DNA of 64,000 nt from Ulvibacterium marinum (GTDB lineage Bacteria > Bacteroidota > Bacteroidia > Flavobacteriales > Flavobacteriaceae). The DNA lies in NCBI RefSeq assembly GCF_003626755.1, contig NZ_RBCJ01000002.1, positions 310,001 to 374,000 on the forward strand, written 5' to 3'. Positions 1 to 64,000 of this stretch are shown in pieces; the first letter of the stretch is position 1; every line of letters begins with the position of its first letter. The position numbers and the translations under genes were made by a program. The notes under the pieces were generated by a model. The model was given only the letters and a program-made list of their open reading frames with translations. It made no database searches and was not told the origin of the DNA.

Positions 1-503
1 GGTTTACCCATATCCTTTTGCACAGGTATAGCTTTCTATGGCAATTCCATAAAATACACCATAGCGTCAAGGAAATGGGTTTCGCGGCCCATATGCGATA
101 TCATTGGATGGAGAACATTCTATACAAGCCTTTAAAAACTTTTGGGATAATGGTTTTAGGCGGTTTTGAGCCGGAACAAGCATATATCGTCCATTTCGCT
201 GCTATTAGTATCGGTCACTTAAACCATGCCAACATAAAACTAACCTGGGGCCCCTTAAAGTATGTCTTCAACAATCCGGTTATGCATTTGTATCATCATG
301 CCTATACCTTGCCTGCGGGCAAATACGGAGTGAATTTTGGGATTAGCCTAAGTATATGGGATTACCTCTTTAAGAGCAATTACGTCCCTGAGGATAGTGG
401 ATCGATACCCTTGGGGTTTGTGGGAGACGAGAATATACCCAAGGGATTTTTGGGTCAGTTCCTATATGGATTCTTTGGACGAAAAAACCGTGAGAAAGAC
501 TAG
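1..503 (+). CDS. Fatty acid hydroxylase / sterol desaturase family protein, C-terminal part (5' end outside window)
   Basis: The reading frame is open from base 3 and has no credible start inside the window, so this is the C-terminal part of a longer gene. The first residues contain HR and then FHKIHHS, followed later by HLNHAN and HLYHHAY. These spaced histidines are the di-iron ligands of the fatty acid hydroxylase superfamily, which are integral membrane oxygenases acting on lipids or sterols. The HxxHH and HLYHH motifs are intact, so what remains looks functional. Substrate cannot be told. The gene is convergent with the TonB receptor that follows, with about 95 bases between them. A second member of the superfamily lies at 15990-16946. 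Family assignment is confident; the exact reaction is not. Confidence 0.85.
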   Translation, partial: FTHILLHRYSFLWQFHKIHHSVKEMGFAAHMRYHWMENILYKPLKTFGIMVLGGFEPEQAYIVHFAAISIGHLNHANIKLTWGPLKYVFNNPVMHLYHHAYTLPAGKYGVNFGISLSIWDYLFKSNYVPEDSGSIPLGFVGDENIPKGFLGQFLYGFFGRKNREKD

Positions 504-597
504 CAACACCTATTGTTCTGCCTTGGCACATGTCTTTGGAACAGGAAATAGAGCCGTTTGTGTACTAACAAACAGGAAAAAATTGAAACGCTGTGGA

Positions 598-3000
598 TCA
601 ATAGTTTAGTTTCAATTGCAAAATGAAATTTCGGCCTAAATCGTCAGCGAAAAAACGCTGACGATTTAGGTAATCCCTATAATTGGTATTCAATACATTG
701 TTTATCGTAAGCCCCGTGGTGAGTTTGGTAGACTTCCCAAGAGGAAATTCTATTTTCGAATTGAGGGCTAAAATATGGTAAGCTTCTGGAGGCGTATTTA
801 TTTCCAGTAACAGCTCTTGTTGTTGTTCCGGAGAGAAAACCATGATATTCGGTGGAAACTCGTTTTGCCGGAATACATAATTGCTTTCCAGGGAAATTTC
901 AAAATCCCGCCATTCCGGTTGGGTAAACTTTAGCTTGTTCCTAAAATTGGCCGCTGGTATATTGATAAGGGCCAAATCGTTTTCCATATCCTTGCCTTTG
1001 ACCAAGGAAAATTGATGTTCCGATCTCCAATGGTCGGTCCAATCCACATATGCACTAGCGTCAAGTCCCAATAATCTAGCATTGGTCTGGCGATAGCCCC
1101 ACACCGGAAATGCACCTCGTATGGTAAACTCTACTCCGTTGGGTTCCAGTAGAATAAAATTCCTAATGTAATTGACATAGGGTTCCAGGGTGAAGCCCCA
1201 ACGCTCAAAATCCCTTTCCAGGGACATAGAAAGTTTATGCGACGTTTCACTATCGATTCTCAAATCGCCCAACTCAATCCTCGCTGCGGAATGATGTAAG
1301 CCATCACTGAACAGTTCCGAAGGATTGGGCGCACGTTGTGAAAGGGCGTAGTTAAACCGAAAAACATTTTGATTTCCGCCAAAGTATTGTAGACCGGTTG
1401 TGGCCGAAAAGTTGTGATAGTCAAACACGGGATTGGTAAGTATTTGATTGCCTGCATTTTCAACGATAAAATCCGGGAATTCCTGATCGTATCCCCTTTC
1501 TTCCCAGCGAGATGTCTGATAGAATTTTTGGGCATCGATTCTTGTATAATCGTAACGGAGGCCGGCATCAAGCATTACCTTATCCGTAATTTGGTATTCA
1601 CCGATCAAAAAACAACCTAGATCATACTTTTCATAATCGGGTATCAAACGTCTGACCCCGGTATCCGGATTGGCAAAATTATCCTGATATCTACCCAAAA
1701 CCCCAACGTGCAATTGAGACTTGCGTTTTGCATCCCATTTAAAATCTGCACCCACGGTATGCGTTGTCAATTCCAAGTCAATGGAAGCCCTATCATCCGA
1801 CTCACCACGGCGTACATCAAATTCAAATCTACGGTTTACTTGGACATCGTATTGAAAATTTAATTTCCCCAGTCCCTCAAAACGTTTGTAGAACTTTAAT
1901 TTCCCTAAATGGTGGAAGACTTCTTGTCTTGGATTTTGAAGATCGTAGGTAAAGGGCCTTATGATTTCTGGTTCGCCACTATTTATGCCCCGTATTAAAT
2001 CATCGACATTACCAATATGGGATGCCCTAAGGATAGCAATTTCTGCATTATAATAAGAGTAGTTTACGTCCCAACCCCAAGTGAACAATTGCTTTCCAAA
2101 CCGAAGGGATGCACCTACTTCCCGTATACCGGTGTTAGATAGGATATAGTCTGGAGCTTCCTGATCACCTAGGAGTTTGTAGGAACCTTGTCCCTTTAGA
2201 AACCAACCTTTATCAAAGACCTTGGTTAGCTCCGAAGTGATATTACCACCCCTGCCATTGGATAATCCGTTCAACAGTGTTTTCCCAAAAAGGGTGTCCT
2301 TTGCAGGAATCCGAGCCTGTTCCATAAGAATTACGCCACCAATGGCATCGCCTCCATATTGCAGAGCCGCAGCACCCTTGATCACGGAAATGGAACCGGA
2401 AGAATTGATATCTACATTTGGTGCATGCTCATCCCCCCATTCCATGTCCTGCATACGAACCCCATTGTTCAAGATTAAAACACGGCTTCCATTTAGTCCG
2501 TGTATGGCCGGTTTTACGATGTTGGCCCCGGTGTTCAAAGAGGAGACCCCTCCCAGCTGCCTTAATGCATCCCCCAAACTTTGGCTACTGAACTGATCAA
2601 GGGTTTGTTGCCTTAAAACCTCTTCCTGCGCGGAATTCGTCTTGTTGATGATGGCATCCCCTACCACTTTTACCTCATCCAGCTCTTCCAGATGATGCTC
2701 CAGTTTAACGTCCAGGACTGTATTGGCTTTATTGATGTCTACCCTAATAAATTGGGTAACACAGGCTTCATGGGATACCTCTAATTCCAGCGATCCCATA
2801 CAAAGTGAATTCAATTGATACCGTCCTTCATTATCGGTGTAGGTTATGCTCGTATCACCTGAAATTTGAACCATGGCTCCCACCAGGGGCATACCGTCAT
2901 GAAAATCAATAACCGTACCTGATAGGGTATTAGAGCAATCCTGCGCCACTATTTTAAAGAATGATACTGTAATTAACAGTACCGTAAACAAAAGTCTCAT
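598..3000 (-). CDS. TonB-dependent outer-membrane receptor with carboxypeptidase-regulatory-like prefix
   Basis: About 800 residues. It opens with a signal peptide (MRLLFTVLLITVSFF) and a CarboxypepD_reg-like beta-sandwich (about residues 20-100, GTVIDFHDGMPLVGA). A plug domain follows (about 105-230, HGLNGSRVLILNNG and VIKGAAALQYGGDAIGG), then a long beta-barrel ending in the aromatic LQLKLNY typical of outer-membrane barrels. The in-frame TTG at 3036 is a possible earlier start, but the ATG at 3000 puts the signal peptide at the N-terminus and is preferred. The plug segment MQDMEWGDEHAPNVD resembles metal or haem receptors of the ZnuD/HmuR kind. That resemblance, with the His/Cys-rich protein encoded just upstream, suggests metal uptake; this is an inference from memory of the family, not a demonstrated substrate. 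Confidence 0.9.
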   Translation of the reverse strand: MRLLFTVLLITVSFFKIVAQDCSNTLSGTVIDFHDGMPLVGAMVQISGDTSITYTDNEGRYQLNSLCMGSLELEVSHEACVTQFIRVDINKANTVLDVKLEHHLEELDEVKVVGDAIINKTNSAQEEVLRQQTLDQFSSQSLGDALRQLGGVSSLNTGANIVKPAIHGLNGSRVLILNNGVRMQDMEWGDEHAPNVDINSSGSISVIKGAAALQYGGDAIGGVILMEQARIPAKDTLFGKTLLNGLSNGRGGNITSELTKVFDKGWFLKGQGSYKLLGDQEAPDYILSNTGIREVGASLRFGKQLFTWGWDVNYSYYNAEIAILRASHIGNVDDLIRGINSGEPEIIRPFTYDLQNPRQEVFHHLGKLKFYKRFEGLGKLNFQYDVQVNRRFEFDVRRGESDDRASIDLELTTHTVGADFKWDAKRKSQLHVGVLGRYQDNFANPDTGVRRLIPDYEKYDLGCFLIGEYQITDKVMLDAGLRYDYTRIDAQKFYQTSRWEERGYDQEFPDFIVENAGNQILTNPVFDYHNFSATTGLQYFGGNQNVFRFNYALSQRAPNPSELFSDGLHHSAARIELGDLRIDSETSHKLSMSLERDFERWGFTLEPYVNYIRNFILLEPNGVEFTIRGAFPVWGYRQTNARLLGLDASAYVDWTDHWRSEHQFSLVKGKDMENDLALINIPAANFRNKLKFTQPEWRDFEISLESNYVFRQNEFPPNIMVFSPEQQQELLLEINTPPEAYHILALNSKIEFPLGKSTKLTTGLTINNVLNTNYRDYLNRQRFFADDLGRNFILQLKLNY

Positions 3001-3060
3001 GAGTAATCCATATCGTTTAGAAATGACTTCGACCAAATAGAAAGGGAAGCTTTAGTGAAT

Positions 3061-3363
3061 CTAAACCATACCTGGTGGAGGCCTACCGTATTCTTTTGCT
3101 AAAACACCTTTTAAAATGGGTGAAATATAGGAATTATAATTAGGCTTATCCAAGAAGAAGTCAAAATTGGATATATCCAAATTAAGCGATAGGGGCGAGA
3201 CCAACTCGTTATTTTCATTTTCGATCGCTAACTCACAGTGTTCACAGGTCTCAATTTGGTCATGACCGTCCTCTGCATGGGAATACACATGTATAGCAGA
3301 TACCTTAATAAACAATAAGGCCGCAAAAAAAGCGAATAACCAAATATTATAATCCCTGGCCAT
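3061..3363 (-). CDS. Small membrane-anchored or secreted protein with His/Cys-rich patch
   Basis: 100 residues from the ATG at 3363; an in-frame TTG nine bases upstream is less likely. One hydrophobic segment near the N-terminus (about residues 6-25) is a signal peptide or anchor. Directly after it comes HVYSHAEDGHDQIETCEHC, which holds three or four histidines and a CxxC pair, a plausible Zn or Cu site. The C-terminus is the unusual KEYGRPPPGMV. The gene lies 60 bases upstream of the TonB receptor on the same strand, so both are probably co-transcribed. I do not recognise a named family; small proteins of this shape commonly sit beside metal-type TonB receptors. The function (metal binding or sensing in the periplasm) is inferred only. 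Confidence 0.7.
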   Translation of the reverse strand: MARDYNIWLFAFFAALLFIKVSAIHVYSHAEDGHDQIETCEHCELAIENENNELVSPLSLNLDISNFDFFLDKPNYNSYISPILKGVLAKEYGRPPPGMV

Positions 3364-3416
3364 AATCGACAAAATTAATCCAATGCGATGCTATAGTATA
3401 GTTAAAGAAACCATAA

Positions 3417-3719
3417 TTATTTAAAAAGAAAACCCAGTCCAAGGCGCACCAACATTTTCTTTTCAAAATTCCAGAAGAATTTAAACTGTCCGAACAGCCA
3501 TCCGAAAACTACCAACAAAACTTGATAGACAGGAAAAATCAGTAGAATGCGTAGCGTCCAATATATCCAAGGATTTGTTGTTTCCTGCTGAAAGCCAATA
3601 AAACTTGTAAGGGGGTCCGCAAGTTTAGCAGCTGCAGAGCCTGTAATGGCAAATACAATAAAAATTATCAGCAACTGGAAATTGGAATCAATACCCCAGC
3701 GCTTTTTTAATTTCTCCAT
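3417..3719 (-). CDS. Small conserved membrane protein (DUF6787-like)
   Basis: 100 residues starting MEKLKKRWGID. Two strongly hydrophobic stretches (about residues 16-35 and 53-75) flank a loop containing TGSAAAKLADP, and the C-terminus is basic. The pattern KxRWGI...N.QL.II..VFA.TGS is one I associate with DUF6787 proteins of Bacteroidota; that name is from memory and unverified. No enzymatic motif is visible. It follows the lipoprotein gene at 3749-4207 on the same strand with a 29-base gap, so the two may be co-transcribed. Function unknown. Confidence 0.75.
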   Translation of the reverse strand: MEKLKKRWGIDSNFQLLIIFIVFAITGSAAAKLADPLTSFIGFQQETTNPWIYWTLRILLIFPVYQVLLVVFGWLFGQFKFFWNFEKKMLVRLGLGFLFK

Positions 3720-3748
3720 TTATCTCGGATATGGGACAAATATAATCC

Positions 3749-4207
3749 TTAAATCCGAGGCAGCCAAGGGCCTAAACGCTGGTTATATTTGCGTTGAAAA
3801 TAAATGAAATAATTATATAATTTAAAATTTACATCGTATCCATAATCTATATTTGGATCATAGTTTATCTGGAGTTCATACAGGTTCGGATTAAAGCGCA
3901 GGGGCTGCAATACTCTTTGATTCCAATTGATTACTAATATCTGATTACGGTTTTCCAAATAGGGTTGGGAGTAAAATCCCTTTGGTCTTGCGATACTATT
4001 AAGCCAAAAATTAAATCCAGGTTCTATGATAATTATTTCATATTCCGTGGCATCGCTTTTTATTTCTATGGTATCACCGACTGTTTCGCTAAAAGCAATC
4101 CTTTCCTTATCCGTAATCTCAAGGGCCTCCTTGGAGCTTTTACAACTATTAAAAGCCAAGCCAAAAAGAAATAGCAGTATTCCAATTTGAAAAATTATTT
4201 TATTCAT
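3749..4207 (-). CDS. Predicted lipoprotein (DUF6146-like)
   Basis: 152 residues. The N-terminus is a lipoprotein signal: a hydrophobic stretch, then FNSCKSSK, giving a lipobox Cys near residue 22. The mature part is rich in aromatic residues and Asn (GFNFWLNSIARPKGFYSQPYLENRN, split here around residues 85-110) and ends with YFQRKYNQRLGPWLPRI. I recall similar 140-150 residue lipoproteins classed as DUF6146 in Flavobacteriaceae; this is a recollection. Probably anchored in the outer membrane facing the periplasm. No catalytic motif is visible. It is separated from the upstream DUF937 gene by a clear terminator hairpin, so it starts its own unit. Confidence 0.75.
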   Translation of the reverse strand: MNKIIFQIGILLFLFGLAFNSCKSSKEALEITDKERIAFSETVGDTIEIKSDATEYEIIIIEPGFNFWLNSIARPKGFYSQPYLENRNQILVINWNQRVLQPLRFNPNLYELQINYDPNIDYGYDVNFKLYNYFIYFQRKYNQRLGPWLPRI

Positions 4208-4243
4208 AGTCTAGCCTTCTATTACCTAATCAAAAAGATACAA

Positions 4244-4273
4244 AAAAGTCGCTCGTATGGACCAGCGACTTTT
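4244..4273 (-). terminator. Intrinsic terminator of the DUF937 gene
   Basis: A perfect 10-bp inverted repeat (AAAAGTCGCT with AGCGACTTTT) encloses a 10-base loop. Read on the minus strand the hairpin runs into a stretch of Ts. It lies 27 bases after the stop codon of the DUF937 gene and before the next gene, the expected place for its terminator. Confidence 0.8.
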
Positions 4274-4299
4274 GTTAAATAAGGTTAAGGTGGTCAGAG

Positions 4300-4932
4300 C
4301 TATTTTCTGAAGAGGCCTCCCAATAATCCTCCAAGTCCACCACTTTTTTTATTGCTTCCCATAACCATACCGGCCACATCGTCCAATACACTACCATCAC
4401 CATCCGCATCAATTAGGCTCATGATCAAACTTTGGTTTTGTTGCGGTTGACCGCCCAACATACTTCCCAATAAACTGTTTATTCCATTGGCATCGCTAAC
4501 ATTACCATTGTTACGTTCCCTACCTAAGTAACCCATAACGATTGGGGCCGCAATTTTAAGAATACTGGCTATGGTACCTGCATCCAAACCGGATTTTTGG
4601 CTTAAGGCATTTTCTACCTGCGGTTGTTTGTTTCCGAGTACGTGGCCCAAAATCCCCGCGCCGTCATCCATTACGGATTGGTCTACACCTCCTCCAAAGA
4701 GACCTCCCAGATCATCCAGGATACTACCATTATGCTTATTGGATAGTGCATTCATTAGGCCTTCCGCTCCCTGAGGGGAAGACGCGTTTTTCTTCATCGC
4801 TCCCAATAGAAGGGGCATCGCCATGCTAAGTACATCGGCGGTCTTACTTTCTGCTTGTCCGGTTTGCCCGGCCACGCCATTAATTAATTGTTTGCCCATT
4901 GGGCTGTTTAGTAAATCTAATAATCCAGACAT
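4300..4932 (-). CDS. DUF937 domain-containing protein
   Basis: 210 residues, starting MSGLLDLLNSPMGKQLINGV. The Gly/Leu-rich helical repeats (KTADVLSMAMPLLLGAMKKNA and later KIAAPIVMGYLGRE) are the hallmark of the DUF937/YidB-like family. It contains a repeated DDLGGLFGGG / DDVAGMVMG pattern and an Asp-rich DADGDGSVLDD segment resembling a calcium-binding loop. The C-terminal tail is Gly- and Lys-rich (GGLGGLLGGLFRK). There is no signal peptide, so it is likely cytoplasmic or membrane-associated. The molecular role of the family is not established. Single-gene unit with its own terminator at 4244-4273. Confidence 0.85.
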   Translation of the reverse strand: MSGLLDLLNSPMGKQLINGVAGQTGQAESKTADVLSMAMPLLLGAMKKNASSPQGAEGLMNALSNKHNGSILDDLGGLFGGGVDQSVMDDGAGILGHVLGNKQPQVENALSQKSGLDAGTIASILKIAAPIVMGYLGRERNNGNVSDANGINSLLGSMLGGQPQQNQSLIMSLIDADGDGSVLDDVAGMVMGSNKKSGGLGGLLGGLFRK

Positions 4933-5007
4933 GTTATAGTTAATTTTAAAATGGAGGGGTAATGTACAAAAACTGTACTAATCTAACAGTCCTACTGGAA
5001 AATAAAC

Positions 5008-5958
5008 CTACTTCAACAACGAAATTATCTGCGAGGCCAATTCGGTTCCGATTCGATCTTGGGCTTCTCCCGTTGCCGCTCCAATATGTGGGGTCAACGA
5101 AATTTTTGGATGCATCAAAATCTTAATTTCCGGATTGGGCTCGGATTCGAAAACATCCAATCCGGCAAAGGAGATTTTCCCATTTTCCAGAGCATCCACC
5201 AGAGCCACTTCATCCACCACACCACCACGTGCCGCATTTACAATGCCAACACCATCTTTCATGATAGCAAATTCCTTTTGGCCAATTACGTACTCTTTTT
5301 GTGCCGGGACATGAAGGGTGATAAAATCCGAAGATTGCAATACTTCTTCCTTGGACAAGGAGGCTAAATCAAAAGAAACGGACTGACCGTCAAAAAAAGA
5401 AACCTCCAGCGAAGTCTTTTCCAAAAAGGGGTCAAAATAAATGACCTTCATACCAACGCCCAATGCGATTTTCGCGGTAGCCCGGCCAATACGCCCAAAA
5501 CCGATTACTCCCAAGGTCTTTCCCCTAAGCTCCGTTCCTCCGGCATAGGATTTTTTAAGCTGTTTAAATTTACTGTCCCCATCCAAGGGCATCTGCCTGT
5601 TGGCATCGTACAAGTAACGTACCCCTCCAAACAAATGGGCAAACACCAGTTCTGCCACGGATTCCGAAGAAGCAGCGGGGGTATTGATTACATACAATCC
5701 CTTTTCCTTAGCGTAAGCGACATCAATATTGTCCATTCCCACACCGCCACGGCCGATTAACTTTAAATTTGGACAAGCATCAATAAGGTCTTTTCGTACT
5801 TTGGTGGCACTTCGCACCAAAAGCCCAATGATTTCATTTTCATTGATATAGGGAATCAATTGTTCCTGGGCCACAGTGGTGGTCAATACCTCAAAACCCT
5901 CGCTTTCCAAAGCTTGGATTCCTGATTGTGCTATTCCGTCGTTGGCTAATATTTTCAT
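5008..5958 (-). CDS. serA: D-3-phosphoglycerate dehydrogenase (short form)
   Basis: 316 residues of the D-2-hydroxyacid dehydrogenase family. The Rossmann motif GVIGFGRIGRA lies near residue 150. The catalytic residues are visible as Arg in NAARGG (about 244), Glu in DVFESEP (about 271) and His in LTPHIGAAT (about 291). It lacks the C-terminal ACT domain of longer SerA proteins, so serine feedback through that domain is not expected. Neighbouring serC on the same strand supports the serine-biosynthesis assignment over other hydroxyacid dehydrogenases. The start ATG at 5958 is preceded within a few bases by a run of heptamer repeats at 5963-6018, which would form its 5' untranslated region. 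Confidence 0.88.
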   Translation of the reverse strand: MKILANDGIAQSGIQALESEGFEVLTTTVAQEQLIPYINENEIIGLLVRSATKVRKDLIDACPNLKLIGRGGVGMDNIDVAYAKEKGLYVINTPAASSESVAELVFAHLFGGVRYLYDANRQMPLDGDSKFKQLKKSYAGGTELRGKTLGVIGFGRIGRATAKIALGVGMKVIYFDPFLEKTSLEVSFFDGQSVSFDLASLSKEEVLQSSDFITLHVPAQKEYVIGQKEFAIMKDGVGIVNAARGGVVDEVALVDALENGKISFAGLDVFESEPNPEIKILMHPKISLTPHIGAATGEAQDRIGTELASQIISLLK

Positions 5959-5962
5959 TTTA

Positions 5963-6018
5963 GTTGTCAGTTGTCAGTTGTCAGTTGTCAGTTGTCAGTT
6001 GTCAGTTGTCAGTTGTCG
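5963..6018. repeat. Tandem heptamer array (GTTGTCA, 8 units) upstream of serA
   Basis: Seven perfect copies of GTTGTCA followed by one variant copy (GTTGTCG) run head to tail between serC and serA. On the transcribed (minus) strand the unit is TGACAAC. The array ends four bases before the serA start codon and so occupies the place of the ribosome-binding region. Copy number of such short arrays can change by replication slippage; because the unit is 7 bp and lies outside the coding frame, changes would alter spacing rather than reading frame. Confidence 0.97.
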
Positions 6019-6078
6019 GTGATTGCTTTAGTTACCCTTTGCTTTTACGGTCAACGAACAACTAAAAACGCTCAACGA

Positions 6079-7143
6079 TTATCCTTTTCGTTCCATTTCA
6101 CTCATTACATCCACAAGTATGCCCACGCTTTCCAAGGACATGGCGTTGTACATTGAAGCTCGGTAACCGCCAACGGACCGGTGTCCGTTAAGGCCGTTGA
6201 TGCCTGCTTCCTTCCACATGGCATCAAAGGTTTCCTTTAACTTTTCATCGGCCAGGTTAAATGTTGCATTCATATGGGAACGGTCTTCCATCTTGGCAAA
6301 GCCTTCAAAAACAGGATTCAGATCAATTTCCGAATACAGCAATTGTGCCTTCTTTTCATTGATTTCCTCTATGGCCGGAATCCCTCCCAGGTTTTTAAGC
6401 CATTCCAAAGTAAGCATACAGGTATACACCGCGAACACCGCAGGTGTATTGAACATACTATCCTTGGAAATATGAACTTTATAATCCAACATGGATGGAA
6501 TTTTACGGGAGACCTTGCCCAAAACATCTTCTTTAACGACCACCAAGGTAGTACCCGCGGCCCCCATATTCTTTTGAGCGCCGGCATAGATTAAATCAAA
6601 TTGTGTAAAATCCAATTGCCTGGAAAAAATATCCGAACTCATATCACAGACCAACGGAACTGTAGTTTTCGGGAATTTTTTTACCTGTGTCCCGAAAATG
6701 GTATTATTGGAAGTTAGGTGCAGGTAATCCAAATCATCAGGAACCGTATACCCCTTGGGAATGTAATTGAAATTTTCATCTTTGGATGAGCCCACTTCTA
6801 CTACTTCACCAAAAATTTTAGCTTCCTTAATAGCCTTTTCACTCCATGCGCCGGTATTTAAGTATCCAGCTTTCTTGTCCAATAGATTATAGGCCGCCAT
6901 TAAAAACTCCAGACTGGCGCCTCCTTGTAAAAACAAGGCTTGGTATCCTTTGCCCTCTAAGCCCAAAAGCTCCAGTGCCAAAGTCCTTGCCTTTTCCATG
7001 ATATCTACAAATTCCTTGCTTCGGTGGGATATTTCAATAAGTGATAATCCGGAACCGTTAAAGTCCATAACGGCTTCCGAGGCCTTTAAAAATACCTCTT
7101 GTGGAAGAATACAGGGTCCTGCGCTAAAATTATGTTTTTTCAT
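6079..7143 (-). CDS. serC: Phosphoserine aminotransferase
   Basis: 354 residues of the class V aminotransferase fold. It begins KKHNFSAGPCILP, the classic SerC N-terminus. The PLP lysine lies in DLIYAGAQKNMGAAG, and the substrate-binding end has NGHRSVGGYRASMYNAM. It converts 3-phosphohydroxypyruvate and glutamate to phosphoserine, the step after SerA. It is transcribed toward serA with about 120 bases between the genes, including the heptamer array, so the pair probably forms one operon. The 354-residue length is normal for the family. The ATG at 7143 is unambiguous. Confidence 0.95.
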   Translation of the reverse strand: MKKHNFSAGPCILPQEVFLKASEAVMDFNGSGLSLIEISHRSKEFVDIMEKARTLALELLGLEGKGYQALFLQGGASLEFLMAAYNLLDKKAGYLNTGAWSEKAIKEAKIFGEVVEVGSSKDENFNYIPKGYTVPDDLDYLHLTSNNTIFGTQVKKFPKTTVPLVCDMSSDIFSRQLDFTQFDLIYAGAQKNMGAAGTTLVVVKEDVLGKVSRKIPSMLDYKVHISKDSMFNTPAVFAVYTCMLTLEWLKNLGGIPAIEEINEKKAQLLYSEIDLNPVFEGFAKMEDRSHMNATFNLADEKLKETFDAMWKEAGINGLNGHRSVGGYRASMYNAMSLESVGILVDVMSEMERKG

Positions 7144-7261
7144 GTGATGTTCAGTTTATGGGTTCCGAAAATCATTCGGTATTTCAATAGGTTTCTTAAA
7201 TTAAGCCGTTAAAGGTCATAAAATTATAGGGAATCTTCCCCATGGAAAACAAATAATTCTG

Positions 7262-8323
7262 TTATGTTTTTAACAGGAAGTCAACAGTATCCACGCCATC
7301 CGCATAATCCGTTAAACTTGGGGTTTGTGTCTTCCCGAAAGGAACCTCATTTTTTATATTGCCATGGGATACCACGCATTGTATTTTGTGCTTGTCCTGC
7401 TCCAACTTTACTATAATATCCTTCAAGGATGCGTACCTTTCGTAAAAGAGGGATGCGATTGGCGATGCATAACTTTCATCCTCTTTTAACATAAGAAATC
7501 CGTTGTCCAAGATCTTGAATTCGCTCATAAGATATACGGCTTTGTTATAATCGTAGTTATTGGCATATTTTTGATGATTTATGATATCTTTATAGGAGTA
7601 AATTGCGGTAAAGAATACGTCAAAATCATAATCCATCGGAACAAAGATTTTGGATACACTTCGGCACCCTAGACCATAGTATCTAAAAATATCCTCGCCC
7701 AAGGCTTTTAGCTGCTCTGGAGATTCGTTTCCGGTAAGTACGGCGACCGAGTTTCTATTCTTTCGGATCAAGTTGGGTTTTTGAGCAAAGTAGTATTCAA
7801 AATATCGTGCTGTATTATCGCTTCCCGTTGCAATTATAGCATCAAATGCATCCAGTTTTTTCTCGGTAAAACGAATTGTATTTTTCAAGGTCGGCTCCAT
7901 TTCACGAAGATACTCGGCCAAAAATGGAAGTAGGATTTTGTCGTTGGAAGAAAGCTTTACCTGTACGGAATTCCCGGTCAACAGTACCGCCAAAAAATCA
8001 TGGAAGCCTACTAGGGGAATGTTTCCCGCCGTGATGAGGGCTACGTTCTTTTTTTTGCTTTTTTCCAGATTATAAGCGGATAACCAATGTAGTAAACGGT
8101 CTTCCGTCAATAACTTGCTCCAACTCTTAAGGGCAAATAACACATTCTCTTCTGTAAACCAACCGTTAGACTGACCTGCCAAACGAACCTTTTGTTCCAA
8201 TTTATGAAACCATGGCTTGTTTGGATATCCGTCATGAGCGGTTTTGTTGGAGTATTCGCAAAATTCCCCCATGAATTTTCCAAGTTTAACAAAAGCTTCT
8301 ATTCTACGTTTGAGGTCTATCAT
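7262..8323 (-). CDS. Acyl-CoA reductase (LuxC-like, aldehyde dehydrogenase superfamily)
   Basis: 353 residues. The central region has GNIPLVGFHDFLAVLLTGN and IIATGSDNTARYFEYYF, typical of LuxC-type acyl-CoA reductases, and a candidate catalytic Cys in YYGLGCRSVSKIF. Family members reduce fatty acyl-CoA to aldehyde with NADPH. No luxD/luxE partners are nearby; instead the gene is upstream of serC on the same strand and divergent from a dicluster ferredoxin. I recall this neighbourhood as conserved in Flavobacteria, which suggests a housekeeping role rather than bioluminescence. Substrate unknown. Confidence 0.8.
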   Translation of the reverse strand: MIDLKRRIEAFVKLGKFMGEFCEYSNKTAHDGYPNKPWFHKLEQKVRLAGQSNGWFTEENVLFALKSWSKLLTEDRLLHWLSAYNLEKSKKKNVALITAGNIPLVGFHDFLAVLLTGNSVQVKLSSNDKILLPFLAEYLREMEPTLKNTIRFTEKKLDAFDAIIATGSDNTARYFEYYFAQKPNLIRKNRNSVAVLTGNESPEQLKALGEDIFRYYGLGCRSVSKIFVPMDYDFDVFFTAIYSYKDIINHQKYANNYDYNKAVYLMSEFKILDNGFLMLKEDESYASPIASLFYERYASLKDIIVKLEQDKHKIQCVVSHGNIKNEVPFGKTQTPSLTDYADGVDTVDFLLKT

Positions 8324-8373
8324 TATATTTGTCTAGTAATTCTGTAGGGTTTACCTTTGCTTTTAAGGAATTG

Positions 8374-8381
8374 CAAAAATA
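8374..8381 (-). promoter_or_regulatory. -7 element of the acyl-CoA reductase promoter
   Basis: On the minus strand this reads TATTTTTG, an exact match to the Bacteroidota -7 consensus TAnnTTTG. It lies about 50 bases upstream of the start at 8323. No convincing TTG -33 partner is visible at 17-23 bases, so the call is tentative. Confidence 0.4.
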
Positions 8382-8451
8382 CACATACAAAACTAAAATT
8401 GCAGCTGAACGGATTTTGATGTAAAACGGATTCAGTATAAAAAAGAGAATT

Positions 8452-8805
8452 ATGGCTATTATAATAACCGATGAATGTATAAACTGTGGGGCTTGTGAGC
8501 CCGAATGCCCAAATACCGCAATCTATGAAGGAGCGGATGAATGGCGCTACAGTGATGGGACTTCCCTAAAAGGTGATGTAGTATTACCGGATGGAAAAGC
8601 GGTTAATGCGGATGATGTGCAAGAACCGATAAGCGACGAAATCTACTACATATCCCCGGATAAATGTACAGAATGTATGGGCTTTCATGAGGAACCCCAA
8701 TGTGCGGCGGTTTGTCCGGTAGATTGTTGTGTCCCGGATGAGGATAGGGTAGAGTCCGAAGAAACGTTGCTTACCAAACAACAATTTATGCATCCGGAGG
8801 ATTAG
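8452..8805 (+). CDS. 4Fe-4S dicluster ferredoxin
   Basis: 117 residues. Two cluster motifs are visible: C9-x2-C12-x2-C15-x3-C19-P, and C72-x2-C75-x8-C84-x3-C88-P. The eight-residue spacing in the second motif is the form seen in 2[4Fe-4S] ferredoxins of the Alvin/YfhL type. Additional cysteines (C92, C93) follow. It should be a soluble low-potential electron carrier. It is divergent from the acyl-CoA reductase and may or may not serve it. A strong terminator follows at 8842-8868, so this is probably a monocistronic gene. Confidence 0.92.
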
Positions 8806-8841
8806 GAGAGGCATTCTATCTACTAGGATAAACTAAATTCA

Positions 8842-8868
8842 AACCCGATAGTGAATATCGGGTTTTTT
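8842..8868 (+). terminator. Intrinsic terminator after the ferredoxin gene
   Basis: A perfect 9-bp stem (AACCCGATA with TATCGGGTT) with a 5-base loop is followed by six Ts. It begins 36 bases after the ferredoxin stop codon and before the ychF promoter. Confidence 0.9.
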
Positions 8869-8906
8869 GTTTCGACCTTTTAGGTTTCAAAACCATTTTG
8901 AAAAAC

Positions 8907-8914
8907 TATCTTTG
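8907..8914 (+). promoter_or_regulatory. -7 element of the ychF promoter
   Basis: TATCTTTG matches TAnnTTTG exactly and lies 57 bases before the ychF start, after the ferredoxin terminator. No TTG -33 element is present at the usual spacing, which lowers confidence. Confidence 0.5.
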
Positions 8915-8971
8915 CACGCGAATTGGAAAATAAAAGCTTTTCCGCAACTGTAAACCTAACATCTTCCTCAA

Positions 8972-10066
8972 ATGAAAGCAGGTATTGTTGGCTTGCCCAA
9001 TGTAGGCAAGTCCACCCTTTTTAATTGTTTGTCCAATGCCAAGGCACAAAGTGCCAATTTTCCATTTTGTACTATTGAGCCCAATATTGGCGTGGTAAAC
9101 GTTCCCGATTCCAGATTGGAAAAACTGGAAGAGTTGGTTAACCCGGAACGTGTAGTACCTGCCACTGTAGAAATTGTGGATATTGCCGGACTGGTAAAAG
9201 GAGCTAGCAAAGGGGAGGGTTTGGGCAATCAGTTTCTGGGGAATATACGGGAGACTGATGCCATTCTCCATGTTTTACGCTGTTTTGATAATGACAATGT
9301 GGTCCATGTAGACGGTTCCGTAGATCCCATTCGGGATAAGGAGACCATTGATATGGAATTACAGCTAAAGGACCTTGAAACCGTAGAGAAAAAGTTGGAC
9401 AAGGTAAAACGTGCGGCAAAAACTGGTAATAAGGAGGCCCAGAAGGAAGAGGTTGTGCTACTGAAATTAAAGGAAGGCCTGGAGGCTGGCACCTCCGTAC
9501 GCGCCATTGCCGTTGAAAAGGATGCCCGAAAGGAATATGTAAATCCCTTACAGTTCATAACCGACAAACCGGTGATGTACGTTTGCAATGTGGATGAAGA
9601 ATCTGCGGTGAACGGGAATTCCTATGTGGAAAAAGTACGAAATGCCGTAGCCCATGAAGAAGCGGCCATTCTGTTCTTGGCCGTGGGAACGGAAGCGGAT
9701 ATCACGGAACTGGAGACCTATGAGGAACGGCAAATGTTCCTTGAAGATATGGGGCTGGATGAACCGGGCTCAGCTAAACTGATACGGGGAGCCTACAAAT
9801 TATTGAATCTGGAAACTTACTTCACTGCCGGTGAAAAGGAAGTTCGTGCTTGGACCATTCCCATTGGGGCCACTGCACCACAAGCTGCTGGAGTAATCCA
9901 TACCGATTTTGAAAAGGGCTTTATCCGGGCCGAGGTCATTTCCTATGCGGACTATGTAAGTTATGGGAGTGAGCAAAAGGTTAAGGAAGCCGGTAAAATG
10001 CGGGTAGAAGGAAAAGACTATATTGTTCAGGACGGGGATGTAATGCACTTCCGCTTCAACGTTTAG
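8972..10066 (+). CDS. ychF: Redox-regulated ATPase YchF (Obg-like)
   Basis: 364 residues, the normal length. The P-loop GLPNVGKST begins at residue 7, switch II is DIAGLVKGASKGEG, and the base-recognition motif is CNVDEE (NxxE type) rather than NKxD, as expected for a family that prefers ATP over GTP. A C-terminal TGS domain is recognisable (WTIPIGATAPQAAGVIHTDF, FIRAEV). The protein binds ribosomes and nucleotides and is conserved in nearly all bacteria. It has its own -7 promoter element, and no operon partner is evident: the EamA gene starts about 100 bases downstream without a visible terminator between them. Confidence 0.97.
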   Translation: MKAGIVGLPNVGKSTLFNCLSNAKAQSANFPFCTIEPNIGVVNVPDSRLEKLEELVNPERVVPATVEIVDIAGLVKGASKGEGLGNQFLGNIRETDAILHVLRCFDNDNVVHVDGSVDPIRDKETIDMELQLKDLETVEKKLDKVKRAAKTGNKEAQKEEVVLLKLKEGLEAGTSVRAIAVEKDARKEYVNPLQFITDKPVMYVCNVDEESAVNGNSYVEKVRNAVAHEEAAILFLAVGTEADITELETYEERQMFLEDMGLDEPGSAKLIRGAYKLLNLETYFTAGEKEVRAWTIPIGATAPQAAGVIHTDFEKGFIRAEVISYADYVSYGSEQKVKEAGKMRVEGKDYIVQDGDVMHFRFNV

Positions 10067-10171
10067 AAAGTTCCTCTGAAACCGAAGATTTCTTCAAAGA
10101 ACGTGGGCTGGCCATCGTAATCCCGCAAAAAAGGATTCGAGCCCATAAACAATCCGCTTTACTTTTATGGA

Positions 10172-11077
10172 ATGTTTAAAAAGTCGTCCGCTTCGGGTAT
10201 TGGAATCCTACTGGCTATTTTTGGGGTAGTGCTCTTTTCCACAAAAGCCGTTATGGTAAAACTAGCCTACGACTATGAAGTGGACCATGTTACCCTGCTT
10301 TTGTTCCGAATGGGTTTTGCCCTCCCTTTTTATATTTTCATTGCACTATGGAAGAAACCCTTGCACCCTAAGGAAATCCGAACTAAAGACTACGTTTGGA
10401 TCGTATTTTTGGGATTTGTAGGATACTACTTGGCCAGCTTGTTCGATTTTATGGGGCTGCAGTACATAAAGGCCGGATTGGAACGGCTTATCCTTTTCAT
10501 TTATCCCACTATAGTAGTATTGCTTTCCTGGCTTTTCTTTAGAAAAAGAATCACCAAGTCCCAGACATGGGCCATCTTGCTTACCTATCTTGGAGTAGTC
10601 GTTACGTTTTGGAGCGAAATTCAGATTTCAGGTGAATCTGTCCTTTGGGGCGGGTTTTTGATTTTGCTTAGCGCAATTACCTATGCAGCTTATTTAGTAG
10701 GTAGCGGTTGGCTTATTCCAAAATTTGGCGTACTCCAGTTTACATCCTATGCCATGATCGTATCTACGCTATGTGTGGGCTTACATTATGGAATTTCGGG
10801 GGATTTTACACTTACTAATTATCCTTGGGAAGTATATGCATTGGGGCTGGCTATGGCACTTTTTGCCACCTTGATTCCTTCCTTTTTGGTTTCCGCGGCG
10901 ATTGAAAGGCTTGGAGCATCCACTTTTTCCATTTTTGGAAGTTTGGGACCAATTTCTACTATCGTTTTGGCCTATTTCTTTTTGGACGAACGGATAACAG
11001 GTCTTCAGATGTTTGGGATGTTGATTGTAATAGCAGGTGTAAGTATGGTTTCCGTAAAGAGCAAAGTTAAGCGCTAA
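10172..11077 (+). CDS. EamA/DMT-family transporter
   Basis: 301 residues with about ten hydrophobic segments in two repeated halves, the EamA (drug/metabolite transporter) architecture. The second half ends with a typical STFSIFGSLGPISTIVLAYF then LDERITGLQMFGM, where the conserved ER signature of the last helices is visible. It probably exports a small metabolite or amino acid across the inner membrane; the substrate cannot be inferred. The ATG at 10172 gives a short polar N-terminus before the first helix. An overlapping out-of-frame ATG six bases upstream is ignored. Confidence 0.9.
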   Translation: MFKKSSASGIGILLAIFGVVLFSTKAVMVKLAYDYEVDHVTLLLFRMGFALPFYIFIALWKKPLHPKEIRTKDYVWIVFLGFVGYYLASLFDFMGLQYIKAGLERLILFIYPTIVVLLSWLFFRKRITKSQTWAILLTYLGVVVTFWSEIQISGESVLWGGFLILLSAITYAAYLVGSGWLIPKFGVLQFTSYAMIVSTLCVGLHYGISGDFTLTNYPWEVYALGLAMALFATLIPSFLVSAAIERLGASTFSIFGSLGPISTIVLAYFFLDERITGLQMFGMLIVIAGVSMVSVKSKVKR

Positions 11078-11257
11078 AAAGGTAAGGGATCGAAACCTGT
11101 ACACTACCTATTTCAAGGACGGCCTTAAGACTTCAACTTGGGTCCGGTAACCCCGGCTATCAACAAATTATGTACTTTCGTTGTTAATTACTTTCCTTGG
11201 CACCCATTTTGATTTTTGCCTCGAAATTTTATATTAGCAAGGATAAACCCGCATTAA

Positions 11258-13117
11258 ATGGCTGAAACGCAATATACCGAAGACAATATTCGCTCGCTGG
11301 ATTGGAAGGAGCACATCCGGATGCGTCCCGGAATGTATATTGGTAAATTGGGAGACGGTTCTTCAGCAGACGATGGAATCTATATTCTTCTTAAGGAAGT
11401 ATTGGACAACTGTATCGATGAATTTGTTATGGGTGCAGGTAAGACTATTGAAATTTCAATTCAGGGTGAACGGGTCATTGTTCGAGACTACGGCCGAGGG
11501 ATTCCTCTGGGCAAAGTGGTGGACGTTGTGTCCAAAATGAATACGGGCGGAAAATACGATACTCGGGCCTTTAAGAAATCGGTTGGACTTAACGGGGTAG
11601 GTACCAAGGCCGTGAATGCTCTTTCGGCCTTTTTTAAAGTTGAATCTACACGGGACGGCAAATCCAAATCCGCGGAATTTGAAATAGGGGAGCTCAAGAA
11701 CGAAGAGTTGTTGGAAGAGACCGCAAGAAGACGTGGTACCAAGGTTACTTTTATCCCCGATGAATCCATCTTTAAAAAATACAAATACCGCAATGAGTAT
11801 GTAGAACGCATGGTAAAGAACTATGTGTACCTTAACCCTGGGCTTACCATTGTATTCAACGGCGAAAAGTTCCATTCTGAAAATGGATTGAAGGATTTGC
11901 TGGAAGATAACAACAATGCCGAGGATATGTTATACCCCATTATACATTTAAAGGGTAACGATATCGAGGTTGCCATTACCCATAGCAAAACGCAATATAG
12001 TGAAGAGTACCATTCTTTTGTTAATGGCCAGCACACCACACAGGGCGGGACGCATCAGGCCGCATTTCGTGAGGCTATGGTAAAGACCATTCGTGATTTC
12101 TACGGTAAGAGTTATGACCCTTCGGATATACGAAAATCCATTATTTCGGCCATTTCTATCAAGGTAATGGAACCGGTTTTTGAAAGCCAGACCAAGACCA
12201 AGTTGGGCTCTACCGATATGGGCAGCGGTCTACCTACGGTACGTACTTATATCAACGATTTTGTGGGCAGACAACTGGACAATTATTTGCATAAAAACCC
12301 GGATACGGCAGAAAAGCTCCAACGTAAGATCATGCAGGCCGAAAAGGAACGGAAGGAACTTTCGGGTATTCGAAAATTGGCACGGGAACGGGCAAAAAAG
12401 GCCAGCTTGCATAACAAAAAGCTAAGGGATTGTCGCGTACACTTGGATAATATGAAAAACGATAGGAGGCTGGAAAGCACGTTGTTCATTACCGAAGGTG
12501 ATTCTGCTTCTGGATCTATAACCAAGTCCAGGGATGTGAATACACAAGCGGTGTTCAGTCTTCGTGGAAAACCTTTGAATTCCTATGGGATGTCCAAAAA
12601 AATCGTTTACGAGAACGAGGAATTCAACCTCCTGCAGGCCGCATTGAACATAGAGGATTCCATGGAGGAACTTCGCTACAACAACATTGTAATCGCAACG
12701 GATGCGGATGTAGATGGGATGCATATCCGGTTGTTGTTGATTACCTTTTTTCTTCAGTTCTTTCCAGAACTGATCAAGGAAGGGCATTTGTACATCCTAC
12801 AGACTCCCTTGTTCCGTGTTAGGAACAAGAAGGAAACCATTTACTGTTATAGCGATGAGGAGAAGAGGGAGGCTATGGCAAAACTATCCGGAAAGCCCGA
12901 AATAACCAGATTCAAGGGCCTGGGAGAGATTTCACCAGACGAATTCAAGCATTTTATTGGGGATGACATCCGATTGGAACCCGTTATGTTGGATAAGGCG
13001 ATGTCCATTGAACAACTGCTGAACTTTTATATGGGTAAGAATACGCCCGACCGTCAAAAATTCATTATCAATAATCTTAAAGTAGAAGTAGATTTAGTTG
13101 AAGATAACCAATTGTAA
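11258..13117 (+). CDS. parE: DNA topoisomerase IV subunit B
   Basis: 619 residues. The GHKL ATPase part shows the Asn of [16 protein letters not shown] and [14 protein letters not shown]. The Toprim metal-binding residues appear in [11 protein letters not shown] and [11 protein letters not shown]. It ends with [10 protein letters not shown], matching type IIA subunit B. It provides ATP-driven strand passage for chromosome decatenation. It is 26 bases upstream of parC, so the two form an operon. GyrB is excluded mainly by the short 619-residue length and by adjacency to a subunit A with the ParC-type organisation. Confidence 0.93.
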
Positions 13118-13143
13118 AACAAAATTATACGTAGCTGTTCTGA

Positions 13144-15792
13144 ATGGAAGAGAATGAAGAAGTGAACGAGGCTCATGAACAAAATCCGGATAGTCCCCAA
13201 GATGCCCTTACCCGGGTCACGGGCATGTACAAGGATTGGTTTTTGGATTACGCCTCCTATGTTATTTTAGAACGGGCTGTTCCAGCTATAGAAGATGGGT
13301 TTAAGCCGGTGCAACGTCGTATCATGCATGCATTAAAGGAGCTGGATGATGGGCGTTACAATAAAGTAGCTAATGTCGTGGGCCATACCATGCAATACCA
13401 CCCCCATGGAGATGCCAGTATTGCCGATGCCATGGTGCAGATCGGTCAGAAGGACTTGTTGATAGATACCCAGGGAAACTGGGGGAACATACTAACCGGA
13501 GACAGTGCCGCGGCCTCCAGATACATTGAGGCCCGGCTTTCGAAATTTGCGCTGGACGTTGTTTTTAGCCCTAAGATTACCGAATGGCAGCTTTCCTATG
13601 ATGGTAGAAAAAAAGAACCGGTAAACCTGCCTGTAAAATTCCCGTTATTGTTGGCCCAAGGTGCAGAAGGTATTGCCGTAGGTCTTTCTACCAAGATACT
13701 TCCCCATAATTTCAACGAGCTTATAGATGCCTCCATAAAGCATCTGAAAGGACAGCGCTTTAAGCTATTTCCAGATTTTCCCACTGCAGGTATTATCGAT
13801 GTTGACAATTACAATGACGGCCTGCGAGGAGGAAAAATACGTGTCCGAGCCAAAATTTCCCAACGGGACAAACACACTTTGGTTATCAATGAGATTCCCT
13901 TTGGTACCAATACATCTTCTCTGATAGACTCCATTCTTAAGGCCAATGATAAGGGAAAAATAAAAATCAAAAAAATAGAGGACAATACAGCGGCCGAGGT
14001 AGAAATTTTGGTGCATCTGCCAAGTGGCATCTCTCCGGACAAGACCATTGATGCCCTATATGCGTTTACATCTTGTGAATCCTCCATTTCTCCTTTGGCC
14101 TGTATCATTGAGGACAACAAACCTTTGTTCATTGGGGTTACGGAGATGTTAAAGCGCTCTACCGATGCCACTGTTGAATTATTGAAACAAGAGTTGGAAA
14201 TCCAACTTTCAGAACTCCAGGAACAATGGCATTTTGCTTCCTTGGAACGAATTTTCATTGAAAACCGTATCTATCGGGACATTGAGGAAGAAGAAACCTG
14301 GGAAGGGGTGATAACAGCTATTGATAAAGGATTAAAACCCCATACTACACATCTAAAAAGAGCGGTTACCGAAGAGGATATTGTACGTTTGACGGAGATT
14401 CGCATAAAACGTATTTCCAAGTTTGATTTGGACAAGGCCCAACAGCATTTGGAAAGTTTGGAAGAAAGAATTGCTCAGACCCAATACCATCTGGACAATC
14501 TGGTCGATTTTGCCATTGATTATTTCAAAGATTTGAAATCAAAATACGGAAAGGGGCGTGAACGGAAATCGGAAATTCGGATTTTTGATGATATTGAAGC
14601 GACCAAAGTGGTCATACGCAACACCAAACTCTACGTAAACCGAGAAGAAGGTTTTGTAGGCACTTCGCTTAGACGTGATGAATATGTAACGGATTGTAGT
14701 GATATAGATGATATCATCGTTTTCACAAAGGACGGAAAAATGATGGTCACCAAGGTGGATGCCAAAACTTTTATTGGCAAAAATATTATCCATGTTGCCG
14801 TATTCAAGAAAAAGGACAAGCGTACCATTTATAACATGATCTACAAAGATGGTAGGGGAGGTGCCACATACATAAAACGTTTTGCCGTAACCAGTATTAC
14901 AAGGGATAAGGCCTATGATCTTACCAGTGGTAAGGCAAGTACCGATGTATCGTATTTTTCCGCTAATCCCAATGGCGAGGCCGAAGTGGTTACCGTAAAC
15001 CTAAGGCAAGTAGGAAGTATCAAAAAATTGAAATGGGATATGGATTTTGCCGATGTACTAATCAAAGGCAGGGCCTCCAAAGGAAATATTGTCACCAAAT
15101 ATTCGGTAAAGCGCATAGAACTTAAGGAAAAAGGATTATCAACTTTAAAGCCCCGCAAGCTTTGGTTCGATGAAACCGTACAGCGTCTGAACATGGATGA
15201 GCGCGGAGAATTTCTGGGAGAATTTACAGGGGAGGATCGTCTACTTATCATCAATCAAAATGGTCTGGTAAAGACGGTTATCCCAGAGCTCACACTCCGT
15301 TTTGATGATGATATGATCGTGTTGGAAAAATGGGACCCCAACAAACCCCTCTCCGCAATTCATTGGGAGGGCGAGAAGGAGCTATTCTATGTAAAACGAT
15401 TTTTGATCGAAAACCCGGATAAGGAAGAAAATATCATAACGGACCATTCGAAGTCCTACCTGGAAAAAATGTTTACGGATTATCGCCCTAGGGCAGAAAT
15501 AGTTTTCTCCAAAAAAAGAGGACAGGACCGAAGGGACAATCTGGAAATTAATTTGGAAGAATTCATTTCCGTGAAAGGGATTACCGCAATGGGCAATCAA
15601 TTGACCAAGGAGAAAGTACTTGAAATCAATGCTTTGGACCCATTGCCCTATGAACCTCCCAAACCCAAGGACACCATGGATATTGAGGTGGTGGATGAGG
15701 AAAATGTAGCTTCGGAAACAAAGGAGGGCAAATCAGACTCTAGCGGTGAGGACGAGGGAAAAAATGATAATGAGCAAACTACGCTTTTCTAA
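13144..15792 (+). CDS. parC: DNA topoisomerase IV subunit A with acidic tail
   Basis: 882 residues. The catalytic tyrosine is Y127 in SAAASRYIEAR, and the quinolone-resistance region contains YHPHGDASIADAM near residue 88. The breakage-reunion domain runs to about residue 490 and includes a coiled coil (LDKAQQHLESLEERIAQTQ). A beta-propeller C-terminal domain follows (about 500-830). The last 50 residues are acidic and disordered-looking and finish with QTTLF, which fits the Qxx[LM]F pattern of beta-clamp-binding peptides. Forms the A2B2 enzyme with ParE encoded just upstream. The start ATG at 13144 is the first in frame. Confidence 0.93.
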   Translation: MEENEEVNEAHEQNPDSPQDALTRVTGMYKDWFLDYASYVILERAVPAIEDGFKPVQRRIMHALKELDDGRYNKVANVVGHTMQYHPHGDASIADAMVQIGQKDLLIDTQGNWGNILTGDSAAASRYIEARLSKFALDVVFSPKITEWQLSYDGRKKEPVNLPVKFPLLLAQGAEGIAVGLSTKILPHNFNELIDASIKHLKGQRFKLFPDFPTAGIIDVDNYNDGLRGGKIRVRAKISQRDKHTLVINEIPFGTNTSSLIDSILKANDKGKIKIKKIEDNTAAEVEILVHLPSGISPDKTIDALYAFTSCESSISPLACIIEDNKPLFIGVTEMLKRSTDATVELLKQELEIQLSELQEQWHFASLERIFIENRIYRDIEEEETWEGVITAIDKGLKPHTTHLKRAVTEEDIVRLTEIRIKRISKFDLDKAQQHLESLEERIAQTQYHLDNLVDFAIDYFKDLKSKYGKGRERKSEIRIFDDIEATKVVIRNTKLYVNREEGFVGTSLRRDEYVTDCSDIDDIIVFTKDGKMMVTKVDAKTFIGKNIIHVAVFKKKDKRTIYNMIYKDGRGGATYIKRFAVTSITRDKAYDLTSGKASTDVSYFSANPNGEAEVVTVNLRQVGSIKKLKWDMDFADVLIKGRASKGNIVTKYSVKRIELKEKGLSTLKPRKLWFDETVQRLNMDERGEFLGEFTGEDRLLIINQNGLVKTVIPELTLRFDDDMIVLEKWDPNKPLSAIHWEGEKELFYVKRFLIENPDKEENIITDHSKSYLEKMFTDYRPRAEIVFSKKRGQDRRDNLEINLEEFISVKGITAMGNQLTKEKVLEINALDPLPYEPPKPKDTMDIEVVDEENVASETKEGKSDSSGEDEGKNDNEQTTLF

Positions 15793-15989
15793 TCGGAGTG
15801 CTGGATAAGACTTCAAGGGTATACCATAGTTCTGTCCATAAGATTATGGTTAACACAAACATAAAATTAAGATAACTACGAATATATGTTTAAGGAAAGT
15901 AGGAAATTATCGCCCAAAAGGCTATAAAAGACGAACATTTTGCTTTTTTGAAAGTAATAGCCTTATATTTAGCCCAAACTGATTGTTAG

Positions 15990-16946
15990 ATGGATTTTAC
16001 CAACCCCCTGGTGTACGGTGTACCTTGTTTTATAGCCTTTATCTTATTGGAGTTGACATACAGCAAAACCCATGGGGACGATGATCTTTACAATTGGAGA
16101 GATCTGTTCGCAAGTGGTTTTATGGGTGTTGGATCGGCAATTTTGGGTCCTTTGTTCAAGGTGATATTCGCCATTGTGTTGTTTGAATACACCTATGAAT
16201 TTTTCAACCCTGAGATAAATGGGGTTCGTACCAATATCATGGGGTATACTTCCTTTGGTTATGCTTGGTATGTTTGGTTACTTTGTCAATTGGCAGATGA
16301 TTTTACGTATTATTGGTTTCATAGGGCCAACCACGAAATTAGGGTACTCTGGGCCGCGCATATTGTACATCATTCCTCGGACAATTTTAATTTGGGAACG
16401 GCCGTTAGAAATGGTTGGTTCACCATAGTTTACAAACCTTTGTTTTATATGTGGTTGCCCGCAATTGGCTTCCCTCCGGAAATGGTAATGGTATGTTTAG
16501 GGATTGAGGCTCTGTGGCAATTTCAGCTACATTCGGTTTACGTTCCAAAAATGGGCTGGATCGAGAAGATTTTTAATACACATACCATGCATCAGGTACA
16601 TCATGCACAGAACGTGGAATATTTAGACAAGAATCACGGGGGATTCCTTAACATATTTGATAAGCTATTCGGGACCTGGAAAGAACTGGATGATGATATT
16701 GATGTAAAGTATGGGGTAATCCATTCGCCTGAATCCTATAATCCAATGGTCATCCTTACCCATGAGTATAAGGATATCTGGAATGATCTTAAAAAATCAA
16801 AAAAACTTTCCCATAAGTTGATGTATATTTTTGGCCCACCGGGTTGGAGCCATGATGGGAGTACCTTAACGGTGCGACAACAGCAACGTCTTTTTGAAGA
16901 ACAGAAAAAGATAAATCCAAAATTGGCCTTTAGCCGACCTAATTAG
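15990..16946 (+). CDS. Sterol desaturase / fatty acid hydroxylase family membrane protein
   Basis: 318 residues with four or more membrane helices. The di-iron His motifs are complete: WFHRANHEI (HRxxH), AAHIVHHSSD (HxxHH), and near residue 200 THTMHQVHHAQN (HxxHH). This pattern defines the superfamily of membrane lipid hydroxylases and desaturases. It starts MDFTNPLVYGVPC at 15990 after a 197-base spacer downstream of parC, so it probably has its own promoter. Convergent with terC. The substrate is not predictable; carotenoid, sterol-like or fatty acid substrates are all known in this superfamily. Confidence 0.9.
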   Translation: MDFTNPLVYGVPCFIAFILLELTYSKTHGDDDLYNWRDLFASGFMGVGSAILGPLFKVIFAIVLFEYTYEFFNPEINGVRTNIMGYTSFGYAWYVWLLCQLADDFTYYWFHRANHEIRVLWAAHIVHHSSDNFNLGTAVRNGWFTIVYKPLFYMWLPAIGFPPEMVMVCLGIEALWQFQLHSVYVPKMGWIEKIFNTHTMHQVHHAQNVEYLDKNHGGFLNIFDKLFGTWKELDDDIDVKYGVIHSPESYNPMVILTHEYKDIWNDLKKSKKLSHKLMYIFGPPGWSHDGSTLTVRQQQRLFEEQKKINPKLAFSRPN

Positions 16947-16976
16947 TCTGTAGTTTCCCAAAAGTCGAATCAATCT

Positions 16977-17780
16977 TTACTTGCTTTCCAAAGCATCTTC
17001 TTTTTTTCGCAACTTCATATTCAAAAACTCTATTAGCAAGGAAAAGGCGATAGCAAAGTATAGATAGCCTTTGGGGATGGCGCCGATTTCCTGATCAAAA
17101 ATTTTGGTATGGCTTAGATGCGCCGCTTCCGCAATTAACATAAAACCGATAAGTATTAGAAAGGAGAGTGCCAAAAGCTGCATGGAAGGATGCTTGTTGA
17201 TAAAGACCCGTATGGGATTGGCAAACACCATCATTATTATGATGGAAATGACAACGGCAATGATCATAACTAGTAAGGCGTCCATGGGACTATCGCCTAT
17301 CCCATTGGTCATACCCACTGCCGTAAGAATAGAGTCTATGGAAAATATAAAATCAATGAGTACTATTTGAACTATCGCGTTTGAAAAACTTGTAATTTTC
17401 TTTGCATCCAATTCATCCTTATCATGGGAGGGCAGCTCAACTTTTTCATGAATTTCCGAGGTGCTCTTGTAAAGGAGGAACAGTCCCCCAAAAAATAAAA
17501 TTAGTGCCTGACCACTTATCCCAGTGGTGAGCCAAGGGGAATCAATATAATAGAAAGGGTTTTTTAGACCTATTAAAAAAGAGACGGCGAACAATAGGAT
17601 TATGCGTTGTACCATGGCCAACAGTAATCCTATATTGGTGGCCCTCTTCCGTTGGTTTTGGGGTAATTTATTGGCCACTATGGAAATGAACACGATATTA
17701 TCTATCCCAAGTACGATCTCCAAAAAGGTCAAGGTCAACAAAGCGACCCACGCATCGGGGCTTGCAAAAAATTCAAACAT
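16977..17780 (-). CDS. TerC family membrane protein
   Basis: 267 residues with seven predicted membrane segments. The two intramembrane acidic motifs of the family are present: LEIVLGIDNIVFIS near residue 20 and VLIDFIFSIDSILTAVGM near residue 140. These acidic residues fit metal-ion export; characterised TerC-type proteins act in manganese export or tellurite resistance. The short form without CBS domains fits the YgaP/YkoY-like subgroup. It is preceded two bases upstream by a lipoprotein gene on the same strand, so the two are translationally close and probably co-transcribed. Confidence 0.92.
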   Translation of the reverse strand: MFEFFASPDAWVALLTLTFLEIVLGIDNIVFISIVANKLPQNQRKRATNIGLLLAMVQRIILLFAVSFLIGLKNPFYYIDSPWLTTGISGQALILFFGGLFLLYKSTSEIHEKVELPSHDKDELDAKKITSFSNAIVQIVLIDFIFSIDSILTAVGMTNGIGDSPMDALLVMIIAVVISIIIMMVFANPIRVFINKHPSMQLLALSFLILIGFMLIAEAAHLSHTKIFDQEIGAIPKGYLYFAIAFSLLIEFLNMKLRKKEDALESK

Positions 17781-17782
17781 AT

Positions 17783-18160
17783 TCAGTTGGTTTTTATAGC
17801 GGTTCCTCTAGATTTTTGACTTTGGCCAACTATATTGTACTCAAACGTATAGGAACTATCGGTAGTTGACAATATCTTCATATGTACGGACTTCTCCTCG
17901 GATTTGTTCTTGGGATTTATTTTCTTCACGACGTATTCACAATCGTTTATCCAACGGACGGACGAAGTATCTATCTTTCCCTCAAAATAATCAATTTCAA
18001 TAGCATCATTACGGTGAAAAGTGGTTGTAACTTCCTCTCCATCAATATGCGTTGTAAAAGAGAAACTCCCTTGCTTAAATCGGGCACAATCCCTTTGTGG
18101 TCCATAGCAGGATGCGATTATAAAAATAACAAATAAGGTAGGGATTAGATTTTTGAACAT
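17783..18160 (-). CDS. Small predicted lipoprotein, conserved hypothetical
   Basis: 125 residues. The N-terminus MFKNLIPTLFVIFIIASCYGPQ is a lipoprotein signal with its Cys at about residue 18. The mature part contains CARFKQGSFSF and a later WINDCEYVVK, so two further cysteines (a possible disulfide), and the rest looks like a small beta-barrel or sandwich. I recall homologues in Flavobacteria carrying the spurious label 'DNA topoisomerase IV', perhaps because of their location near parC; nothing in the sequence supports that label. It is 2 bases from terC. Function unknown. Confidence 0.8.
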   Translation of the reverse strand: MFKNLIPTLFVIFIIASCYGPQRDCARFKQGSFSFTTHIDGEEVTTTFHRNDAIEIDYFEGKIDTSSVRWINDCEYVVKKINPKNKSEEKSVHMKILSTTDSSYTFEYNIVGQSQKSRGTAIKTN

Positions 18161-18184
18161 GACACAAAATAAACAAATTAATGG

Positions 18185-18559
18185 CTAGTCACCACCATAG
18201 ATTTTGAAACTTCCATCGGAATGAAGAATAATAATTTTGTCGACCGATTTATGATGCTCACCGATATTTGGATTTTGAGCTTTTTTAAGAAGTGATGGGG
18301 TAGGGGTCACAGGCAAATCTGTGTCCGAGGATGTTTTGGGAAATGTCCCCTTCCCTTTTAAGAACCAATATAAATCTACTTCAGGAAACGTGTCATTGAC
18401 CTTAAGTATAAAATCCAAACTTGGCTTGTTGCGACCCGTGAGCAAATGTGAAATACTAGATCGTTGCACACCTATCCTGTCCGCAAATGCGGAAGCGGAA
18501 AGATCATAGTAACGTAACAACTTGCGCAATCGTTTTGTAAAATCTTCCTGATTTACCAT
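18185..18559 (-). CDS. XRE-family transcriptional regulator
   Basis: 124 residues. The N-terminal 65 residues form a Cro/CI-type helix-turn-helix (LSASAFADRIGVQRSSIS, then HLLTGRNKPSLDFILKV). It is followed by the segment VDLYWFLKGKGTF that occurs in many Bacteroidota XRE proteins. The remainder is a Pro/Ser-rich linker and a short tail KIIILHSDGSFKIYGGD. It is divergent from the M14 peptidase gene; the 267-base spacer holds several TTGTAYACAA-like palindromes that may be its operators. A related regulator is at 28446-28838. Confidence 0.88.
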   Translation of the reverse strand: MVNQEDFTKRLRKLLRYYDLSASAFADRIGVQRSSISHLLTGRNKPSLDFILKVNDTFPEVDLYWFLKGKGTFPKTSSDTDLPVTPTPSLLKKAQNPNIGEHHKSVDKIIILHSDGSFKIYGGD

Positions 18560-18716
18560 TGTAACTAATCTTTCCTCTGCGTAACGCTTACCATGATATA
18601 TATGGAAATGAAATTAACTATTCTCCTTTAAAAACTAATTGCTTCTGTTTAAATAGAATTATTTAAAATACTGATATACAAATATTTAGTAAAACTGTGT
18701 AAGCATCAACCCAAAA

Positions 18717-18785
18717 TTGTATACAAATGTACAAATCGATACGTATTAATTGTACACATAAGTAACTTATATGGATACAATTGTA
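18717..18785. promoter_or_regulatory. Cluster of operator-like palindromes between XRE regulator and M14 peptidase
   Basis: TTGTATACAA (18717-18726) and TACAATTGTA (18776-18785) are perfect 10-bp palindromes. TGTACA cores occur at 18728-18733 and 18751-18756. The last palindrome overlaps the -33 element of the peptidase promoter, where a repressor would block RNA polymerase. The similar site TTTGTACAAA lies on the promoter of the second XRE gene (28863-28872), which favours a role in binding such regulators. Confidence 0.5.
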
Positions 18786-18807
18786 ACTAACAATGATATT
18801 ACTTTTG
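18781..18807 (+). promoter_or_regulatory. Promoter of the M14 peptidase gene
   Basis: TTG (18781-18783) is followed after 16 bases by TACTTTTG (18800-18807), an exact TAnnTTTG -7 element. Spacing is one base short of the usual 17-23. The predicted transcript would start shortly before the ATG at 18827, leaving a leader of roughly 15 bases. Confidence 0.5.
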
Positions 18808-18826
18808 TAGCATAGCTGTATGCCCA

Positions 18827-19936
18827 ATGTCCTTTCAAGATTTAGATTACTCGAACATTAAAGAAAAAAGTATCCTCGGTCGCTATGTGTCCCACCGTCA
18901 ACTTGCAAAGTATGTGAATACATTACGCAAACCATTTTCAGTTGAGACCATGGGATTGTCCGTTGAAAACCGTTCCATTGAAAGTATTACCGTGGGCTCA
19001 GGAAAGCAACGAATATTAATGTGGTCCCAAATGCACGGTAACGAGTCCACGACAACTAAGGCGGTTTTGGATCTTATGAATTTTTTGAACTCCGAAAAGG
19101 GAGAATCCTTAGATATTCTTCAGAAATGCACTCTAAAGATAATCCCCATGTTAAATCCAGATGGTGCGGAGGTCTATACCCGGGTCAATGCCAATAAAAT
19201 TGACCTTAATAGGGATGCCAAAAAGCTTACCCAACCAGAGAGCAAATTATTGCGAACGGTCTATGAGGATTTTCGGCCCCACTATTGCTTGAATCTACAT
19301 GATCAACGCACAATATTTAACGTAGGCCATACCCCAAAACCTGCTACGGCCTCTTTTCTGGCACCGGCCAGCGACGAGCAAAGAACTATAACGGAGTCCC
19401 GAAAAAAAAGTATGAAGCTCGTTGGGGCTATTGATCACGACCTAAATTCTTGTATTTCAGGACAGATAGGAAGGTATGACGATACTTACAACGCCAATTG
19501 CGTTGGAGATACTTTTCAGGCCTTGGGTACCCCTACGGTTTTATTCGAAGCAGGACATTTTGTCGATGACTATGAGCGTGAACAGACCAGAAAGTATATT
19601 TTTTATGCCTTGGTTTTGGCCTTGAAGAATATCTCTGAGGATGGGCACAAGCACTTTACTGAAACAGATTATTTTAATATACCGGAAAACAACAAACAGT
19701 TTTTTGACATATTGATTCTGAATGCTAGCGCAATAAACTCCTCATTTAATGGAAAAGATAGCCTGGGAATTTTGTATACGGAGGTGTTGAAAAATGGGAA
19801 AATACACTTTGTTCCGAAAATTGAAATGGTTGGCGAGTTGGAAGGTTATTTTGGTCACCAATCGTACAACTGTTTAAATAGCAATGATTTAAAACTTTTG
19901 AAACAACAGCCTTTTTGGGAAGACATTGCGAACTAG
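18827..19936 (+). CDS. M14 family zinc carboxypeptidase
   Basis: 369 residues. The zinc ligands of the M14 family are visible as MHGNEST (HxxE) near residue 70 and CLNLHDQRT (His) near 160. The NPDG...NANKIDLNRDAK stretch forms the substrate pocket. A Glu in VLFEAGHF (about 245) is the likely catalytic base. There is no signal peptide, so it should act in the cytoplasm on peptides or on modified amino acids. The start ATG at 18827 follows a TAnnTTTG promoter. Divergent from the XRE regulator, which may control it. Confidence 0.9.
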   Translation: MSFQDLDYSNIKEKSILGRYVSHRQLAKYVNTLRKPFSVETMGLSVENRSIESITVGSGKQRILMWSQMHGNESTTTKAVLDLMNFLNSEKGESLDILQKCTLKIIPMLNPDGAEVYTRVNANKIDLNRDAKKLTQPESKLLRTVYEDFRPHYCLNLHDQRTIFNVGHTPKPATASFLAPASDEQRTITESRKKSMKLVGAIDHDLNSCISGQIGRYDDTYNANCVGDTFQALGTPTVLFEAGHFVDDYEREQTRKYIFYALVLALKNISEDGHKHFTETDYFNIPENNKQFFDILILNASAINSSFNGKDSLGILYTEVLKNGKIHFVPKIEMVGELEGYFGHQSYNCLNSNDLKLLKQQPFWEDIAN

Positions 19937-20048
19937 TTTTGTATTAATTTGTCAAAAAATATACATTTATTACGTTTTCGTTAAAAAAACACAAGTTTTA
20001 CTGCGTTTAATTTCTTAATTTTTTATTTTAGCCGTAAAATTTATAGAG

Positions 20049-20528
20049 ATGGGTAAAGTAAAATTGGATGAAATAGATCACCAGATTTTGGATATGTTGA
20101 TTGACAACACCAGAACACCATTTACAGATATCGCCAAAAAACTTTTGATTTCTGCCGGAACGGTCCATGTTAGGGTGAAAAAAATGGAAGAGGCTGGTAT
20201 TATTAAAGGGTCTTCGCTTACTTTGGACTATGTACAATTGGGTTACGCTTTTATCGCTTATGTAGGAATATTTCTGGAAAAAACGCATCAGACCAAATTT
20301 GTAATCGAACGTTTGGAACAAATTCCAAATGTTACTATTGCCCATATTACAACGGGCAAGTTCAACATTTTCTGCAAAATCAGGGCAAAGGATACTACGC
20401 ATGCCAAAAACATTATATTTAGAATTGATGATATTGACGGTATAAGTAGAACCGAGACCATGATTTCCTTGGAGGAAAGCTTCAATGACAAAAAACGGTT
20501 AATGCATACTATCTTTAACGAACTCTAA
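20049..20528 (+). CDS. Lrp/AsnC family transcriptional regulator
   Basis: 159 residues. The N-terminal helix-turn-helix (ILDMLIDNTRTPFTDIAKKL, then SAGTVHVRVKKMEEAGII) is followed by the effector-binding RAM domain (GYAFIAYVGIFL, VTIAHITTGKFNIFCKI). These proteins form octamers that sense amino acids. The strongly AT-rich 110 bases upstream probably hold its promoter; a near-consensus TATTTTAG lies about 20 bases before the ATG. The next gene (DinB-like) begins 63 bases downstream. Confidence 0.95.
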   Translation: MGKVKLDEIDHQILDMLIDNTRTPFTDIAKKLLISAGTVHVRVKKMEEAGIIKGSSLTLDYVQLGYAFIAYVGIFLEKTHQTKFVIERLEQIPNVTIAHITTGKFNIFCKIRAKDTTHAKNIIFRIDDIDGISRTETMISLEESFNDKKRLMHTIFNEL

Positions 20529-20591
20529 GGCATAGAGAGTTTTTACTTTAATTAATTTTCCCGCACCCTTAACTGATAAGTCAAGAAATAC

Positions 20592-21107
20592 ATGAAAACA
20601 TCGGAAATACAATTGCCAGACGGCGATGTATTCTATAAAACCTATATAGATGTATTAGGTGAAGTGGAACTGATGGATTTTCTGCAAAAACAATTGGAGA
20701 ACTTTCCCCAATTTATCAATAGTATTCCGGATAGCAAATGGCAGCATGCCTATGAAGAACAAAAATGGACCGTTGCCGAAGTTCTATTGCATATAATAGA
20801 TGCCGAACGTGTTTTTCAATATAGGGCCTTACGCTTTGCGCGCGGGGACGGGACGGCATTGCCAGGCTTTGATCAGGACGAATATGTTAAATTATCAGGA
20901 GCGAATAGAAGATCTAAGGAAAGTCTTATCGAAGAGTATCGAGCTGTAAGACGTGCATCAATAGCTCTTTTTACTAGTTTGGATAGGCAAAGGCTTACGG
21001 CTAGTGGTACTGCAAGCGGTATGTCATGGAGCGTTGCAGCTTTGGGATTTGTAATATGCGGACATCAAAAACACCACCGCAATATCCTAAGGGAACGTTA
21101 CTTATAG
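20592..21107 (+). CDS. DinB superfamily protein
   Basis: 171 residues forming a predicted four-helix bundle with the metal-ligand pattern of DinB/YfiT proteins: His in VAEVLLHIIDAERVFQYR and the C-terminal GHQKHHRNILRERYL. The first His sits one helix from the N-terminus, as in bacillithiol- or mycothiol-like S-transferases. The precise reaction is unknown. A second, more divergent member of the superfamily is at 48369-48890. The gene ends 3 bases before the stop of the convergent gene at 21111. Confidence 0.85.
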   Translation: MKTSEIQLPDGDVFYKTYIDVLGEVELMDFLQKQLENFPQFINSIPDSKWQHAYEEQKWTVAEVLLHIIDAERVFQYRALRFARGDGTALPGFDQDEYVKLSGANRRSKESLIEEYRAVRRASIALFTSLDRQRLTASGTASGMSWSVAALGFVICGHQKHHRNILRERYL

Positions 21108-21110
21108 GAA

Positions 21111-21446
21111 TCAATCAAAATCCCCGTCGTCGTCCGGTTCACTGTCCGAACTCATTTCCGTCTCCATTTCTTGGGCGTCGACTTCCTCTAGAACGGGCTC
21201 CGACTTTGAATCCAATTCCTTTTCTATCGTATCCTCAAAGTTGGAAATAAAATTGGAAAGTGACTTGCTGATCTTTACCAAATACAGAATGTCTTGGGTT
21301 CTTAGCTCAACGGCCTCTACAATTTCCCCATGAGCATTTTTAAAGGTAATAATATCATCGTCCCCATAACCATCCGGATAGGTTTCAATAAGCAACGCGG
21401 CCAAAGCGTGATCCAATTTTTTGTAATCAACCAATTTTCGTATCAT
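21111..21446 (-). CDS. Conserved hypothetical protein with acidic tail
   Basis: 111 residues. The first 80 residues look helical and end in LVKISKSLSNFISNFEDTIEKEL. The last 35 residues are very acidic (EVDAQEMETEMSSDSEPDDDGDFD spans most of it) and probably disordered. The protein starts at the ATG at 21446 and lies upstream of nothing on its strand; its 3' end meets the DinB-like gene tail to tail. I recognise the shape as a common flavobacterial hypothetical but no domain name. No catalytic motif is seen. Confidence 0.75.
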   Translation of the reverse strand: MIRKLVDYKKLDHALAALLIETYPDGYGDDDIITFKNAHGEIVEAVELRTQDILYLVKISKSLSNFISNFEDTIEKELDSKSEPVLEEVDAQEMETEMSSDSEPDDDGDFD

Positions 21447-21552
21447 AACTAGGTCAGATTAAATTTGGGTATTAAACTGAGCCTAAACTATATATTTTTT
21501 TAATTGGGAAATGCAAAGAGTTGTCAAACCCTCTTTTTAGTATATGTATGCC

Positions 21553-22614
21553 TTATTCTTTGAAGTATGAGAAAGCGGAATGGAAAAGGTCTTCGGGAAT
21601 TCTAACATCTACCACCGGTTCACCAATATGTTTTAAAAGCACAAAATTAATAGTCCCATAGGCATTTTTTTTATCAAATTTTAATAAGGTCAAGATACTC
21701 TCTATATCCGTATTCTGAAATTCCGGTTTAGGGTACTTGGAAAGAAAAACGGTCTTTATATCCTCCAGTTGATTTTTTGGAAGTCCGGTAAGTTTGAATG
21801 AAAGATAGGCTTCCAAAATCATACCAATGGCAATGGATTCACCATGTAAAAGGGTTTCATGTGCTTCACTTTCTAGAAAATATGATTCAATGGCATGGCC
21901 CAAGGTATGACCGAAATTCAATATTTTCCGGACATTCTGTTCCCTAGGATCTTGGAGGACCACATTGTTTTTAATGACCACCGAAGTATGGATCAAAGTA
22001 TCCATTGCTTTAAAATCGGAAACGGATTTTAAGGTATCCCAATATGAAGCATCCTGAATGAGTCCATGTTTTAGCATTTCGGCAAAGCCACTTTGCAATT
22101 GCCTTTCTTCCAAGGTTTTTAAAAAATCGGATAGTATCAAAACCATTCTGGGTTGATTGATCACTCCAATCTGGTTTTTAAGGGACCCCAAATCCACGCC
22201 CGTCTTTCCACCAACGGAAGCATCTACCATAGATAGCAATGTAGTGGGCACATTTATAAAATCAATACCTCTTTTAAAAGTAGAAGCTGCAAATCCACCT
22301 AAATCACAAAGTACGCCCCCACCTAAATTTATGAGCAAGCTTTTTCTGTCTCCATCAAGTTCGGATAATGCGTTCCAGACCTTCACACAGGTATGGATGT
22401 TCTTATTTTCTTCCCCTGATTCTATTTCCAAGACCTCAAACGTAAATTCTGTTCGAAGCCCATTGCGAAATGGAGTTAGACAATGCTTTCGCGTATTCTC
22501 GTCCACAAGGATGAAAATTTTGGAATACTTCTCGCCGGACAAGTATCTATCAAGCGCATCATAGGCCTTCTGGTTAAAGTGCACGGAATATGAAGAGGTA
22601 ATAATGGATTCCAT
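21553..22614 (-). CDS. aroB: 3-dehydroquinate synthase
   Basis: 353 residues from the ATG at 22614; an in-frame TTG one codon earlier is ignored. The NAD-binding GGGVLCDLGGFAAS and PTTLLSMVDASVGGKTGVD motifs are present, as are the zinc ligands in AEMLKHGLI (Glu), NFGHTLGHAIE (His) and LHGESIAIGM (His). It catalyses the second step of the shikimate pathway in the cytoplasm. The length is typical. Divergent from proline dehydrogenase; no operon partner follows. Confidence 0.96.
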   Translation of the reverse strand: MESIITSSYSVHFNQKAYDALDRYLSGEKYSKIFILVDENTRKHCLTPFRNGLRTEFTFEVLEIESGEENKNIHTCVKVWNALSELDGDRKSLLINLGGGVLCDLGGFAASTFKRGIDFINVPTTLLSMVDASVGGKTGVDLGSLKNQIGVINQPRMVLILSDFLKTLEERQLQSGFAEMLKHGLIQDASYWDTLKSVSDFKAMDTLIHTSVVIKNNVVLQDPREQNVRKILNFGHTLGHAIESYFLESEAHETLLHGESIAIGMILEAYLSFKLTGLPKNQLEDIKTVFLSKYPKPEFQNTDIESILTLLKFDKKNAYGTINFVLLKHIGEPVVDVRIPEDLFHSAFSYFKE

Positions 22615-22714
22615 CAAGAATTGAATAGTAGTTTTCGCGTGAACGAAAATTTTTATGCTTTAACGGATACAAAATAAAGGTTATTTTTTATCAATGGAAT
22701 ACAATTTCTGTCTT

Positions 22715-22722
22715 TATATTTG
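22715..22722 (+). promoter_or_regulatory. -7 element of the proline dehydrogenase promoter
   Basis: TATATTTG matches TAnnTTTG exactly, 17 bases before the ATG at 22739. No good TTG is seen at the -33 distance. The position argues that the TTG at 22730 is not the start codon. Confidence 0.5.
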
Positions 22723-22738
22723 ATTCCGCTTGAAATCT

Positions 22739-23911
22739 ATGAAAATGGATCGAATTTTTGAGAATACTGCAACCGCCTTTGCTCTGAAGACGGACTCGGA
22801 ACTGGAGCGAGCCTATTTCCTATTTAAGCTGATCGCCAATGAACCACTGGTGAAAATGGGGACAGCGGTCACCAACTTTGCGATAAAGGCGCACTTACCT
22901 GTGGAAGGATTGATTCGTGCCACGGTCTTTGACCATTTTTGCGGAGGGATAAGTGAAGAGGATTGTATGCCCATAGTGGATAAAATGTGGGAAAAGGGTG
23001 TCTGTTCCGTTTTGGATTACTCTGTTGAAGGCAAAGATGAGGAAGACCCCCTGGATAATGCTTTGGCAAAGGTTTTGAAAGTCTTGGATTTTGTAAAGGA
23101 AAAGGACGCTATTCCTTTTGCGGTTTTTAAACCAACAGGGTTTGGACGTTTTGCACTTTTTCAAAAGATGAGTGAGGGAAAATCCCTTACCAAAACTGAA
23201 AAAGAGGAATGGGAGAGGGTAGTAGGTAGGTATGAGACCGTTTGCAAAAAAGCCCATGACCTTGAAGTTTCCCTTTTAATAGATGCCGAAGAAAGTTGGA
23301 TGCAAGATGCTGCGGATAGTCTTGCCGAGGATATGATGCGAAGGTTCAACAAGGAAAAACCTTTTATCTTCAATACGTTACAGATGTATCGTTGGGATCG
23401 GATGGACTATTTAAAAGAACTACAGAAAAGAGCGGAAAAAGATAACTTCAAGATTGGTGTAAAGGTAGTACGCGGGGCTTATATGGAAAAAGAGAATGAA
23501 CGCGCCGAAAATTTGGGGTATCCCAGTCCCATTTGTGCTTCAAAGAAAGAAACCGATTTAAATTTTGATATTGCGGTCAGCTATATGATGGAACATTTAG
23601 ATACTATCTCCATATTTGCCGGCACCCATAATGAAGAAAGTAATTATAAATTATTGGAATTGATCCAAAAGAAGGGTGTCGCCAATTCCGATACTCGAAT
23701 TTGGTTTGGGCAGTTGTTCGGGATGAGTGACCATATTACTTTTAATTTAGGCAATAGCGGCTATAATGTCGCCAAGTATTTACCTTTTGGTCCGGTAAGG
23801 GACGTAATGCCCTATTTAATACGCAGGGCGGAAGAAAATACCTCGGTAATAGGACAGACCAATAGGGAATTGGAATTGTTAAAGAAAGAACGGAAACGCC
23901 GAAAGATCTAG
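22739..23911 (+). CDS. putA: Proline dehydrogenase
   Basis: About 390 residues of the monofunctional FAD-dependent family. The start is the ATG at 22739 (or the ATG two codons later); the TTG at 22730 is too close to the -7 element. Hallmarks are VKVVRGAYMEKE (near residue 245), FAGTHNE, and YLPFGPVRDVMPYLIRRAEEN at the C-terminus with the two arginines that bind proline carboxylate. It oxidises proline to pyrroline-5-carboxylate and passes electrons to the quinone pool. The P5C dehydrogenase domain of bifunctional PutA is absent; the symbol is used in the monofunctional sense. Its stop overlaps the stop of the convergent DUF4258 gene by four bases. Confidence 0.93.
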   Translation: MKMDRIFENTATAFALKTDSELERAYFLFKLIANEPLVKMGTAVTNFAIKAHLPVEGLIRATVFDHFCGGISEEDCMPIVDKMWEKGVCSVLDYSVEGKDEEDPLDNALAKVLKVLDFVKEKDAIPFAVFKPTGFGRFALFQKMSEGKSLTKTEKEEWERVVGRYETVCKKAHDLEVSLLIDAEESWMQDAADSLAEDMMRRFNKEKPFIFNTLQMYRWDRMDYLKELQKRAEKDNFKIGVKVVRGAYMEKENERAENLGYPSPICASKKETDLNFDIAVSYMMEHLDTISIFAGTHNEESNYKLLELIQKKGVANSDTRIWFGQLFGMSDHITFNLGNSGYNVAKYLPFGPVRDVMPYLIRRAEENTSVIGQTNRELELLKKERKRRKI

Positions 23912-24288
23912 AACAAGACGTTTTCTAGAATAGCATTGTTCGCGCAGTTACGTACCTGTAGCACGGCAATTTTTCCTTTCGCAATTCCTTCAATAAAGTA
24001 AACTTTACAAGGCTCGGATTTTGTATCACTTTTTGCAAAATCAACATCTCCCTTATTCAAAAAATAAGCAATGTCCGTTGAATCCAACACTTGGGAAATC
24101 AGTAGTTCATTTATTTCATCGGAATAGGAAATAGATTTAGATCTAATATCCTTTAAGGTCCTGCAATTTGGGAAGTAACAAAACTCGGTTCCCGTGCCAT
24201 CGGTTTTTTTCTTGAGGAAAAAGGTCAAAAAAACCAATCCCACGGACAGGCCCAACAAATAGTATCCCAAACGCTTTAAAAAGGGCAT
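23908..24288 (-). CDS. DUF4258 domain-containing membrane-anchored protein
   Basis: 126 residues when started at the ATG at 24288, which lies one base after the alanine dehydrogenase stop. A longer reading would overlap that gene and is rejected. One N-terminal transmembrane segment (LGYYLLGLSVGLVFLTFF) is followed by a soluble domain with CYFPNCRT and SEPCKVYFIEGIAKGKIAVLQVRNC, the pattern of DUF4258. Four cysteines suggest disulfides outside the cytoplasm. It is probably co-transcribed with ald. Function unknown. Confidence 0.82.
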   Translation of the reverse strand: MPFLKRLGYYLLGLSVGLVFLTFFLKKKTDGTGTEFCYFPNCRTLKDIRSKSISYSDEINELLISQVLDSTDIAYFLNKGDVDFAKSDTKSEPCKVYFIEGIAKGKIAVLQVRNCANNAILENVLF

Positions 24289-24289
24289 A

Positions 24290-25489
24290 TTAAAAAATAA
24301 GAAAATTGATATCGCTATATTGGAGATCGAACCACTCCCCAACGGATTTATTGGTAAGTATCCCATGATACAGATAGAGGCCGTTGCGCAACCCTTTATC
24401 GAATCTTAGTGAATTTTCCAATCCGCCATCCTCGCCTAGTTTCAACAGATAGGGTGTAAAAATATTACTTATGGAAATGGAGGCCGTTTTTGGATAACGG
24501 GAAGGTATATTGGGAACACCGTAATGTATAACACCATACTTTTCAATGGTAGGTTTGTTATGAGTAGTAATTTCACTGGTTTCAAAACATCCACCCATAT
24601 CTATACTAACATCAATAATTACCGCGCCCTTCTTCATATGTTCCACCATGGTATTGGTTACAACTACCGGGGAGCGATCCTTTCCTCGTGTGGCGCCAAT
24701 GGCAACATCACATCGTTTTAGGGCCTTCAACAAGTTTTTGGGCTGAATGGTGGAGGTGTAAACCGTTTGTTTTAGATTGGTTTGTATGTTGCGCAATTTG
24801 GTAATGGAATTATCGAATACCTTCACATTGGCCCCTAATCCCAAGGCAGATCGTGAGGCAAATTCACCGACCGTTCCGGCACCTATAATGACAACTTCTA
24901 CCGGTGGTACCCCGCTAATGTTCCCGAACATAAGGCCATTTCCCTTATTGGTCGCCGCCATAATTTCCGAAGCGATAAGCACCGAGGAAATCCCTGCAAT
25001 TTCACTGAGCGAACGTACGGCCGGATATTTCCCGTCCTCGTCCCGTATGTATTCAAATGCAATCGCGGTAATACGCTTTTTTGCCATTTCTTCAAAATAG
25101 CTCTTGGATTGTGTTTTAATCTGCAGTGCGGAAATTACGGTAGATTGAGGGTTTAGAAGGGCAATTTCTGAAAGGCTGGGAGGTTCTACCTTTAACAGCA
25201 GGGGACAGGAGAATATTTTTTTGGTATCCCGGGTAATTTCCGCTCCGGCATTGGTATAATCCACGTCAGAAAAATGGGCTCCTTCTCCGGCACCGGATTC
25301 TATAAGAACACGATGGCCATGCGCAGTAATGGCGTTTACCGCATCCGGAGTTAGGCAAATCCTTTTTTCTTGATATTGGTTTTCCTTGGGTATCCCTATA
25401 AATAACTCACCTTTTTGCTGTAGGACCTCTAATTTTTCTTCCTGGGGAAGCAATTGCTGTTTACTAAAGGGAGAGGTTGGTTGATTCAT
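24290..25489 (-). CDS. ald: Alanine dehydrogenase
   Basis: 399 residues from the ATG at 25489; the six-codon longer TTG start is unlikely. The AlaDH/PNT N-terminal domain (IGIPKENQYQEKRICLTP) and the NAD-binding domain (VIIGAGTVGEFASRSALGLG) are clear. VIIDVSIDMGGCFETSE is the region that binds pyruvate or alanine. It interconverts L-alanine and pyruvate with ammonia. The C-terminus is longer and different from Bacillus Ald, which I associate with the Bacteroidota branch. Transhydrogenase subunit alpha is less likely because no beta subunit is adjacent. Confidence 0.88.
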   Translation of the reverse strand: MNQPTSPFSKQQLLPQEEKLEVLQQKGELFIGIPKENQYQEKRICLTPDAVNAITAHGHRVLIESGAGEGAHFSDVDYTNAGAEITRDTKKIFSCPLLLKVEPPSLSEIALLNPQSTVISALQIKTQSKSYFEEMAKKRITAIAFEYIRDEDGKYPAVRSLSEIAGISSVLIASEIMAATNKGNGLMFGNISGVPPVEVVIIGAGTVGEFASRSALGLGANVKVFDNSITKLRNIQTNLKQTVYTSTIQPKNLLKALKRCDVAIGATRGKDRSPVVVTNTMVEHMKKGAVIIDVSIDMGGCFETSEITTHNKPTIEKYGVIHYGVPNIPSRYPKTASISISNIFTPYLLKLGEDGGLENSLRFDKGLRNGLYLYHGILTNKSVGEWFDLQYSDINFLIF

Positions 25490-25589
25490 AGAATGACTTC
25501 TACCCAAGTGTTTTTGGATTGAAACTAAAGGTAAAATTACAATAATTTACTGAAATTCAGATAAACACTGTTGTTAGGTACAGAACGTA

Positions 25590-26249
25590 CTACGATTTTA
25601 AATGAAGCCAATTTTTGAGGTTGTCCTGTAATTGCTTGAAGTGCGATTCCAGGTTTCGGGTAGACAATAGACGATCTATCTGCTGTGATAGAGTTTCATC
25701 CTCCGGTATTACAGGTTCCTCATTTTCTAAATCCTCCGGTTTCTTTTCCGGAACCATACCTTTTTCGCGATAGGTCTGCAATTCTGCTTCCATGGCTTCC
25801 AGGTCTATACCATTTACATATTTGTCGTATAGTTTAATCCTGATAAAATATACAAATGGGATAACCCCCATGCAAATGGGTATAATCCACCAAATATTTT
25901 CAGTATCTATATTATCATCGGAATCAAAAAGCACTTCAAATACTTGAAAGGAATACATGGCGATTGGAATCAGTATAATATGATACCACCAATCTTTCGA
26001 GGTCAAAAACCAAAATACTAGCAAATAAAGGGGTATTATTTTACCCATCATGAACCAGACATAAGTCGATATGTCAGGAAACCCATTATTATCTATGGTA
26101 AATCCAAAAAGTGAGAAGGTGGCTTCAGGGTTTTCTGGCAAATAATCGTAAAGCTTGTATAAGAAGGGTGATATTGCTATAAAAAAAACAAAGCAAGATT
26201 CAATCAAAATCTTTCTTTTAGCCCTACTTTTTTTAATTGTATCCCTCAT
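25590..26249 (-). CDS. Membrane protein with one FWFxTSxDWW module
   Basis: 219 residues, no named family recognised. Four hydrophobic segments lie between about residues 14 and 155. The signature is a pair of helices joined by FWFLTSKDWW (residues 79-88), preceded by LFGFTIDNNGF. The last 70 residues are charged, helical and Pro/Glu-rich (EKKPEDLENEEPVIPEDE), a cytoplasmic tail. The same module occurs twice in the protein at 27222-28445, on the other strand about 1 kb away. The pair therefore descends from one ancestral unit. Function unknown. Confidence 0.8.
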   Translation of the reverse strand: MRDTIKKSRAKRKILIESCFVFFIAISPFLYKLYDYLPENPEATFSLFGFTIDNNGFPDISTYVWFMMGKIIPLYLLVFWFLTSKDWWYHIILIPIAMYSFQVFEVLFDSDDNIDTENIWWIIPICMGVIPFVYFIRIKLYDKYVNGIDLEAMEAELQTYREKGMVPEKKPEDLENEEPVIPEDETLSQQIDRLLSTRNLESHFKQLQDNLKNWLHLKS

Positions 26250-26304
26250 CAGTTATTTCTATCTATTATTCGCTAACGATAGAATACGAAAAAAAGTATA
26301 AAAA

Positions 26305-26328
26305 AAGGGACAACTTACATTGTCCCTT
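26305..26328 (-). terminator. Intrinsic terminator after the small secreted peptide gene
   Basis: A perfect 9-bp stem (AAGGGACAA with TTGTCCCTT) with a 6-base loop runs into a T-rich stretch on the minus strand. It lies 24 bases after the stop codon of the 46-residue gene. Confidence 0.85.
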
Positions 26329-26351
26329 GTCATATTAGTAAAAAGAAAAAA

Positions 26352-26492
26352 CTAGATTTTTTTTGTCAATTTTCTCTTTTCTATGCCTTGTTCTGGTGAT
26401 TGGTCTCCGTCAGCATTACTATATGCTTCTGAAGAAAAAGCCAATAAGGCCACAACAGCCAATAAGCCAAATACGATTCTTTTCATTCTCAT
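26352..26492 (-). CDS. 46-residue secreted peptide, hypothetical
   Basis: A short gene: ATG at 26492, TAG at 26352-26354. The product begins MRMKRIVFGLLAVVALLAFS, a clean signal peptide, with a likely cut after the SSEA or EAYS stretch. The mature part of about 22 residues is hydrophilic (NADGDQSPEQGIEKRKLTKK). Support comes from the flanks as well as the frame: a TAnnTTTG promoter 44 bases upstream and an intrinsic terminator 24 bases downstream, so it is a free-standing transcription unit. Three phased repeats lie upstream at 26591-26638. It sits between tsaE and the one-module membrane protein, both also on the minus strand. No family recognised. Confidence 0.75.
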   Translation of the reverse strand: MRMKRIVFGLLAVVALLAFSSEAYSNADGDQSPEQGIEKRKLTKKI

Positions 26493-26535
26493 GGTCTCGA
26501 GGTTTTTAGTTAGAAATTGGACAAATGCTCTAATA

Positions 26536-26563
26536 CAAATGTAGGAAAAATAGGGGTAACAAA
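26536..26563 (-). promoter_or_regulatory. Promoter of the small secreted peptide gene
   Basis: On the minus strand TTTG (26563-26560) is followed after 16 bases by TACATTTG (26543-26536), an exact TAnnTTTG element. It gives a leader of about 40 bases to the ATG at 26492. Confidence 0.6.
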
Positions 26564-26590
26564 TCTCCGTGAAATGTTAAAATTGGGTAT

Positions 26591-26638
26591 TTCATCGATA
26601 AAACCCTTTATTTTATCGAAAATTATGCATTTCATCGA
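26591..26638. repeat. Three direct repeats TTyATCGA spaced about two helical turns apart
   Basis: TTCATCGA (26591-26598), TTTATCGA (26612-26619) and TTCATCGA (26631-26638) have start-to-start spacings of 21 and 19 bases. They begin about 28 bases upstream of the -33 element of the small peptide promoter and so occupy the usual place for an activator. They are equally about 105-150 bases from the stop of tsaE and do not belong to any coding sequence. Confidence 0.6.
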
Positions 26639-26742
26639 AAAAATGCAATAAAATTTCAGTTTTGGCGATAAGCGCAAGATTTCATGGGCATATTCACATG
26701 TTTTAAAGCTTGCCTAGTACCCGAAAACATCTCGCATAAGTG

Positions 26743-27153
26743 TTAAAAAAATAGTTTTCGGGTGTGATGATCTATAACTTCAATAGTAATTTTTGATACA
26801 TCATCCGGGAGAAAGGAATTAATTTTTTCCGGCCATTCCACAAAAATCCATACATCCTGGCTCAAATAGTCTTCCAAGCCCAAATCCAAAGCTTCGGTTT
26901 CTTCCTCCAATCTATAAAAATCAAAATGATACCCCAAAACCTCCCCGGTTTTCAAATAGTATTCGTTTACAATACCAAAAGTAGGACTACAGGCGGATTC
27001 ATCACCACCTAATTCTTTGACCAAAGCTTTGATCAGGGTTGTTTTACCCGCTCCCATTTCCCCGTAAAGACAAACTATTTTGGATTGGGCTTTACGCAAA
27101 AATTGTTGTGCTATCTGGTCAATTTGATTTTGTAAATAGATTATTTCCTGCAT
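26743..27153 (-). CDS. tsaE: tRNA threonylcarbamoyladenosine biosynthesis ATPase TsaE
   Basis: 136 residues from the ATG at 27153. Longer in-frame readings add an unrelated N-terminus and run into the promoter region of the divergent gene. The P-loop GEMGAGKTT starts at residue 31, PTFGIVNEY follows, and HFDFYRLEEETEALDLGLEDYL and FVEWPEKI complete the TsaE signature. It works with TsaB and TsaD in forming t6A37 on ANN-decoding tRNAs. In many Flavobacteria ald lies nearby, as here. Confidence 0.95.
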   Translation of the reverse strand: MQEIIYLQNQIDQIAQQFLRKAQSKIVCLYGEMGAGKTTLIKALVKELGGDESACSPTFGIVNEYYLKTGEVLGYHFDFYRLEEETEALDLGLEDYLSQDVWIFVEWPEKINSFLPDDVSKITIEVIDHHTRKLFF

Positions 27154-27221
27154 TTTTAAGATAAAACACGAACAATTCCATAGTAATTCGTAGTTTAGGC
27201 AATTAGATAAAGATACAAAAG

Positions 27222-28445
27222 ATGGGGTCGTTTTGGCAACGAAAGTACATACTGGAAGTCTTACTGGCAATGTTCATAGTTTTGGTTCCCTTTTCAATAT
27301 ACATACATCTTTACTTTGATGATAATGCTCAATCTATCCATTTTTTTGGTTTTGAATATCATCATGACCTAGCTAATAATGGAGTATTTCTTTGGTCCTT
27401 ACTTACCAGGCTTATCCCATTTTTGTTATATATCGTGTGGTTTTTGACCAATCCCTATTGGTGGCGCTACTTTATTTTAGCGCTATTGGTCTATTGGATA
27501 GACTCTCTGGCTATAGATATTTTTGTTTACAACGAAGTAATAGAAAACAATCTTCTAGTATTTTCAATTTTCATTAACATAGTTATTATTGGTCTATTGG
27601 TAATTTTTCAAAAAAAATCCACAAGAAAAAGTGAAGCTTCAACGGTATTTGGGCTAAAACAAAATGGGTTCACCCAAAAATATCCAAGGCTTCATAAGGT
27701 TATTGACAAAGAAGCTCGATTCTTAACAGAGGCCAAGCAGGTTTTACCAAAAAATGAGTACCTCAGGAAATTAATGGTCATAAAGACTTTTATAAAAAAC
27801 TCCTTGGAACATCCAACCACAAAAAGTGGTGGCCCAAGACCAAAAAAGAAATGGGACTTACTTATGGTAGCATTGTTGGTTTTCACCCTTTTTTTGCTCA
27901 ATTCCTATAAATTTATTCCAGAAAACGTTAAGGAATACAAGGTTTTATGGTATACGCTTCACAATCATGGTTTTGTAGATGTACACACATTTTATTGGTA
28001 TGTATGCATAAAGTTAGGAGTTTTCCTGCCCATGGTGATATGGTTCGTTACTTCCCGAGACTGGTGGCGTTATGCTATTCTTTCGCCAATAGTTTTAATA
28101 TTCTATCAGTTGTTGGAGGGTATTGCGCCCCAAAAAATCACGGATGAAATTTCCCTTTTTAAGGCATTACCTGTAATACTTGCTGTTGTTTGCTTTCTCG
28201 GATGGATAGCCTATATGGTAAGACGGAAGACAAAAATCTTGGAACTATATGATACCATTACCCACGAAATAGAGGACATGCTATCCAAAATAGGGTCTAA
28301 CAACGAAATGTTTTCGGAAAAAGAAGCGGCGTTCAAAGACCTAAAAGAAAATACAAAGGGAATACAAGAAAAGAAACGTATTGATTTACTTAGGGATTTG
28401 CGTGAAGAATTGTTGAAGGAATATGCGTTGAAAAACAGAATGTAA
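27222..28445 (+). CDS. Membrane protein with duplicated FWFxTSxDWW module
   Basis: 407 residues, no named family recognised. It contains two copies of a multi-helix membrane unit. The first (about residues 8-135) carries FFGFEYHHDLANNG and VWFLTNPYWWRY (residues 72-83). The second (about 205-335) carries LHNHGFVDVHTFYWY and IWFVTSRDWWRY (around 273-284). A charged linker (about 140-205) separates them, and the last 70 residues are a helical cytoplasmic tail (ITHEIEDMLSKIG...). The single-module relative is at 25590-26249. Divergent from tsaE. Function unknown. Confidence 0.8.
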   Translation: MGSFWQRKYILEVLLAMFIVLVPFSIYIHLYFDDNAQSIHFFGFEYHHDLANNGVFLWSLLTRLIPFLLYIVWFLTNPYWWRYFILALLVYWIDSLAIDIFVYNEVIENNLLVFSIFINIVIIGLLVIFQKKSTRKSEASTVFGLKQNGFTQKYPRLHKVIDKEARFLTEAKQVLPKNEYLRKLMVIKTFIKNSLEHPTTKSGGPRPKKKWDLLMVALLVFTLFLLNSYKFIPENVKEYKVLWYTLHNHGFVDVHTFYWYVCIKLGVFLPMVIWFVTSRDWWRYAILSPIVLIFYQLLEGIAPQKITDEISLFKALPVILAVVCFLGWIAYMVRRKTKILELYDTITHEIEDMLSKIGSNNEMFSEKEAAFKDLKENTKGIQEKKRIDLLRDLREELLKEYALKNRM

Positions 28446-28838
28446 TTAATCTTTACCGCCCATCTTTTTTTGGGTCTGCTCAATTTCTTCCGTAATCTCT
28501 TTTAAAAGTCGCTTCAGTTCTTCTTCCTGGCGTAGTCTGATCTTATGTTCGATTAGCTGTTCGATTTCCTGTTGTTTCTCCAGGGACAAATTGTCCATAT
28601 TGGCCATAAGCTCTTCCCTATCCTTAAGCATTTTGCCTTCCCCGGTAATAAGCCATACCACGTTGAGTTGCGGGTATACCTTAACAATATTTTCAATCAC
28701 ATCACTGCCAATGGAGGCATGATTCTTTTTCATTCGAAGCGTATAGCCATTGCTAGCCCCGATGGAGATATCAAATTTCCGGGCACTCAGGCCTGCATAT
28801 TTGATGAATTGCATTAAACGATCTATGGTCTTAAGCAT
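28446..28838 (-). CDS. XRE/phage-repressor-like DNA-binding protein
   Basis: 130 residues. The N-terminal 70 residues match a compact helix-turn-helix common in Bacteroidota: LMQFIKYAGLSARKFDISIG, then ASNGYTLRMKKNHASIGSDV and VVWLITGEGKML. The C-terminal 60 residues are a strong coiled coil (LSLEKQQEIEQLIEHKIRLR and on), probably for oligomerisation. It ends directly at the stop of the convergent module protein. Its promoter carries a perfect palindrome, suggesting self-repression. No phage genes are near, so it is probably a chromosomal regulator. Confidence 0.85.
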   Translation of the reverse strand: MLKTIDRLMQFIKYAGLSARKFDISIGASNGYTLRMKKNHASIGSDVIENIVKVYPQLNVVWLITGEGKMLKDREELMANMDNLSLEKQQEIEQLIEHKIRLRQEEELKRLLKEITEEIEQTQKKMGGKD

Positions 28839-28862
28839 AAGTGAGAAGGTGTTCTATATCTG

Positions 28863-28897
28863 TTTGTACAAATATAGGATATTCTTACAGCCTTCAA
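28863..28897 (-). promoter_or_regulatory. Promoter and operator-like palindrome of the second XRE gene
   Basis: On the minus strand a TTG (28897-28895, within TTTTG) is followed after 18 bases by TATATTTG (28876-28869), a full match to the flavobacterial promoter consensus. The perfect palindrome TTTGTACAAA (28863-28872) overlaps the -7 element. A repressor bound there would block its own gene. Confidence 0.7.
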
Positions 28898-29228
28898 AAT
28901 AGGTTTTTTTCTGCGAAAATAAAAATATCTATCAAAATTTGGATTTTAAATCATATTGTATAGAATATATACTATATTTATAATATAGTTAAACGACATG
29001 AAGTCAATTTTTCCTAAAGAAATTCTGAAAAGCACGGAAAAGTGATACTATGCCCACCAAACTGCGACTGGTAAAATTATCCTTTACCGAAAATCTGATT
29101 TGATGGGATGGGTAATATTTGATTCGACACTCGGATTATACCTACTAAGGCCATTACTTGTAGAAGGTACGGCAATACTCCACTGAATCCCTAAATAATG
29201 AGTCCTGTAAATCCAATAGATCCCAAAT
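28898..29228. other. Intergenic region between porX and XRE gene, with possible coding remnant
   Basis: No intact gene is seen. An AT-rich palindrome (ACTATAT, 5-base loop, ATATAGT) lies at 28971-28989. From 28998 to 29183 a plus-strand frame begins MKSIFPKEILKSTEK, meets one TGA at 29043, and continues YYAHQTATGKIILY before diverging. The pattern FPKEI...STE.YY.H.T..KII resembles the N-terminus of HlyD-type secretion adaptors of Bacteroidota. This may be a decayed remnant, but the match is short. Confidence 0.35.
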
Positions 29229-30773
29229 TTACCTCGGTTCCAAAACCACAAAAGGGATAATCATTTCTTCCAAGGATACCCCGCCATGTTGGTAGGTATT
29301 GCGATAGTAACTTACATAGTGGTTATAGTTATTGGGATACGCAAAGAACAGATCATTTTTGGCAAAGATGAAGGAGCTGCTCATGTTAATACTGGGTAGA
29401 TGTATTTTTGCCGGACTCTGTGACTCCAATACGTCCTTGACATCATAGGTAAGGCTACGCCCGGTCTTATACCTTAAATTGAGACTGGTTTCTTTGTCCC
29501 CGATAACTTTTGAGGGATGCTTTACGTTAATGGTACCATGATCCGTGGTAATGATCAATTTCAAACCCATAGTCTGCGCCTGCTGTATAATTTCCAACAA
29601 AGGAGAATTCTTGAACCAACTTTGCGTTAAGGACCGATACGCCTTGTCATTCGAGGCCAATTCCTTAATAACTTCCATTTCCGTTTTGGAATGCGAGAGC
29701 ATGTCCACAAAATTATAGACGATTACCGTAAGATCATTGTCTTTTTGAGACCTGAAATTTTGAGAGAGTTGTTTGCCTTGCTTTAAGCTGCTAATTTTAT
29801 GGTACTCCCATTTTAAATTAAGTCCAAGTCGCTTGATCTGTTCATCCAAAAACTTATCCTCAAAAAGATTTTTTCCACCTTCATCAGTATCGTTTTTCCA
29901 CCAGTTAGGATATTTCCGCTCCATATCCAATGGAGTGAGGCCAGAGAAGATGGCATTTCTCGCATATTGGGTAGCGGTGGGCAAGATGCTGAAATATGCA
30001 GATTCCGTGGACTTTTTATAAAAAGATGCCACCGAATCCTCAAAAGCATACCACTGATCATACCTAAGGTTGTCTATTACGATTAAAAGGGTGGGGGATT
30101 CCTTGATTCTCGGTTGCACCCATTCTTTGAATAAGGTGTGGGACATTACAGGCCCATCAGAGGAGGTAAACCAATCCAAATAATGCTTATCAACAAATTT
30201 TCCAAATTGATTGTTGGCCTCCACTTTTTGCGATTCCAATATTTCGAACATACCACTGTCCTCAATTTCCTCTAACTGAAGTTCCCAATAGATGAGTCTT
30301 TTGTAGAGATCTATCCATTCTTCCCAAGAATTTACCATGGACAGGTCCATAGATATTTTCCGAAACTCTTGTTGATAGTTGGCCGTAGTCTTCTCGGATA
30401 CCAAACGGGAATGGTCCAAGTTCTTCTTTAGTGATAGCAAAATTTGATTGGGGTTCACCGGTTTAATGAGATAGTCCGCAATTTTAGAGCCTATGGCCTC
30501 TTCCATAATGGATTCCTCCTCACTTTTGGTAATCATGACCACGGGTAGGGAAGATACCATCGATTTAATTTCATTCAATGTATCCAATCCTGAAATCCCG
30601 GGCATGTTTTCATCCAGAAACACGATATCCACTCGGGAACGGGTCAGTTCTTCCAGGGCTTCCTGTCCACTTTTACAAGTGATTACGCTATAATTCTTGT
30701 TTTCCAAGAAAAGGATATGGGGCTTCAACAAATCAATTTCGTCATCGACCCATAAGATGGTTATCTTACTCAT
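29229..30773 (-). CDS. porX: Response regulator with PglZ phosphatase-like domain (PorX)
   Basis: 514 residues. The receiver domain occupies about residues 1-120 with acidic pocket D10-D11, phospho-acceptor D54 in VFLDENMPG and the Lys of DYLIKPVNP. The rest is a PglZ/alkaline-phosphatase superfamily domain with TLLIVIDNLRYDQW, LPTATQYARNAIFSG (nucleophile region) and IITTDHGTINV (metal ligands). This architecture is that of PorX, the regulator of type IX secretion and gliding, which acts on nucleotide oligomers in studied species. The cognate PorY kinase is not adjacent. Divergent from the HD-domain gene. Confidence 0.93.
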   Translation of the reverse strand: MSKITILWVDDEIDLLKPHILFLENKNYSVITCKSGQEALEELTRSRVDIVFLDENMPGISGLDTLNEIKSMVSSLPVVMITKSEEESIMEEAIGSKIADYLIKPVNPNQILLSLKKNLDHSRLVSEKTTANYQQEFRKISMDLSMVNSWEEWIDLYKRLIYWELQLEEIEDSGMFEILESQKVEANNQFGKFVDKHYLDWFTSSDGPVMSHTLFKEWVQPRIKESPTLLIVIDNLRYDQWYAFEDSVASFYKKSTESAYFSILPTATQYARNAIFSGLTPLDMERKYPNWWKNDTDEGGKNLFEDKFLDEQIKRLGLNLKWEYHKISSLKQGKQLSQNFRSQKDNDLTVIVYNFVDMLSHSKTEMEVIKELASNDKAYRSLTQSWFKNSPLLEIIQQAQTMGLKLIITTDHGTINVKHPSKVIGDKETSLNLRYKTGRSLTYDVKDVLESQSPAKIHLPSINMSSSFIFAKNDLFFAYPNNYNHYVSYYRNTYQHGGVSLEEMIIPFVVLEPR

Positions 30774-30843
30774 TCCTGCTATTCGGTTTTGTATTTAGCT
30801 TGACCGGTTTTGGAGGTCGTATTCCGTGCATCGACCTACTATT

Positions 30844-30877
30844 TTGAATTAGGTTTCAACACAATTGTATAACTTTG
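30844..30877 (+). promoter_or_regulatory. Promoter of the HD-domain gene
   Basis: TTG (30844-30846) and TAACTTTG (30870-30877), 23 bases apart, match the flavobacterial consensus. This position rules out translation from the TTG at 30865 and favours the TTG at 30904 as the start codon of the next gene. Confidence 0.55.
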
Positions 30878-30903
30878 GATTCTTATCAAATTATACACCT
30901 ATT

Positions 30904-32133
30904 TTGCCTAAATCAAACAAGCTTAAAATCTTCAACGATCCAATTTACGGATTTATTAGAATCCCCAATACGCTTATTTTTGATCTTATAGCCGACCCTT
31001 ATTTTCAGAGGTTGCGTAGAATCTCGCAGATGGGCCTTTCCTATTTGGTATATCCTGGGGCACATCATACCCGATTTCATCATGCCCTGGGCAGTATGCA
31101 TTTGACACAGCAAGCCATTCAAGTACTTCGTTTTAAGGGTGTTGAGATTACAAAGGAGGAGGAAAATGGATTGTTATGTGCCATTTTGTTACATGATATT
31201 GGCCACGGTCCATTTTCACATGCTATGGAGCATAGCATCGTAAATGGAATTGGACATGAACATATTTCGCTTTTATTCATGGAGGAGCTGAATCAAAGGT
31301 TTAACGGAAGTTTAACGATTGCCTTGGAAATATTTAAAGGAAAACATCCAAAAAAATTTTTGAACCAATTGGTTTCCAGTCAATTGGATATGGATAGAAT
31401 GGATTATTTAAAGCGTGACAGTTTTTACACCGGAGTAGCCGAGGGTAATATCAACGCGGAACGTTTGATTACTATGCTTACCGTGGCCGGAAATGATTTG
31501 GTGGTAGAGGAAAAGGGAGTTTACTCCGTGGAGAAATTTTTAATGGCCCGTCGTTTTATGTATTGGCAGGTATACCTGCATAAGACAGGTTTGGTAGCCG
31601 AACAATTATTGATACGAATCCTTAAAAGGGCCAAGGAACTTTTGCGGGAAAATAAGAATTTGCAATGTAGTCCAACATTACTTTTCTTCTTGAAAAAGAA
31701 AATCACTAAAAACAATTTTGACCCAAATGTTTTGGAAACCTTTTCAAGCTTGGATGATGTAGATATTCTAGCGGCCATAAAGCAATGGCAGGGAAATGAA
31801 GATTTTGTGCTTTCCAGATTATGTCGGATGTTGATTAATAGAAGGTTGTTTACCATTAAGTTGAAGAACAAACCTATAGATTCAAAAAAATTGACCAAGC
31901 ACTTTAAGCGCTTCAAGGAAGCGTACAAACTTTCCGATACCGAGACCGCATATTTTGTTTTTTCAGGAGAAATTGAGAATAGGGCCTATGACGCCCAACA
32001 ACAGAATATCAACATTTTAAGAAAGAACGGAAAATTACAGGATGTGGCAAGGGCATCCGATCATCTTAACCTAAGGACTCTTTCAAAAACCGTGACCAAG
32101 TATTATATCTGTTACCCCAAATATTCTGTTTAA
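30904..32133 (+). CDS. HD-domain phosphohydrolase (dGTPase/SAMHD1-like)
   Basis: About 409 residues if started at the TTG at 30904 (LPKSNKLKIFNDPIYGF), which follows the promoter by about 26 bases. A longer reading from 30865 would begin upstream of the transcription start. The HD motifs are HHALGSMHL, LLHDIGHGPFSHAMEH and QLDMDRMDYLKRDSF, in the order expected for dGTPase-like HD proteins. Family members hydrolyse dNTPs or act as nucleases on single-stranded ends. It precedes lpxD by about 23 bases and may be co-transcribed with the lipid A genes. Confidence 0.85.
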   Translation: MPKSNKLKIFNDPIYGFIRIPNTLIFDLIADPYFQRLRRISQMGLSYLVYPGAHHTRFHHALGSMHLTQQAIQVLRFKGVEITKEEENGLLCAILLHDIGHGPFSHAMEHSIVNGIGHEHISLLFMEELNQRFNGSLTIALEIFKGKHPKKFLNQLVSSQLDMDRMDYLKRDSFYTGVAEGNINAERLITMLTVAGNDLVVEEKGVYSVEKFLMARRFMYWQVYLHKTGLVAEQLLIRILKRAKELLRENKNLQCSPTLLFFLKKKITKNNFDPNVLETFSSLDDVDILAAIKQWQGNEDFVLSRLCRMLINRRLFTIKLKNKPIDSKKLTKHFKRFKEAYKLSDTETAYFVFSGEIENRAYDAQQQNINILRKNGKLQDVARASDHLNLRTLSKTVTKYYICYPKYSV

Positions 32134-32156
32134 CAATTTTTCTTACTTTTGTGCTC

Positions 32157-33173
32157 ATGGTATTTACAGCAGGTCAGATTGCCGGTATTTTGGAGGGTGA
32201 AGTAGAGGGAAATCCAGAGATAGCAGTCCATAAACTGGCTAAGATTGAAGAGGGAGAAAAAGGTTCCCTGACCTTTTTGGCCAACCCAAAATACACCTCT
32301 TTTATATATACCACAAAAGCATCCATTACCATAGTGAACAAGGATTTTACTCCCGAACAAAATGTGGAGACTACCCTAATAAAAGTGGAGGACGCCTACG
32401 AGTCTTTCTCTAAACTTTTGGAATATTACAATCAGGTAAAGAGCAACAAGACCGGAATTGAAGACCCGGTATACCAATCCGATACGGCCACCTATGGAGC
32501 AAATTTTTATCTAGGGGCTTTTTCATATTTAGGCAATAATGTAAAGATCGGCAATAATGTAAAAATTTACCCTAACGTCTACATTGGGGACAATGTTACC
32601 ATTGCGGATAATGTAATCATATTTGCTGGCGCAAAGATTTATTCAGAATCTAGAATAGGAAATAATTGTGTTGTGCATAGTGGCGTTATTATTGGTGCCG
32701 ATGGTTTCGGGTTCACTCCTGATAAAAATGGGGAATTCAAAAAAGTTCCCCAAACGGGAAACGTCATTTTGGAAGACAATGTAGATGTGGGGGCAGGTAC
32801 AACTATTGACCGTGCCACTCTGGGATCTACCATTCTGCGGCGTGGCGTAAAATTGGATAATCAGATACAAATTGCGCACAACGTAGAAATTGGGGAGCAT
32901 ACCGTTATTGCCGCACAGACCGGTATTGCAGGTTCGGCCAAAATTGGCAAGCGATGTATGATCGGCGGACAGGTCGGCATTGTAGGGCATATCACCATCG
33001 GAGATAATGTAAAGATACAAGCGCAGTCCGGGATTGGGAGAAACGTAAAGGACAACGAAGTATTACAAGGTTCTCCCGCTTTGAATTATGGGGATTACAA
33101 CAAATCCTACGTACACTTTAAAAATTTGCCTAGAATAGTAAATAGAATCGACCAATTGGAAAAAAGAGATTGA
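32157..33173 (+). CDS. lpxD: UDP-3-O-acylglucosamine N-acyltransferase
   Basis: 338 residues from the ATG at 32157; an in-frame GTG lies two codons upstream. The N-terminal uridine-binding domain is followed from about residue 105 by many hexapeptide repeats of a left-handed beta helix (NNVKIGNNVKIYPNVYIGDN). The catalytic His is in QIQIAHNVEIGEH. It adds the second acyl chain to the lipid A precursor in the cytoplasm. Overlaps the start of lpxC-fabZ by four bases, so the two are translationally coupled. Confidence 0.95.
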   Translation: MVFTAGQIAGILEGEVEGNPEIAVHKLAKIEEGEKGSLTFLANPKYTSFIYTTKASITIVNKDFTPEQNVETTLIKVEDAYESFSKLLEYYNQVKSNKTGIEDPVYQSDTATYGANFYLGAFSYLGNNVKIGNNVKIYPNVYIGDNVTIADNVIIFAGAKIYSESRIGNNCVVHSGVIIGADGFGFTPDKNGEFKKVPQTGNVILEDNVDVGAGTTIDRATLGSTILRRGVKLDNQIQIAHNVEIGEHTVIAAQTGIAGSAKIGKRCMIGGQVGIVGHITIGDNVKIQAQSGIGRNVKDNEVLQGSPALNYGDYNKSYVHFKNLPRIVNRIDQLEKRD

Positions 33174-34582
33174 CGGTGATCAAAATAGACCAAAAACAGC
33201 GGACCATTAAAAAGGAGGTAACCCTTACAGGCGTGGGGCTACATACCGGTGAGAATGTTACACTCAAGTTCTTGCCTGCCGCGGAAAATCATGGATATGC
33301 ATTTAAACGCGTTGACCTTGAGGGCGAACCAATTATTGAGGCTGATGCAAACTATGTCGTAAATACCCAAAGGGGCACCAATCTGGAAAAACGAGGGGTC
33401 AAGATCCAGACTTCGGAACATGTCCTTGCAGCACTTGTGGGGATGGAGATCGATAATGTTTTGATCGAACTGGATTCTCCTGAACCACCCATTATGGATG
33501 GCTCTTCAAAATTCTTTGTGGAAGCTTTGGAAAAGGCCGGAATTGTGGAACAGGAAGCTGACCGTGAAGAATATATAGTAAAGGATGTTATTTCCTATAA
33601 GGACGAGGCCACAGGAAGCGAAATAACTGTAATTCCTGCCGAGAGCTACAAGGTTACTGCCATGGTAGATTTTGGGACTAAAGTTTTAGGGACACAAAAT
33701 GCCACCCTGGAAGATATCTCCGATTTCAAGACCGAGGTCGCCGATGCCAGGACCTTTAGTTTTCTTCATGAATTGGAGATGCTTTTGGAAAATGGTCTTA
33801 TTAAAGGTGGCGATCTTAACAATGCCATTGTTTATGTGGACAAGGAGATTTCCGACGAGACTATGAAACGCTTGGAAAAAGCCTTTAATAAGGAAAAGCT
33901 GTCCGTAAAGCCAAATGGTATTTTGGATAATCTTACGTTGCATCAGCCGAATGAGGCGGCACGGCACAAATTATTGGACGTAGTAGGTGATTTGGCATTG
34001 ACTGGTACAAGAATACGTGGAAAAGTAATTGCCAACAAACCGGGGCATTATGTCAACACACAATTTGCCAAGAAACTGGCCAAACTTATAAAACTTGAAA
34101 AACGGAATAATGTTCCACAATATGATTTGAATAAGCCTCCCTTGATGGACATTCATCAAATCATGGCCATGCTTCCCCATAGGCCACCATTTCTTTTGAT
34201 AGATAGGATTTTAGAGCTATCCGATAAGCATGTGGTGGGTATGAAAAATGTGACCATGAACGAACCTTTTTTTGTTGGGCATTTTCCCGGGGCACCGGTT
34301 ATGCCAGGAGTCTTACAAGTAGAAGCCATGGCTCAAACCGGTGGAATTCTGGTACTTAGTACCGTTCCCGACCCCGAGAACTATTTGACCCTTTTTATGA
34401 AGATAGACAAGGTAAAGTTCAAACAACAGGTCGTTCCCGGGGATACCTTGATTTTTAAATGTGATCTCATTTCTCCCATACGTCGGGGAATCTGTCATAT
34501 GCAAGCTTATGCCTACGCAAATAACAAACTGGTTTCCGAAGCCGAGATGATGGCTCAAATTGTTAAAAGAAAGGAAGAATGA
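33170..34582 (+). CDS. lpxC-fabZ: Bifunctional UDP-3-O-acyl-GlcNAc deacetylase / (3R)-hydroxyacyl-ACP dehydratase
   Basis: 470 residues, a fusion of LpxC (about 1-300) and FabZ (about 320-470). LpxC shows LTGVGLHTGENV, zinc-ligand histidine in TSEHVLAALVG and the HKLLDVVGDLAL motif. FabZ shows MLPHRPPFLLIDRI, the catalytic GHFPGAPVMPGVLQVEAMAQ and the dehydratase tail. The fusion is typical of Bacteroidota and links lipid A commitment to acyl-chain synthesis. No ATG is near the start; TTG at 33170 overlaps the lpxD stop (TTGA) and GTG at 33176 is an alternative. Confidence 0.96.
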   Translation: MTVIKIDQKQRTIKKEVTLTGVGLHTGENVTLKFLPAAENHGYAFKRVDLEGEPIIEADANYVVNTQRGTNLEKRGVKIQTSEHVLAALVGMEIDNVLIELDSPEPPIMDGSSKFFVEALEKAGIVEQEADREEYIVKDVISYKDEATGSEITVIPAESYKVTAMVDFGTKVLGTQNATLEDISDFKTEVADARTFSFLHELEMLLENGLIKGGDLNNAIVYVDKEISDETMKRLEKAFNKEKLSVKPNGILDNLTLHQPNEAARHKLLDVVGDLALTGTRIRGKVIANKPGHYVNTQFAKKLAKLIKLEKRNNVPQYDLNKPPLMDIHQIMAMLPHRPPFLLIDRILELSDKHVVGMKNVTMNEPFFVGHFPGAPVMPGVLQVEAMAQTGGILVLSTVPDPENYLTLFMKIDKVKFKQQVVPGDTLIFKCDLISPIRRGICHMQAYAYANNKLVSEAEMMAQIVKRKEE

Positions 34583-35364
34583 ACCAACCTTTGGCATATA
34601 TCCATCCTGGCGCAAAGATTGCCAAGAACGTAGTTGTGGAGCCTTTTGCCACTATTCATAATAATGTCACTATTGGCGATGGTACCTGGATTGGGTCCAA
34701 TGTGACCATTATGGAAGGTGCCAGGATAGGAAAGAATTGTAATATATTTCCAGGAGCGGTAATATCCGCCCCTCCCCAAGATTTGAAGTACGAGGGAGAA
34801 GAAACTACGGTGGTCGTCGGGAACAATACCACAATTAGAGAATGTGCTACGATCCATAAAGGTACCTCGGATAGGAACAAAACGGTCATTGGCAAAAACT
34901 GTCTTATAATGGCCTACTGCCATGTGGCCCATGATTGTTTGATAGGAAATAACTGTATTTTTTCAAATAATTCAACATTGGCCGGACATGTGACCATTGG
35001 CGATAATGTAACCTTGGCGGGCTTGGTAGCCGTAAATCAGTTTGTTGCTATTGGAAATCACGCTTTTGTAACAGGAGGCTCTCTGGTTCGTAAAGATGTA
35101 CCGCCCTATGTAAAGGCTGCAAGGGAGCCACTTTCTTATGTAGGCATAAATTCCATAGGTTTGAGGCGTAGGGGATATCAAGCTGAAAAAATAAAGGAAA
35201 TACAGAATATATATCGTATCCTTTATCAAAAGAATTATAATAACTCACAAGCCGTACAGATTATCGAAGCAGAAATGGAGGCGACCCCGGAAAGGGATGA
35301 AATACTTCAGTTTATCCGAGACTCTCAACGTGGCATCATGAAAGGCTACTTCAGCACAAATTAA
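34579..35364 (+). CDS. lpxA: UDP-N-acetylglucosamine acyltransferase
   Basis: 261 residues. Left-handed beta-helix hexapeptides run from residue 5 to about 190 (VEPFATIHNNVTIGDG, CHVAHDCLIGNNC with the catalytic His in the VAHD motif). A C-terminal helical domain begins near SIGLRRRGYQAEKI. It transfers the first 3-hydroxyacyl chain onto UDP-GlcNAc. ATGA overlap with lpxC-fabZ indicates translational coupling. With lpxD and lpxC-fabZ it forms the early lipid A block. Confidence 0.96.
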   Translation: MNQPLAYIHPGAKIAKNVVVEPFATIHNNVTIGDGTWIGSNVTIMEGARIGKNCNIFPGAVISAPPQDLKYEGEETTVVVGNNTTIRECATIHKGTSDRNKTVIGKNCLIMAYCHVAHDCLIGNNCIFSNNSTLAGHVTIGDNVTLAGLVAVNQFVAIGNHAFVTGGSLVRKDVPPYVKAAREPLSYVGINSIGLRRRGYQAEKIKEIQNIYRILYQKNYNNSQAVQIIEAEMEATPERDEILQFIRDSQRGIMKGYFSTN

Positions 35365-35370
35365 ATTATT

Positions 35371-35937
35371 ATGGCATCAACTTCCGATATAAGAAAAGGA
35401 TTGTGTATCCGGTACAATAACGATATTTACAAGATTATCGAATTTTTACACGTAAAACCCGGCAAAGGACCTGCATTCGTTAGAACCAAACTAAAAAGCG
35501 TAACTACGGGAAAGGTAGTGGACAACACTTTTTCTGCAGGCCACAAAATAGAGGATGTACGAGTGGAAACACGGTCTTATCAGTATTTGTATTCGGAAGG
35601 GGAAACCTACCATTTTATGAATACTGATGATTACAATCAAATTACACTTCAGGAAAGCACCTTGGATGCCCCTGGACTCCTTAAAGAAGGGGAAGTGGTA
35701 ACCATATTGTTCAATACCGAGGACAGTATGCCCTTGTCCGTAGATATGCCGGCCAGCGTTATCTTGGAGGTTACCCATGCAGAACCTGGGGTTAAAGGCA
35801 ATACGGCTACCAACGCAACGAAACCTGCTACTGTAGAAACAGGAGCTCGGGTAAACGTTCCACTTTTTATCAACGAAGGGGATAAAATAAAGATTGATAC
35901 CGAGAAAGGGAATTATATGGAGCGGGTAAAAGAATAG
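35371..35937 (+). CDS. efp: Elongation factor P
   Basis: 188 residues in the three-domain EF-P fold. The modification loop HVKPGKGPAFVRTKLKS carries the lysine that is modified for function. The C-terminal domains have DAPGLLKEGEVV and GARVNVPLFINEGDKIKIDT. It relieves ribosome stalling at consecutive prolines. It starts six bases after lpxA, so it belongs to the lipid A operon. The arrangement lpxA-efp-lpxD is a neighbourhood I recall from other Flavobacteria. Confidence 0.97.
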   Translation: MASTSDIRKGLCIRYNNDIYKIIEFLHVKPGKGPAFVRTKLKSVTTGKVVDNTFSAGHKIEDVRVETRSYQYLYSEGETYHFMNTDDYNQITLQESTLDAPGLLKEGEVVTILFNTEDSMPLSVDMPASVILEVTHAEPGVKGNTATNATKPATVETGARVNVPLFINEGDKIKIDTEKGNYMERVKE

Positions 35938-35990
35938 GATTTTCTCGGATGTTACCATAAAATTTAAGAATTGAACTTGAACACTTTTAG

Positions 35991-36923
35991 TTGAAATTCC
36001 CCACACCATATTCGCTCAAGCAGGTTGCCACCATTATTGGAAGCAAATATGTAGGGCCTGATGATTTTCCGGTATTGGGCATGAATGAAATTCATGTTGT
36101 ACAACCCGGTGACCTAGTTTTTGTAGACCATCCCAAGTACTATGATAAAGCTTTAAATTGTAAGGCTACGATCGTACTGATCAACAAGGAAGTAGAATGC
36201 CCGGAAGGTAAGGCACTTTTAATTTCAGATGATCCTTTTCGCGATTTCAACTTACTTATTCAGTTTTTTACGACGTTTGAAAAATCTCTGAGCTCCATTT
36301 CACCGACTGCAAAGATTGGGGAGGACACCATAGTACAGCCCAATGTATTCATTGGTAATAATGTAAAGATCGGTAAGGGATGCATTATCCATTCCAATGT
36401 TTCCATATATGACAATTGTGTTATTGGAGATAATGTTATAATACATGCAGGAGCGGTTTTAGGTTCGGATGCATTTTATTATAAGAAAAGACCTGACCGC
36501 TTGGATAAGTTAATATCCTGCGGTAGGGTGGTTCTGGAAGATGATGTGGAAATTGGGGCACTTTGTTCCATTGATAAAGGGGTTACGGGGGATACTACCA
36601 TAAGGAAAGGTACAAAGCTAGACAACCAAGTGCAGGTTGGGCATGATACTGTTATTGGAGAACGGTGCCAAATAGCTTCCCAAACCGGGATAGCAGGGTG
36701 CGTAATTATCGAAGATGAAGTTACCCTTTGGGGGCAGGTAGGTATAAGTAGTGCAGTTACCATTGGAAAAAAAGCAGTGATTATGGGACAATCGGGAGTT
36801 AGTAAATCGTTACCCGGAGGGAGGAACTACTTTGGTACTCCTGTTGATGAGTCTAGGGAAAAGATGAAGCAATTGGTCCACGTGAAACAAATCCCGGACA
36901 TTCTCAAGAAATTAGACGAATAA
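35991..36923 (+). CDS. Second LpxD-like N-acyltransferase
   Basis: 310 residues from the TTG at 35991 (MKFPTPYSLKQVATIIG), with no ATG near the N-terminus. The N-terminal domain and hexapeptide helix (VFIGNNVKIGKGCIIHSNVSIYDN) follow the LpxD plan. A histidine stands at the active position (KLDNQVQVGHDTVIGE). The sequence is quite different from the LpxD encoded at 32157-33173 and is about 28 residues shorter. It may add another acyl chain or act on a different amino sugar. It lies 53 bases after efp and before sucD. Confidence 0.85.
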   Translation: MKFPTPYSLKQVATIIGSKYVGPDDFPVLGMNEIHVVQPGDLVFVDHPKYYDKALNCKATIVLINKEVECPEGKALLISDDPFRDFNLLIQFFTTFEKSLSSISPTAKIGEDTIVQPNVFIGNNVKIGKGCIIHSNVSIYDNCVIGDNVIIHAGAVLGSDAFYYKKRPDRLDKLISCGRVVLEDDVEIGALCSIDKGVTGDTTIRKGTKLDNQVQVGHDTVIGERCQIASQTGIAGCVIIEDEVTLWGQVGISSAVTIGKKAVIMGQSGVSKSLPGGRNYFGTPVDESREKMKQLVHVKQIPDILKKLDE

Positions 36924-36960
36924 TAAACCATTTAACCCTGCAAGTTTAACTACAAACCTA

Positions 36961-36968
36961 TATTTTTG
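36961..36968 (+). promoter_or_regulatory. -7 element of the sucD promoter
   Basis: TATTTTTG matches TAnnTTTG exactly and lies 25 bases before the ATG of sucD. A TTG -33 partner is not evident at the right spacing. Confidence 0.45.
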
Positions 36969-36993
36969 TGCAGCCTAAATTAATTAAGACAAT

Positions 36994-37866
36994 ATGAGTG
37001 TTCTAGTCAACAAAGATTCCAAGATTATAGTTCAAGGCTTCACAGGAAGTGAAGGTACTTTCCATGCCGAACAAATGATAGCATATGGTACCAATGTAGT
37101 TGGAGGTGTAACTCCTGGCAAAGGTGGACAGGAACATTTGGGCAAACCTGTTTTTAATACGGTAGAAGAGGCTGTTGAAAAAGTGGATGCGGACACGACC
37201 ATAATTTTTGTTCCACCTGCTTTTGCAGCTGATGCCATTATGGAAGCAGCTAATGCAGGAATAAAAGTAATCATAACAATTACCGAAGGAATTCCGGTTG
37301 CGGATATGGTCAAGGCCAATAACTACTTAAAAAATAAGGATTGTCGATTGATAGGCCCCAATTGCCCGGGAGTAATTACTCCGGAAGAAGCCAAAGTGGG
37401 AATAATGCCTGGTTTTGTTTTTAAGAAAGGAAAAGTAGGGATCGTATCAAAATCAGGAACCCTAACCTACGAGGCTGCGGATCAAGTGGTTCGTCAAGGA
37501 TTGGGGATTACCACGGCAATAGGAATAGGAGGCGACCCTATAATAGGCACAACTACAAAGGAAGCGGTAGAACTTTTGATAAACGACCCGGAAACGGAAT
37601 GTGTGGTCATGATCGGTGAAATAGGAGGACAGTTGGAAGCTGATGCCGCAAAGTGGTATCAGGAAAGTGGGAGCAAAAAACCTATCATCGGATTTATCGC
37701 CGGAGAGACCGCTCCAGCCGGAAGGACCATGGGGCATGCAGGTGCCATCGTAGGAGGAAGTGACGACACGGCCCAAGCAAAAAAACGTATTATGAAGGAG
37801 TGTGGTATCCATGTGGTCGATTCCCCAGCAGAAATAGGAAAAAAAGTAAAGCAAGTAATGGCTTAA
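36994..37866 (+). CDS. sucD: Succinyl-CoA synthetase, alpha subunit
   Basis: 290 residues, normal length. The CoA-binding Rossmann motif (VQGFTGSEGTFHAEQMI) is at the N-terminus and the phosphohistidine lies in TMGHAGAIVGGSDDTA (about residue 246). GGDPIIGTTTKEAVELL is the family signature. It forms the alpha half of the TCA-cycle enzyme that makes ATP or GTP from succinyl-CoA. The beta subunit gene (sucC) is not in this window, so the two genes are unlinked here. A terminator follows at 37908-37939. Confidence 0.97.
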   Translation: MSVLVNKDSKIIVQGFTGSEGTFHAEQMIAYGTNVVGGVTPGKGGQEHLGKPVFNTVEEAVEKVDADTTIIFVPPAFAADAIMEAANAGIKVIITITEGIPVADMVKANNYLKNKDCRLIGPNCPGVITPEEAKVGIMPGFVFKKGKVGIVSKSGTLTYEAADQVVRQGLGITTAIGIGGDPIIGTTTKEAVELLINDPETECVVMIGEIGGQLEADAAKWYQESGSKKPIIGFIAGETAPAGRTMGHAGAIVGGSDDTAQAKKRIMKECGIHVVDSPAEIGKKVKQVMA

Positions 37867-37907
37867 ACCCCTTTTCCAAAAAATCTATAAATCGGTGTTA
37901 AGATAAG

Positions 37908-37939
37908 TCCCGCTATTATGGTATGAGCGGGATTTTTTT
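37908..37939 (+). terminator. Intrinsic terminator after sucD
   Basis: A 7-bp stem (TCCCGCT with AGCGGGA) with an 11-base loop is followed by seven Ts. It lies 41 bases after the sucD stop and before the fabG promoter. Confidence 0.8.
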
Positions 37940-37961
37940 CATCTTTATATGAAACATGCCT

Positions 37962-37969
37962 TATATTTG
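37962..37969 (+). promoter_or_regulatory. -7 element of the fabG promoter
   Basis: TATATTTG is an exact TAnnTTTG match, 28 bases before the fabG ATG. No TTG -33 element is seen in the T-rich stretch upstream. Confidence 0.45.
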
Positions 37970-37997
37970 AAGAACATCGCAACAAACAAGAGATAGG

Positions 37998-38744
37998 ATG
38001 AAACTTTTAGAAGGAAAGAATGTAATTATCACAGGTGCAAGTAGAGGTATCGGCACGGGTATAGCACGAGTATTTGCGGAGCATGGGGCCAATGTAGCAT
38101 TTACCTATAGTTCTAGTGAGGCACCTGCCTTGGCGTTGGAAAAGGAATTAACAGAAAAGGGCGTAAAAGCCAAAGCATATAAGAGCAATGCGGCAAGTTT
38201 TCAGGAGTCCGAAGCTTTGGTCGCCCAAGTTTTGGAAGATTTTGGTGGAATAGATGTTTTAATTAACAATGCAGGAATTACCAAAGATAATCTTCTGATG
38301 CGCATGGGAGAGGCGGATTTTGATGACGTTATCGAAATCAACCTGAAGTCGGTATTCAATATGACAAAAGCCGTGCAACGGACCCTTTTGAAACAACGAA
38401 AGGGATCCATAATAAATATGAGCAGCGTAGTCGGTGTAAAGGGAAATGCCGGTCAGGCCAATTATGCGGCCTCAAAAGCAGGGATAATCGGATTTACCAA
38501 ATCCATTGCCTTGGAACTAGGTTCAAGAAATATTCGTTGCAATGCCATTGCTCCAGGGTTCATAGAAACGGAGATGACAGAAAAGCTGGACGAAAAAGTA
38601 GTGCAAAGTTGGAGAGAGGGTATTCCATTGAAAAGAGGGGGGACTCCAGAGGATATTGCCAATGCCTGTCTTTTCCTGGCCTCAGATATGTCTTCTTACA
38701 TTACCGGACATGTCCTTAACGTAAATGGCGGAATGATGACCTAA
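37998..38744 (+). CDS. fabG: 3-oxoacyl-[acyl-carrier-protein] reductase
   Basis: 248 residues of the short-chain dehydrogenase family. The cofactor motif is TGASRGIGTGIA, then NNAGITKDN. The catalytic triad is in NMSSVVG (Ser) and ANYAASKAG (YxxxK). The ITGHVLNVNGGM tail is characteristic of FabG. It reduces beta-ketoacyl-ACP in fatty-acid elongation. It is separated from sucD by a terminator, so it is a new unit; the VWA gene follows after 54 bases. Confidence 0.93.
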   Translation: MKLLEGKNVIITGASRGIGTGIARVFAEHGANVAFTYSSSEAPALALEKELTEKGVKAKAYKSNAASFQESEALVAQVLEDFGGIDVLINNAGITKDNLLMRMGEADFDDVIEINLKSVFNMTKAVQRTLLKQRKGSIINMSSVVGVKGNAGQANYAASKAGIIGFTKSIALELGSRNIRCNAIAPGFIETEMTEKLDEKVVQSWREGIPLKRGGTPEDIANACLFLASDMSSYITGHVLNVNGGMMT

Positions 38745-38798
38745 AGTGTAAATAACCTTGCTTTTTACATTTCGCCCTTAACACTTATCCTTAATTTT

Positions 38799-40832
38799 AT
38801 GGATGCCCAAACAGTACTCTTACTAATAGCTGCCGATATATTGGCATTGGGAGTTGTACTGTTTCAGTATCGCTATAAATTTAAGGGAAATAATGGCCTA
38901 GATCTTTTATTAGCCTCACTAAGGTTCATTGCATTATTTGGCCTCTTAATACTACTCATAAACCCAAAGTTTACCAAGGAGGAATATAGTCTTGAAAAGA
39001 CGGATCTCGTCTTATTGACCGATAACTCGATGTCCATTCAAGCTTCGGCCGATACTTTGGTATCCATAGTGAAAACCATTACCCAAAATGAAGGGATTTT
39101 GGAAAGGTTTCAGGTAAAACCCTATAATTTTGGCAGTTCATTGACAAATTCGGATTCACTGACCTTTACCGAAACACAAACGGATATTGGTAAGGCCATT
39201 TCTTCTTTGAAGGATATTTATAACGGTGCTGACAGAAATATGGCCATACTTTTGGCCACAGATGGTAACCAGACGAAAGGAGAGGATTATAGTTTTATCC
39301 TCGAAAAAGAAAAAGTACCCATTTACCCTATTGTCATAGGGGATACTACACGATATGAGGATTTAAGGATCGAACAAGTAAATGCAAATACCTTCGCTTT
39401 TTTAAAGAACAAATATCCCATAGAGCTTTATCTGACCTATGAAGGTCCCAAAAGTGTAGAATCAACTTTGAAAGTTACCGTAAATGGGAAAACAGTCCAT
39501 ACGGAAAATGTTGCGTTCAATCCATTGGACAACACAAAGACCATAACCGTTTTGCTTACCGCCGAGACCGTGGGTGCCAAAACGATAGAGATTGGAATAA
39601 ATCCCCTGGAAAACGAAAGGAATAAAGTCAATAACATAAAAAGCCTCGGAATAGAGGTTATAGACGAAAAAACGAATGTAACCATTATTACTGCCAAGGC
39701 CCATCCGGATATGGGCACCTTAAAGAAAGCCATTGAAAGTAACGAGCAACGTTCCGTTTCAATTAAAAAGCCTCAAGTGCCGATCAATGAATTGGAGAAT
39801 ACCGATGTATTTATCATATATGAGCCTAACCGTTCCTTCCTTCCCATATATAGATATATACAACAACGAAAAATAAATTATTTTACAATTTGTGGCGCAA
39901 ATACAGATTGGAACTTCCTAAACGAAATACAGAATAACTATTCAAAAGATGCCTATGGCGAAACGGAGGAGATACTTCCAATTTTAAACAAGGGTTTTGG
40001 TCTTTTTGATATCTCGGGATTTGTAATAGATAATCTACCTCCTTTGGAGGGCGAATTGGGAGAAATACTGATTAGTGCTCCCCATGAAATTATATTGGGA
40101 CAAAGTATTAAAGGAGTGGAGTTGAGTGAACCCTTGTTGGCCGTAGTGTTTAAGGACCAAACCAAAGAAGTGGTACTCTTTGGCGAAAATCTATGGAAGT
40201 GGCGTATGCAGAGCTATCGGGACAATAAGGATTTCAAAAACTTCGATGGGCTTATTGGTAAAATCATCTTATATCTTTCATCGAATACTTCCAAAAATCG
40301 ATTGAACGTCGATTATGATTTAATATACCAAGGGAGCGATGGCGCCAGTATATCGGCCAGATATTTTGATGAGGCCTTTGAATTGGACCGGAATGCCAGT
40401 TTAATCCTAAAAATTAAAGGGAAGGAAAACAACTTCGTAAAGGAAATTCCAATGTTGCTAAAGGATAGTTTTTATCAGGCAGATTTAGGTGACCTTCCTT
40501 CCGGAGATTATGCATTTACCGTATTGGTAACCGATGAGAACCTTTCTTCCTCAGGAACCTTTACCATACTGGATTTCAATGTTGAACAGCAATTTCTTTC
40601 CAGTGACCATAAAAAACTAAATCGGTTGGCCATGGATAGCAAGGGTAAGTTGTTTTTCCCCTCCAATTCGGACTCTTTGGTTCAAGAACTTATGGAAGAC
40701 CCGCGTTTTTCTCCAGTACAAAAGAGCAAGGAAAATGTTGTATCTTTGATAGATTTTAGGATACTCCTAATGATAATAGTTGCTGCACTTTCTGTGGAAT
40801 GGTTTATCAGAAAATATAACGGATTAATTTAA
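38799..40832 (+). CDS. VWA-type large membrane-anchored protein
   Basis: 677 residues. Two membrane segments lie at the N-terminus (about 5-22 and 35-55) and one at the C-terminus (about 645-668). The middle is extracytoplasmic. Directly after the second segment comes a von Willebrand A domain whose MIDAS motif reads TDNSMSIQ (DxSxS), with ATDGNQTKG further on. A long beta-rich region follows. The layout resembles Bacteroidota BatA/aerotolerance-like membrane proteins. I do not know a specific function. Twelve bases before the prohibitin-like gene, probably co-transcribed. Confidence 0.78.
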   Translation: MDAQTVLLLIAADILALGVVLFQYRYKFKGNNGLDLLLASLRFIALFGLLILLINPKFTKEEYSLEKTDLVLLTDNSMSIQASADTLVSIVKTITQNEGILERFQVKPYNFGSSLTNSDSLTFTETQTDIGKAISSLKDIYNGADRNMAILLATDGNQTKGEDYSFILEKEKVPIYPIVIGDTTRYEDLRIEQVNANTFAFLKNKYPIELYLTYEGPKSVESTLKVTVNGKTVHTENVAFNPLDNTKTITVLLTAETVGAKTIEIGINPLENERNKVNNIKSLGIEVIDEKTNVTIITAKAHPDMGTLKKAIESNEQRSVSIKKPQVPINELENTDVFIIYEPNRSFLPIYRYIQQRKINYFTICGANTDWNFLNEIQNNYSKDAYGETEEILPILNKGFGLFDISGFVIDNLPPLEGELGEILISAPHEIILGQSIKGVELSEPLLAVVFKDQTKEVVLFGENLWKWRMQSYRDNKDFKNFDGLIGKIILYLSSNTSKNRLNVDYDLIYQGSDGASISARYFDEAFELDRNASLILKIKGKENNFVKEIPMLLKDSFYQADLGDLPSGDYAFTVLVTDENLSSSGTFTILDFNVEQQFLSSDHKKLNRLAMDSKGKLFFPSNSDSLVQELMEDPRFSPVQKSKENVVSLIDFRILLMIIVAALSVEWFIRKYNGLI

Positions 40833-40843
40833 CACAAATAGCT

Positions 40844-41659
40844 ATGGATAAATTACCAAAAATAGCCTTGCCGGCCATTTTCATTTCAATAGTACTTATA
40901 ATTCTAATTACAAAATCTGCAATCACCATTGGATCCGGTGAAGCTGGGGTGCTCTATAAAACATTTGGCGGCGGTGTAGTTACGGATGGGCCTCCTTTAG
41001 GTGAAGGTTTTCATATTGTGGCTCCTTGGAACAAAGTCTATATTTATGAAGTACGACAGCAAGAGGTGTTCGAAAAAATGCAAGTATTATCCTCAAATGG
41101 ATTGGAAATTAAACTGGATGCTTCCGCCTGGTTTGAGCCAAAACGGGAATCTTTGGGCAAGCTGCACCAAGAAAAAGGGGAAGCCTATGTTCAAAGGGTA
41201 TTACTGCCGACCATCCGGTCAGCGGCACGAAGTGTGGTAGGCAGATATACTCCGGAACAATTGTATTCCAGTAAGAGGGACGCCATACAGGCCGAAATTT
41301 ATGAAGAAACCAAAAAGATTGTGGATGGGCAGTACATTCAACTCAATGAGATTTTAGTTCGTGATGTTACTTTACCGGCTACTATTAAGGAAGCCATAGA
41401 GCGTAAGCTGAAACAAGAACAAGAATCCTTGGAGTATGAGTTTAGGTTGGTAACCGCCCAAAAAGAAGCGGAAAAAGTTCGTATTGAGGCGCAGGGGAAG
41501 GCGGATGCCAATAAGATTTTAAGTGCATCATTGACCGATAAGATACTACAGGACAAAGGAATCGATGCTACCTTGGAACTCTCAAAATCACCAAATTCCA
41601 AAGTGGTAGTGGTCGGTTCTAGTGGTGATGGTCTACCTTTAATACTAGGCAATAATTAG
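40844..41659 (+). CDS. Prohibitin/SPFH-domain protein
   Basis: 271 residues. One N-terminal transmembrane helix (IALPAIFISIVLIILI) is followed by an SPFH/Band 7 domain (GSGEAGVLYKTFGGG, GLEIKLDASAWFE, VVGRYTPEQLYSSKRDAIQA). A coiled-coil region follows (KEAIERKLKQEQESLEYEF, VTAQKEAEKVRIEAQGKAD), typical of prohibitins. Such proteins form ring assemblies in the membrane and scaffold proteases or lipid domains. Just downstream of the VWA gene. Confidence 0.92.
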   Translation: MDKLPKIALPAIFISIVLIILITKSAITIGSGEAGVLYKTFGGGVVTDGPPLGEGFHIVAPWNKVYIYEVRQQEVFEKMQVLSSNGLEIKLDASAWFEPKRESLGKLHQEKGEAYVQRVLLPTIRSAARSVVGRYTPEQLYSSKRDAIQAEIYEETKKIVDGQYIQLNEILVRDVTLPATIKEAIERKLKQEQESLEYEFRLVTAQKEAEKVRIEAQGKADANKILSASLTDKILQDKGIDATLELSKSPNSKVVVVGSSGDGLPLILGNN

Positions 41660-41679
41660 TATGCTGTATCGTATATAAA

Positions 41680-41704
41680 CCTTTAAACTTAACCTGTTTA
41701 AAGG
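41680..41704. other. Perfect 9-bp inverted repeat after the prohibitin-like gene
   Basis: CCTTTAAAC and GTTTAAAGG are exact inverted copies around a 7-base loop. It has no T tract on the plus strand, so it could be a weak or factor-dependent terminator for the upstream gene or a protein-binding site ahead of the his leader. The role is not clear. Confidence 0.45.
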
Positions 41705-41786
41705 CGCAGTGTGTTATGATTTATAATACGATTATGCGATTTAAATTTTTGTCGAATCAAAATAAGTTTTATTTTTACGCTTTGAA

Positions 41787-41840
41787 ATGAGAAATACTGC
41801 TACACATCACCATTTTTATACTTGCTCTCAGGCGAGGTAG
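41787..41840 (+). CDS. hisL: Histidine operon leader peptide (attenuator)
   Basis: A 17-codon open frame: ATG at 41787, stop TAG at 41838-41840. The product is MRNTATHHHFYTCSQAR, with three consecutive His codons (CAT CAC CAT at 41805-41813). Right after them the RNA can form a small hairpin (CTTGC with GCGAG, 41821-41836), a candidate pause site. A strong terminator follows at 41873-41902, and hisG starts 53 bases beyond it. Consecutive codons for the regulated amino acid before a terminator are the classic signature of attenuation: low charged tRNA-His stalls the ribosome and permits read-through. Confidence 0.85.
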   Translation: MRNTATHHHFYTCSQAR

Positions 41841-41872
41841 AAATGTATTGTAGTTATGTTACAAAATATTTG

Positions 41873-41902
41873 AACCCGTTTGAGAAATCAAGCGGGTTTT
41901 TT
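41873..41902 (+). terminator. Attenuator terminator of the his operon
   Basis: An 11-bp stem (AACCCGTTTGA with TCAAGCGGGTT, one G-U pair) closes a GAAA tetraloop and runs into six Ts. It lies between the leader peptide and hisG and should end transcription when histidine is abundant. I could not identify the competing antiterminator pairing by eye. Confidence 0.85.
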
Positions 41903-41955
41903 GGTTAAATCAGTTTATAGTTTCCACTTAAGGGAAACAACAATACATTATACTA

Positions 41956-42813
41956 ATGACAAACATTCGAATAGCCATACAAAAAAGCGGTCGCCTTAAC
42001 GAGGATTCGCTCAAAATATTAAAGGATTGCGGTATTTCCATTAATAATGGAAAAGATCAACTGAAAGCTTCGGCCCGTAATTTTCCATTGGAGGTCTTTT
42101 ATCTAAGAAATGGCGACATCCCCCAGTATCTAAGGGACGGTGTAGTGGATACCGCCATTATTGGTGAAAATGTACTGGTGGAAAAAGGAAAGGACATCGG
42201 ATGGACGGAAAAGCTTGGATTTTCAAAGTGTAGGGTATCCTTGGCCGTTCCCAAGACAATGAAATACAGCACCGCTAAGGACTTTGAAGGGAAGCGTATA
42301 GCAACATCTTATCCCAATACTGTCAATGATTATTTAAAGAAAAAAGGCGTAAAAGCTGATTTACACATTATAAATGGCTCGGTGGAAATAGCTCCCAATA
42401 TAGGTTTAGCGGATGGTATTTGCGATATTGTTTCTAGCGGGAGTACCCTGTTCAAAAATAATCTGGAGGAGGTAGAGGTGATTCTTAAGAGTGAAGCGGT
42501 TTTGGCCGTTTCGCCAAAGATTTCAGAGGAACGTCAGGAAATTTTAAAGAAACTACAGTTTAGGATTCAATCCGTTCTACAGGCTCGACAATCCAAATAC
42601 ATATTATTAAATGCCCCAAATGATAAGCTTGACGCTATTATTGAACTGCTACCGGGGATGAGAAGTCCAACGGTTTTGCCTTTGGCGGAAGAAGGTTGGA
42701 GTTCCGTTCATACGGTACTTAACCAGGACAAATTTTGGGAGGTAATCGATGAATTGAAACAAGCCGGAGCAGAAGGTATTTTGGTATGCCCCATAGAAAA
42801 AATGGTGCTTTAA
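41956..42813 (+). CDS. hisG: ATP phosphoribosyltransferase (long form)
   Basis: 285 residues, the long HisG form with a C-terminal ACT-like regulatory domain (about 215-285, LDAIIELLPGMRSPTVLP). The catalytic part contains GVVDTAIIGENV and VEIAPNIGLADGICDIVSSG. It condenses ATP and PRPP in the first step of histidine synthesis and is normally inhibited by histidine. The first structural gene after the attenuator; its stop overlaps the hisD start by one base. Confidence 0.96.
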   Translation: MTNIRIAIQKSGRLNEDSLKILKDCGISINNGKDQLKASARNFPLEVFYLRNGDIPQYLRDGVVDTAIIGENVLVEKGKDIGWTEKLGFSKCRVSLAVPKTMKYSTAKDFEGKRIATSYPNTVNDYLKKKGVKADLHIINGSVEIAPNIGLADGICDIVSSGSTLFKNNLEEVEVILKSEAVLAVSPKISEERQEILKKLQFRIQSVLQARQSKYILLNAPNDKLDAIIELLPGMRSPTVLPLAEEGWSSVHTVLNQDKFWEVIDELKQAGAEGILVCPIEKMVL

Positions 42814-44117
42814 TGAAAAAAATATATAATCCAAAGCGAGAAGATTGGAAGTCTATTTTAAAAAGGCCTACCCAGACCGTATCCGATATTGAAGATATGG
42901 TGGGGGACATTTTTAAAATAGTTGAACAAGAGGGCGATGCAGCAATAAAGCGATACACCCAGAAATTCGACGGTGTCTCTTCGAATGGTATGAAGGTATC
43001 TTCCCAAGAAATAGAAAATGCCCAAAATTTGATTACAAAAGAACTAAAGAACGCCATACAGCTTGCCAAGAAGAATATTGAAAAGTTTCACCGAGCACAG
43101 AAAACGGATCGGGTTACCGTGGAAACCATGAACGGAGTACAATGTTGGCAGGAAAAACGTCCTATCCAAAGGGTAGGACTCTATATTCCTGGAGGGACAG
43201 CACCTTTGTTTTCAACAATTTTAATGTTGGCAGTGCCGGCATCCATTGCCGGCTGTAATGAAATTGTACTCTGCTCTCCGCCTAATCAAGAAGGAAAAAC
43301 ACATCCTGCTATCTTGTATACGGCTGGTTTATGCGGAGTGACGCAAATTTTTAAGGTAGGGGGCATCCAGGCCATTGCTGGAATGACTTTTGGCACCGAA
43401 ACTATCCCAAAAGTATACAAGGTATTTGGACCAGGTAACCAATATGTCACCGTGGCCAAACAAATAGCCACCAAATATGGAATTGCTATAGATATGCCTG
43501 CTGGGCCGAGCGAATTGTTGGTGGCCGCGGACGATACCGCTAATGCAGCTTTTGTGGCTTCGGATCTTTTAAGTCAGGCAGAACATGGTGTTGATAGTCA
43601 GGTGATTTTGGTTTCCACTTCAAAGGCGATGATCGATAAGGTGGAGAAGGAAATAGAAAAACAATTGGAAGATCTACCAAGAAAGGAAATTGCAAGTAAG
43701 GCCATCGAAAATAGCAAATTAATAGGTTTGGAAAATGATGAGACCGCAATAGAATTTATTAATGAATATGGTCCTGAGCACTATATTATTTGTGTTGCGA
43801 ATGAAGATTTCTATGTAAAGAATACGATGAATGCCGGATCGGTTTTTATTGGCAACTATACGCCTGAAAGTGCTGGAGACTATGCTTCGGGAACCAATCA
43901 TACCTTACCGACCAATGGTTATGCCAAACAGTATAGTGGGGTAAATTTGGACAGTTTTATGAAGAGTATGACCTTTCAGAAAATAACTAAGGAAGGCATC
44001 AAAAATATTGGTAATGCTGTTGAGCTTATGGCGGAAGCCGAAGGTCTGGAAGCCCATAAAAAGGCAATGACATTGCGTTTAAGAAGTATAGACCAAAATG
44101 AGTCCGACTTTGAATAA
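42813..44117 (+). CDS. hisD: Histidinol dehydrogenase
   Basis: 434 residues from the ATG at 42813 (TAATG overlap with hisG). An in-frame longer reading adds nine residues inside hisG and is not favoured. Motifs include YIPGGTAPLFSTILM, KVFGPGNQYVTVAK, DMPAGPSELLVAAD, LLSQAEHG (zinc ligands) and GPEHYII (Glu-His). It performs the last two oxidations from histidinol to histidine. A 255-base spacer with strong inverted repeats separates it from hisC. Confidence 0.96.
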   Translation: MKKIYNPKREDWKSILKRPTQTVSDIEDMVGDIFKIVEQEGDAAIKRYTQKFDGVSSNGMKVSSQEIENAQNLITKELKNAIQLAKKNIEKFHRAQKTDRVTVETMNGVQCWQEKRPIQRVGLYIPGGTAPLFSTILMLAVPASIAGCNEIVLCSPPNQEGKTHPAILYTAGLCGVTQIFKVGGIQAIAGMTFGTETIPKVYKVFGPGNQYVTVAKQIATKYGIAIDMPAGPSELLVAADDTANAAFVASDLLSQAEHGVDSQVILVSTSKAMIDKVEKEIEKQLEDLPRKEIASKAIENSKLIGLENDETAIEFINEYGPEHYIICVANEDFYVKNTMNAGSVFIGNYTPESAGDYASGTNHTLPTNGYAKQYSGVNLDSFMKSMTFQKITKEGIKNIGNAVELMAEAEGLEAHKKAMTLRLRSIDQNESDFE

Positions 44118-44203
44118 AAAATGAAACTAAGCACTCCTACTTTTTAAGGAGTCATACCCTCCTGGCATAGGCAGGGGTTTGAACTAAAAATGAGATTAAC
44201 ATA

Positions 44204-44272
44204 GGTTATTTGGTTATTGAGTTTTTAGGTTATTTTGACGGAGTGCAACAATAACTTAATAACCAAGTAATC
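44204..44272 (+). repeat. 20-bp inverted repeat in the hisD-hisC spacer
   Basis: The arms 44204-44223 and 44253-44272 match at 17 of 20 positions, and all three mismatches are G-U pairs in the plus-strand RNA, so the transcript can form an uninterrupted 20-bp helix with a 29-base loop. No gene is present in the spacer. It resembles a short imperfect palindromic intergenic element rather than a terminator, as no T tract follows. Confidence 0.65.
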
Positions 44273-44333
44273 CAACAACTTTTGAAAACTGAGTTGCTAT
44301 TGGAAACCGAAAGTTTTGACTAATAGTACATTG

Positions 44334-44348
44334 CCTGCCGAAGGCAGG
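44334..44348. repeat. Short GC-rich hairpin CCTGCC-GAA-GGCAGG
   Basis: A perfect 6-bp inverted repeat with a 3-base loop, 25 bases before the hisC start. Its sequence resembles a common interspersed palindrome in bacterial spacers. A partly related CCTGGCATAGGCAGG lies at 44161-44175. Confidence 0.5.
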
Positions 44349-44372
44349 ATTTCAAAATAATGATAGTTACCC

Positions 44373-45422
44373 ATGAAAAGGGAATTCGATATAAATAAGC
44401 TGGTTCGCGAAAGTGTCAGGGAATTAAAACCCTACTCCTCTGCCCGGGACGAATACGTGTCCGACGGCTCAGAAATGGTCTTTTTAGATGCCAATGAGAA
44501 TCCTTTTAATAACGGAGTCAATCGGTATCCCGATCCCCAACAAAGGAACCTAAAGGCACTTCTGGCCGAACAGCGGGGTGTAGCCATGGAAAATTTGCTT
44601 TTGGGCAATGGTAGCGATGAGGTTTTGGACTTGATTTTCAGGGCATTTTGCGAACCTAAAACTGATAATATTATCACTTCGCCTCCTACCTATGGTATGT
44701 ATAAAGTGTTGGCCGGTGTAAACGATGTAAAAAACAAAGAAGTTCTGTTAACCTCAGATTTTGAACCTAATGTAGAAGGCATTTTGAAGGCCGTAGATCA
44801 AAATACGAAGTTACTGTTTCTTTGTTCTCCCAATAATCCTACTGGGAATTGTTTTTCCGAGAAGCGAATAAAACATCTTTTGGATAGCTTCGAGGGTCTT
44901 GTGGTCGTAGATGAAGCTTATATTGATTTTTCGGAGGCAGAAAGCTGGTTGGCACAATTGCAGAATTACCCCAATCTTATTGTAACGCAGACCCTATCCA
45001 AGGCCTATGGTCTGGCGGGAATCCGTTTGGGTATTTGTTGTGCATCCCCAGGGATTATATCTGTTTTAAACAAGATAAAACCGCCGTACAATGTGAATGA
45101 ACTGACCCAACAAAGAGCTTTACGGCATGTGTTGAATCCGAAAATGGTACATGAGGAAGTAAGGAGCATATTAAAAGAAAGGAACGAACTGACCAAGGAA
45201 TTACTTCAATTCAACTTTGTTCTTAAGATATATCCCACGGACGCTAATTTTGTTTTGGTAAAGGTGGACGATGCCGATAAAAGATACCAGCAGCTACTGG
45301 ATAAAGGAATCGTAGTAAGAAACCGAAGCACCCAACCACTTTGCGAAAACACATTGCGATTAACTGTTGGGACTCAAGAAGAAAATAAGAAATTGATAGA
45401 AGCTCTAAGAAGTCTAAATTAA
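44373..45422 (+). CDS. hisC: Histidinol-phosphate aminotransferase
   Basis: 349 residues of the class I/II aminotransferase family. [10 protein letters not shown] is near the N-terminus, [11 protein letters not shown] follows, and CSPNNPTGN and [10 protein letters not shown] lead to the PLP lysine in [15 protein letters not shown] (around residue 211). Operon position between hisD and hisB fixes the substrate as imidazole acetol-phosphate. It starts 255 bases after hisD but only 7 bases before hisB. Confidence 0.95.
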
Positions 45423-45429
45423 ATATCGA

Positions 45430-46605
45430 ATGAAAGTGGACAATATAAATAATTCTTCTCCTGAAGATAAGACTCGTAAAGTACTTTTTATTGATCGTGA
45501 TGGTACCTTGATACTGGAACCGGAAGATGAACAAATTGATGGTTTCGATAAATTGGAATTCTATCCAAGAGCCTTTAAGTACATGGGAAAGATTGCCAAG
45601 GAATTGGATTATGAGCTGGTGATGATTACCAATCAGGATGGATTGGGTACTGACATCTTTCCCGAAGATACCTTTTGGCCGGTGCATGACTTTGTATTAA
45701 AGTCCTTTGAAAATGAGGGAGTAGTCTTTGATGAGGTATTTATTGATAAAACATTCCCGGAGGATAACGCGGAAACACGAAAGCCAAAAACAGGATTTTT
45801 GACCAAGTATTTTACGGATCACTACGACTTGGAAAACTCTTTTGTGATAGGGGATAGGCTTACAGATGTGGAATTGGCCAAAAATTTGGGTTCACAAGGA
45901 ATTTTTATCAACAATAATACACAGTTAGGAACCTCGGAGGTCAGTACGGATACCCAAGAATTGGAAAAGTATATTGCCCTGGAAACCAATGATTGGGAAA
46001 AGATTTATGAGTTCCTGAGATTAAACAACCGAACCGCCGAAATTCACAGGAAAACCAATGAAACGGATGTCCGTATTGTTCTTAACCTTGATGGAACGGG
46101 GCATGGAAAAATCTCAACGGGACTGGCTTTCTTTGACCATATGCTAGATCAATTGGCACGGCATGGACAAATGGATTTGGACATTGAGGTAAATGGAGAT
46201 TTGGAAGTAGACGAGCATCATACCATTGAGGATACGGGCATTGCTTTAGGCGAAGTTTTTTATCAGGCTCTGGGAGATAAGTTGGGTATTGAAAGATATG
46301 GCTTTTGCTTGCCGATGGATGATTGTCTTGCCCAGGTTGCCCTAGATTTTGGAGGGCGTAACTGGCTGGTTTGGGAAGCGGATTTTAAACGGGAAAAAGT
46401 TGGAGACATGCCTACCGAAATGTTCCACCATTTCTTCAAATCCTTCACCGATGGCGCCAAGGCCAATTTAAACATACAGGCAGAAGGCACTAATGAACAC
46501 CATAAGATAGAGGCTATTTTTAAGGCTTTTGCCAAATCTATAAAAATGGCAATAAAACGGGATACCAAAAAAATGGTCCTTCCCTCCACGAAAGGAATGT
46601 TATGA
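45430..46605 (+). CDS. hisB: Bifunctional histidinol-phosphatase / imidazoleglycerol-phosphate dehydratase
   Basis: 391 residues: a HAD-type phosphatase (about 1-180, [42 protein letters not shown]) fused to the IGP dehydratase (about 195-391, [41 protein letters not shown]). This fused form, long known in enteric bacteria, covers two pathway steps. The stop overlaps hisH by four bases. Confidence 0.96.
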
Positions 46606-47183
46606 AAATTGTAATTATTAATTACGGAGCGGGAAATATTCAGAGTATCCGTTTTGCCATTCAAAGATTGGGATACGAAGCGATTCTTAGTAATGATCCC
46701 AAGGATATCCAAGCTGCGGACAAGGTAATATTTCCGGGTGTAGGTGAAGCCAGCAGCGCCATGAAAAAATTACGGGCTAGCGGATTGGACAATCTAATAC
46801 CAAACCTAAAACAACCTGTATTGGGCATTTGCCTGGGCATGCAGTTGATGTGCAATTCTTCCGAGGAAGGGAGTACCGAGGGGCTTGGAATATTTGATGT
46901 GGATGTGGTTCGGTTTTCCAATCGAGTTAAAGTACCTCAAATAGGATGGAATGAAATATCCAATTTAAAATCAGATTTGTTTAAGGGTATAGGAGAGAAG
47001 GAATACATCTATTTGGTACATAGTTATTATGCCCCAATTTGCAATGATACCATTGCGGTTTCGGAATATGAGTTGAATTATAGTGCCGCTTTAGGTAGGG
47101 CTAATTTTTATGGTACGCAATTCCATCCCGAAAAAAGTAGTGATGGTGGGGAAAGGATATTGCAAAATTTTCTTGAAATGTAA
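46602..47183 (+). CDS. hisH: Imidazole glycerol phosphate synthase, glutamine amidotransferase subunit
   Basis: 193 residues of the class I glutamine amidotransferase fold. The nucleophile Cys lies in [11 protein letters not shown] (about residue 78) and the His-Glu pair in [13 protein letters not shown] near the C-terminus. It feeds ammonia to HisF. Overlaps hisB by 4 bases and the GNAT gene by one base, so the genes are translationally linked. Confidence 0.96.
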
Positions 47184-47599
47184 TGGAAGGAGAATTTTAC
47201 ATAGCTACGGAAAGAGAAAAAATGGATACACCATTTATCCATAAATATTTATCCGAGAATTCCTATTGGGCAAAGGGCAGAACCATGGAATTGGTTTTAA
47301 AATCAATGGAAAACTCCCTATGTTTTGGGGTTTTTAATAAGAATGATCAACAAGTGGCCTTTGCACGCTTGGTAACTGACTATGTGGTTTTTGCTTGGTT
47401 AATGGATGTTTTTGTCGATTCTGAATATGCGAGCCAAGGAATAGGTAAAATGTTGGTCAGGCATATTGTCCAACTCCCCGAATTACGGAATGTCAACGGA
47501 ATCGGGCTTCGTACAAACGATGCCCATGGATTTTATGAAAAATTTGGTTTTGAAAAAATATCGGAACCACAAACTTGGATGCTAAGAAAGAATAAATGA
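47183..47599 (+). CDS. GNAT family N-acetyltransferase
   Basis: 138 residues. The acetyl-CoA binding motif A is visible as [19 protein letters not shown] (Q/R-x-x-G-x-G/A). The N-terminal half has [19 protein letters not shown]. It is placed exactly between hisH and hisA, overlapping hisH by one base and hisA by four, and so is part of the operon. It is not one of the ten classical his activities. The target may be a small molecule or a protein N-terminus; unknown. Confidence 0.88.
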
Positions 47600-48372
47600 G
47601 AATTATCCCGGCCATAGATATTATTGAGGGGAAATGTGTTCGACTATCAAAAGGCGATTACAACACCAAAAAGATTTACAATGAAAACCCTCTTGAGGTT
47701 GCTAAGGAATTTGAAGCCCATGGCATTCAATATTTACATTTAGTAGACTTGGATGGAGCAAAATCCAAACATATTATTAATCATAAGGTTTTATATCAAA
47801 TCGCATCAAAGACGAATTTGGAAATAGATTTTGGGGGAGGATTAAAAACGGATGAGGATTTAAAGATAGCCTTTGACAATGGTGCTAAACAGGTTACTGG
47901 GGGCAGTATCGCCGTAAAGGAGCAATCTACTTTTTTGGATTGGTTGGAAAAGTATGGGGCTGAAAAAATTATTTTGGGAGCGGATGCCCAAAATGAAAAA
48001 ATAGCAGTTTCCGGTTGGCAGGAGGAATCCAACATGGACTTGGTACCTTTCATTAAATCCTATCAACAAAAGGGAATTAAATATGTAATCTGTACCGATA
48101 TTGGTAAGGATGGCATGTTGGAAGGACCTTCATTCGATTTGTACAAAAAAATTCTATCTCATACCAAACAAACGGAGACAAGGGTTACCATGAGCGGGGT
48201 TGAAGATATTGAAGTGCCCGGGATACATCTTATTGCATCTGGTGGTGTCTCCCAGTTTGAGGAACTACCGAAACTTAGGGAAATAGGTTGTGAAGGCGTC
48301 ATAATCGGTAAGGCCCTTTACGAAAATAGAATTAGTCTTAAGCAATTGGAATCTTTTAACATACAGGTATGA
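47596..48372 (+). CDS. hisA: ProFAR isomerase (HisA) with a small insertion
   Basis: 258 residues of a TIM barrel. [17 protein letters not shown] carries the first catalytic Asp, [14 protein letters not shown] the second. Compared with the about 245 residues usual for HisA there is an extra segment of roughly 18 residues ([18 protein letters not shown]) between LYKKILSH and [11 protein letters not shown], before the phosphate-binding strand. It isomerises ProFAR to PRFAR. Overlaps the GNAT gene by four bases and the DUF1572 gene by four bases. Confidence 0.93.
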
Positions 48373-48890
48373 AGGATATGGTATCTCAATTAGCGGAAGA
48401 GTTTTTGGCGCAATCCATATATAGAATGGATGAAAGCACTAGAATGATTCAAATTTGTATGGAACAGTTGTCCGAAGAAGAAATTTGGATCAGACACAAT
48501 GAATCTTCCAATAGTATTGGTAATCAGATTTTGCATTTATGCGGAAATATAACCCAGTATGCCATATCGGCCCTGGGCCAAGAAACAGATTCCAGGGAAC
48601 GTGACAAAGAATTTGCAGCACGTTCCGGTTATTCCAAATCTCAATTGGTACGGATGCTTGAGGATACTGTGGAAAAGGCAAAAAGAACTATGGATGGCTC
48701 CAAAGTGGAAAATCTGATGCGAAAGCGTAACGTTCAGGGTTTTTACTTTTCGGGAATGGGCATCATTATCCATGTGGTCGAGCATTACTCGTATCATGTG
48801 GGCCAAATTGCACAGTGGACCAAAATGCTGAAAAATAAAGAATTAGGCTTTTATGATGGAATAGATTTGAATACAAGGAACAAGGAATAA
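48369..48890 (+). CDS. DUF1572 / DinB-superfamily protein
   Basis: 173 residues, a predicted four-helix bundle of the DinB/YfiT superfamily. Ligand-like histidines are in [34 protein letters not shown] (two or three His). It overlaps hisA by four bases and so is translated with the his genes. A role in histidine metabolism is not established; proteins of this superfamily are often thiol-dependent S-transferases or metal-dependent hydrolases. Confidence 0.85.
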
Positions 48891-48897
48891 TCTAGGG

Positions 48898-49368
48898 AGG
48901 TCAGAGATAGGAGTTACGAAGTACAAAGTAGGAAATTGAAGTTTATCAATCTAATTATAGAATACAAAGATGCAAGATTTAAAGTCAAGGACTAAAAGAT
49001 TCGCTGCAGATTGCTGGAGGCTTTGTACTAAAATTCCTAGATCCAAGGAATATGATACCTGGGTGAGACAACTAATTAGATGTTCCGGTTCAGTAGGGGC
49101 AAATTATAGAGCATCGCAAAGAGCAAAATCAACTGCGGATTTTATTTATAAACTCAAAGTAGTTGAAGAAGAAACTGATGAATCGATGTATTGGCTAGAA
49201 CTTTTTCTGGAAATTTCGGATAATCATCATGAAGAAATAGAGCGTTTAAGAAAAGAAGGAGGTGAGTTATTGGCAATTACAGTTTCTTCCATAAAGACCG
49301 CTCGAAAAAATCAGAAATAAAAAATGATTTTATGAAAGACATTACTTCGTATTTTACTCCTCTGACCT
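48898..49368. mobile_element. Candidate small insertion cassette with 26-bp inverted ends around a four-helix-bundle gene
   Basis: The ends 48898-48923 and 49343-49368 are inverted copies: AGGTCAGAG, 8 bases, TACGAAGTA on the left, and the same two 9-mers with the same 8-base spacer, inverted, on the right. That is 18 fixed matches at identical spacing. The 471-bp unit contains one gene and lies in the hisA-DUF1572 to hisF interval of an otherwise tight operon. No transposase is encoded, and no clear target duplication is seen. Confidence 0.55.
48970..49320 (+). CDS. Four-helix-bundle protein (23S rRNA intervening-sequence family)
   Basis: 116 residues. It has the typical start DLKSRTKRFAADCWRLCTKI, then QLIRCSGSVGANYRASQRA, ADFIYKLKVVEEETDESMYW and LEISD, which define the family of small helical bundles first found in 23S rRNA intervening sequences and related to bAvd of diversity-generating retroelements. 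No reverse transcriptase is nearby. It lies inside the inverted-repeat unit 48898-49368. Lys/Arg-rich surfaces suggest nucleic-acid binding; the true role is unknown. Confidence 0.9.
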   Translation: MQDLKSRTKRFAADCWRLCTKIPRSKEYDTWVRQLIRCSGSVGANYRASQRAKSTADFIYKLKVVEEETDESMYWLELFLEISDNHHEEIERLRKEGGELLAITVSSIKTARKNQK

Positions 49369-49381
49369 ATTACTTGATTAT

Positions 49382-50137
49382 ATGTTGACAAAAAGAATAA
49401 TCCCGTGTCTGGATATAAAGGATGGCCGTACGGTAAAGGGCATCAACTTTTTGGATCTACGGGATGCGGGAGATCCCGTGGAACTGGCTAAATTCTATGC
49501 CGAGGAAGGTGCAGATGAATTGGTGTTTTTGGATATTTCAGCTACGGAGGAAAAACGCAAGACCTTGGCGGAACTGGTCTATCATGTAGCCGAAAAGGTA
49601 AACATCCCTTTTACTGTTGGTGGAGGCATTTCATCGGTGGAAGATGTGGATGTCCTCCTGCAAAATGGAGCAGATAAGGTGTCGATCAATTCATCGGCAG
49701 TAAAAAATCCGCAATTGATCAATGATTTGGTTGCAAAATTTGGATCACAATGTATCGTTGTGGCCATTGACGCCAAACGGATTAACGGAGAATGGAAAGT
49801 ACACCTGGTCGGTGGAAAGGTACCCACGGAAATTGAACTGTTTGCATGGGCCAGGGAAGTAGAGGAGCGGGGCGCAGGAGAAATCCTATTTACCTCCATG
49901 GACCATGATGGTACTAAAAATGGATTTGCGAACAAGGCCTTGGCCAGAATGTCCAAAGAAAGAAACATCCCCGTTATTGCATCTGGCGGAGCAGGTAAGA
50001 TGCAGCATTTTACGGATACCTTTGTAGAAGGCAAAGCAGATGCCGCGTTGGCCGCCAGTGTTTTTCATTTTAAGGAAATGAAGATAGAGGATTTAAAAAA
50101 AGAGCTTGAAAGATGCGGTATCCCGGTTAGGCTTTAA
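49382..50137 (+). CDS. hisF: Imidazole glycerol phosphate synthase, cyclase subunit
   Basis: 251 residues of a TIM barrel. [12 protein letters not shown] has the catalytic Asp near residue 11, [11 protein letters not shown] the second near 177, and [13 protein letters not shown] and IASGGAG the phosphate-binding sites. With HisH it closes the imidazole ring and yields AICAR. It starts just 13 bases after the right end of the candidate cassette, so the insertion sits directly ahead of its start. Confidence 0.97.
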
Positions 50138-50161
50138 TAATCAAGATTAAGAAAGGAATAC

Positions 50162-50758
50162 ATGGAAATAAATTTTGACAAAAATGGAGATGGGTTGTTA
50201 CCCGTAATTATTCAAGATGCCGTTACTAAAAACATCTTGATGCTGGGCTATATGAACCAGGAGGCACTGGATAGGACCATGGAGACCAAAAAGGTGACTT
50301 TTTTCAGTAGGTCCAAACAACGCTTATGGACCAAAGGGGAAGAGAGTGGCAATTTCCTGTATTTGGAGAATATCAAAAATGATTGTGATAAGGATACATT
50401 GCTTATTCTGGTAAATCCTGTCGGGCCAACATGTCATACCGGAAGTGATACTTGCTGGGGCGAGAAGAATATATCCAATTTCGGATTTCTTTCAAAATTG
50501 GAAAAGGTGATAGAACAGCGAAGGACTTCCTCTACCGGGGAAACCTCCTATGTTGCCTCGTTGTTTGAAAAGGGTATTAACAAGATTGCGCAGAAGGTAG
50601 GGGAAGAGGCCATAGAAACCGTTATTGAGGCCAAGGACAATAATGACGAACTCTTTTTAAACGAAAGTGCGGATCTATTGTTCCATTATTTGATTTTACT
50701 TCAAGCGAAGGGCTTTACCTTAAAGGATATAGAAAAGGTATTAAAAGAAAGACACTAA
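50162..50758 (+). CDS. hisIE: Bifunctional phosphoribosyl-AMP cyclohydrolase / phosphoribosyl-ATP pyrophosphatase
   Basis: 198 residues: HisI (about 1-105, VKNILMLGYMNQEALDRTM-like region, DCDKDTLLILVNPVGPTCH with its metal-binding Cys and Asp) fused to HisE (about 110-198, KIAQKVGEEAIETVIEA, ESADLLFHYLILL). It covers the second and third steps of the pathway. Last gene of the operon, followed by an 11-bp hairpin. Confidence 0.96.
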   Translation: MEINFDKNGDGLLPVIIQDAVTKNILMLGYMNQEALDRTMETKKVTFFSRSKQRLWTKGEESGNFLYLENIKNDCDKDTLLILVNPVGPTCHTGSDTCWGEKNISNFGFLSKLEKVIEQRRTSSTGETSYVASLFEKGINKIAQKVGEEAIETVIEAKDNNDELFLNESADLLFHYLILLQAKGFTLKDIEKVLKERH

Positions 50759-50780
50759 TTAGAAGTTTAAAACATAATAA

Positions 50781-50808
50781 ATATGGGCATCACATAGGAT
50801 GCCCATAT
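50781..50808. terminator. Hairpin between convergent hisIE and the GIN-protein gene
   Basis: A perfect 11-bp inverted repeat (ATATGGGCATC with GATGCCCATAT) encloses a 6-base loop, 23 bases after hisIE. No long T tract follows on the plus strand, but position between two convergent genes suggests a shared terminator. Confidence 0.55.
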
Positions 50809-50836
50809 TCAACAACCACCACCAAAACGTCTAAAA

Positions 50837-51559
50837 TCAGTCGGTTTTAACTATTTCCGATGCACCGGACAACCTTCTAAGATTTACGGTCGCATCTCCC
50901 CTGTATCTTAAAGTACTTGCGCCGGAAGCCTCAATATCAATGGATTCCGTTACCGTTAAATAGGCATCACTGGCACCGCTTAGATCTATATCCAATTCTT
51001 CTACCGTCAAATCATAATCCTTAAGATCACTACTGCCCGAAAGACGGGCCCTTAGCGATTCGGTATTTCCAAATAAATCAATATTGGAAGCACCTGATGC
51101 CTCTATATCCAAATCGGTGAGATCCATCTCACCTGAGAAGGATGATGCCCCTGAGACCTCTAGATCTACCTTACGCGTAATCAAAGGATTTTCCAATGTG
51201 ATATTGGAAGCACCTGAAATATCAAAATCGGAAATCTCCCTAGTGGTAATAAACACGTTTAAAGTTACATTTCCTCTTAGATTGGTATGTTTCTTTAATC
51301 TCACTCGCAGCGTGTTCCCTTCCTTTTGTACAACAATACGGTCATGAATGTTTTCATTGGCCTCTACCTCTACGCTTTCCTCCACATCGGAGAAAGTCAC
51401 ATAAACATTAAAAGCATTGGACACCTTTAAACGTGAATAGTCTGAAAAACCATAACCTATCGTTGAAATTCCATCGGAAGCGCGAATAGTTTCATAATCA
51501 CAGGAAACCATTTGAAGACTTAAAGCGATCAGAATCGCAAATACTAATACTCTGTTCAT
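50837..51559 (-). CDS. Head-GIN/DUF2807 lipoprotein
   Basis: 240 residues. A signal with lipobox (LQMVSCDYE) puts the Cys at about residue 20. The rest is a repeated beta structure with the motif SGAS recurring seven or so times (DISGASNI, EVSGASSF, EASGASNI, LSGASDA, EASGASTL, LSGASEI), the hallmark of a right-handed beta helix of the DUF2807 family. Probably attached to a membrane and exposed to the periplasm or surface. Last of three genes behind the sigma-type promoter at 52471-52496. Function unknown; relatives accompany envelope-stress genes. Confidence 0.9.
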   Translation of the reverse strand: MNRVLVFAILIALSLQMVSCDYETIRASDGISTIGYGFSDYSRLKVSNAFNVYVTFSDVEESVEVEANENIHDRIVVQKEGNTLRVRLKKHTNLRGNVTLNVFITTREISDFDISGASNITLENPLITRKVDLEVSGASSFSGEMDLTDLDIEASGASNIDLFGNTESLRARLSGSSDLKDYDLTVEELDIDLSGASDAYLTVTESIDIEASGASTLRYRGDATVNLRRLSGASEIVKTD

Positions 51560-51561
51560 TT

Positions 51562-51783
51562 TTATAAATTTTCTGATTGATTTTCAAGGTTGTTTTTTAA
51601 CTCCATGACCGGCATCCATTGAAAATTTACCGGAAACCATTGATCTTTGGTTTTTAAGGTAATGGATGATGATGCGGTATTCCCCTTCTTTAGATATACT
51701 TGGTTATTTTCCGAAAAAACATGTTGGGTTTCAATTACCTCATGACATACTGGACAAAGACCGTTAAACATATTATTTTTCAT
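51562..51783 (-). CDS. 73-residue protein with CPVC motif
   Basis: From the ATG at 51783; a longer frame overlaps the upstream barrel gene and is rejected. The product begins MKNNMFNGLCPVCHEVIETQ; CPVC plus H is one half of a possible zinc site, with no second CxxC present. The rest is polar, with SSSITLKTKDQWFPVNFQW. No signal peptide is seen. It lies between the barrel gene and the GIN gene with gaps of one and two bases, so it is a genuine operon member. No family recognised. Confidence 0.65.
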   Translation of the reverse strand: MKNNMFNGLCPVCHEVIETQHVFSENNQVYLKKGNTASSSITLKTKDQWFPVNFQWMPVMELKNNLENQSENL

Positions 51784-51784
51784 A

Positions 51785-52438
51785 CTAAATTTTCTTTTTA
51801 TAGCGATTCCTGCCCATATTAAAAACACCTATTTTAACTCCTATTCCCGCGGAAAAACCATTGATTCGGGATACCGGACTAAAATCAAGTTCTATTTTAT
51901 TGGAAAAGCGGTATTTGACCCCAGCTTCAAGCTGTAAATACCTTGAGACATTGAACAACACACTTACCCCTGGTTCCAATACAAAAATGGCATCTACATC
52001 ATCCTCTGTAAGCTCATAATCCTCGTCATCAAAATTATCGCCAACGTAACCGACGGCACCGGCACCAATCAATAAAGGAAATGAAAGGTTTACCAAAGAT
52101 TTACTAAAAAAAATAGGTTCCAAGTGCAGGCCGCCGTAAGCTCCAATAAGATCCTCATCACGGGCCAGATCACTATTAAAAAGATCTTGTTGCGAATAGA
52201 AGAAGGTCCCCGAGAAACCTACCTCAAATTGTTGGTTGGCCACATAAGCAATTTTGAGACCACCTTGATATGTTGGCTCTCCGTCAATTTCGCCTAAATG
52301 AGTGTTCAAACCCAAATAAACGCCATGAACAACATTCTTACGGTCATTAAATTCAAGGTAATCTTCGTCTTCCTGGGCATAGGTAAAGCCTGCAAAAAGT
52401 AAAATAATGATTAGAAAAAAAGATTTTTGATGTTTCAT
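51785..52438 (-). CDS. Outer-membrane beta-barrel protein
   Basis: 217 residues. Signal peptide ending GFTYAQ, then alternating strands typical of an 8- to 10-stranded porin-like barrel (VYLGLNTHLGEIDGEP, YGGLHLEPIFFSKSLVNL, RYLQLEAGVKYRFSNK) and an end at about FGVNPGVKIGVFNM. The mature N-terminus is acidic (EDEDYLEFNDRK). It starts the operon that follows the ECF-like promoter. Function is unknown; a small outer-membrane barrel in an envelope-response regulon is the inference. Confidence 0.82.
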   Translation of the reverse strand: MKHQKSFFLIIILLFAGFTYAQEDEDYLEFNDRKNVVHGVYLGLNTHLGEIDGEPTYQGGLKIAYVANQQFEVGFSGTFFYSQQDLFNSDLARDEDLIGAYGGLHLEPIFFSKSLVNLSFPLLIGAGAVGYVGDNFDDEDYELTEDDVDAIFVLEPGVSVLFNVSRYLQLEAGVKYRFSNKIELDFSPVSRINGFSAGIGVKIGVFNMGRNRYKKKI

Positions 52439-52470
52439 GCTTTATTGTTTTTTGATTGTCTTATTCAAAA

Positions 52471-52496
52471 GACAATGTAGTTGGGAAAAGGTTGCA
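52471..52496 (-). promoter_or_regulatory. ECF-type promoter of the barrel/GIN operon
   Basis: On the minus strand TGCAACC (52496-52490), a 16-base spacer, then GTC (52473-52471, in GTCTTTT). The start of the barrel gene is 33 bases downstream. It shares sequence and spacing with the elements at 54798-54823 and 55137-55162. Confidence 0.7.
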
Positions 52497-52586
52497 TATT
52501 TTCTATACTTTTTTACGAAAATTTTTGCAGATCGGCTATACAGTCTTTTCAAGGTTAGTTCCAAACATATAGAAAATGTTACAGGG

Positions 52587-53678
52587 TTATAATTCCTTTA
52601 AAAGTATAACTCCCTTTATGCCCGTAATGGAAATCTCTCCTGATAAACCCTTACCGTAGGTAGCCGTTATTTCGCGAATCCTTTGTCCCTTGTTCAACAT
52701 CTTGGTCTCTACGTTCTTAAAGGACTTAGGCAGTCGTAACAGACCTTCTTCCAAAGTAGCGTCGAACTTAAATGAGAAATCGGAAATGGTAAGGCTTACT
52801 TCTGATGATTCCTGATCTATTACGATTACCGCATCCGGATTCTGCACCTTGGAAACCCTGAAATCAGCAATTTTCATGGTAAGATTGATCTGTTCATCCA
52901 CATTGTTGAGTTGCATATTGGTAAATCTTAAATCTCCGTGTACGGCACCTACTTCTTCTATCGTTATTTCATCCTTACTGGAGTAAATCTCCAAGGATGA
53001 CACACGTTCTATTTCTATATCGGTACCACTACTATTGATGCGTAAGTTTCTGGATTCCTCTACATCCAAACTTCCATTTTTTATACGGATATTCCCATAG
53101 TTAACGGTTTTGGTTCTCAATTTTCCATATTTTAAAACAACATCCGCATTGTTAATGTCCTTATTGATCCAAACATCGCCGTGTTCTACATTTGCCTTCA
53201 ACTTCCCGGACCAATCACCGATAATTACATCGCCAAATTTGTTGGTAATATCCAGTTCTGCATTTGATGGTAGTAGAATCGTGTAGTCTATTTGAACATT
53301 GCTTCTATCAAAATCAAAAGGATTTGCCTTATTGAAATACTTGGCAAAAAAGCCTGTACTTTTTTCTGCTATTTCCGAGGTGACGGTAATAAAATTTTCA
53401 ATTTCCCTTGTGTTGAGCGAAATACGGTCCAGAAGGTTTTTTGCATTTTCCTTTTTTCTGTGTGTGACCGTGATGTCAACGGTAATCGAAACATTGTCCC
53501 TGTCCCATCCGGTAACGGTTACATCGCCATATTTGTTCTCCAAATACAACTCTCCGGAATTGGTCATTTCGTAGGATTCGCTAAGCTGCTTCGATACTTT
53601 TTCTTGGGCCAATACATAATGGCCGCATATCATCAAGACCATTAAAACAACCCGTCTTTTATAAAATGTATCCATCAT
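52587..53678 (-). CDS. DUF4097/GIN-type secreted protein
   Basis: 363 residues. It has a signal peptide (about residues 1-24, ending YVLAQ) and a beta-rich body of repeats such as LYLENKYGDVTVTGWDRDNV, ITNKFGDVIIGDWSGKL, VEHGDVWINKDI, again a beta-helix-like fold. It overlaps the upstream anti-sigma gene by 20 bases, so it is translated in the same operon (the start could also be the second ATG). Probably located in the periplasm or surface. Function unknown; family members track envelope-stress systems. Confidence 0.85.
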   Translation of the reverse strand: MMDTFYKRRVVLMVLMICGHYVLAQEKVSKQLSESYEMTNSGELYLENKYGDVTVTGWDRDNVSITVDITVTHRKKENAKNLLDRISLNTREIENFITVTSEIAEKSTGFFAKYFNKANPFDFDRSNVQIDYTILLPSNAELDITNKFGDVIIGDWSGKLKANVEHGDVWINKDINNADVVLKYGKLRTKTVNYGNIRIKNGSLDVEESRNLRINSSGTDIEIERVSSLEIYSSKDEITIEEVGAVHGDLRFTNMQLNNVDEQINLTMKIADFRVSKVQNPDAVIVIDQESSEVSLTISDFSFKFDATLEEGLLRLPKSFKNVETKMLNKGQRIREITATYGKGLSGEISITGIKGVILLKEL

Positions 53679-54204
53679 AATCTTCGTTTGTTATTTTAGA
53701 ATCATTGATTTGATGCAATAGATTCTCAATAAGTTCAATTCTCTTTTTGTAGTTGGCAATAATAGCTTCCAGAACAAGCTCGTTGTCCAGATTTTTTTCC
53801 ATTTCCAATTTTAGAAGTTCATATTCCTTGTCCAACTCATCCATAAACAATAGAAACTCCTCTTTATCCGCATCGGATAGTTTGGGATGGTCTTTTACAA
53901 GCTGTACCTGATATGAGACCAAACTCTTGTAATGCATATCAATATCCAATAGTTCCTGGGAAATAACAGTGTTTTGTGTATTGTCACCTTTATTCATCAG
54001 GGAAACACCAATGATAGCGGCAATCCCAAATACCAAAACAAAACTGGCCGCGACACGTAGTATCGGAGATCGCCATAAGGGCACAACTTTTGGCTTTGGC
54101 CCCTCCAACTCCGAGGCAATATTGGCCCAAAGTTTTGCCTTATCCGCTTTATGTTCATCGAACAACGCCTTATTTTCCCGAATGTGCTTTTCAAAATTGT
54201 CCAT
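53659..54204 (-). CDS. Probable anti-sigma factor
   Basis: 181 residues. The first 35 residues are cytoplasmic and charged (HIRENKALFDEHKADKAKLW), one transmembrane helix lies at about 46-66 (ILRVAASFVLVFGIAAII), and the remainder is a helical periplasmic domain (DKEEFLLFMDELDKEYELL). This is the architecture of single-pass anti-sigma factors. It overlaps the sigma gene by one base, and the pairing supports the call. No zinc-binding anti-sigma motif is present, so this is a context-driven assignment. Confidence 0.72.
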   Translation of the reverse strand: MDNFEKHIRENKALFDEHKADKAKLWANIASELEGPKPKVVPLWRSPILRVAASFVLVFGIAAIIGVSLMNKGDNTQNTVISQELLDIDMHYKSLVSYQVQLVKDHPKLSDADKEEFLLFMDELDKEYELLKLEMEKNLDNELVLEAIIANYKKRIELIENLLHQINDSKITNEDYDGYIL

Positions 54205-54743
54205 TATAAGGTGTTTATGATTTCAACTAGTTTTTTCTTTGCCCTATGGTATTGTGATTTTGAAGTAGATGTTGAAATGTCCAATATTTCTCCTATCTCC
54301 AAATGATCGTAACCTTCAATGAGGTAAAGACTTATAATTTGTTTATATCCGGCCGGAAGTTTTTCCAAGCCTATTTTTACTTTTTTAATATCGATCGCTT
54401 CAACTTTTTCTTCTACATCTTCCTTTAAATAAAACTCATGGTCCTCAAGAGGGGTAATGGGAATTTTTTTTAGCTTTAGATGGTTTATACTTTTGTTTAC
54501 CACGATTCTTTTTAACCAAGACCCGAACGTACTTTCATATTTGAAGCTTCCAAGATTTTTAAAAGCATCTACAAAGCTTTCCTGTACAATATCCTCGGCA
54601 TCCTCCTTTATTCCCAACATACGTATGCCTATATTGTACATGGCATCCACATAGAGCTCGTATAGGCGGTACTGCGAGTTTCTATCACCAGACTTGCTAC
54701 GTTCAACAAGCTCCTTATGTGTAAAGCGAATATTGGTTTCCAA
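54204..54743 (-). CDS. ECF RNA polymerase sigma factor
   Basis: 179 residues. Sigma region 2 is YRLYELYVDAMYNIGIRM plus EDAEDIVQESFVDAFKNL, and region 4 is LPAGYKQIISLYLIEGYDHLEIGEIL then TSKSQYHRAKKKL. There is no ATG at the N-terminus; the only start is the TTG at 54743, just after an in-frame stop. Its own promoter carries TGCAACC-N16-GTC, and the same element occurs before two nearby operons, suggesting that it directs transcription of all three, including its own. The anti-sigma-like gene follows directly. Confidence 0.92.
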   Translation of the reverse strand: METNIRFTHKELVERSKSGDRNSQYRLYELYVDAMYNIGIRMLGIKEDAEDIVQESFVDAFKNLGSFKYESTFGSWLKRIVVNKSINHLKLKKIPITPLEDHEFYLKEDVEEKVEAIDIKKVKIGLEKLPAGYKQIISLYLIEGYDHLEIGEILDISTSTSKSQYHRAKKKLVEIINTL

Positions 54744-54797
54744 TTAAATTGAAATGGTTGTTTAACTCCTTAAAATTAGGCCTACTACATTGCTAAA

Positions 54798-54823
54798 GAC
54801 AAATGGGAATCTCAAGGGTTGCA
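54798..54823 (-). promoter_or_regulatory. ECF-type promoter of the sigma factor operon
   Basis: On the minus strand TGCAACC (54823-54817), 16 bases, GTC (54800-54798, in GTCTTTA). It lies 55 bases upstream of the TTG start of the sigma factor gene, as needed for autoregulation. Confidence 0.7.
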
Positions 54824-55136
54824 TCGATTAGAATAATTTTACCAAATGTAAAGCATTTCTGGAATGCGACTTAGTTTCTAAGTTGGGTCAATAGCTAAAG
54901 ACCGTAAGGACCCAAACTCATGTTGATGTCTCGCTTATTTTAACAGCTATCTACTATCCTGCTGAAGGAAGTTCTTTCTTTAATGGAGATTTTATCCAAT
55001 TTAAAAATCGACACTTGGCCGCATGATGTCTAATGTAAGTAATTGAAAACCATAATTATATAAAATTAGTGGGATATAGAGGGTACCTTAAAAATTTGTT
55101 AAATATTCCTAAGAATGCTAAACTTTCAAACCTATA

Positions 55137-55162
55137 TGCAACCCTTTATTTTTTAAACTGTC
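55137..55162 (+). promoter_or_regulatory. ECF-type promoter of the TonB receptor / DUF4249 operon
   Basis: TGCAACC (55137-55143), 16 bases, then GTC (55160-55162, in GTCAATA). The receptor start is 42 bases downstream. Same element and spacing as the two minus-strand sites at 52471-52496 and 54798-54823. Confidence 0.65.
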
Positions 55163-55203
55163 AATAGAGCGTATAAAATTTAAAACCCAAAAAACATTTG
55201 AAT

Positions 55204-57618
55204 ATGCTCATCAATTCAAAATCAAGAAATCACCCCAAAAAAAGTATCAAAACTGCCCTCACCTTCCTGGGCATACTTATGATCAATGCCTTTGTTTTAG
55301 GTCAGGACAGCTATACCATAAATGGGAAAATCACCGATAAGGATAACGGGGAAACCTTATTCGGCGCCTCCGTATTTTTAAAGAACACAAACATAGGGGT
55401 GGTCACCAATGAATATGGTTTTTACTCCATTACAGCCCCAAAAGGGAGTTATGTTTTAGTTATATCCTACATGGGGTATTTGGACATTAATCAAGAAATA
55501 CAATTGGACAAAGACCAAAAATTAGATTTCGAAGTTGAGGAATATACGACCCGTTTGGACGAGATTGTGGTCACCGCGGAGGAATCGGAGCGTATAAGCC
55601 TCAAAAAGCCTGAAATGAGCATTGCCAAACTCAATATTAAAACCGTGAAGCAAATGCCCGTGGTGTTGGGGGAAGTGGATATCATAAAATCAATTCAATT
55701 GTTGCCAGGTGTCACTAACAATGGGGAAGGATCCAGCGGATTTAATGTAAGAGGTGGAGCCGTTGACCAAAATCTAGTGTTGTTGGATGAAGCCATTATT
55801 TATAATACATCCCACTTATTGGGCTTCTTTTCCGTCTTCAATGCAGATGCCATAAAGGACATGAAGTTATATAAGGGAGGGATTCCCGCGCGTTTTGGAG
55901 GAAGGGCTTCATCTGTACTGGATATTCGACAAAAGGACGGGAACAGCAAAAACTTTTCCCTTACCGGAGGTATAGGGGTAATTTCAAGCAGACTTGCGGC
56001 GGAAGGTCCTATGTTCAAGGATAAAGGTTCTTTTCTGGTTGCCGGCAGAGGTTCCTATGCACATCTTTTATTAAAGGCTTCCGGTGAAGAGAACAGCGCT
56101 TATTTTTATGATTTGAACCTTAAGACCAATTATAACCTGAACGAGAACAATAGACTCTTTCTTTCCGGGTACTTTGGGAGGGATGCTTTCGATTTTGGGG
56201 ATAGTTTCGATAGTAGCTATGGAAATTTATCGGGAAATTTACGTTGGAATCATATTTTTAATGACCGTCTCTTTTCCAACCTCTCCCTTATCTATAGCAA
56301 ATACGATTATGACCTTGGAATAAAAATAGAGGAGTTTGAATGGATTTCCTCCATCAATAACTACAACCTAAAGTATGACCTTGCTTATTACGTAAACGAC
56401 AGGTTTAAATTGGACTTTGGGGCAAGTGGAATATATTATGATTTTGATCCAGGTCAAGTACGGCCCACTTCGGAAACATCGGCTATAAACCCCTTATCAT
56501 TAGACCGGAAAAAAGCCCTTGAAAGTGCAGCATACATAGATGCCGAACACAAGCTTACGGATAAGTTGACCGCACAATACGGATTGCGCTACAGTATCTT
56601 CAATCGTTTGGGCGGGCAGGCCATGGTAGATTATGCCAACGATCAGCCTGTAGTGTATAACAGCACCTTGGGCATTTACCAGCGAGGTACCGAAATCGGT
56701 GAAACGGACTTTGAAAAAGGCGAGACCATAAAAAGTTATGGCAATTTGGAGCCCCGAGTGTCCCTCGCATACCAATTAAACGATGTTTCTTCCGTAAAAG
56801 CTGGATATTCCAGGGTTGCCCAATACATCCATTTGCTATCCAATACTACTTCCGTAACCCCATTGGACGTTTGGACGCCAAGTGGACAATTCATCGAACC
56901 TCAATTGTCCGATCAATATGCTTTGGGTTACTTTAGAAATTTCATGGACAAGACCTATTCTTTGGAAGTGGAGGCTTACTACAAAACAATTTCCAATCGG
57001 ATCGATTATATAGATGGCTCCGATCTTATTGGAAACAATACGATCGAGACCGAGATCCTTAATGGGGAATCACGCGCCTATGGTCTAGAATTTTTGGTAC
57101 GAAAGACCGAAGGTAGGCTGACCGGGTGGCTTGCGTACACCTTATCAAAATCGGAACAAAGGACCCCGGGAGGTAATGCAGGAGGTCCAGGAATAAATGA
57201 TGGTAAATGGTACAACACCCCTTTTGACCGTACGCATGACCTTTCCCTTACCGGTGCTTATCAATTGAACGATAAGTGGAGTTTTGGCACTAATCTGGTC
57301 TTCCAGACCGGAAGACCCGTAACCTATCCCAATGGTCAGTATGAGTATGAGGGTCTGTCTATTGCCAGTTACTCGGATAGGAATTCGGATAGATTGCCTG
57401 CATACCATAGACTGGATGTTTCTGCTACCTATGTTCCCAACAGAAAACCCAATAAACGATGGAAAGGCGAATGGGTATTTAGTATCTATAACTTATACAA
57501 TCGTAAAAATGCCGCCGCAATTTCTTTTGGGCAAAATATAGAGACCGGGGCCAACCAAGCCACCCGAGTAGCAATTTTTGGAATGGTACCCTCCGTAACC
57601 TATAACTTTAAATTTTAA
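55204..57618 (+). CDS. TonB-dependent receptor with carboxypeptidase-like prefix (SusC-like)
   Basis: About 804 residues from the ATG at 55204; the TTG at 55198 is discounted. After a signal region ending AFVLGQ comes a CarboxypepD_reg domain (INGKITDKDNGETLFGASVF), then a plug (MPVVLGEVDIIKSIQLLPGV, GFNVRGGAVDQNLVLLDEA) and a TonB-dependent barrel that ends SVTYNFKF. It is followed after five bases by a DUF4249 gene, a pairing typical of Bacteroidota. The substrate is unknown; the pair may import or sense an envelope-related or organic compound. Confidence 0.93.
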   Translation: MLINSKSRNHPKKSIKTALTFLGILMINAFVLGQDSYTINGKITDKDNGETLFGASVFLKNTNIGVVTNEYGFYSITAPKGSYVLVISYMGYLDINQEIQLDKDQKLDFEVEEYTTRLDEIVVTAEESERISLKKPEMSIAKLNIKTVKQMPVVLGEVDIIKSIQLLPGVTNNGEGSSGFNVRGGAVDQNLVLLDEAIIYNTSHLLGFFSVFNADAIKDMKLYKGGIPARFGGRASSVLDIRQKDGNSKNFSLTGGIGVISSRLAAEGPMFKDKGSFLVAGRGSYAHLLLKASGEENSAYFYDLNLKTNYNLNENNRLFLSGYFGRDAFDFGDSFDSSYGNLSGNLRWNHIFNDRLFSNLSLIYSKYDYDLGIKIEEFEWISSINNYNLKYDLAYYVNDRFKLDFGASGIYYDFDPGQVRPTSETSAINPLSLDRKKALESAAYIDAEHKLTDKLTAQYGLRYSIFNRLGGQAMVDYANDQPVVYNSTLGIYQRGTEIGETDFEKGETIKSYGNLEPRVSLAYQLNDVSSVKAGYSRVAQYIHLLSNTTSVTPLDVWTPSGQFIEPQLSDQYALGYFRNFMDKTYSLEVEAYYKTISNRIDYIDGSDLIGNNTIETEILNGESRAYGLEFLVRKTEGRLTGWLAYTLSKSEQRTPGGNAGGPGINDGKWYNTPFDRTHDLSLTGAYQLNDKWSFGTNLVFQTGRPVTYPNGQYEYEGLSIASYSDRNSDRLPAYHRLDVSATYVPNRKPNKRWKGEWVFSIYNLYNRKNAAAISFGQNIETGANQATRVAIFGMVPSVTYNFKF

Positions 57619-57623
57619 TTAAA

Positions 57624-58460
57624 ATGAAGACTCTTTTTAAAACCGCAATACTGTTTTTGACCTTAAGCTTTATATCCTGTGAAGATGTAATCGATGTGGA
57701 CGTACAAACCGCTCCTTCCAGATTGACCGTTGAGGCCTCTTTGGACTGGGAAAAAGGAACCACCGGAAACGAACAGACCATTAAGTTGAGCATGTCCACT
57801 CCTTTTTTTGATACCACTACAAATACTGCCGTAACAGGGGCTTCGGTAAAAGTCACCAATGATTCCAATGGAACCGAGTTTGTCTTTACGGATCAAGGCA
57901 ATGGGGAGTATAGCACGAGTTCCTTTGTTCCCGTAATCGATCAGTCCTATACTCTGGAAATACAACATGATGGGGAAACCTATAGCGCCACCGAGACCAT
58001 GATGTCAGTAACGGACATCACCGAAATCAACCAATCCCGCGAGGATGGTTTTGACGATGAGGCACTGGAGGTCAATATTTTCTTTACGGATCCCGAGGAA
58101 GAGGACAACTATTATCTCTTTAGGTTTCAGGAACAAGGGGATTTGCTACCGGATTTTGAGGATTTGGATGATGAATTTGTAAACGGAAACGAAATCCCTT
58201 GGTATTATGAAAAAGACGATGACGACGATACTGAGGAGTTTGTTCCTGGTGATGTAATTGATATTGCCCTTTACGGAATTTCAGAGGATTACTATAACTA
58301 TATCCGCATTCTTATCGAACAGTCGGGAGGTGTTGATCTTTTCGGTACAATTCCTGTCGCTCTCAAGGGAAATTGTATAAATCCGACCAATCCGGATAAT
58401 TACGCACATGGCTATTTTCGGTTGACACAGGTGGTAAGGGCCAGTTATGAGTTTGAATAA
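57624..58460 (+). CDS. DUF4249 domain lipoprotein
   Basis: 278 residues. A lipoprotein signal has its Cys at about residue 19 (SFISCEDVIDVDV). The N-terminal domain looks like an immunoglobulin-type sandwich (TVEASLDWEKGTTG, TAVTGASVKVTND), as in DUF4249. The middle is acidic (EKDDDDDTEEFVPGDVID). It is translated five bases after the TonB receptor and is its probable surface or periplasmic partner, in the way SusD-type partners accompany SusC. Function otherwise unknown. Confidence 0.88.
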   Translation: MKTLFKTAILFLTLSFISCEDVIDVDVQTAPSRLTVEASLDWEKGTTGNEQTIKLSMSTPFFDTTTNTAVTGASVKVTNDSNGTEFVFTDQGNGEYSTSSFVPVIDQSYTLEIQHDGETYSATETMMSVTDITEINQSREDGFDDEALEVNIFFTDPEEEDNYYLFRFQEQGDLLPDFEDLDDEFVNGNEIPWYYEKDDDDDTEEFVPGDVIDIALYGISEDYYNYIRILIEQSGGVDLFGTIPVALKGNCINPTNPDNYAHGYFRLTQVVRASYEFE

Positions 58461-58496
58461 CTGAAAACATTTGTTGCTGATTTGGGTTTTCCAAAG

Positions 58497-58552
58497 GCCG
58501 TCTAAAGAAATGATATCTTTATAGAAGTGATAGATTCAATTTAGGCGGCTTT
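58497..58552. terminator. Hairpin between convergent DUF4249 and DUF1853 genes
   Basis: GCCGTCTAAA (58497-58506) pairs with TTTAGGCGGC (58540-58549) over 10 bases with one G-U pair and a 33-base loop, followed by a short run of Ts. The long loop makes the call uncertain, but position fits a shared terminator. Confidence 0.4.
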
Positions 58553-59359
58553 TCACCACCATATAACAAAAAATTTGTTGAGCTGGCCATTAGGTTTTTT
58601 CATCCAGACCATGGGAGCATTTTTCCTAAGCATGCTAAGGTTGATTTCCATTAAGATTTCCAGGTGGGATAACCACGGCACATTGTTATGTGGAGCGACG
58701 ACCCATTCCGATTTGAAAGGAATGTAATAGGTGTTAGACCGGAATTCTTTGGTGTTGAAATCATCAAATTTAAGCCAGTACCCAAAAATACAATCTTGGT
58801 TTAATGGTCTAATATGCACCTTTGTGTTTCTAAATGGAGCAAACAATTGGGCCTTAAAGCATACTTGATGTTCAATTTTGTCGGGCTCGATAGCTATACC
58901 GGACAAAGCTCTTATTCCTTCTTGGGAATGTAACAAAGGGAACTGTTCCTCCCTGATTTTTTCCATTTTGGTGAAGAACATATCCCTTTTATTGGGGCCC
59001 ATTAAACGATGTATGGGTTCTGATATTTCTGGGTCGATAATGTAAAATTTATAGGTCAGTTCTATATGGATCCATTTTTGGGTTCGGACATCCTTCAGGA
59101 TAAAATCGATTTCACCAATGGTACGGTTGCCTTCTTTGACCGGTAAACCGTGCAGTACAATTTCATAGACATCACAATGTTCAATGAGCTGTTTAAAAAC
59201 ATGTTCCATCTGATGGCCCAACCGAATGTTTTGAGGAATGGGTTGGGCCAAAAAGTGATTCAAATTGATATTGGGAAAATTAAATTGCTGTATACCAAAC
59301 TGCTCATTTGTCCATAGGGGCGGGGTGTTCAGAAAACCATGTAGTTGTTTTTGAATCAT
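58553..59359 (-). CDS. DUF1853 family protein
   Basis: 268 residues with the DUF1853 pattern: IRLGHQMEHVFKQLIEH, then GEIDFILKDVRTQKWIHIEL and GPNKRDMFFTKM. The series Glu-Asp-x-Glu-x-Lys (E in GEID, D, and HIELTYKFY) matches a PD-(D/E)XK nuclease-like core, an impression from the motif only. Soluble, no signal peptide. Divergent from the VWA gene; convergent with DUF4249. Function unknown. Confidence 0.85.
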   Translation of the reverse strand: MIQKQLHGFLNTPPLWTNEQFGIQQFNFPNINLNHFLAQPIPQNIRLGHQMEHVFKQLIEHCDVYEIVLHGLPVKEGNRTIGEIDFILKDVRTQKWIHIELTYKFYIIDPEISEPIHRLMGPNKRDMFFTKMEKIREEQFPLLHSQEGIRALSGIAIEPDKIEHQVCFKAQLFAPFRNTKVHIRPLNQDCIFGYWLKFDDFNTKEFRSNTYYIPFKSEWVVAPHNNVPWLSHLEILMEINLSMLRKNAPMVWMKKPNGQLNKFFVIWW

Positions 59360-59502
59360 TCTAACCGGGAAGAACTGCCAATATTACGCATTTATAGGAA
59401 TTACTTATTTGTGTTTGAACGTAAAATCTGCGTTTGGACCTTATAAAGTTAAGTTTTCTTTAAAACCGAAATTGATTCTACCAAATGTGTTAATTTTATC
59501 TA

Positions 59503-60669
59503 ATGGCTATGATGACAAGAAAAGGTTTTCGCTTCGTTCCTTATGAAGCCGCGGAACAAACTCCCTTTGAAAAACTCTTTGACATTTTTCAGGAACTTAT
59601 TACGCATACCTCAGGTGATTTTGACGAGGCAATCGATTGGTTACGCGAATTGGACAAGGAATATGAGCTCACGGATGAAAACTACACCATAGATGATTTT
59701 ATTGAAGACTTAAAGGCAAAGGGATATATCCGGGAAGAGTTTGAAGATGGCGACGGACAGCCCAATGAAGGTGAAGATGGGGAAGAAGGTGATGGTGGAA
59801 GCGGTTCAATTTCCATCACCGCAAAAATGGAGCGGATAATTCGTCAACGGGCTTTGGATCAAATTTTTGGAAAACTTAAAAGAAGGGGTGCCGGTAATCA
59901 TAAAACAGGTTCTTCCGGTAGGGGAGATGAGCATACCGGTGATTTTAGGGAATATCGCTATGGCGATGCCTTGGAACATATCTCCATGACCGAGAGCTTA
60001 AAAAATGCCCAGATAAACAATGGTATAGGAAACTTTGCCTTAAGCGAAGAAGATTTGGTAGTAGAGGATACCCACTACAAGGCACAAATGAGTACGGTCT
60101 TGATGATAGACATAAGCCATAGTATGATCTTATATGGTGAAGATCGGATCACACCCGCGAAAAAGGTGGCCATGGCCTTGGCAGAACTGATTACCACAAG
60201 ATATCCAAAGGACACCCTGGATATTTTGGTTTTCGGCAACGATGCTTGGCCCATACCCATAAAAGATTTACCATACCTTAAGGTTGGCCCATACCATACA
60301 AATACCGTGGCCGGTTTGCAGTTGGCCATGGATATGCTCCGTAGAAAGCGGAATACCAACAAACAGATTTTTATGATTACCGATGGTAAACCCAGTTGTT
60401 TACGGTTGCCGGATGGTACCTATTACAAGAACAGTGTCGGTTTGGACGATTATATTGTAGAAAAATGCTACAATATGGCCCGGCAGGCCAGAAAACTACA
60501 TATTCCTATTACCACATTTATGATCGCCCAAGATCCCTATCTCATGCGATTTATCCGTCATTTTACGGAAGCCAACAAGGGCAAGGCCTTTTTTACGGGA
60601 TTAAAAGGATTGGGCGAAATGATTTTTGAGGATTATGAAACGAATCGGCGGAAACGATTAAAAGGATAA
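59503..60669 (+). CDS. VWA domain protein partnered with a MoxR-like ATPase
   Basis: 388 residues. The first 130 residues are acidic and partly disordered (FEDGDGQPNEGEDGEEG spans 83-99). The VWA domain starts near residue 195 with the MIDAS motif MIDISHSM (DxSxS), then TDGKPSC. It lacks signal and membrane segments and is cytoplasmic. The partner ATPase is 14 bases downstream. VWA/MoxR pairs act as chaperones that insert metals or activate enzymes; the client is unknown here. A pair with such an acidic N-terminus resembles the ChlD/ChlI organisation. Confidence 0.85.
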   Translation: MAMMTRKGFRFVPYEAAEQTPFEKLFDIFQELITHTSGDFDEAIDWLRELDKEYELTDENYTIDDFIEDLKAKGYIREEFEDGDGQPNEGEDGEEGDGGSGSISITAKMERIIRQRALDQIFGKLKRRGAGNHKTGSSGRGDEHTGDFREYRYGDALEHISMTESLKNAQINNGIGNFALSEEDLVVEDTHYKAQMSTVLMIDISHSMILYGEDRITPAKKVAMALAELITTRYPKDTLDILVFGNDAWPIPIKDLPYLKVGPYHTNTVAGLQLAMDMLRRKRNTNKQIFMITDGKPSCLRLPDGTYYKNSVGLDDYIVEKCYNMARQARKLHIPITTFMIAQDPYLMRFIRHFTEANKGKAFFTGLKGLGEMIFEDYETNRRKRLKG

Positions 60670-60683
60670 AAGCGGAAAAATCT

Positions 60684-62153
60684 ATGGATTTGAATTATAA
60701 AAAACTTACTACGCTCGGAGAGCTAAAAAAAGCAGGGTATCAAGGTAAAAGTATCAAAGACGAACTGCGCGACAATTTGCGTGAAAAGATTAAAAAAGGG
60801 GAGGAGACTTTTACAGGGGTATGGGGCTATGAAAATTCCGTGATACCGGAATTGGAAAGGGCCATACTATCCCGACATAATATCAATTTACTGGGATTAC
60901 GGGGACAGGCCAAGACAAGATTGGCCAGGCTTATGGTAAATCTTTTGGATGAATGGATCCCTATAGTGGAAGGTTCAGAAATCAATGACGACCCGTTTAA
61001 CCCGATATCGCGATTTGCAAGACAACGGATTGAGGAACATGGTGATGCAACCCTTATTGCATGGTTGCATAGGGAGGAACGTTTTTATGAAAAATTGGCT
61101 ACCCCTGATGTTACCGTGGCCGATTTGATCGGCGACGTAGATCCCATTAAGGCAGCCAATCTTAAACTTTCCTATGCAGATGACCGCGTTATCCATTTTG
61201 GAATGATACCCCGTGCCAACCGATCTATTTTTGTTATCAACGAACTGCCTGACCTGCAAGCCAGAATTCAGGTATCCTTGTTCAATATACTGCAGGAGGG
61301 CGACATACAAATACGCGGGTTTAAGCTGCGACTACCTCTGGATATTCAGTTTGTTTTTACGGCAAACCCTGAGGACTACACCAATAGAGGCAGTATCGTT
61401 ACCCCTTTAAAGGATCGGATCGGTTCCCAAATTTTAACGCATTATCCGGAAGATATAGAAACAGCTCGGAAAATTACCGAACAAGAGTCCAATCTGGATG
61501 CGCGACAAACAAGTCTGGTTTATGTACCTGAAATGGCCAAGGACTTATTGGAGCAAATCAGCTTTGAGGCCCGGAACAGTGAGTATGTGGATTTTAAAAG
61601 TGGGGTAAGTGCTAGAACCAGTATTACCGCTTTCGAAAACCTATTGAGTACCGCGGAACGTAGGGCATTGCTATCCGGTTCGGACAACACCAGTGTAAGG
61701 CTAAGTGATTTCTTGGGCGTTATCCCATCTATAACCGGGAAAATAGAATTGGTATATGAAGGTGAACAGGAAGGAGCGGATGCTGTTGCGGAAATACTTA
61801 TTGATGATGCGGTGAAATCCTTATTTCCCAAATTCTTTCCAAAGATCAATAAATTGGAACGAAAGGACGAAGAAACACCGTATGATGACTTGGCACACTG
61901 GTTTTTTGAGGGCGAGGGTTTTGAGCTGTTGGACGATTTTACGGACGAGGAATACAAAAGGGCCTTGGACGGCATTCCCGCGCTAAACCAATTAATAAAG
62001 GAGTATCAACCGGATTTCCCTCAGGAGGATGTTTATTTTCTCAAAGAATTGTTGCTGTGGGGATTAGTGGCCCATAAAAAATTAAGCAAGCACCGATTTA
62101 CGGAAGGTTATCAGTTTAAGGACTTGTACGGAAGTTTTATTAGCGGTCTGTAA
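60684..62153 (+). CDS. MoxR/ChlI-like AAA+ ATPase
   Basis: 489 residues. The Walker A is GLRGQAKTRLA (Ala in place of the second Gly, as in MoxR proteins) and the Walker B is SIFVINELPDL, with Asn where many AAA+ proteins have Asp. Later motifs are FTANPEDYTNRGSIVTPLKDRIGSQI (sensor 1 region), split as given in the protein around residues 228-255. The C-terminal part is helical. It acts with the upstream VWA protein, like magnesium chelatase ChlI with ChlD. The client is unknown. Confidence 0.85.
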   Translation: MDLNYKKLTTLGELKKAGYQGKSIKDELRDNLREKIKKGEETFTGVWGYENSVIPELERAILSRHNINLLGLRGQAKTRLARLMVNLLDEWIPIVEGSEINDDPFNPISRFARQRIEEHGDATLIAWLHREERFYEKLATPDVTVADLIGDVDPIKAANLKLSYADDRVIHFGMIPRANRSIFVINELPDLQARIQVSLFNILQEGDIQIRGFKLRLPLDIQFVFTANPEDYTNRGSIVTPLKDRIGSQILTHYPEDIETARKITEQESNLDARQTSLVYVPEMAKDLLEQISFEARNSEYVDFKSGVSARTSITAFENLLSTAERRALLSGSDNTSVRLSDFLGVIPSITGKIELVYEGEQEGADAVAEILIDDAVKSLFPKFFPKINKLERKDEETPYDDLAHWFFEGEGFELLDDFTDEEYKRALDGIPALNQLIKEYQPDFPQEDVYFLKELLLWGLVAHKKLSKHRFTEGYQFKDLYGSFISGL

Positions 62154-62206
62154 ATATTCCTTCCTTTTACCTCGTAAGCTTTGGAATACTTTTAATAAAA
62201 GAAAAC

Positions 62207-62235
62207 GCCCTGACGAACAAAAATTCCATCAGGGC
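62207..62235. terminator. Hairpin between convergent ATPase and histidine kinase genes
   Basis: GCCCTGA and TCAGGGC form a 7-bp stem (15-base loop), extended by A-rich and T-rich flanks (AAAAGAAAA, CTTCTTTT) on both sides. The flanks favour a bidirectional terminator between the convergent genes. Confidence 0.55.
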
Positions 62236-62263
62236 ACTTCTTTTCATAGCAACAATTTCCCCG

Positions 62264-63760
62264 TCAAATTTGATAAGCCGGTAAATTAAAAATAAAGGAA
62301 CTTCCTTCCCTTGGTTTGCTCAATACGGTTATAGTAGTATCGTGCAAGTCCATAATTTTCTTTACAATGGCAAGCCCAAGGCCGTAACCTTGCTTTTTAG
62401 CATCTTTGTTCACTACTTGTTTGTACCGATCAAAAATAAAAGGTTGCTCGTTCATAGGTATCCCATTTCCCGTATCCGTGATATTGATTTCAACGTTTTT
62501 GTCCTTTCGTTTTATGGAAAGGGTTACCTTACCATTGGGCTGGGTATATTTTAAGGCATTCTCAATGAGATTTTGTAATGCCCTTTCAACCAAGCTCACA
62601 TCGGCAAAGACCATACTATTCTCTTCCGGGTTCTCCAAATGAAGGTCTATTTTCTTTTGATCGGCCAATACCCTGAATTTGGCAATAAGATCATGGGAAA
62701 GTTCGGTAATCGAAAAAGGTTCTTTTATAGGGGTTACTTGTTCCGCCTCAAGTTTGGAATATTCAAAAAGCTGATCAATGAGCTTGGAAAGCTTGTTTAC
62801 ATTACCATGGGTAATCTTAAGGTATTCTTGTTTGTCGCTTTCTGAAAGGGAATCCCTTTTCATTTGAAGCGTTTCAATATACCCTTTTAGAACGGCCAAT
62901 GGGGTCCTTAAATCATGGGATACGTTGGCGATGAGTTCCCTGCGTAACAAATCCACGGATTTCATCTTATCCATATTGCCGACGATAGTATCCGCCATAG
63001 TATTGAAGGATTTGGCAAAAACTTCAATATCCGATTTTTCAGGGTTTTCAATTCTCGCCTCAAGATCACCTTCTTGAAACCTTCGGATGGTACCCGTAAT
63101 GAGGCGTAGATTTTTGGTAAGGAACCAAATGCTTAACAATCCGAGTAGCGCTGTAAAAAAAGTGGTCAATAGAACCGCCCGTATTCCCAATTTTGTGAAA
63201 TACTGCCCCAAAAGATTACTACTTACCAATTGAAACTCCTTGCCTTCAAGAACAATATAAATATATCCCTCGCGTCCATCAATATTAAATTGAGCCGCAG
63301 AGAATATCTTCTGTTCCCCGGGATTTCTGGGATCATCGCCCAGCACAAAGTTCTTTCCATCATTCTGTATAAAAGATTTTATAGGGGAAAGGGAAACGCT
63401 TTGCTGTGGCGCATTATCTCCGTGATCAAGGACGACAGAATATAAAATCTTACCGTTTTCATCCAATAGATATACCTCTATACTGCGATTTACAGCCATC
63501 ATATCGTGCATCAAATCACCGAAAAGCGGCTTATTGACACTGCCGTCTTCTAGAAATGGCGAGGCATTTTGAAATTTTTCCTCTATAACATGATTGGCCA
63601 GTTCGGCATTGAGGTTTTGCGTAGTCTCCTGATAGTATTTATTGGCAAAATATCCCGTAATAACGATGTAGGATATACCCATTAGGAGTATAAGAAAGAC
63701 AAATACGAGCCAGAGTTTTTTTACCAATCGTGGCGTAAGGGTCTTTTGGGAATTGCTCAT
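62264..63760 (-). CDS. Sensor histidine kinase
   Basis: 498 residues. Two membrane helices (about 15-37 and 186-210) bracket a periplasmic sensor domain of about 150 residues. A HAMP domain (ITGTIRRFQEGDLEARIE) follows. The H-box is LIANVSHDLRTPLAVLKGY (around residue 281), with N- and G-boxes LQNLIENALKYTQPNG, DTGNGIPMNE and GYGLGLAIVKKIMD. It phosphorylates the response regulator whose gene overlaps its start by four bases. The stimulus is unknown. Confidence 0.95.
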   Translation of the reverse strand: MSNSQKTLTPRLVKKLWLVFVFLILLMGISYIVITGYFANKYYQETTQNLNAELANHVIEEKFQNASPFLEDGSVNKPLFGDLMHDMMAVNRSIEVYLLDENGKILYSVVLDHGDNAPQQSVSLSPIKSFIQNDGKNFVLGDDPRNPGEQKIFSAAQFNIDGREGYIYIVLEGKEFQLVSSNLLGQYFTKLGIRAVLLTTFFTALLGLLSIWFLTKNLRLITGTIRRFQEGDLEARIENPEKSDIEVFAKSFNTMADTIVGNMDKMKSVDLLRRELIANVSHDLRTPLAVLKGYIETLQMKRDSLSESDKQEYLKITHGNVNKLSKLIDQLFEYSKLEAEQVTPIKEPFSITELSHDLIAKFRVLADQKKIDLHLENPEENSMVFADVSLVERALQNLIENALKYTQPNGKVTLSIKRKDKNVEINITDTGNGIPMNEQPFIFDRYKQVVNKDAKKQGYGLGLAIVKKIMDLHDTTITVLSKPREGSSFIFNLPAYQI

Positions 63761-64000
63761 ACGGCTATGTCTTCGTTAAACTTGTAACCTACACCCCAAG
63801 TAGTTAGAATATAATTGGGTTGGGCCATATCCGATTCTATTTTTGCCCGTAACCGATTTATATGAGAATTTACCGTATGCTCATAGCCCTCAAAGTTGTA
63901 GCCCCATATCATATTCAATAATTCCGTGCGGGTATAATTGCGTCCTGGGTTGGAGGCCATTAAGGTGAGCAGCTCAAATTCTTTAGGGGATAGTTCTACT
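63757..64000 (-). CDS. OmpR-family response regulator, C-terminal part (cut by window end)
   Basis: Only the C-terminal winged-helix domain is inside the window, about 80 residues ending IAV. The frame is open to the last base; ELSPKEFELLTLMASNPGRN and HINRLRAKIE with YILTTWGVGYKF mark the OmpR/PhoB output domain. The ATGA overlap with the kinase gene indicates a two-gene operon read from the right. The receiver domain and start lie beyond the window. Confidence 0.93.
   Translation of the reverse strand, partial: VELSPKEFELLTLMASNPGRNYTRTELLNMIWGYNFEGYEHTVNSHINRLRAKIESDMAQPNYILTTWGVGYKFNEDIAV

Follow-up and report, generated by a model that had tools for sequence, protein, structure and literature searches.

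ECF sigma factors recognise a -35/-10 promoter pair and are frequently autoregulated. Among the closest described systems are RpoE/RseA of E. coli, AlgU/MucA of P. aeruginosa and SigW of B. subtilis, whose sigma factors have regions 2 and 4 only and whose promoters combine an AAC -35 core with a CGT -10 core. In FecI/FecR/FecA, an ECF sigma factor, an anti-sigma factor and a TonB receptor are encoded together, and the accessible part of PMC8103513 counts FecI-like factors as exceptions to autoregulation. The Dma/Das (ECF21) system of Bacteroides is a Bacteroidota envelope system in which an outer-membrane barrel is involved; the accessible text of PMC13088901 places tether and barrel of the Dma anti-sigmas in one protein, and a similar pair appears in that of PMC9308784. 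The SM6 promoters of Flavobacterium psychrophilum form an ECF-type class with a CGT box, type IX secretion targets and one sigma/anti-sigma pair among their genes, as described in the available portion of PMC9723704. Toastrack (DUF4097/DUF2807/DUF2154) proteins are partners of the PSP/Lia envelope-stress systems, and their contexts include an operonically linked sigma factor (PMC11237479, accessible part).

We analysed a 64,000-nucleotide stretch of Ulvibacterium marinum (GCF_003626755.1, contig NZ_RBCJ01000002.1, 310,001-374,000, forward strand), referred to as the window. A sequence-only reading of it had claimed three identically spaced copies of TGCAACC-N16-GTC. The pattern TGCAACC-N(14-18)-GTC matched exactly three times in the window, just where that reading had placed them and every time with a spacer of 16. 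P1 (54798-54823, minus strand; extended -10 TTGTCTTTA) lies before the sigma gene, P2 (52471-52496, minus strand) before a barrel/zinc-ribbon/GIN operon, and P3 (55137-55162, plus strand) before a TonB receptor/DUF4249 operon. All three are intergenic, overlapping neither the seven locus ORFs checked nor any listed ORF of at least 80 aa. Because only 0.32 matches were expected and none of 100 dinucleotide shuffles reached three, the copies exceed chance. Spacers of 8-15 and 17-24 between TGCAACC and GTC gave no match in the window. The half-site TGCAACC alone was not enriched there (8 copies vs 6.96 expected), so its count is uninformative and was dropped as evidence. The remaining half-sites, at 22768, 30112, 49729, 61046 and 61063, have no GTC at an N16-type distance, as the earlier reading had said, with positions agreeing within one base. 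Conserved positions beyond those it had described are a T directly after TGCAAC[CT]N, a T tract inside the spacer, a T preceding GTC, W-W-T-A after GTC and an AT-rich tract upstream. The -35 contains an AAC core, and the -10 core is TTGTC (extended TTGTCWWTA). An Rfam search of the window at gathering scores returned no RNA element match.

Conservation was examined in 80 orthologous loci. When spacers of 13-21 were allowed, the promoter was found upstream of the sigma orthologue in all 80, always with a spacer of 16 and beginning 55-88 bp before the sigma start (255 bp once). Barrel homologues had the site in 65 of the 79 loci that possess one, the internal barrel promoter being absent in the other 14, and TonB homologues had it in 32 of 57. 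Four of these 32 sites, in Arenibacter loci, are some 520-680 bp upstream of the TonB gene. The 25 TonB genes that have no site of their own all follow the barrel gene, in the same orientation. Seven TonB genes displaced within their loci kept the site, and five further TonB/DUF4249 units located elsewhere in their genomes carry it. The site follows its targets: a moved TonB-receptor/DUF4249 unit keeps it, and a unit behind the barrel gene has none. In an alignment of 55 non-redundant sites, chosen for having GCAAC and TGTC, the positions T8 and T28, which the selection did not require, were also invariant, and much of the spacer varied. A matrix trained on the orthologous sigma sites, with the window excluded, ranked the three sites first in the 64 kb (P3, 34.1; P1, 33.1; P2, 22.9; next best, 7.1). 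P2 is the weaker site, its score being matched once, in one of 150 first-order Markov windows. Across the 80 loci (1.275 Mb) the matrix found 183 sites scoring at least 14, namely the 80 sigma training sites and 103 others, versus 0 in reversed sequence. At a score of at least 12 there were 184 sites (1 in the reversed control), which precede the sigma gene (80), the barrel gene (65), the TonB receptor (28) and other ORFs (11).

Genome-wide, loose patterns were of little use: TGCAACC-N14-18-GTC matched 27 times in the U. marinum genome vs 17 in the reversed control, and TGCAACY-N15-TGTC was present in 28 of 40 relatives, yet frequent in the reversed control too. They were replaced by a stricter form, since their reversed controls were too rich. 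The strict motif matched three times in the 5.9-Mb genome, every time inside the window, with 0 matches of the reversed pattern. Both the orthologue conservation and the genome-wide enrichment for which the sequence-only reading had asked were thus obtained, the latter with the strict form. Among 149 family genomes, the strict motif occurred in all 19 that have a strong anti-sigma orthologue and in 10 of the 130 others (Fisher p 4e-17, with genomes treated as independent despite their relatedness). In the latter group, three genomes had a reversed-control match, compared with the ten having the motif. Three loci of these ten were viewed; in one (L184) the strict motif precedes a divergent homologue of the sigma/anti-sigma pair, and in two (L183 and L187) the stretch fetched contained no gene of the system. 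Three own-genome matches outside the window (L004, L018 and L108) overlap ORFs and were dropped as regulon members, even L004 with its score of 16.8; the fourth, L019, lies between genes and was retained. A site from a one-mismatch search, C8:1070676 (L197), lies at an ORF edge and was dropped, having no established target or conservation.

The sequence establishes that a promoter-like element exists, how it is spaced and conserved, that it occurs together with the sigma system, and which genes lie behind it. Because the promoter is conserved, follows its targets and co-occurs with the anti-sigma factor, we read the element as a -35/-10 promoter that the adjacent ECF sigma factor recognises; this factor would control a small autoregulated regulon of envelope proteins by the release mechanism proposed below (probability about 0.92). 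The earlier claim that this sigma factor drives one regulon through a common promoter is supported by the orthologue conservation and the genome-wide strict motif. A long, strongly conserved motif might instead be an operator for a separate activator or repressor, given that its TTGTC core differs from the CGT box of classical ECF promoters in the accessible part of PMC8103513. We consider this extremely unlikely, as the motif is directional, has a spacer fixed at 16 and an AAC -35 core like that in the same source, mostly begins 33-83 bp before the start codon in the 80 loci, and tracks the sigma/anti-sigma pair across the family genomes.

The sigma gene (54204-54743, minus strand; TTG start) encodes a 179-aa protein with regions 2 and 4 only in a profile search (Sigma70_r2, 3.4e-12; Sigma70_r4_2, 7.9e-13). 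Its ORF meets at 54204 that of a 181-aa protein directly downstream (53659-54204, minus strand), which has a match in 80 of 80 loci and is presumed to be the anti-sigma factor from its position and layout. A search of this protein found no Pfam family match, FecR included. Its model, of low confidence (mean pLDDT 60.9), consists of N-terminal helices, one hydrophobic helix (47-67), a three-helix domain (75-172) and a loose tail ending in YIL. A CpxP/CnrX-like sensor role was unsupported, with a best Foldseek E of 1.3 on this low-confidence model and a best E of 0.63 in a profile search of solved structures. The system resembles RpoE/RseA, AlgU/MucA and SigW in its two-region sigma factor, its AAC core, its downstream presumed membrane anti-sigma factor and, judged by promoter sequence, its positive autoregulation. 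However, its -10 core is TTGTC instead of CGT, and its anti-sigma factor matches no Pfam family.

The next gene (52587-53678, minus strand) encodes a secreted-looking 363-aa beta-helix protein with a match in 80 of 80 loci. Neither a Pfam match nor a solved relative was found for it by sequence. Its model (pLDDT 88.5) matched 4qrk (1.5e-7), 3pet (3.7e-6) and 4opw (1.3e-4) in Foldseek, with low TM-scores of 0.19-0.48 among the matches listed at E of at most 0.001, and we call it Toastrack-like (DUF4097-type) by predicted fold only. Behind P2 lie genes for a predicted outer-membrane beta-barrel protein of 217 aa (51785-52438, minus strand; homologue in 79 of 80 loci), whose sole Pfam signal is a sub-threshold OMP_b-brl match (E 0.21), a small zinc-ribbon ORF (51562-51828, minus strand; PF23545 at 26.1 bits, just below the cut-off of 27; 61 of 80 loci) and a head GIN (DUF2807) protein (50837-51559, minus strand; PF10988, 2e-42). 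The sequence-only reading had grouped the sigma and anti-sigma factors, two GIN/DUF4097-type proteins, the barrel, the TonB receptor and DUF4249 in one regulon; promoter conservation upholds this, but the GIN protein has a match in only 36 of 80 loci. The zinc-ribbon ORF within the barrel operon is a refinement of that list. Toastrack-type proteins beside a sigma factor recall the PSP/Lia partners. The accessible part of PMC11237479 predicts an intracellular Toastrack domain, whereas the DUF2807 and DUF4097-type proteins here have signal-peptide-like starts, which suggests that they are exported. Like SM6, the present element belongs to an ECF-type class from the same family with a sigma/anti-sigma pair among its genes; it differs in its -10 (TTGTCWWTA) and in its targets, which are receptors, a barrel and Toastrack-type proteins.

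Behind P3, the TonB-dependent receptor (55198-57618, plus strand) has an N-terminal CarbopepD_reg_2 domain and matches CarbopepD_reg_2, CarboxypepD_reg, plug and barrel models; it is followed by a DUF4249 protein (57624-58460, plus strand; PF14054, 5.2e-27). This receptor adjoins the sigma/anti-sigma pair and has the common promoter, as might be expected if it were the sensor of a FecA/FecR/FecI cell-surface-signalling switch. Such a switch is very unlikely here: profile searches gave no FecR match in the anti-sigma factor and no STN signalling domain in the receptor, the stretch fetched contained no receptor in 23 of 80 loci, and five genomes have the receptor at another place. The sigma gene also has its own ECF promoter, unlike FecI. 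The Dma anti-sigmas differ as well, since the anti-sigma factor here has 181 aa, a helical low-confidence model and no C-terminal barrel, the barrel being a separate gene. The system is neither of the FecI/FecR nor of the Dma/ECF21 type.

A second TonB receptor, with a site at G000:C8:277869 outside the window, is probably a fourth member of the regulon in this genome. It lies just upstream of another cluster of an ECF sigma factor, a presumed anti-sigma factor and a DUF4097 protein (L188). A different conserved block with TGTAACC precedes that second sigma gene. This arrangement raises the possibility that the cell reads the element with several ECF sigma factors and that the regulon is not private. 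The pattern TGTAACA-N16-GTC followed by TTT occurs in 2 of 20 paralogous loci (L222 and L226), and a similar promoter may thus be recognised by paralogues. The accessible text of PMC9723704 suggests that ECF regulons partly overlap in F. psychrophilum. Shared reading is nevertheless unlikely. TGCAAC[CT]-N16-GTC itself occurred in none of the 20 paralogous ECF loci (34-41% sigma identity; 260 bp scanned in each); the second receptor of genome G020 carries the site but has no neighbouring sigma gene, and that of G160 lies downstream of the barrel gene. The same two cases weigh down the second sigma factor as the true reader at this receptor. A 61% identical receptor in G043, which has no strong anti-sigma orthologue, lacks the site, and so does a second receptor copy (60%) in G020, though that genome has the sigma system.

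The kind of switch is already known; the unexpected feature is a conserved tail on the presumed inhibitor. The C-terminus is Y-x-L-COOH in 86 of 89 homologues, 84 of them with Y-[T/I]-L. In U. marinum, the end of the anti-sigma gene overlaps the start of the next gene in another frame (53659-53678, minus strand), and in the 89 sequences the tail codons overlap that gene's open frame by 14-44 nt, the larger values being possibly too long because the overlap was taken to the first open ATG. The tail might for this reason be a non-functional by-product of the overlapping start, which we consider improbable. At the conserved Y and L, residue/codon entropy is 0.28/1.24 and 0.09/1.15; the next gene's overlapping codons give 1.24/1.40 and 1.06/1.06. 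Nearly all codon changes at Y and L leave the residue as it is in the anti-sigma frame but alter the one in the other frame, and therefore the tail is kept by selection in its own frame despite the overlap.

The tail resembles, by analogy, the aromatic-hydrophobic ends of misassembled outer-membrane proteins. Y-[T/I]-L-COOH could possibly be a periplasmic PDZ-type docking tail, gripped by a PDZ protease that would destroy the inhibitor in cis; we offer this only tentatively. According to the accessible part of PMC8545111, MucE or an OMP-type end supplies the peptide that activates in MucA and RseA assays, whereas here the anti-sigma factor's own end looks like a PDZ ligand. For RseA-type regulated intramembrane proteolysis a genome should encode PDZ proteins and an M50 site-2 protease; this genome has seven PDZ_2 matches and one M50 match, which is unspecific, as both families occur in 14 of 14 control genomes. 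For paralogous anti-sigma factors, 20 loci were fetched, of which three had no match and five gave the sequence of the sigma gene or of some other stretch instead. Twelve tails were usable, some of them based on weak matches; the last residue is I or V in 11 and S in that of L220. The I/V ends suggest that a tail code may separate parallel ECF systems in one cell.

We infer the following order of events. In the resting cell, the membrane-anchored neighbour would hold the sigma factor inactive as its anti-sigma factor, until an envelope signal led to its cleavage. The freed sigma factor would guide RNA polymerase to TGCAAC[CT]-N16-GTC promoters and would first transcribe its own operon (sigma, anti-sigma and Toastrack-like protein), giving positive feedback with a built-in shut-off. 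It would also transcribe the barrel/zinc-ribbon/GIN operon, the TonB receptor/DUF4249 operon and the second TonB receptor outside the window. The small regulon may in this way renew or remodel outer-membrane and surface proteins.

No publication describing this regulon was found in the literature searched, where subscription papers were mostly outside the scope. In the available part of PMC9723704, the Flavobacteriaceae are termed an understudied family, and the share of seven ECF factors in the one ECF-type promoter class found there is left open. With the present result, the promoters of one ECF group that occurs in many marine flavobacteria can be described by a matrix that is precise and transferable. 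The likely targets of this group are named as well, including DUF4249, a domain that one paper in the literature searched mentions. Should the tail indeed dock a protease, it could serve as a simple predictor of how parallel flavobacterial ECF systems stay apart.

A pattern search of the window bore out the coordinates, strands and identical 16-base spacers that the sequence-only reading had claimed for three copies of TGCAACC-N16-GTC, a putative ECF-type promoter uniting three units beside an ECF sigma gene into one regulon. The copies precede the barrel/GIN operon (52471-52496, minus strand), the sigma gene (54798-54823, minus strand) and the TonB receptor gene (55137-55162, plus strand), and all lie outside the ORFs of the locus. 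Three matches were reached by none of 100 shuffles of the window, spacers of 8-24 other than 16 gave zero matches in the window, and the TGCAACC half-site by itself occurs there at background frequency. A weight matrix built from the sigma promoters of orthologous loci, with the window excluded, gave its top three window scores to the three elements (34.1, 33.1 and 22.9); the next score was 7.1.

Conservation in orthologous spacers, proposed earlier as a check, was complete among the orthologous sigma loci examined, which are the best 80 of 294 found (69-96% identity; the search table lists L028, Flavobacteriaceae, at 96% and L029, Ulvibacterium sp., at 93%). The form [TA]GCAAC[CT]-N16-GTC, with T preceding GTC, was found upstream of sigma in 80/80 loci, starting 55-88 bp ahead of the sigma match start (255 bp in one locus), and allowing spacers of 13-21 at these loci revealed none besides 16. 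Pooling the 80 loci with the window and taking out near-duplicates left 55 distinct sigma sites, with the profile ATGCAACYNTTNNNWTTTTNNNTTGTCWWTA, preceded 10-15 bases upstream by an AT-rich tract. Site picking demanded GCAAC and TGTC but not T8 and T28 (position 0 being the initial T of TGCAACC), which are also invariant, while many spacer positions vary.

Genome-wide enrichment likewise held. In the 5.9-Mb genome of the organism, where the window is G000:C7:310001-374000, the strict form TGCAACYNT-N13-TGTCWWT occurs three times, always inside the window, versus zero in the reversed control; with one mismatch permitted there are 6 sites versus 2. An extra intergenic site (G000:C8:277869, score 23.4) starts 78 bp ahead of a second TonB receptor gene. 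Orthologues of this receptor in genomes G002 and G020 also carry a site (27.5 and 30.5), and the G160 orthologue is located downstream of the barrel gene. No site was found at the second receptor in G043, a genome without a strong anti-sigma orthologue, nor at the second G020 copy. Across 149 family genomes, the strict form gave 55 sites in 29 genomes and the reversed control 4 in 4. An anti-sigma search of these genomes returned 19 strong matches of at least 123 bits, the next match scoring 45. The strict motif is present in all 19 genomes with a strong match versus 10 of the 130 others (Fisher p 4e-17, uncorrected for relatedness among genomes); the control matched in 3 of the 130. TonB/DUF4249 units located elsewhere in their genomes have a site in five cases (G019, G020, G021, G125 and G162), and two further units with a site adjoin sigma (G089 and G158); those of G125 and G158 are known from the DUF4249 ORF alone.

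Over the 80 loci, the matrix at a threshold of at least 14 found 183 sites, 80 of them the sigma sites themselves, and 0 in the reversed sequence (1.275 Mb); at 12 or above it found 184 versus 1. By downstream gene, the 184 comprise 80 sigma, 65 barrel, 28 TonB receptor and 11 other sites. Among the 11, four come from Arenibacter and lie about 520-680 bp ahead of a TonB gene, across gaps holding short ORFs that are doubtful as real genes; two lie upstream of serine-hydrolase-like genes and five upstream of small secreted or lipoprotein-like ORFs, named by reading the sequence. On the same reading, a serine-hydrolase-like (beta-lactamase-type) gene stands behind a promoter in three loci, two from Aquimarina (L037 +7004 and L067 +6756, counted from the sigma start) and L169:1538. 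The internal barrel site is present in 65 of the 79 loci with a barrel homologue and absent in 14. A TonB homologue is present in 57 of the 80 loci and has its own site in 32, lying 2.6-6.1 kb away from sigma in 7 of these; the remaining 25 are downstream of the barrel gene without their own site, and the intervening ORFs listed are co-directional.

The sigma protein (54204-54743) contains only sigma regions 2 and 4. The presumed anti-sigma (53659-54204) matched no Pfam family; its model (pLDDT 60.9) starts with short helices at the N-terminus and also contains a single hydrophobic helix, a domain of three helices and a loose tail. A 363-aa protein also matched no Pfam family and was modeled as a beta-rich, beta-helix-like fold (pLDDT 88.5). 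Its model hit 16 chains of solved structures at E <=0.001, every TM-score being low; these are mostly putative Toastrack-type adhesins (among them 4qrk, 3pet and 4opw), together with the Legionella secretion-system subunit 7muc. Because sigma-linked Toastrack genes have already been noted in excerpts from PMC11237479, this association is not new. The GIN protein is DUF2807; models of CarbopepD_reg_2, the plug and the barrel match the TonB receptor, whose partner is DUF4249. Elsewhere in the window, 47183-49320 holds acetyltransferase-like, DinB-like and four-helix-bundle-like ORFs amid histidine-biosynthesis genes, all names coming from sequence reading.

The observation is real, conserved and well explained: the system is very probably a small autoregulated ECF regulon. 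It would work as canonical autoregulated envelope ECF systems do, differing in its -10 core (TTGTC here, CGT there). The FecI/FecR type is set apart by the lack of FecR and STN here, and the Dma/ECF21 type by an anti-sigma that here has no barrel. The F. psychrophilum SM6 class, as portions of PMC9723704 describe it, has another -10 box and other targets. The details of the regulon are new and its kind is ordinary.

Scanning 260 bp upstream of sigma in 20 paralogous ECF loci found TGCAAC[CT]-N16-GTC in none. TGTAACA-N16-GTC followed by TTT occurs in two of them (L222, at 67 bp, and L226, at 73 bp ahead of the sigma match) and may be a related promoter of paralogous loci. The complete motif is present at L184, a closer homologue (46%). 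At L188:1948-7750 (G000:C8), the promoter-bearing second TonB receptor gene has a further ECF sigma gene behind it, together with genes for a HEAT-repeat protein, placed where an anti-sigma would stand, and for two DUF4097 proteins; this arrangement is possibly a link between two ECF systems. The gap before this second sigma gene (L188:4302-4534) and the equivalent gap of L189 contain a conserved block beginning TGTAACC, perhaps a different but related ECF promoter.

The C-terminal tail was compared in 89 anti-sigma homologues, from the 80 sigma loci and nine later ones, which comprise 69 distinct last-25 stretches. Of the 89, 88 end in L and 86 carry Y at the third-from-last position; Y-x-L ends 86 and Y-[T/I]-L 84, the exceptions being AFIL, ELIL and YEII. 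The codons of Y-x-L-COOH share their DNA with the beginning of the next gene, which is read in another frame (53659-53678 in the window, and homologous overlaps). Within the tail residues codons vary freely (GGA/GGC/GGT, TAC/TAT, ACN, ATT/ATC/ATA, TTA/TTG/CTC/CTA), altering the other-frame residues (T/I, L/F/P/R/H, Y/C/S). Residue/codon entropies are 0.28/1.24 for Y and 0.09/1.15 for L in the anti-sigma frame; in the next gene's frame, the codons that overlap these give 1.24/1.40 and 1.06/1.06. Since codons vary while the tail residue is kept and the other-frame residue changes, the tail looks to be under selection as protein, in its own frame, despite the overlap. Among paralogous anti-sigmas (L213-L229), which have a different Toastrack-like partner, tails are mostly other hydrophobic ones such as ETTI, ETTV, ESTII and ENNII; of 12 readable tails, 11 have I or V as their last residue and the other has S, and the end overlaps the next ORF in 10 of 12 read.

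Phi-x-phi-COOH is a PDZ-ligand pattern. Peptides ending in YYF and WVF are used as activators of the PDZ proteases DegS and AlgW in passages of PMC8545111. The organism's genome contains one M50 protease and seven matches to PDZ_2, which is compatible with protease docking and not specific to it. We infer that the anti-sigma tail may be a protease dock sited in the periplasm. The selected tail is the part of this system that could surprise.
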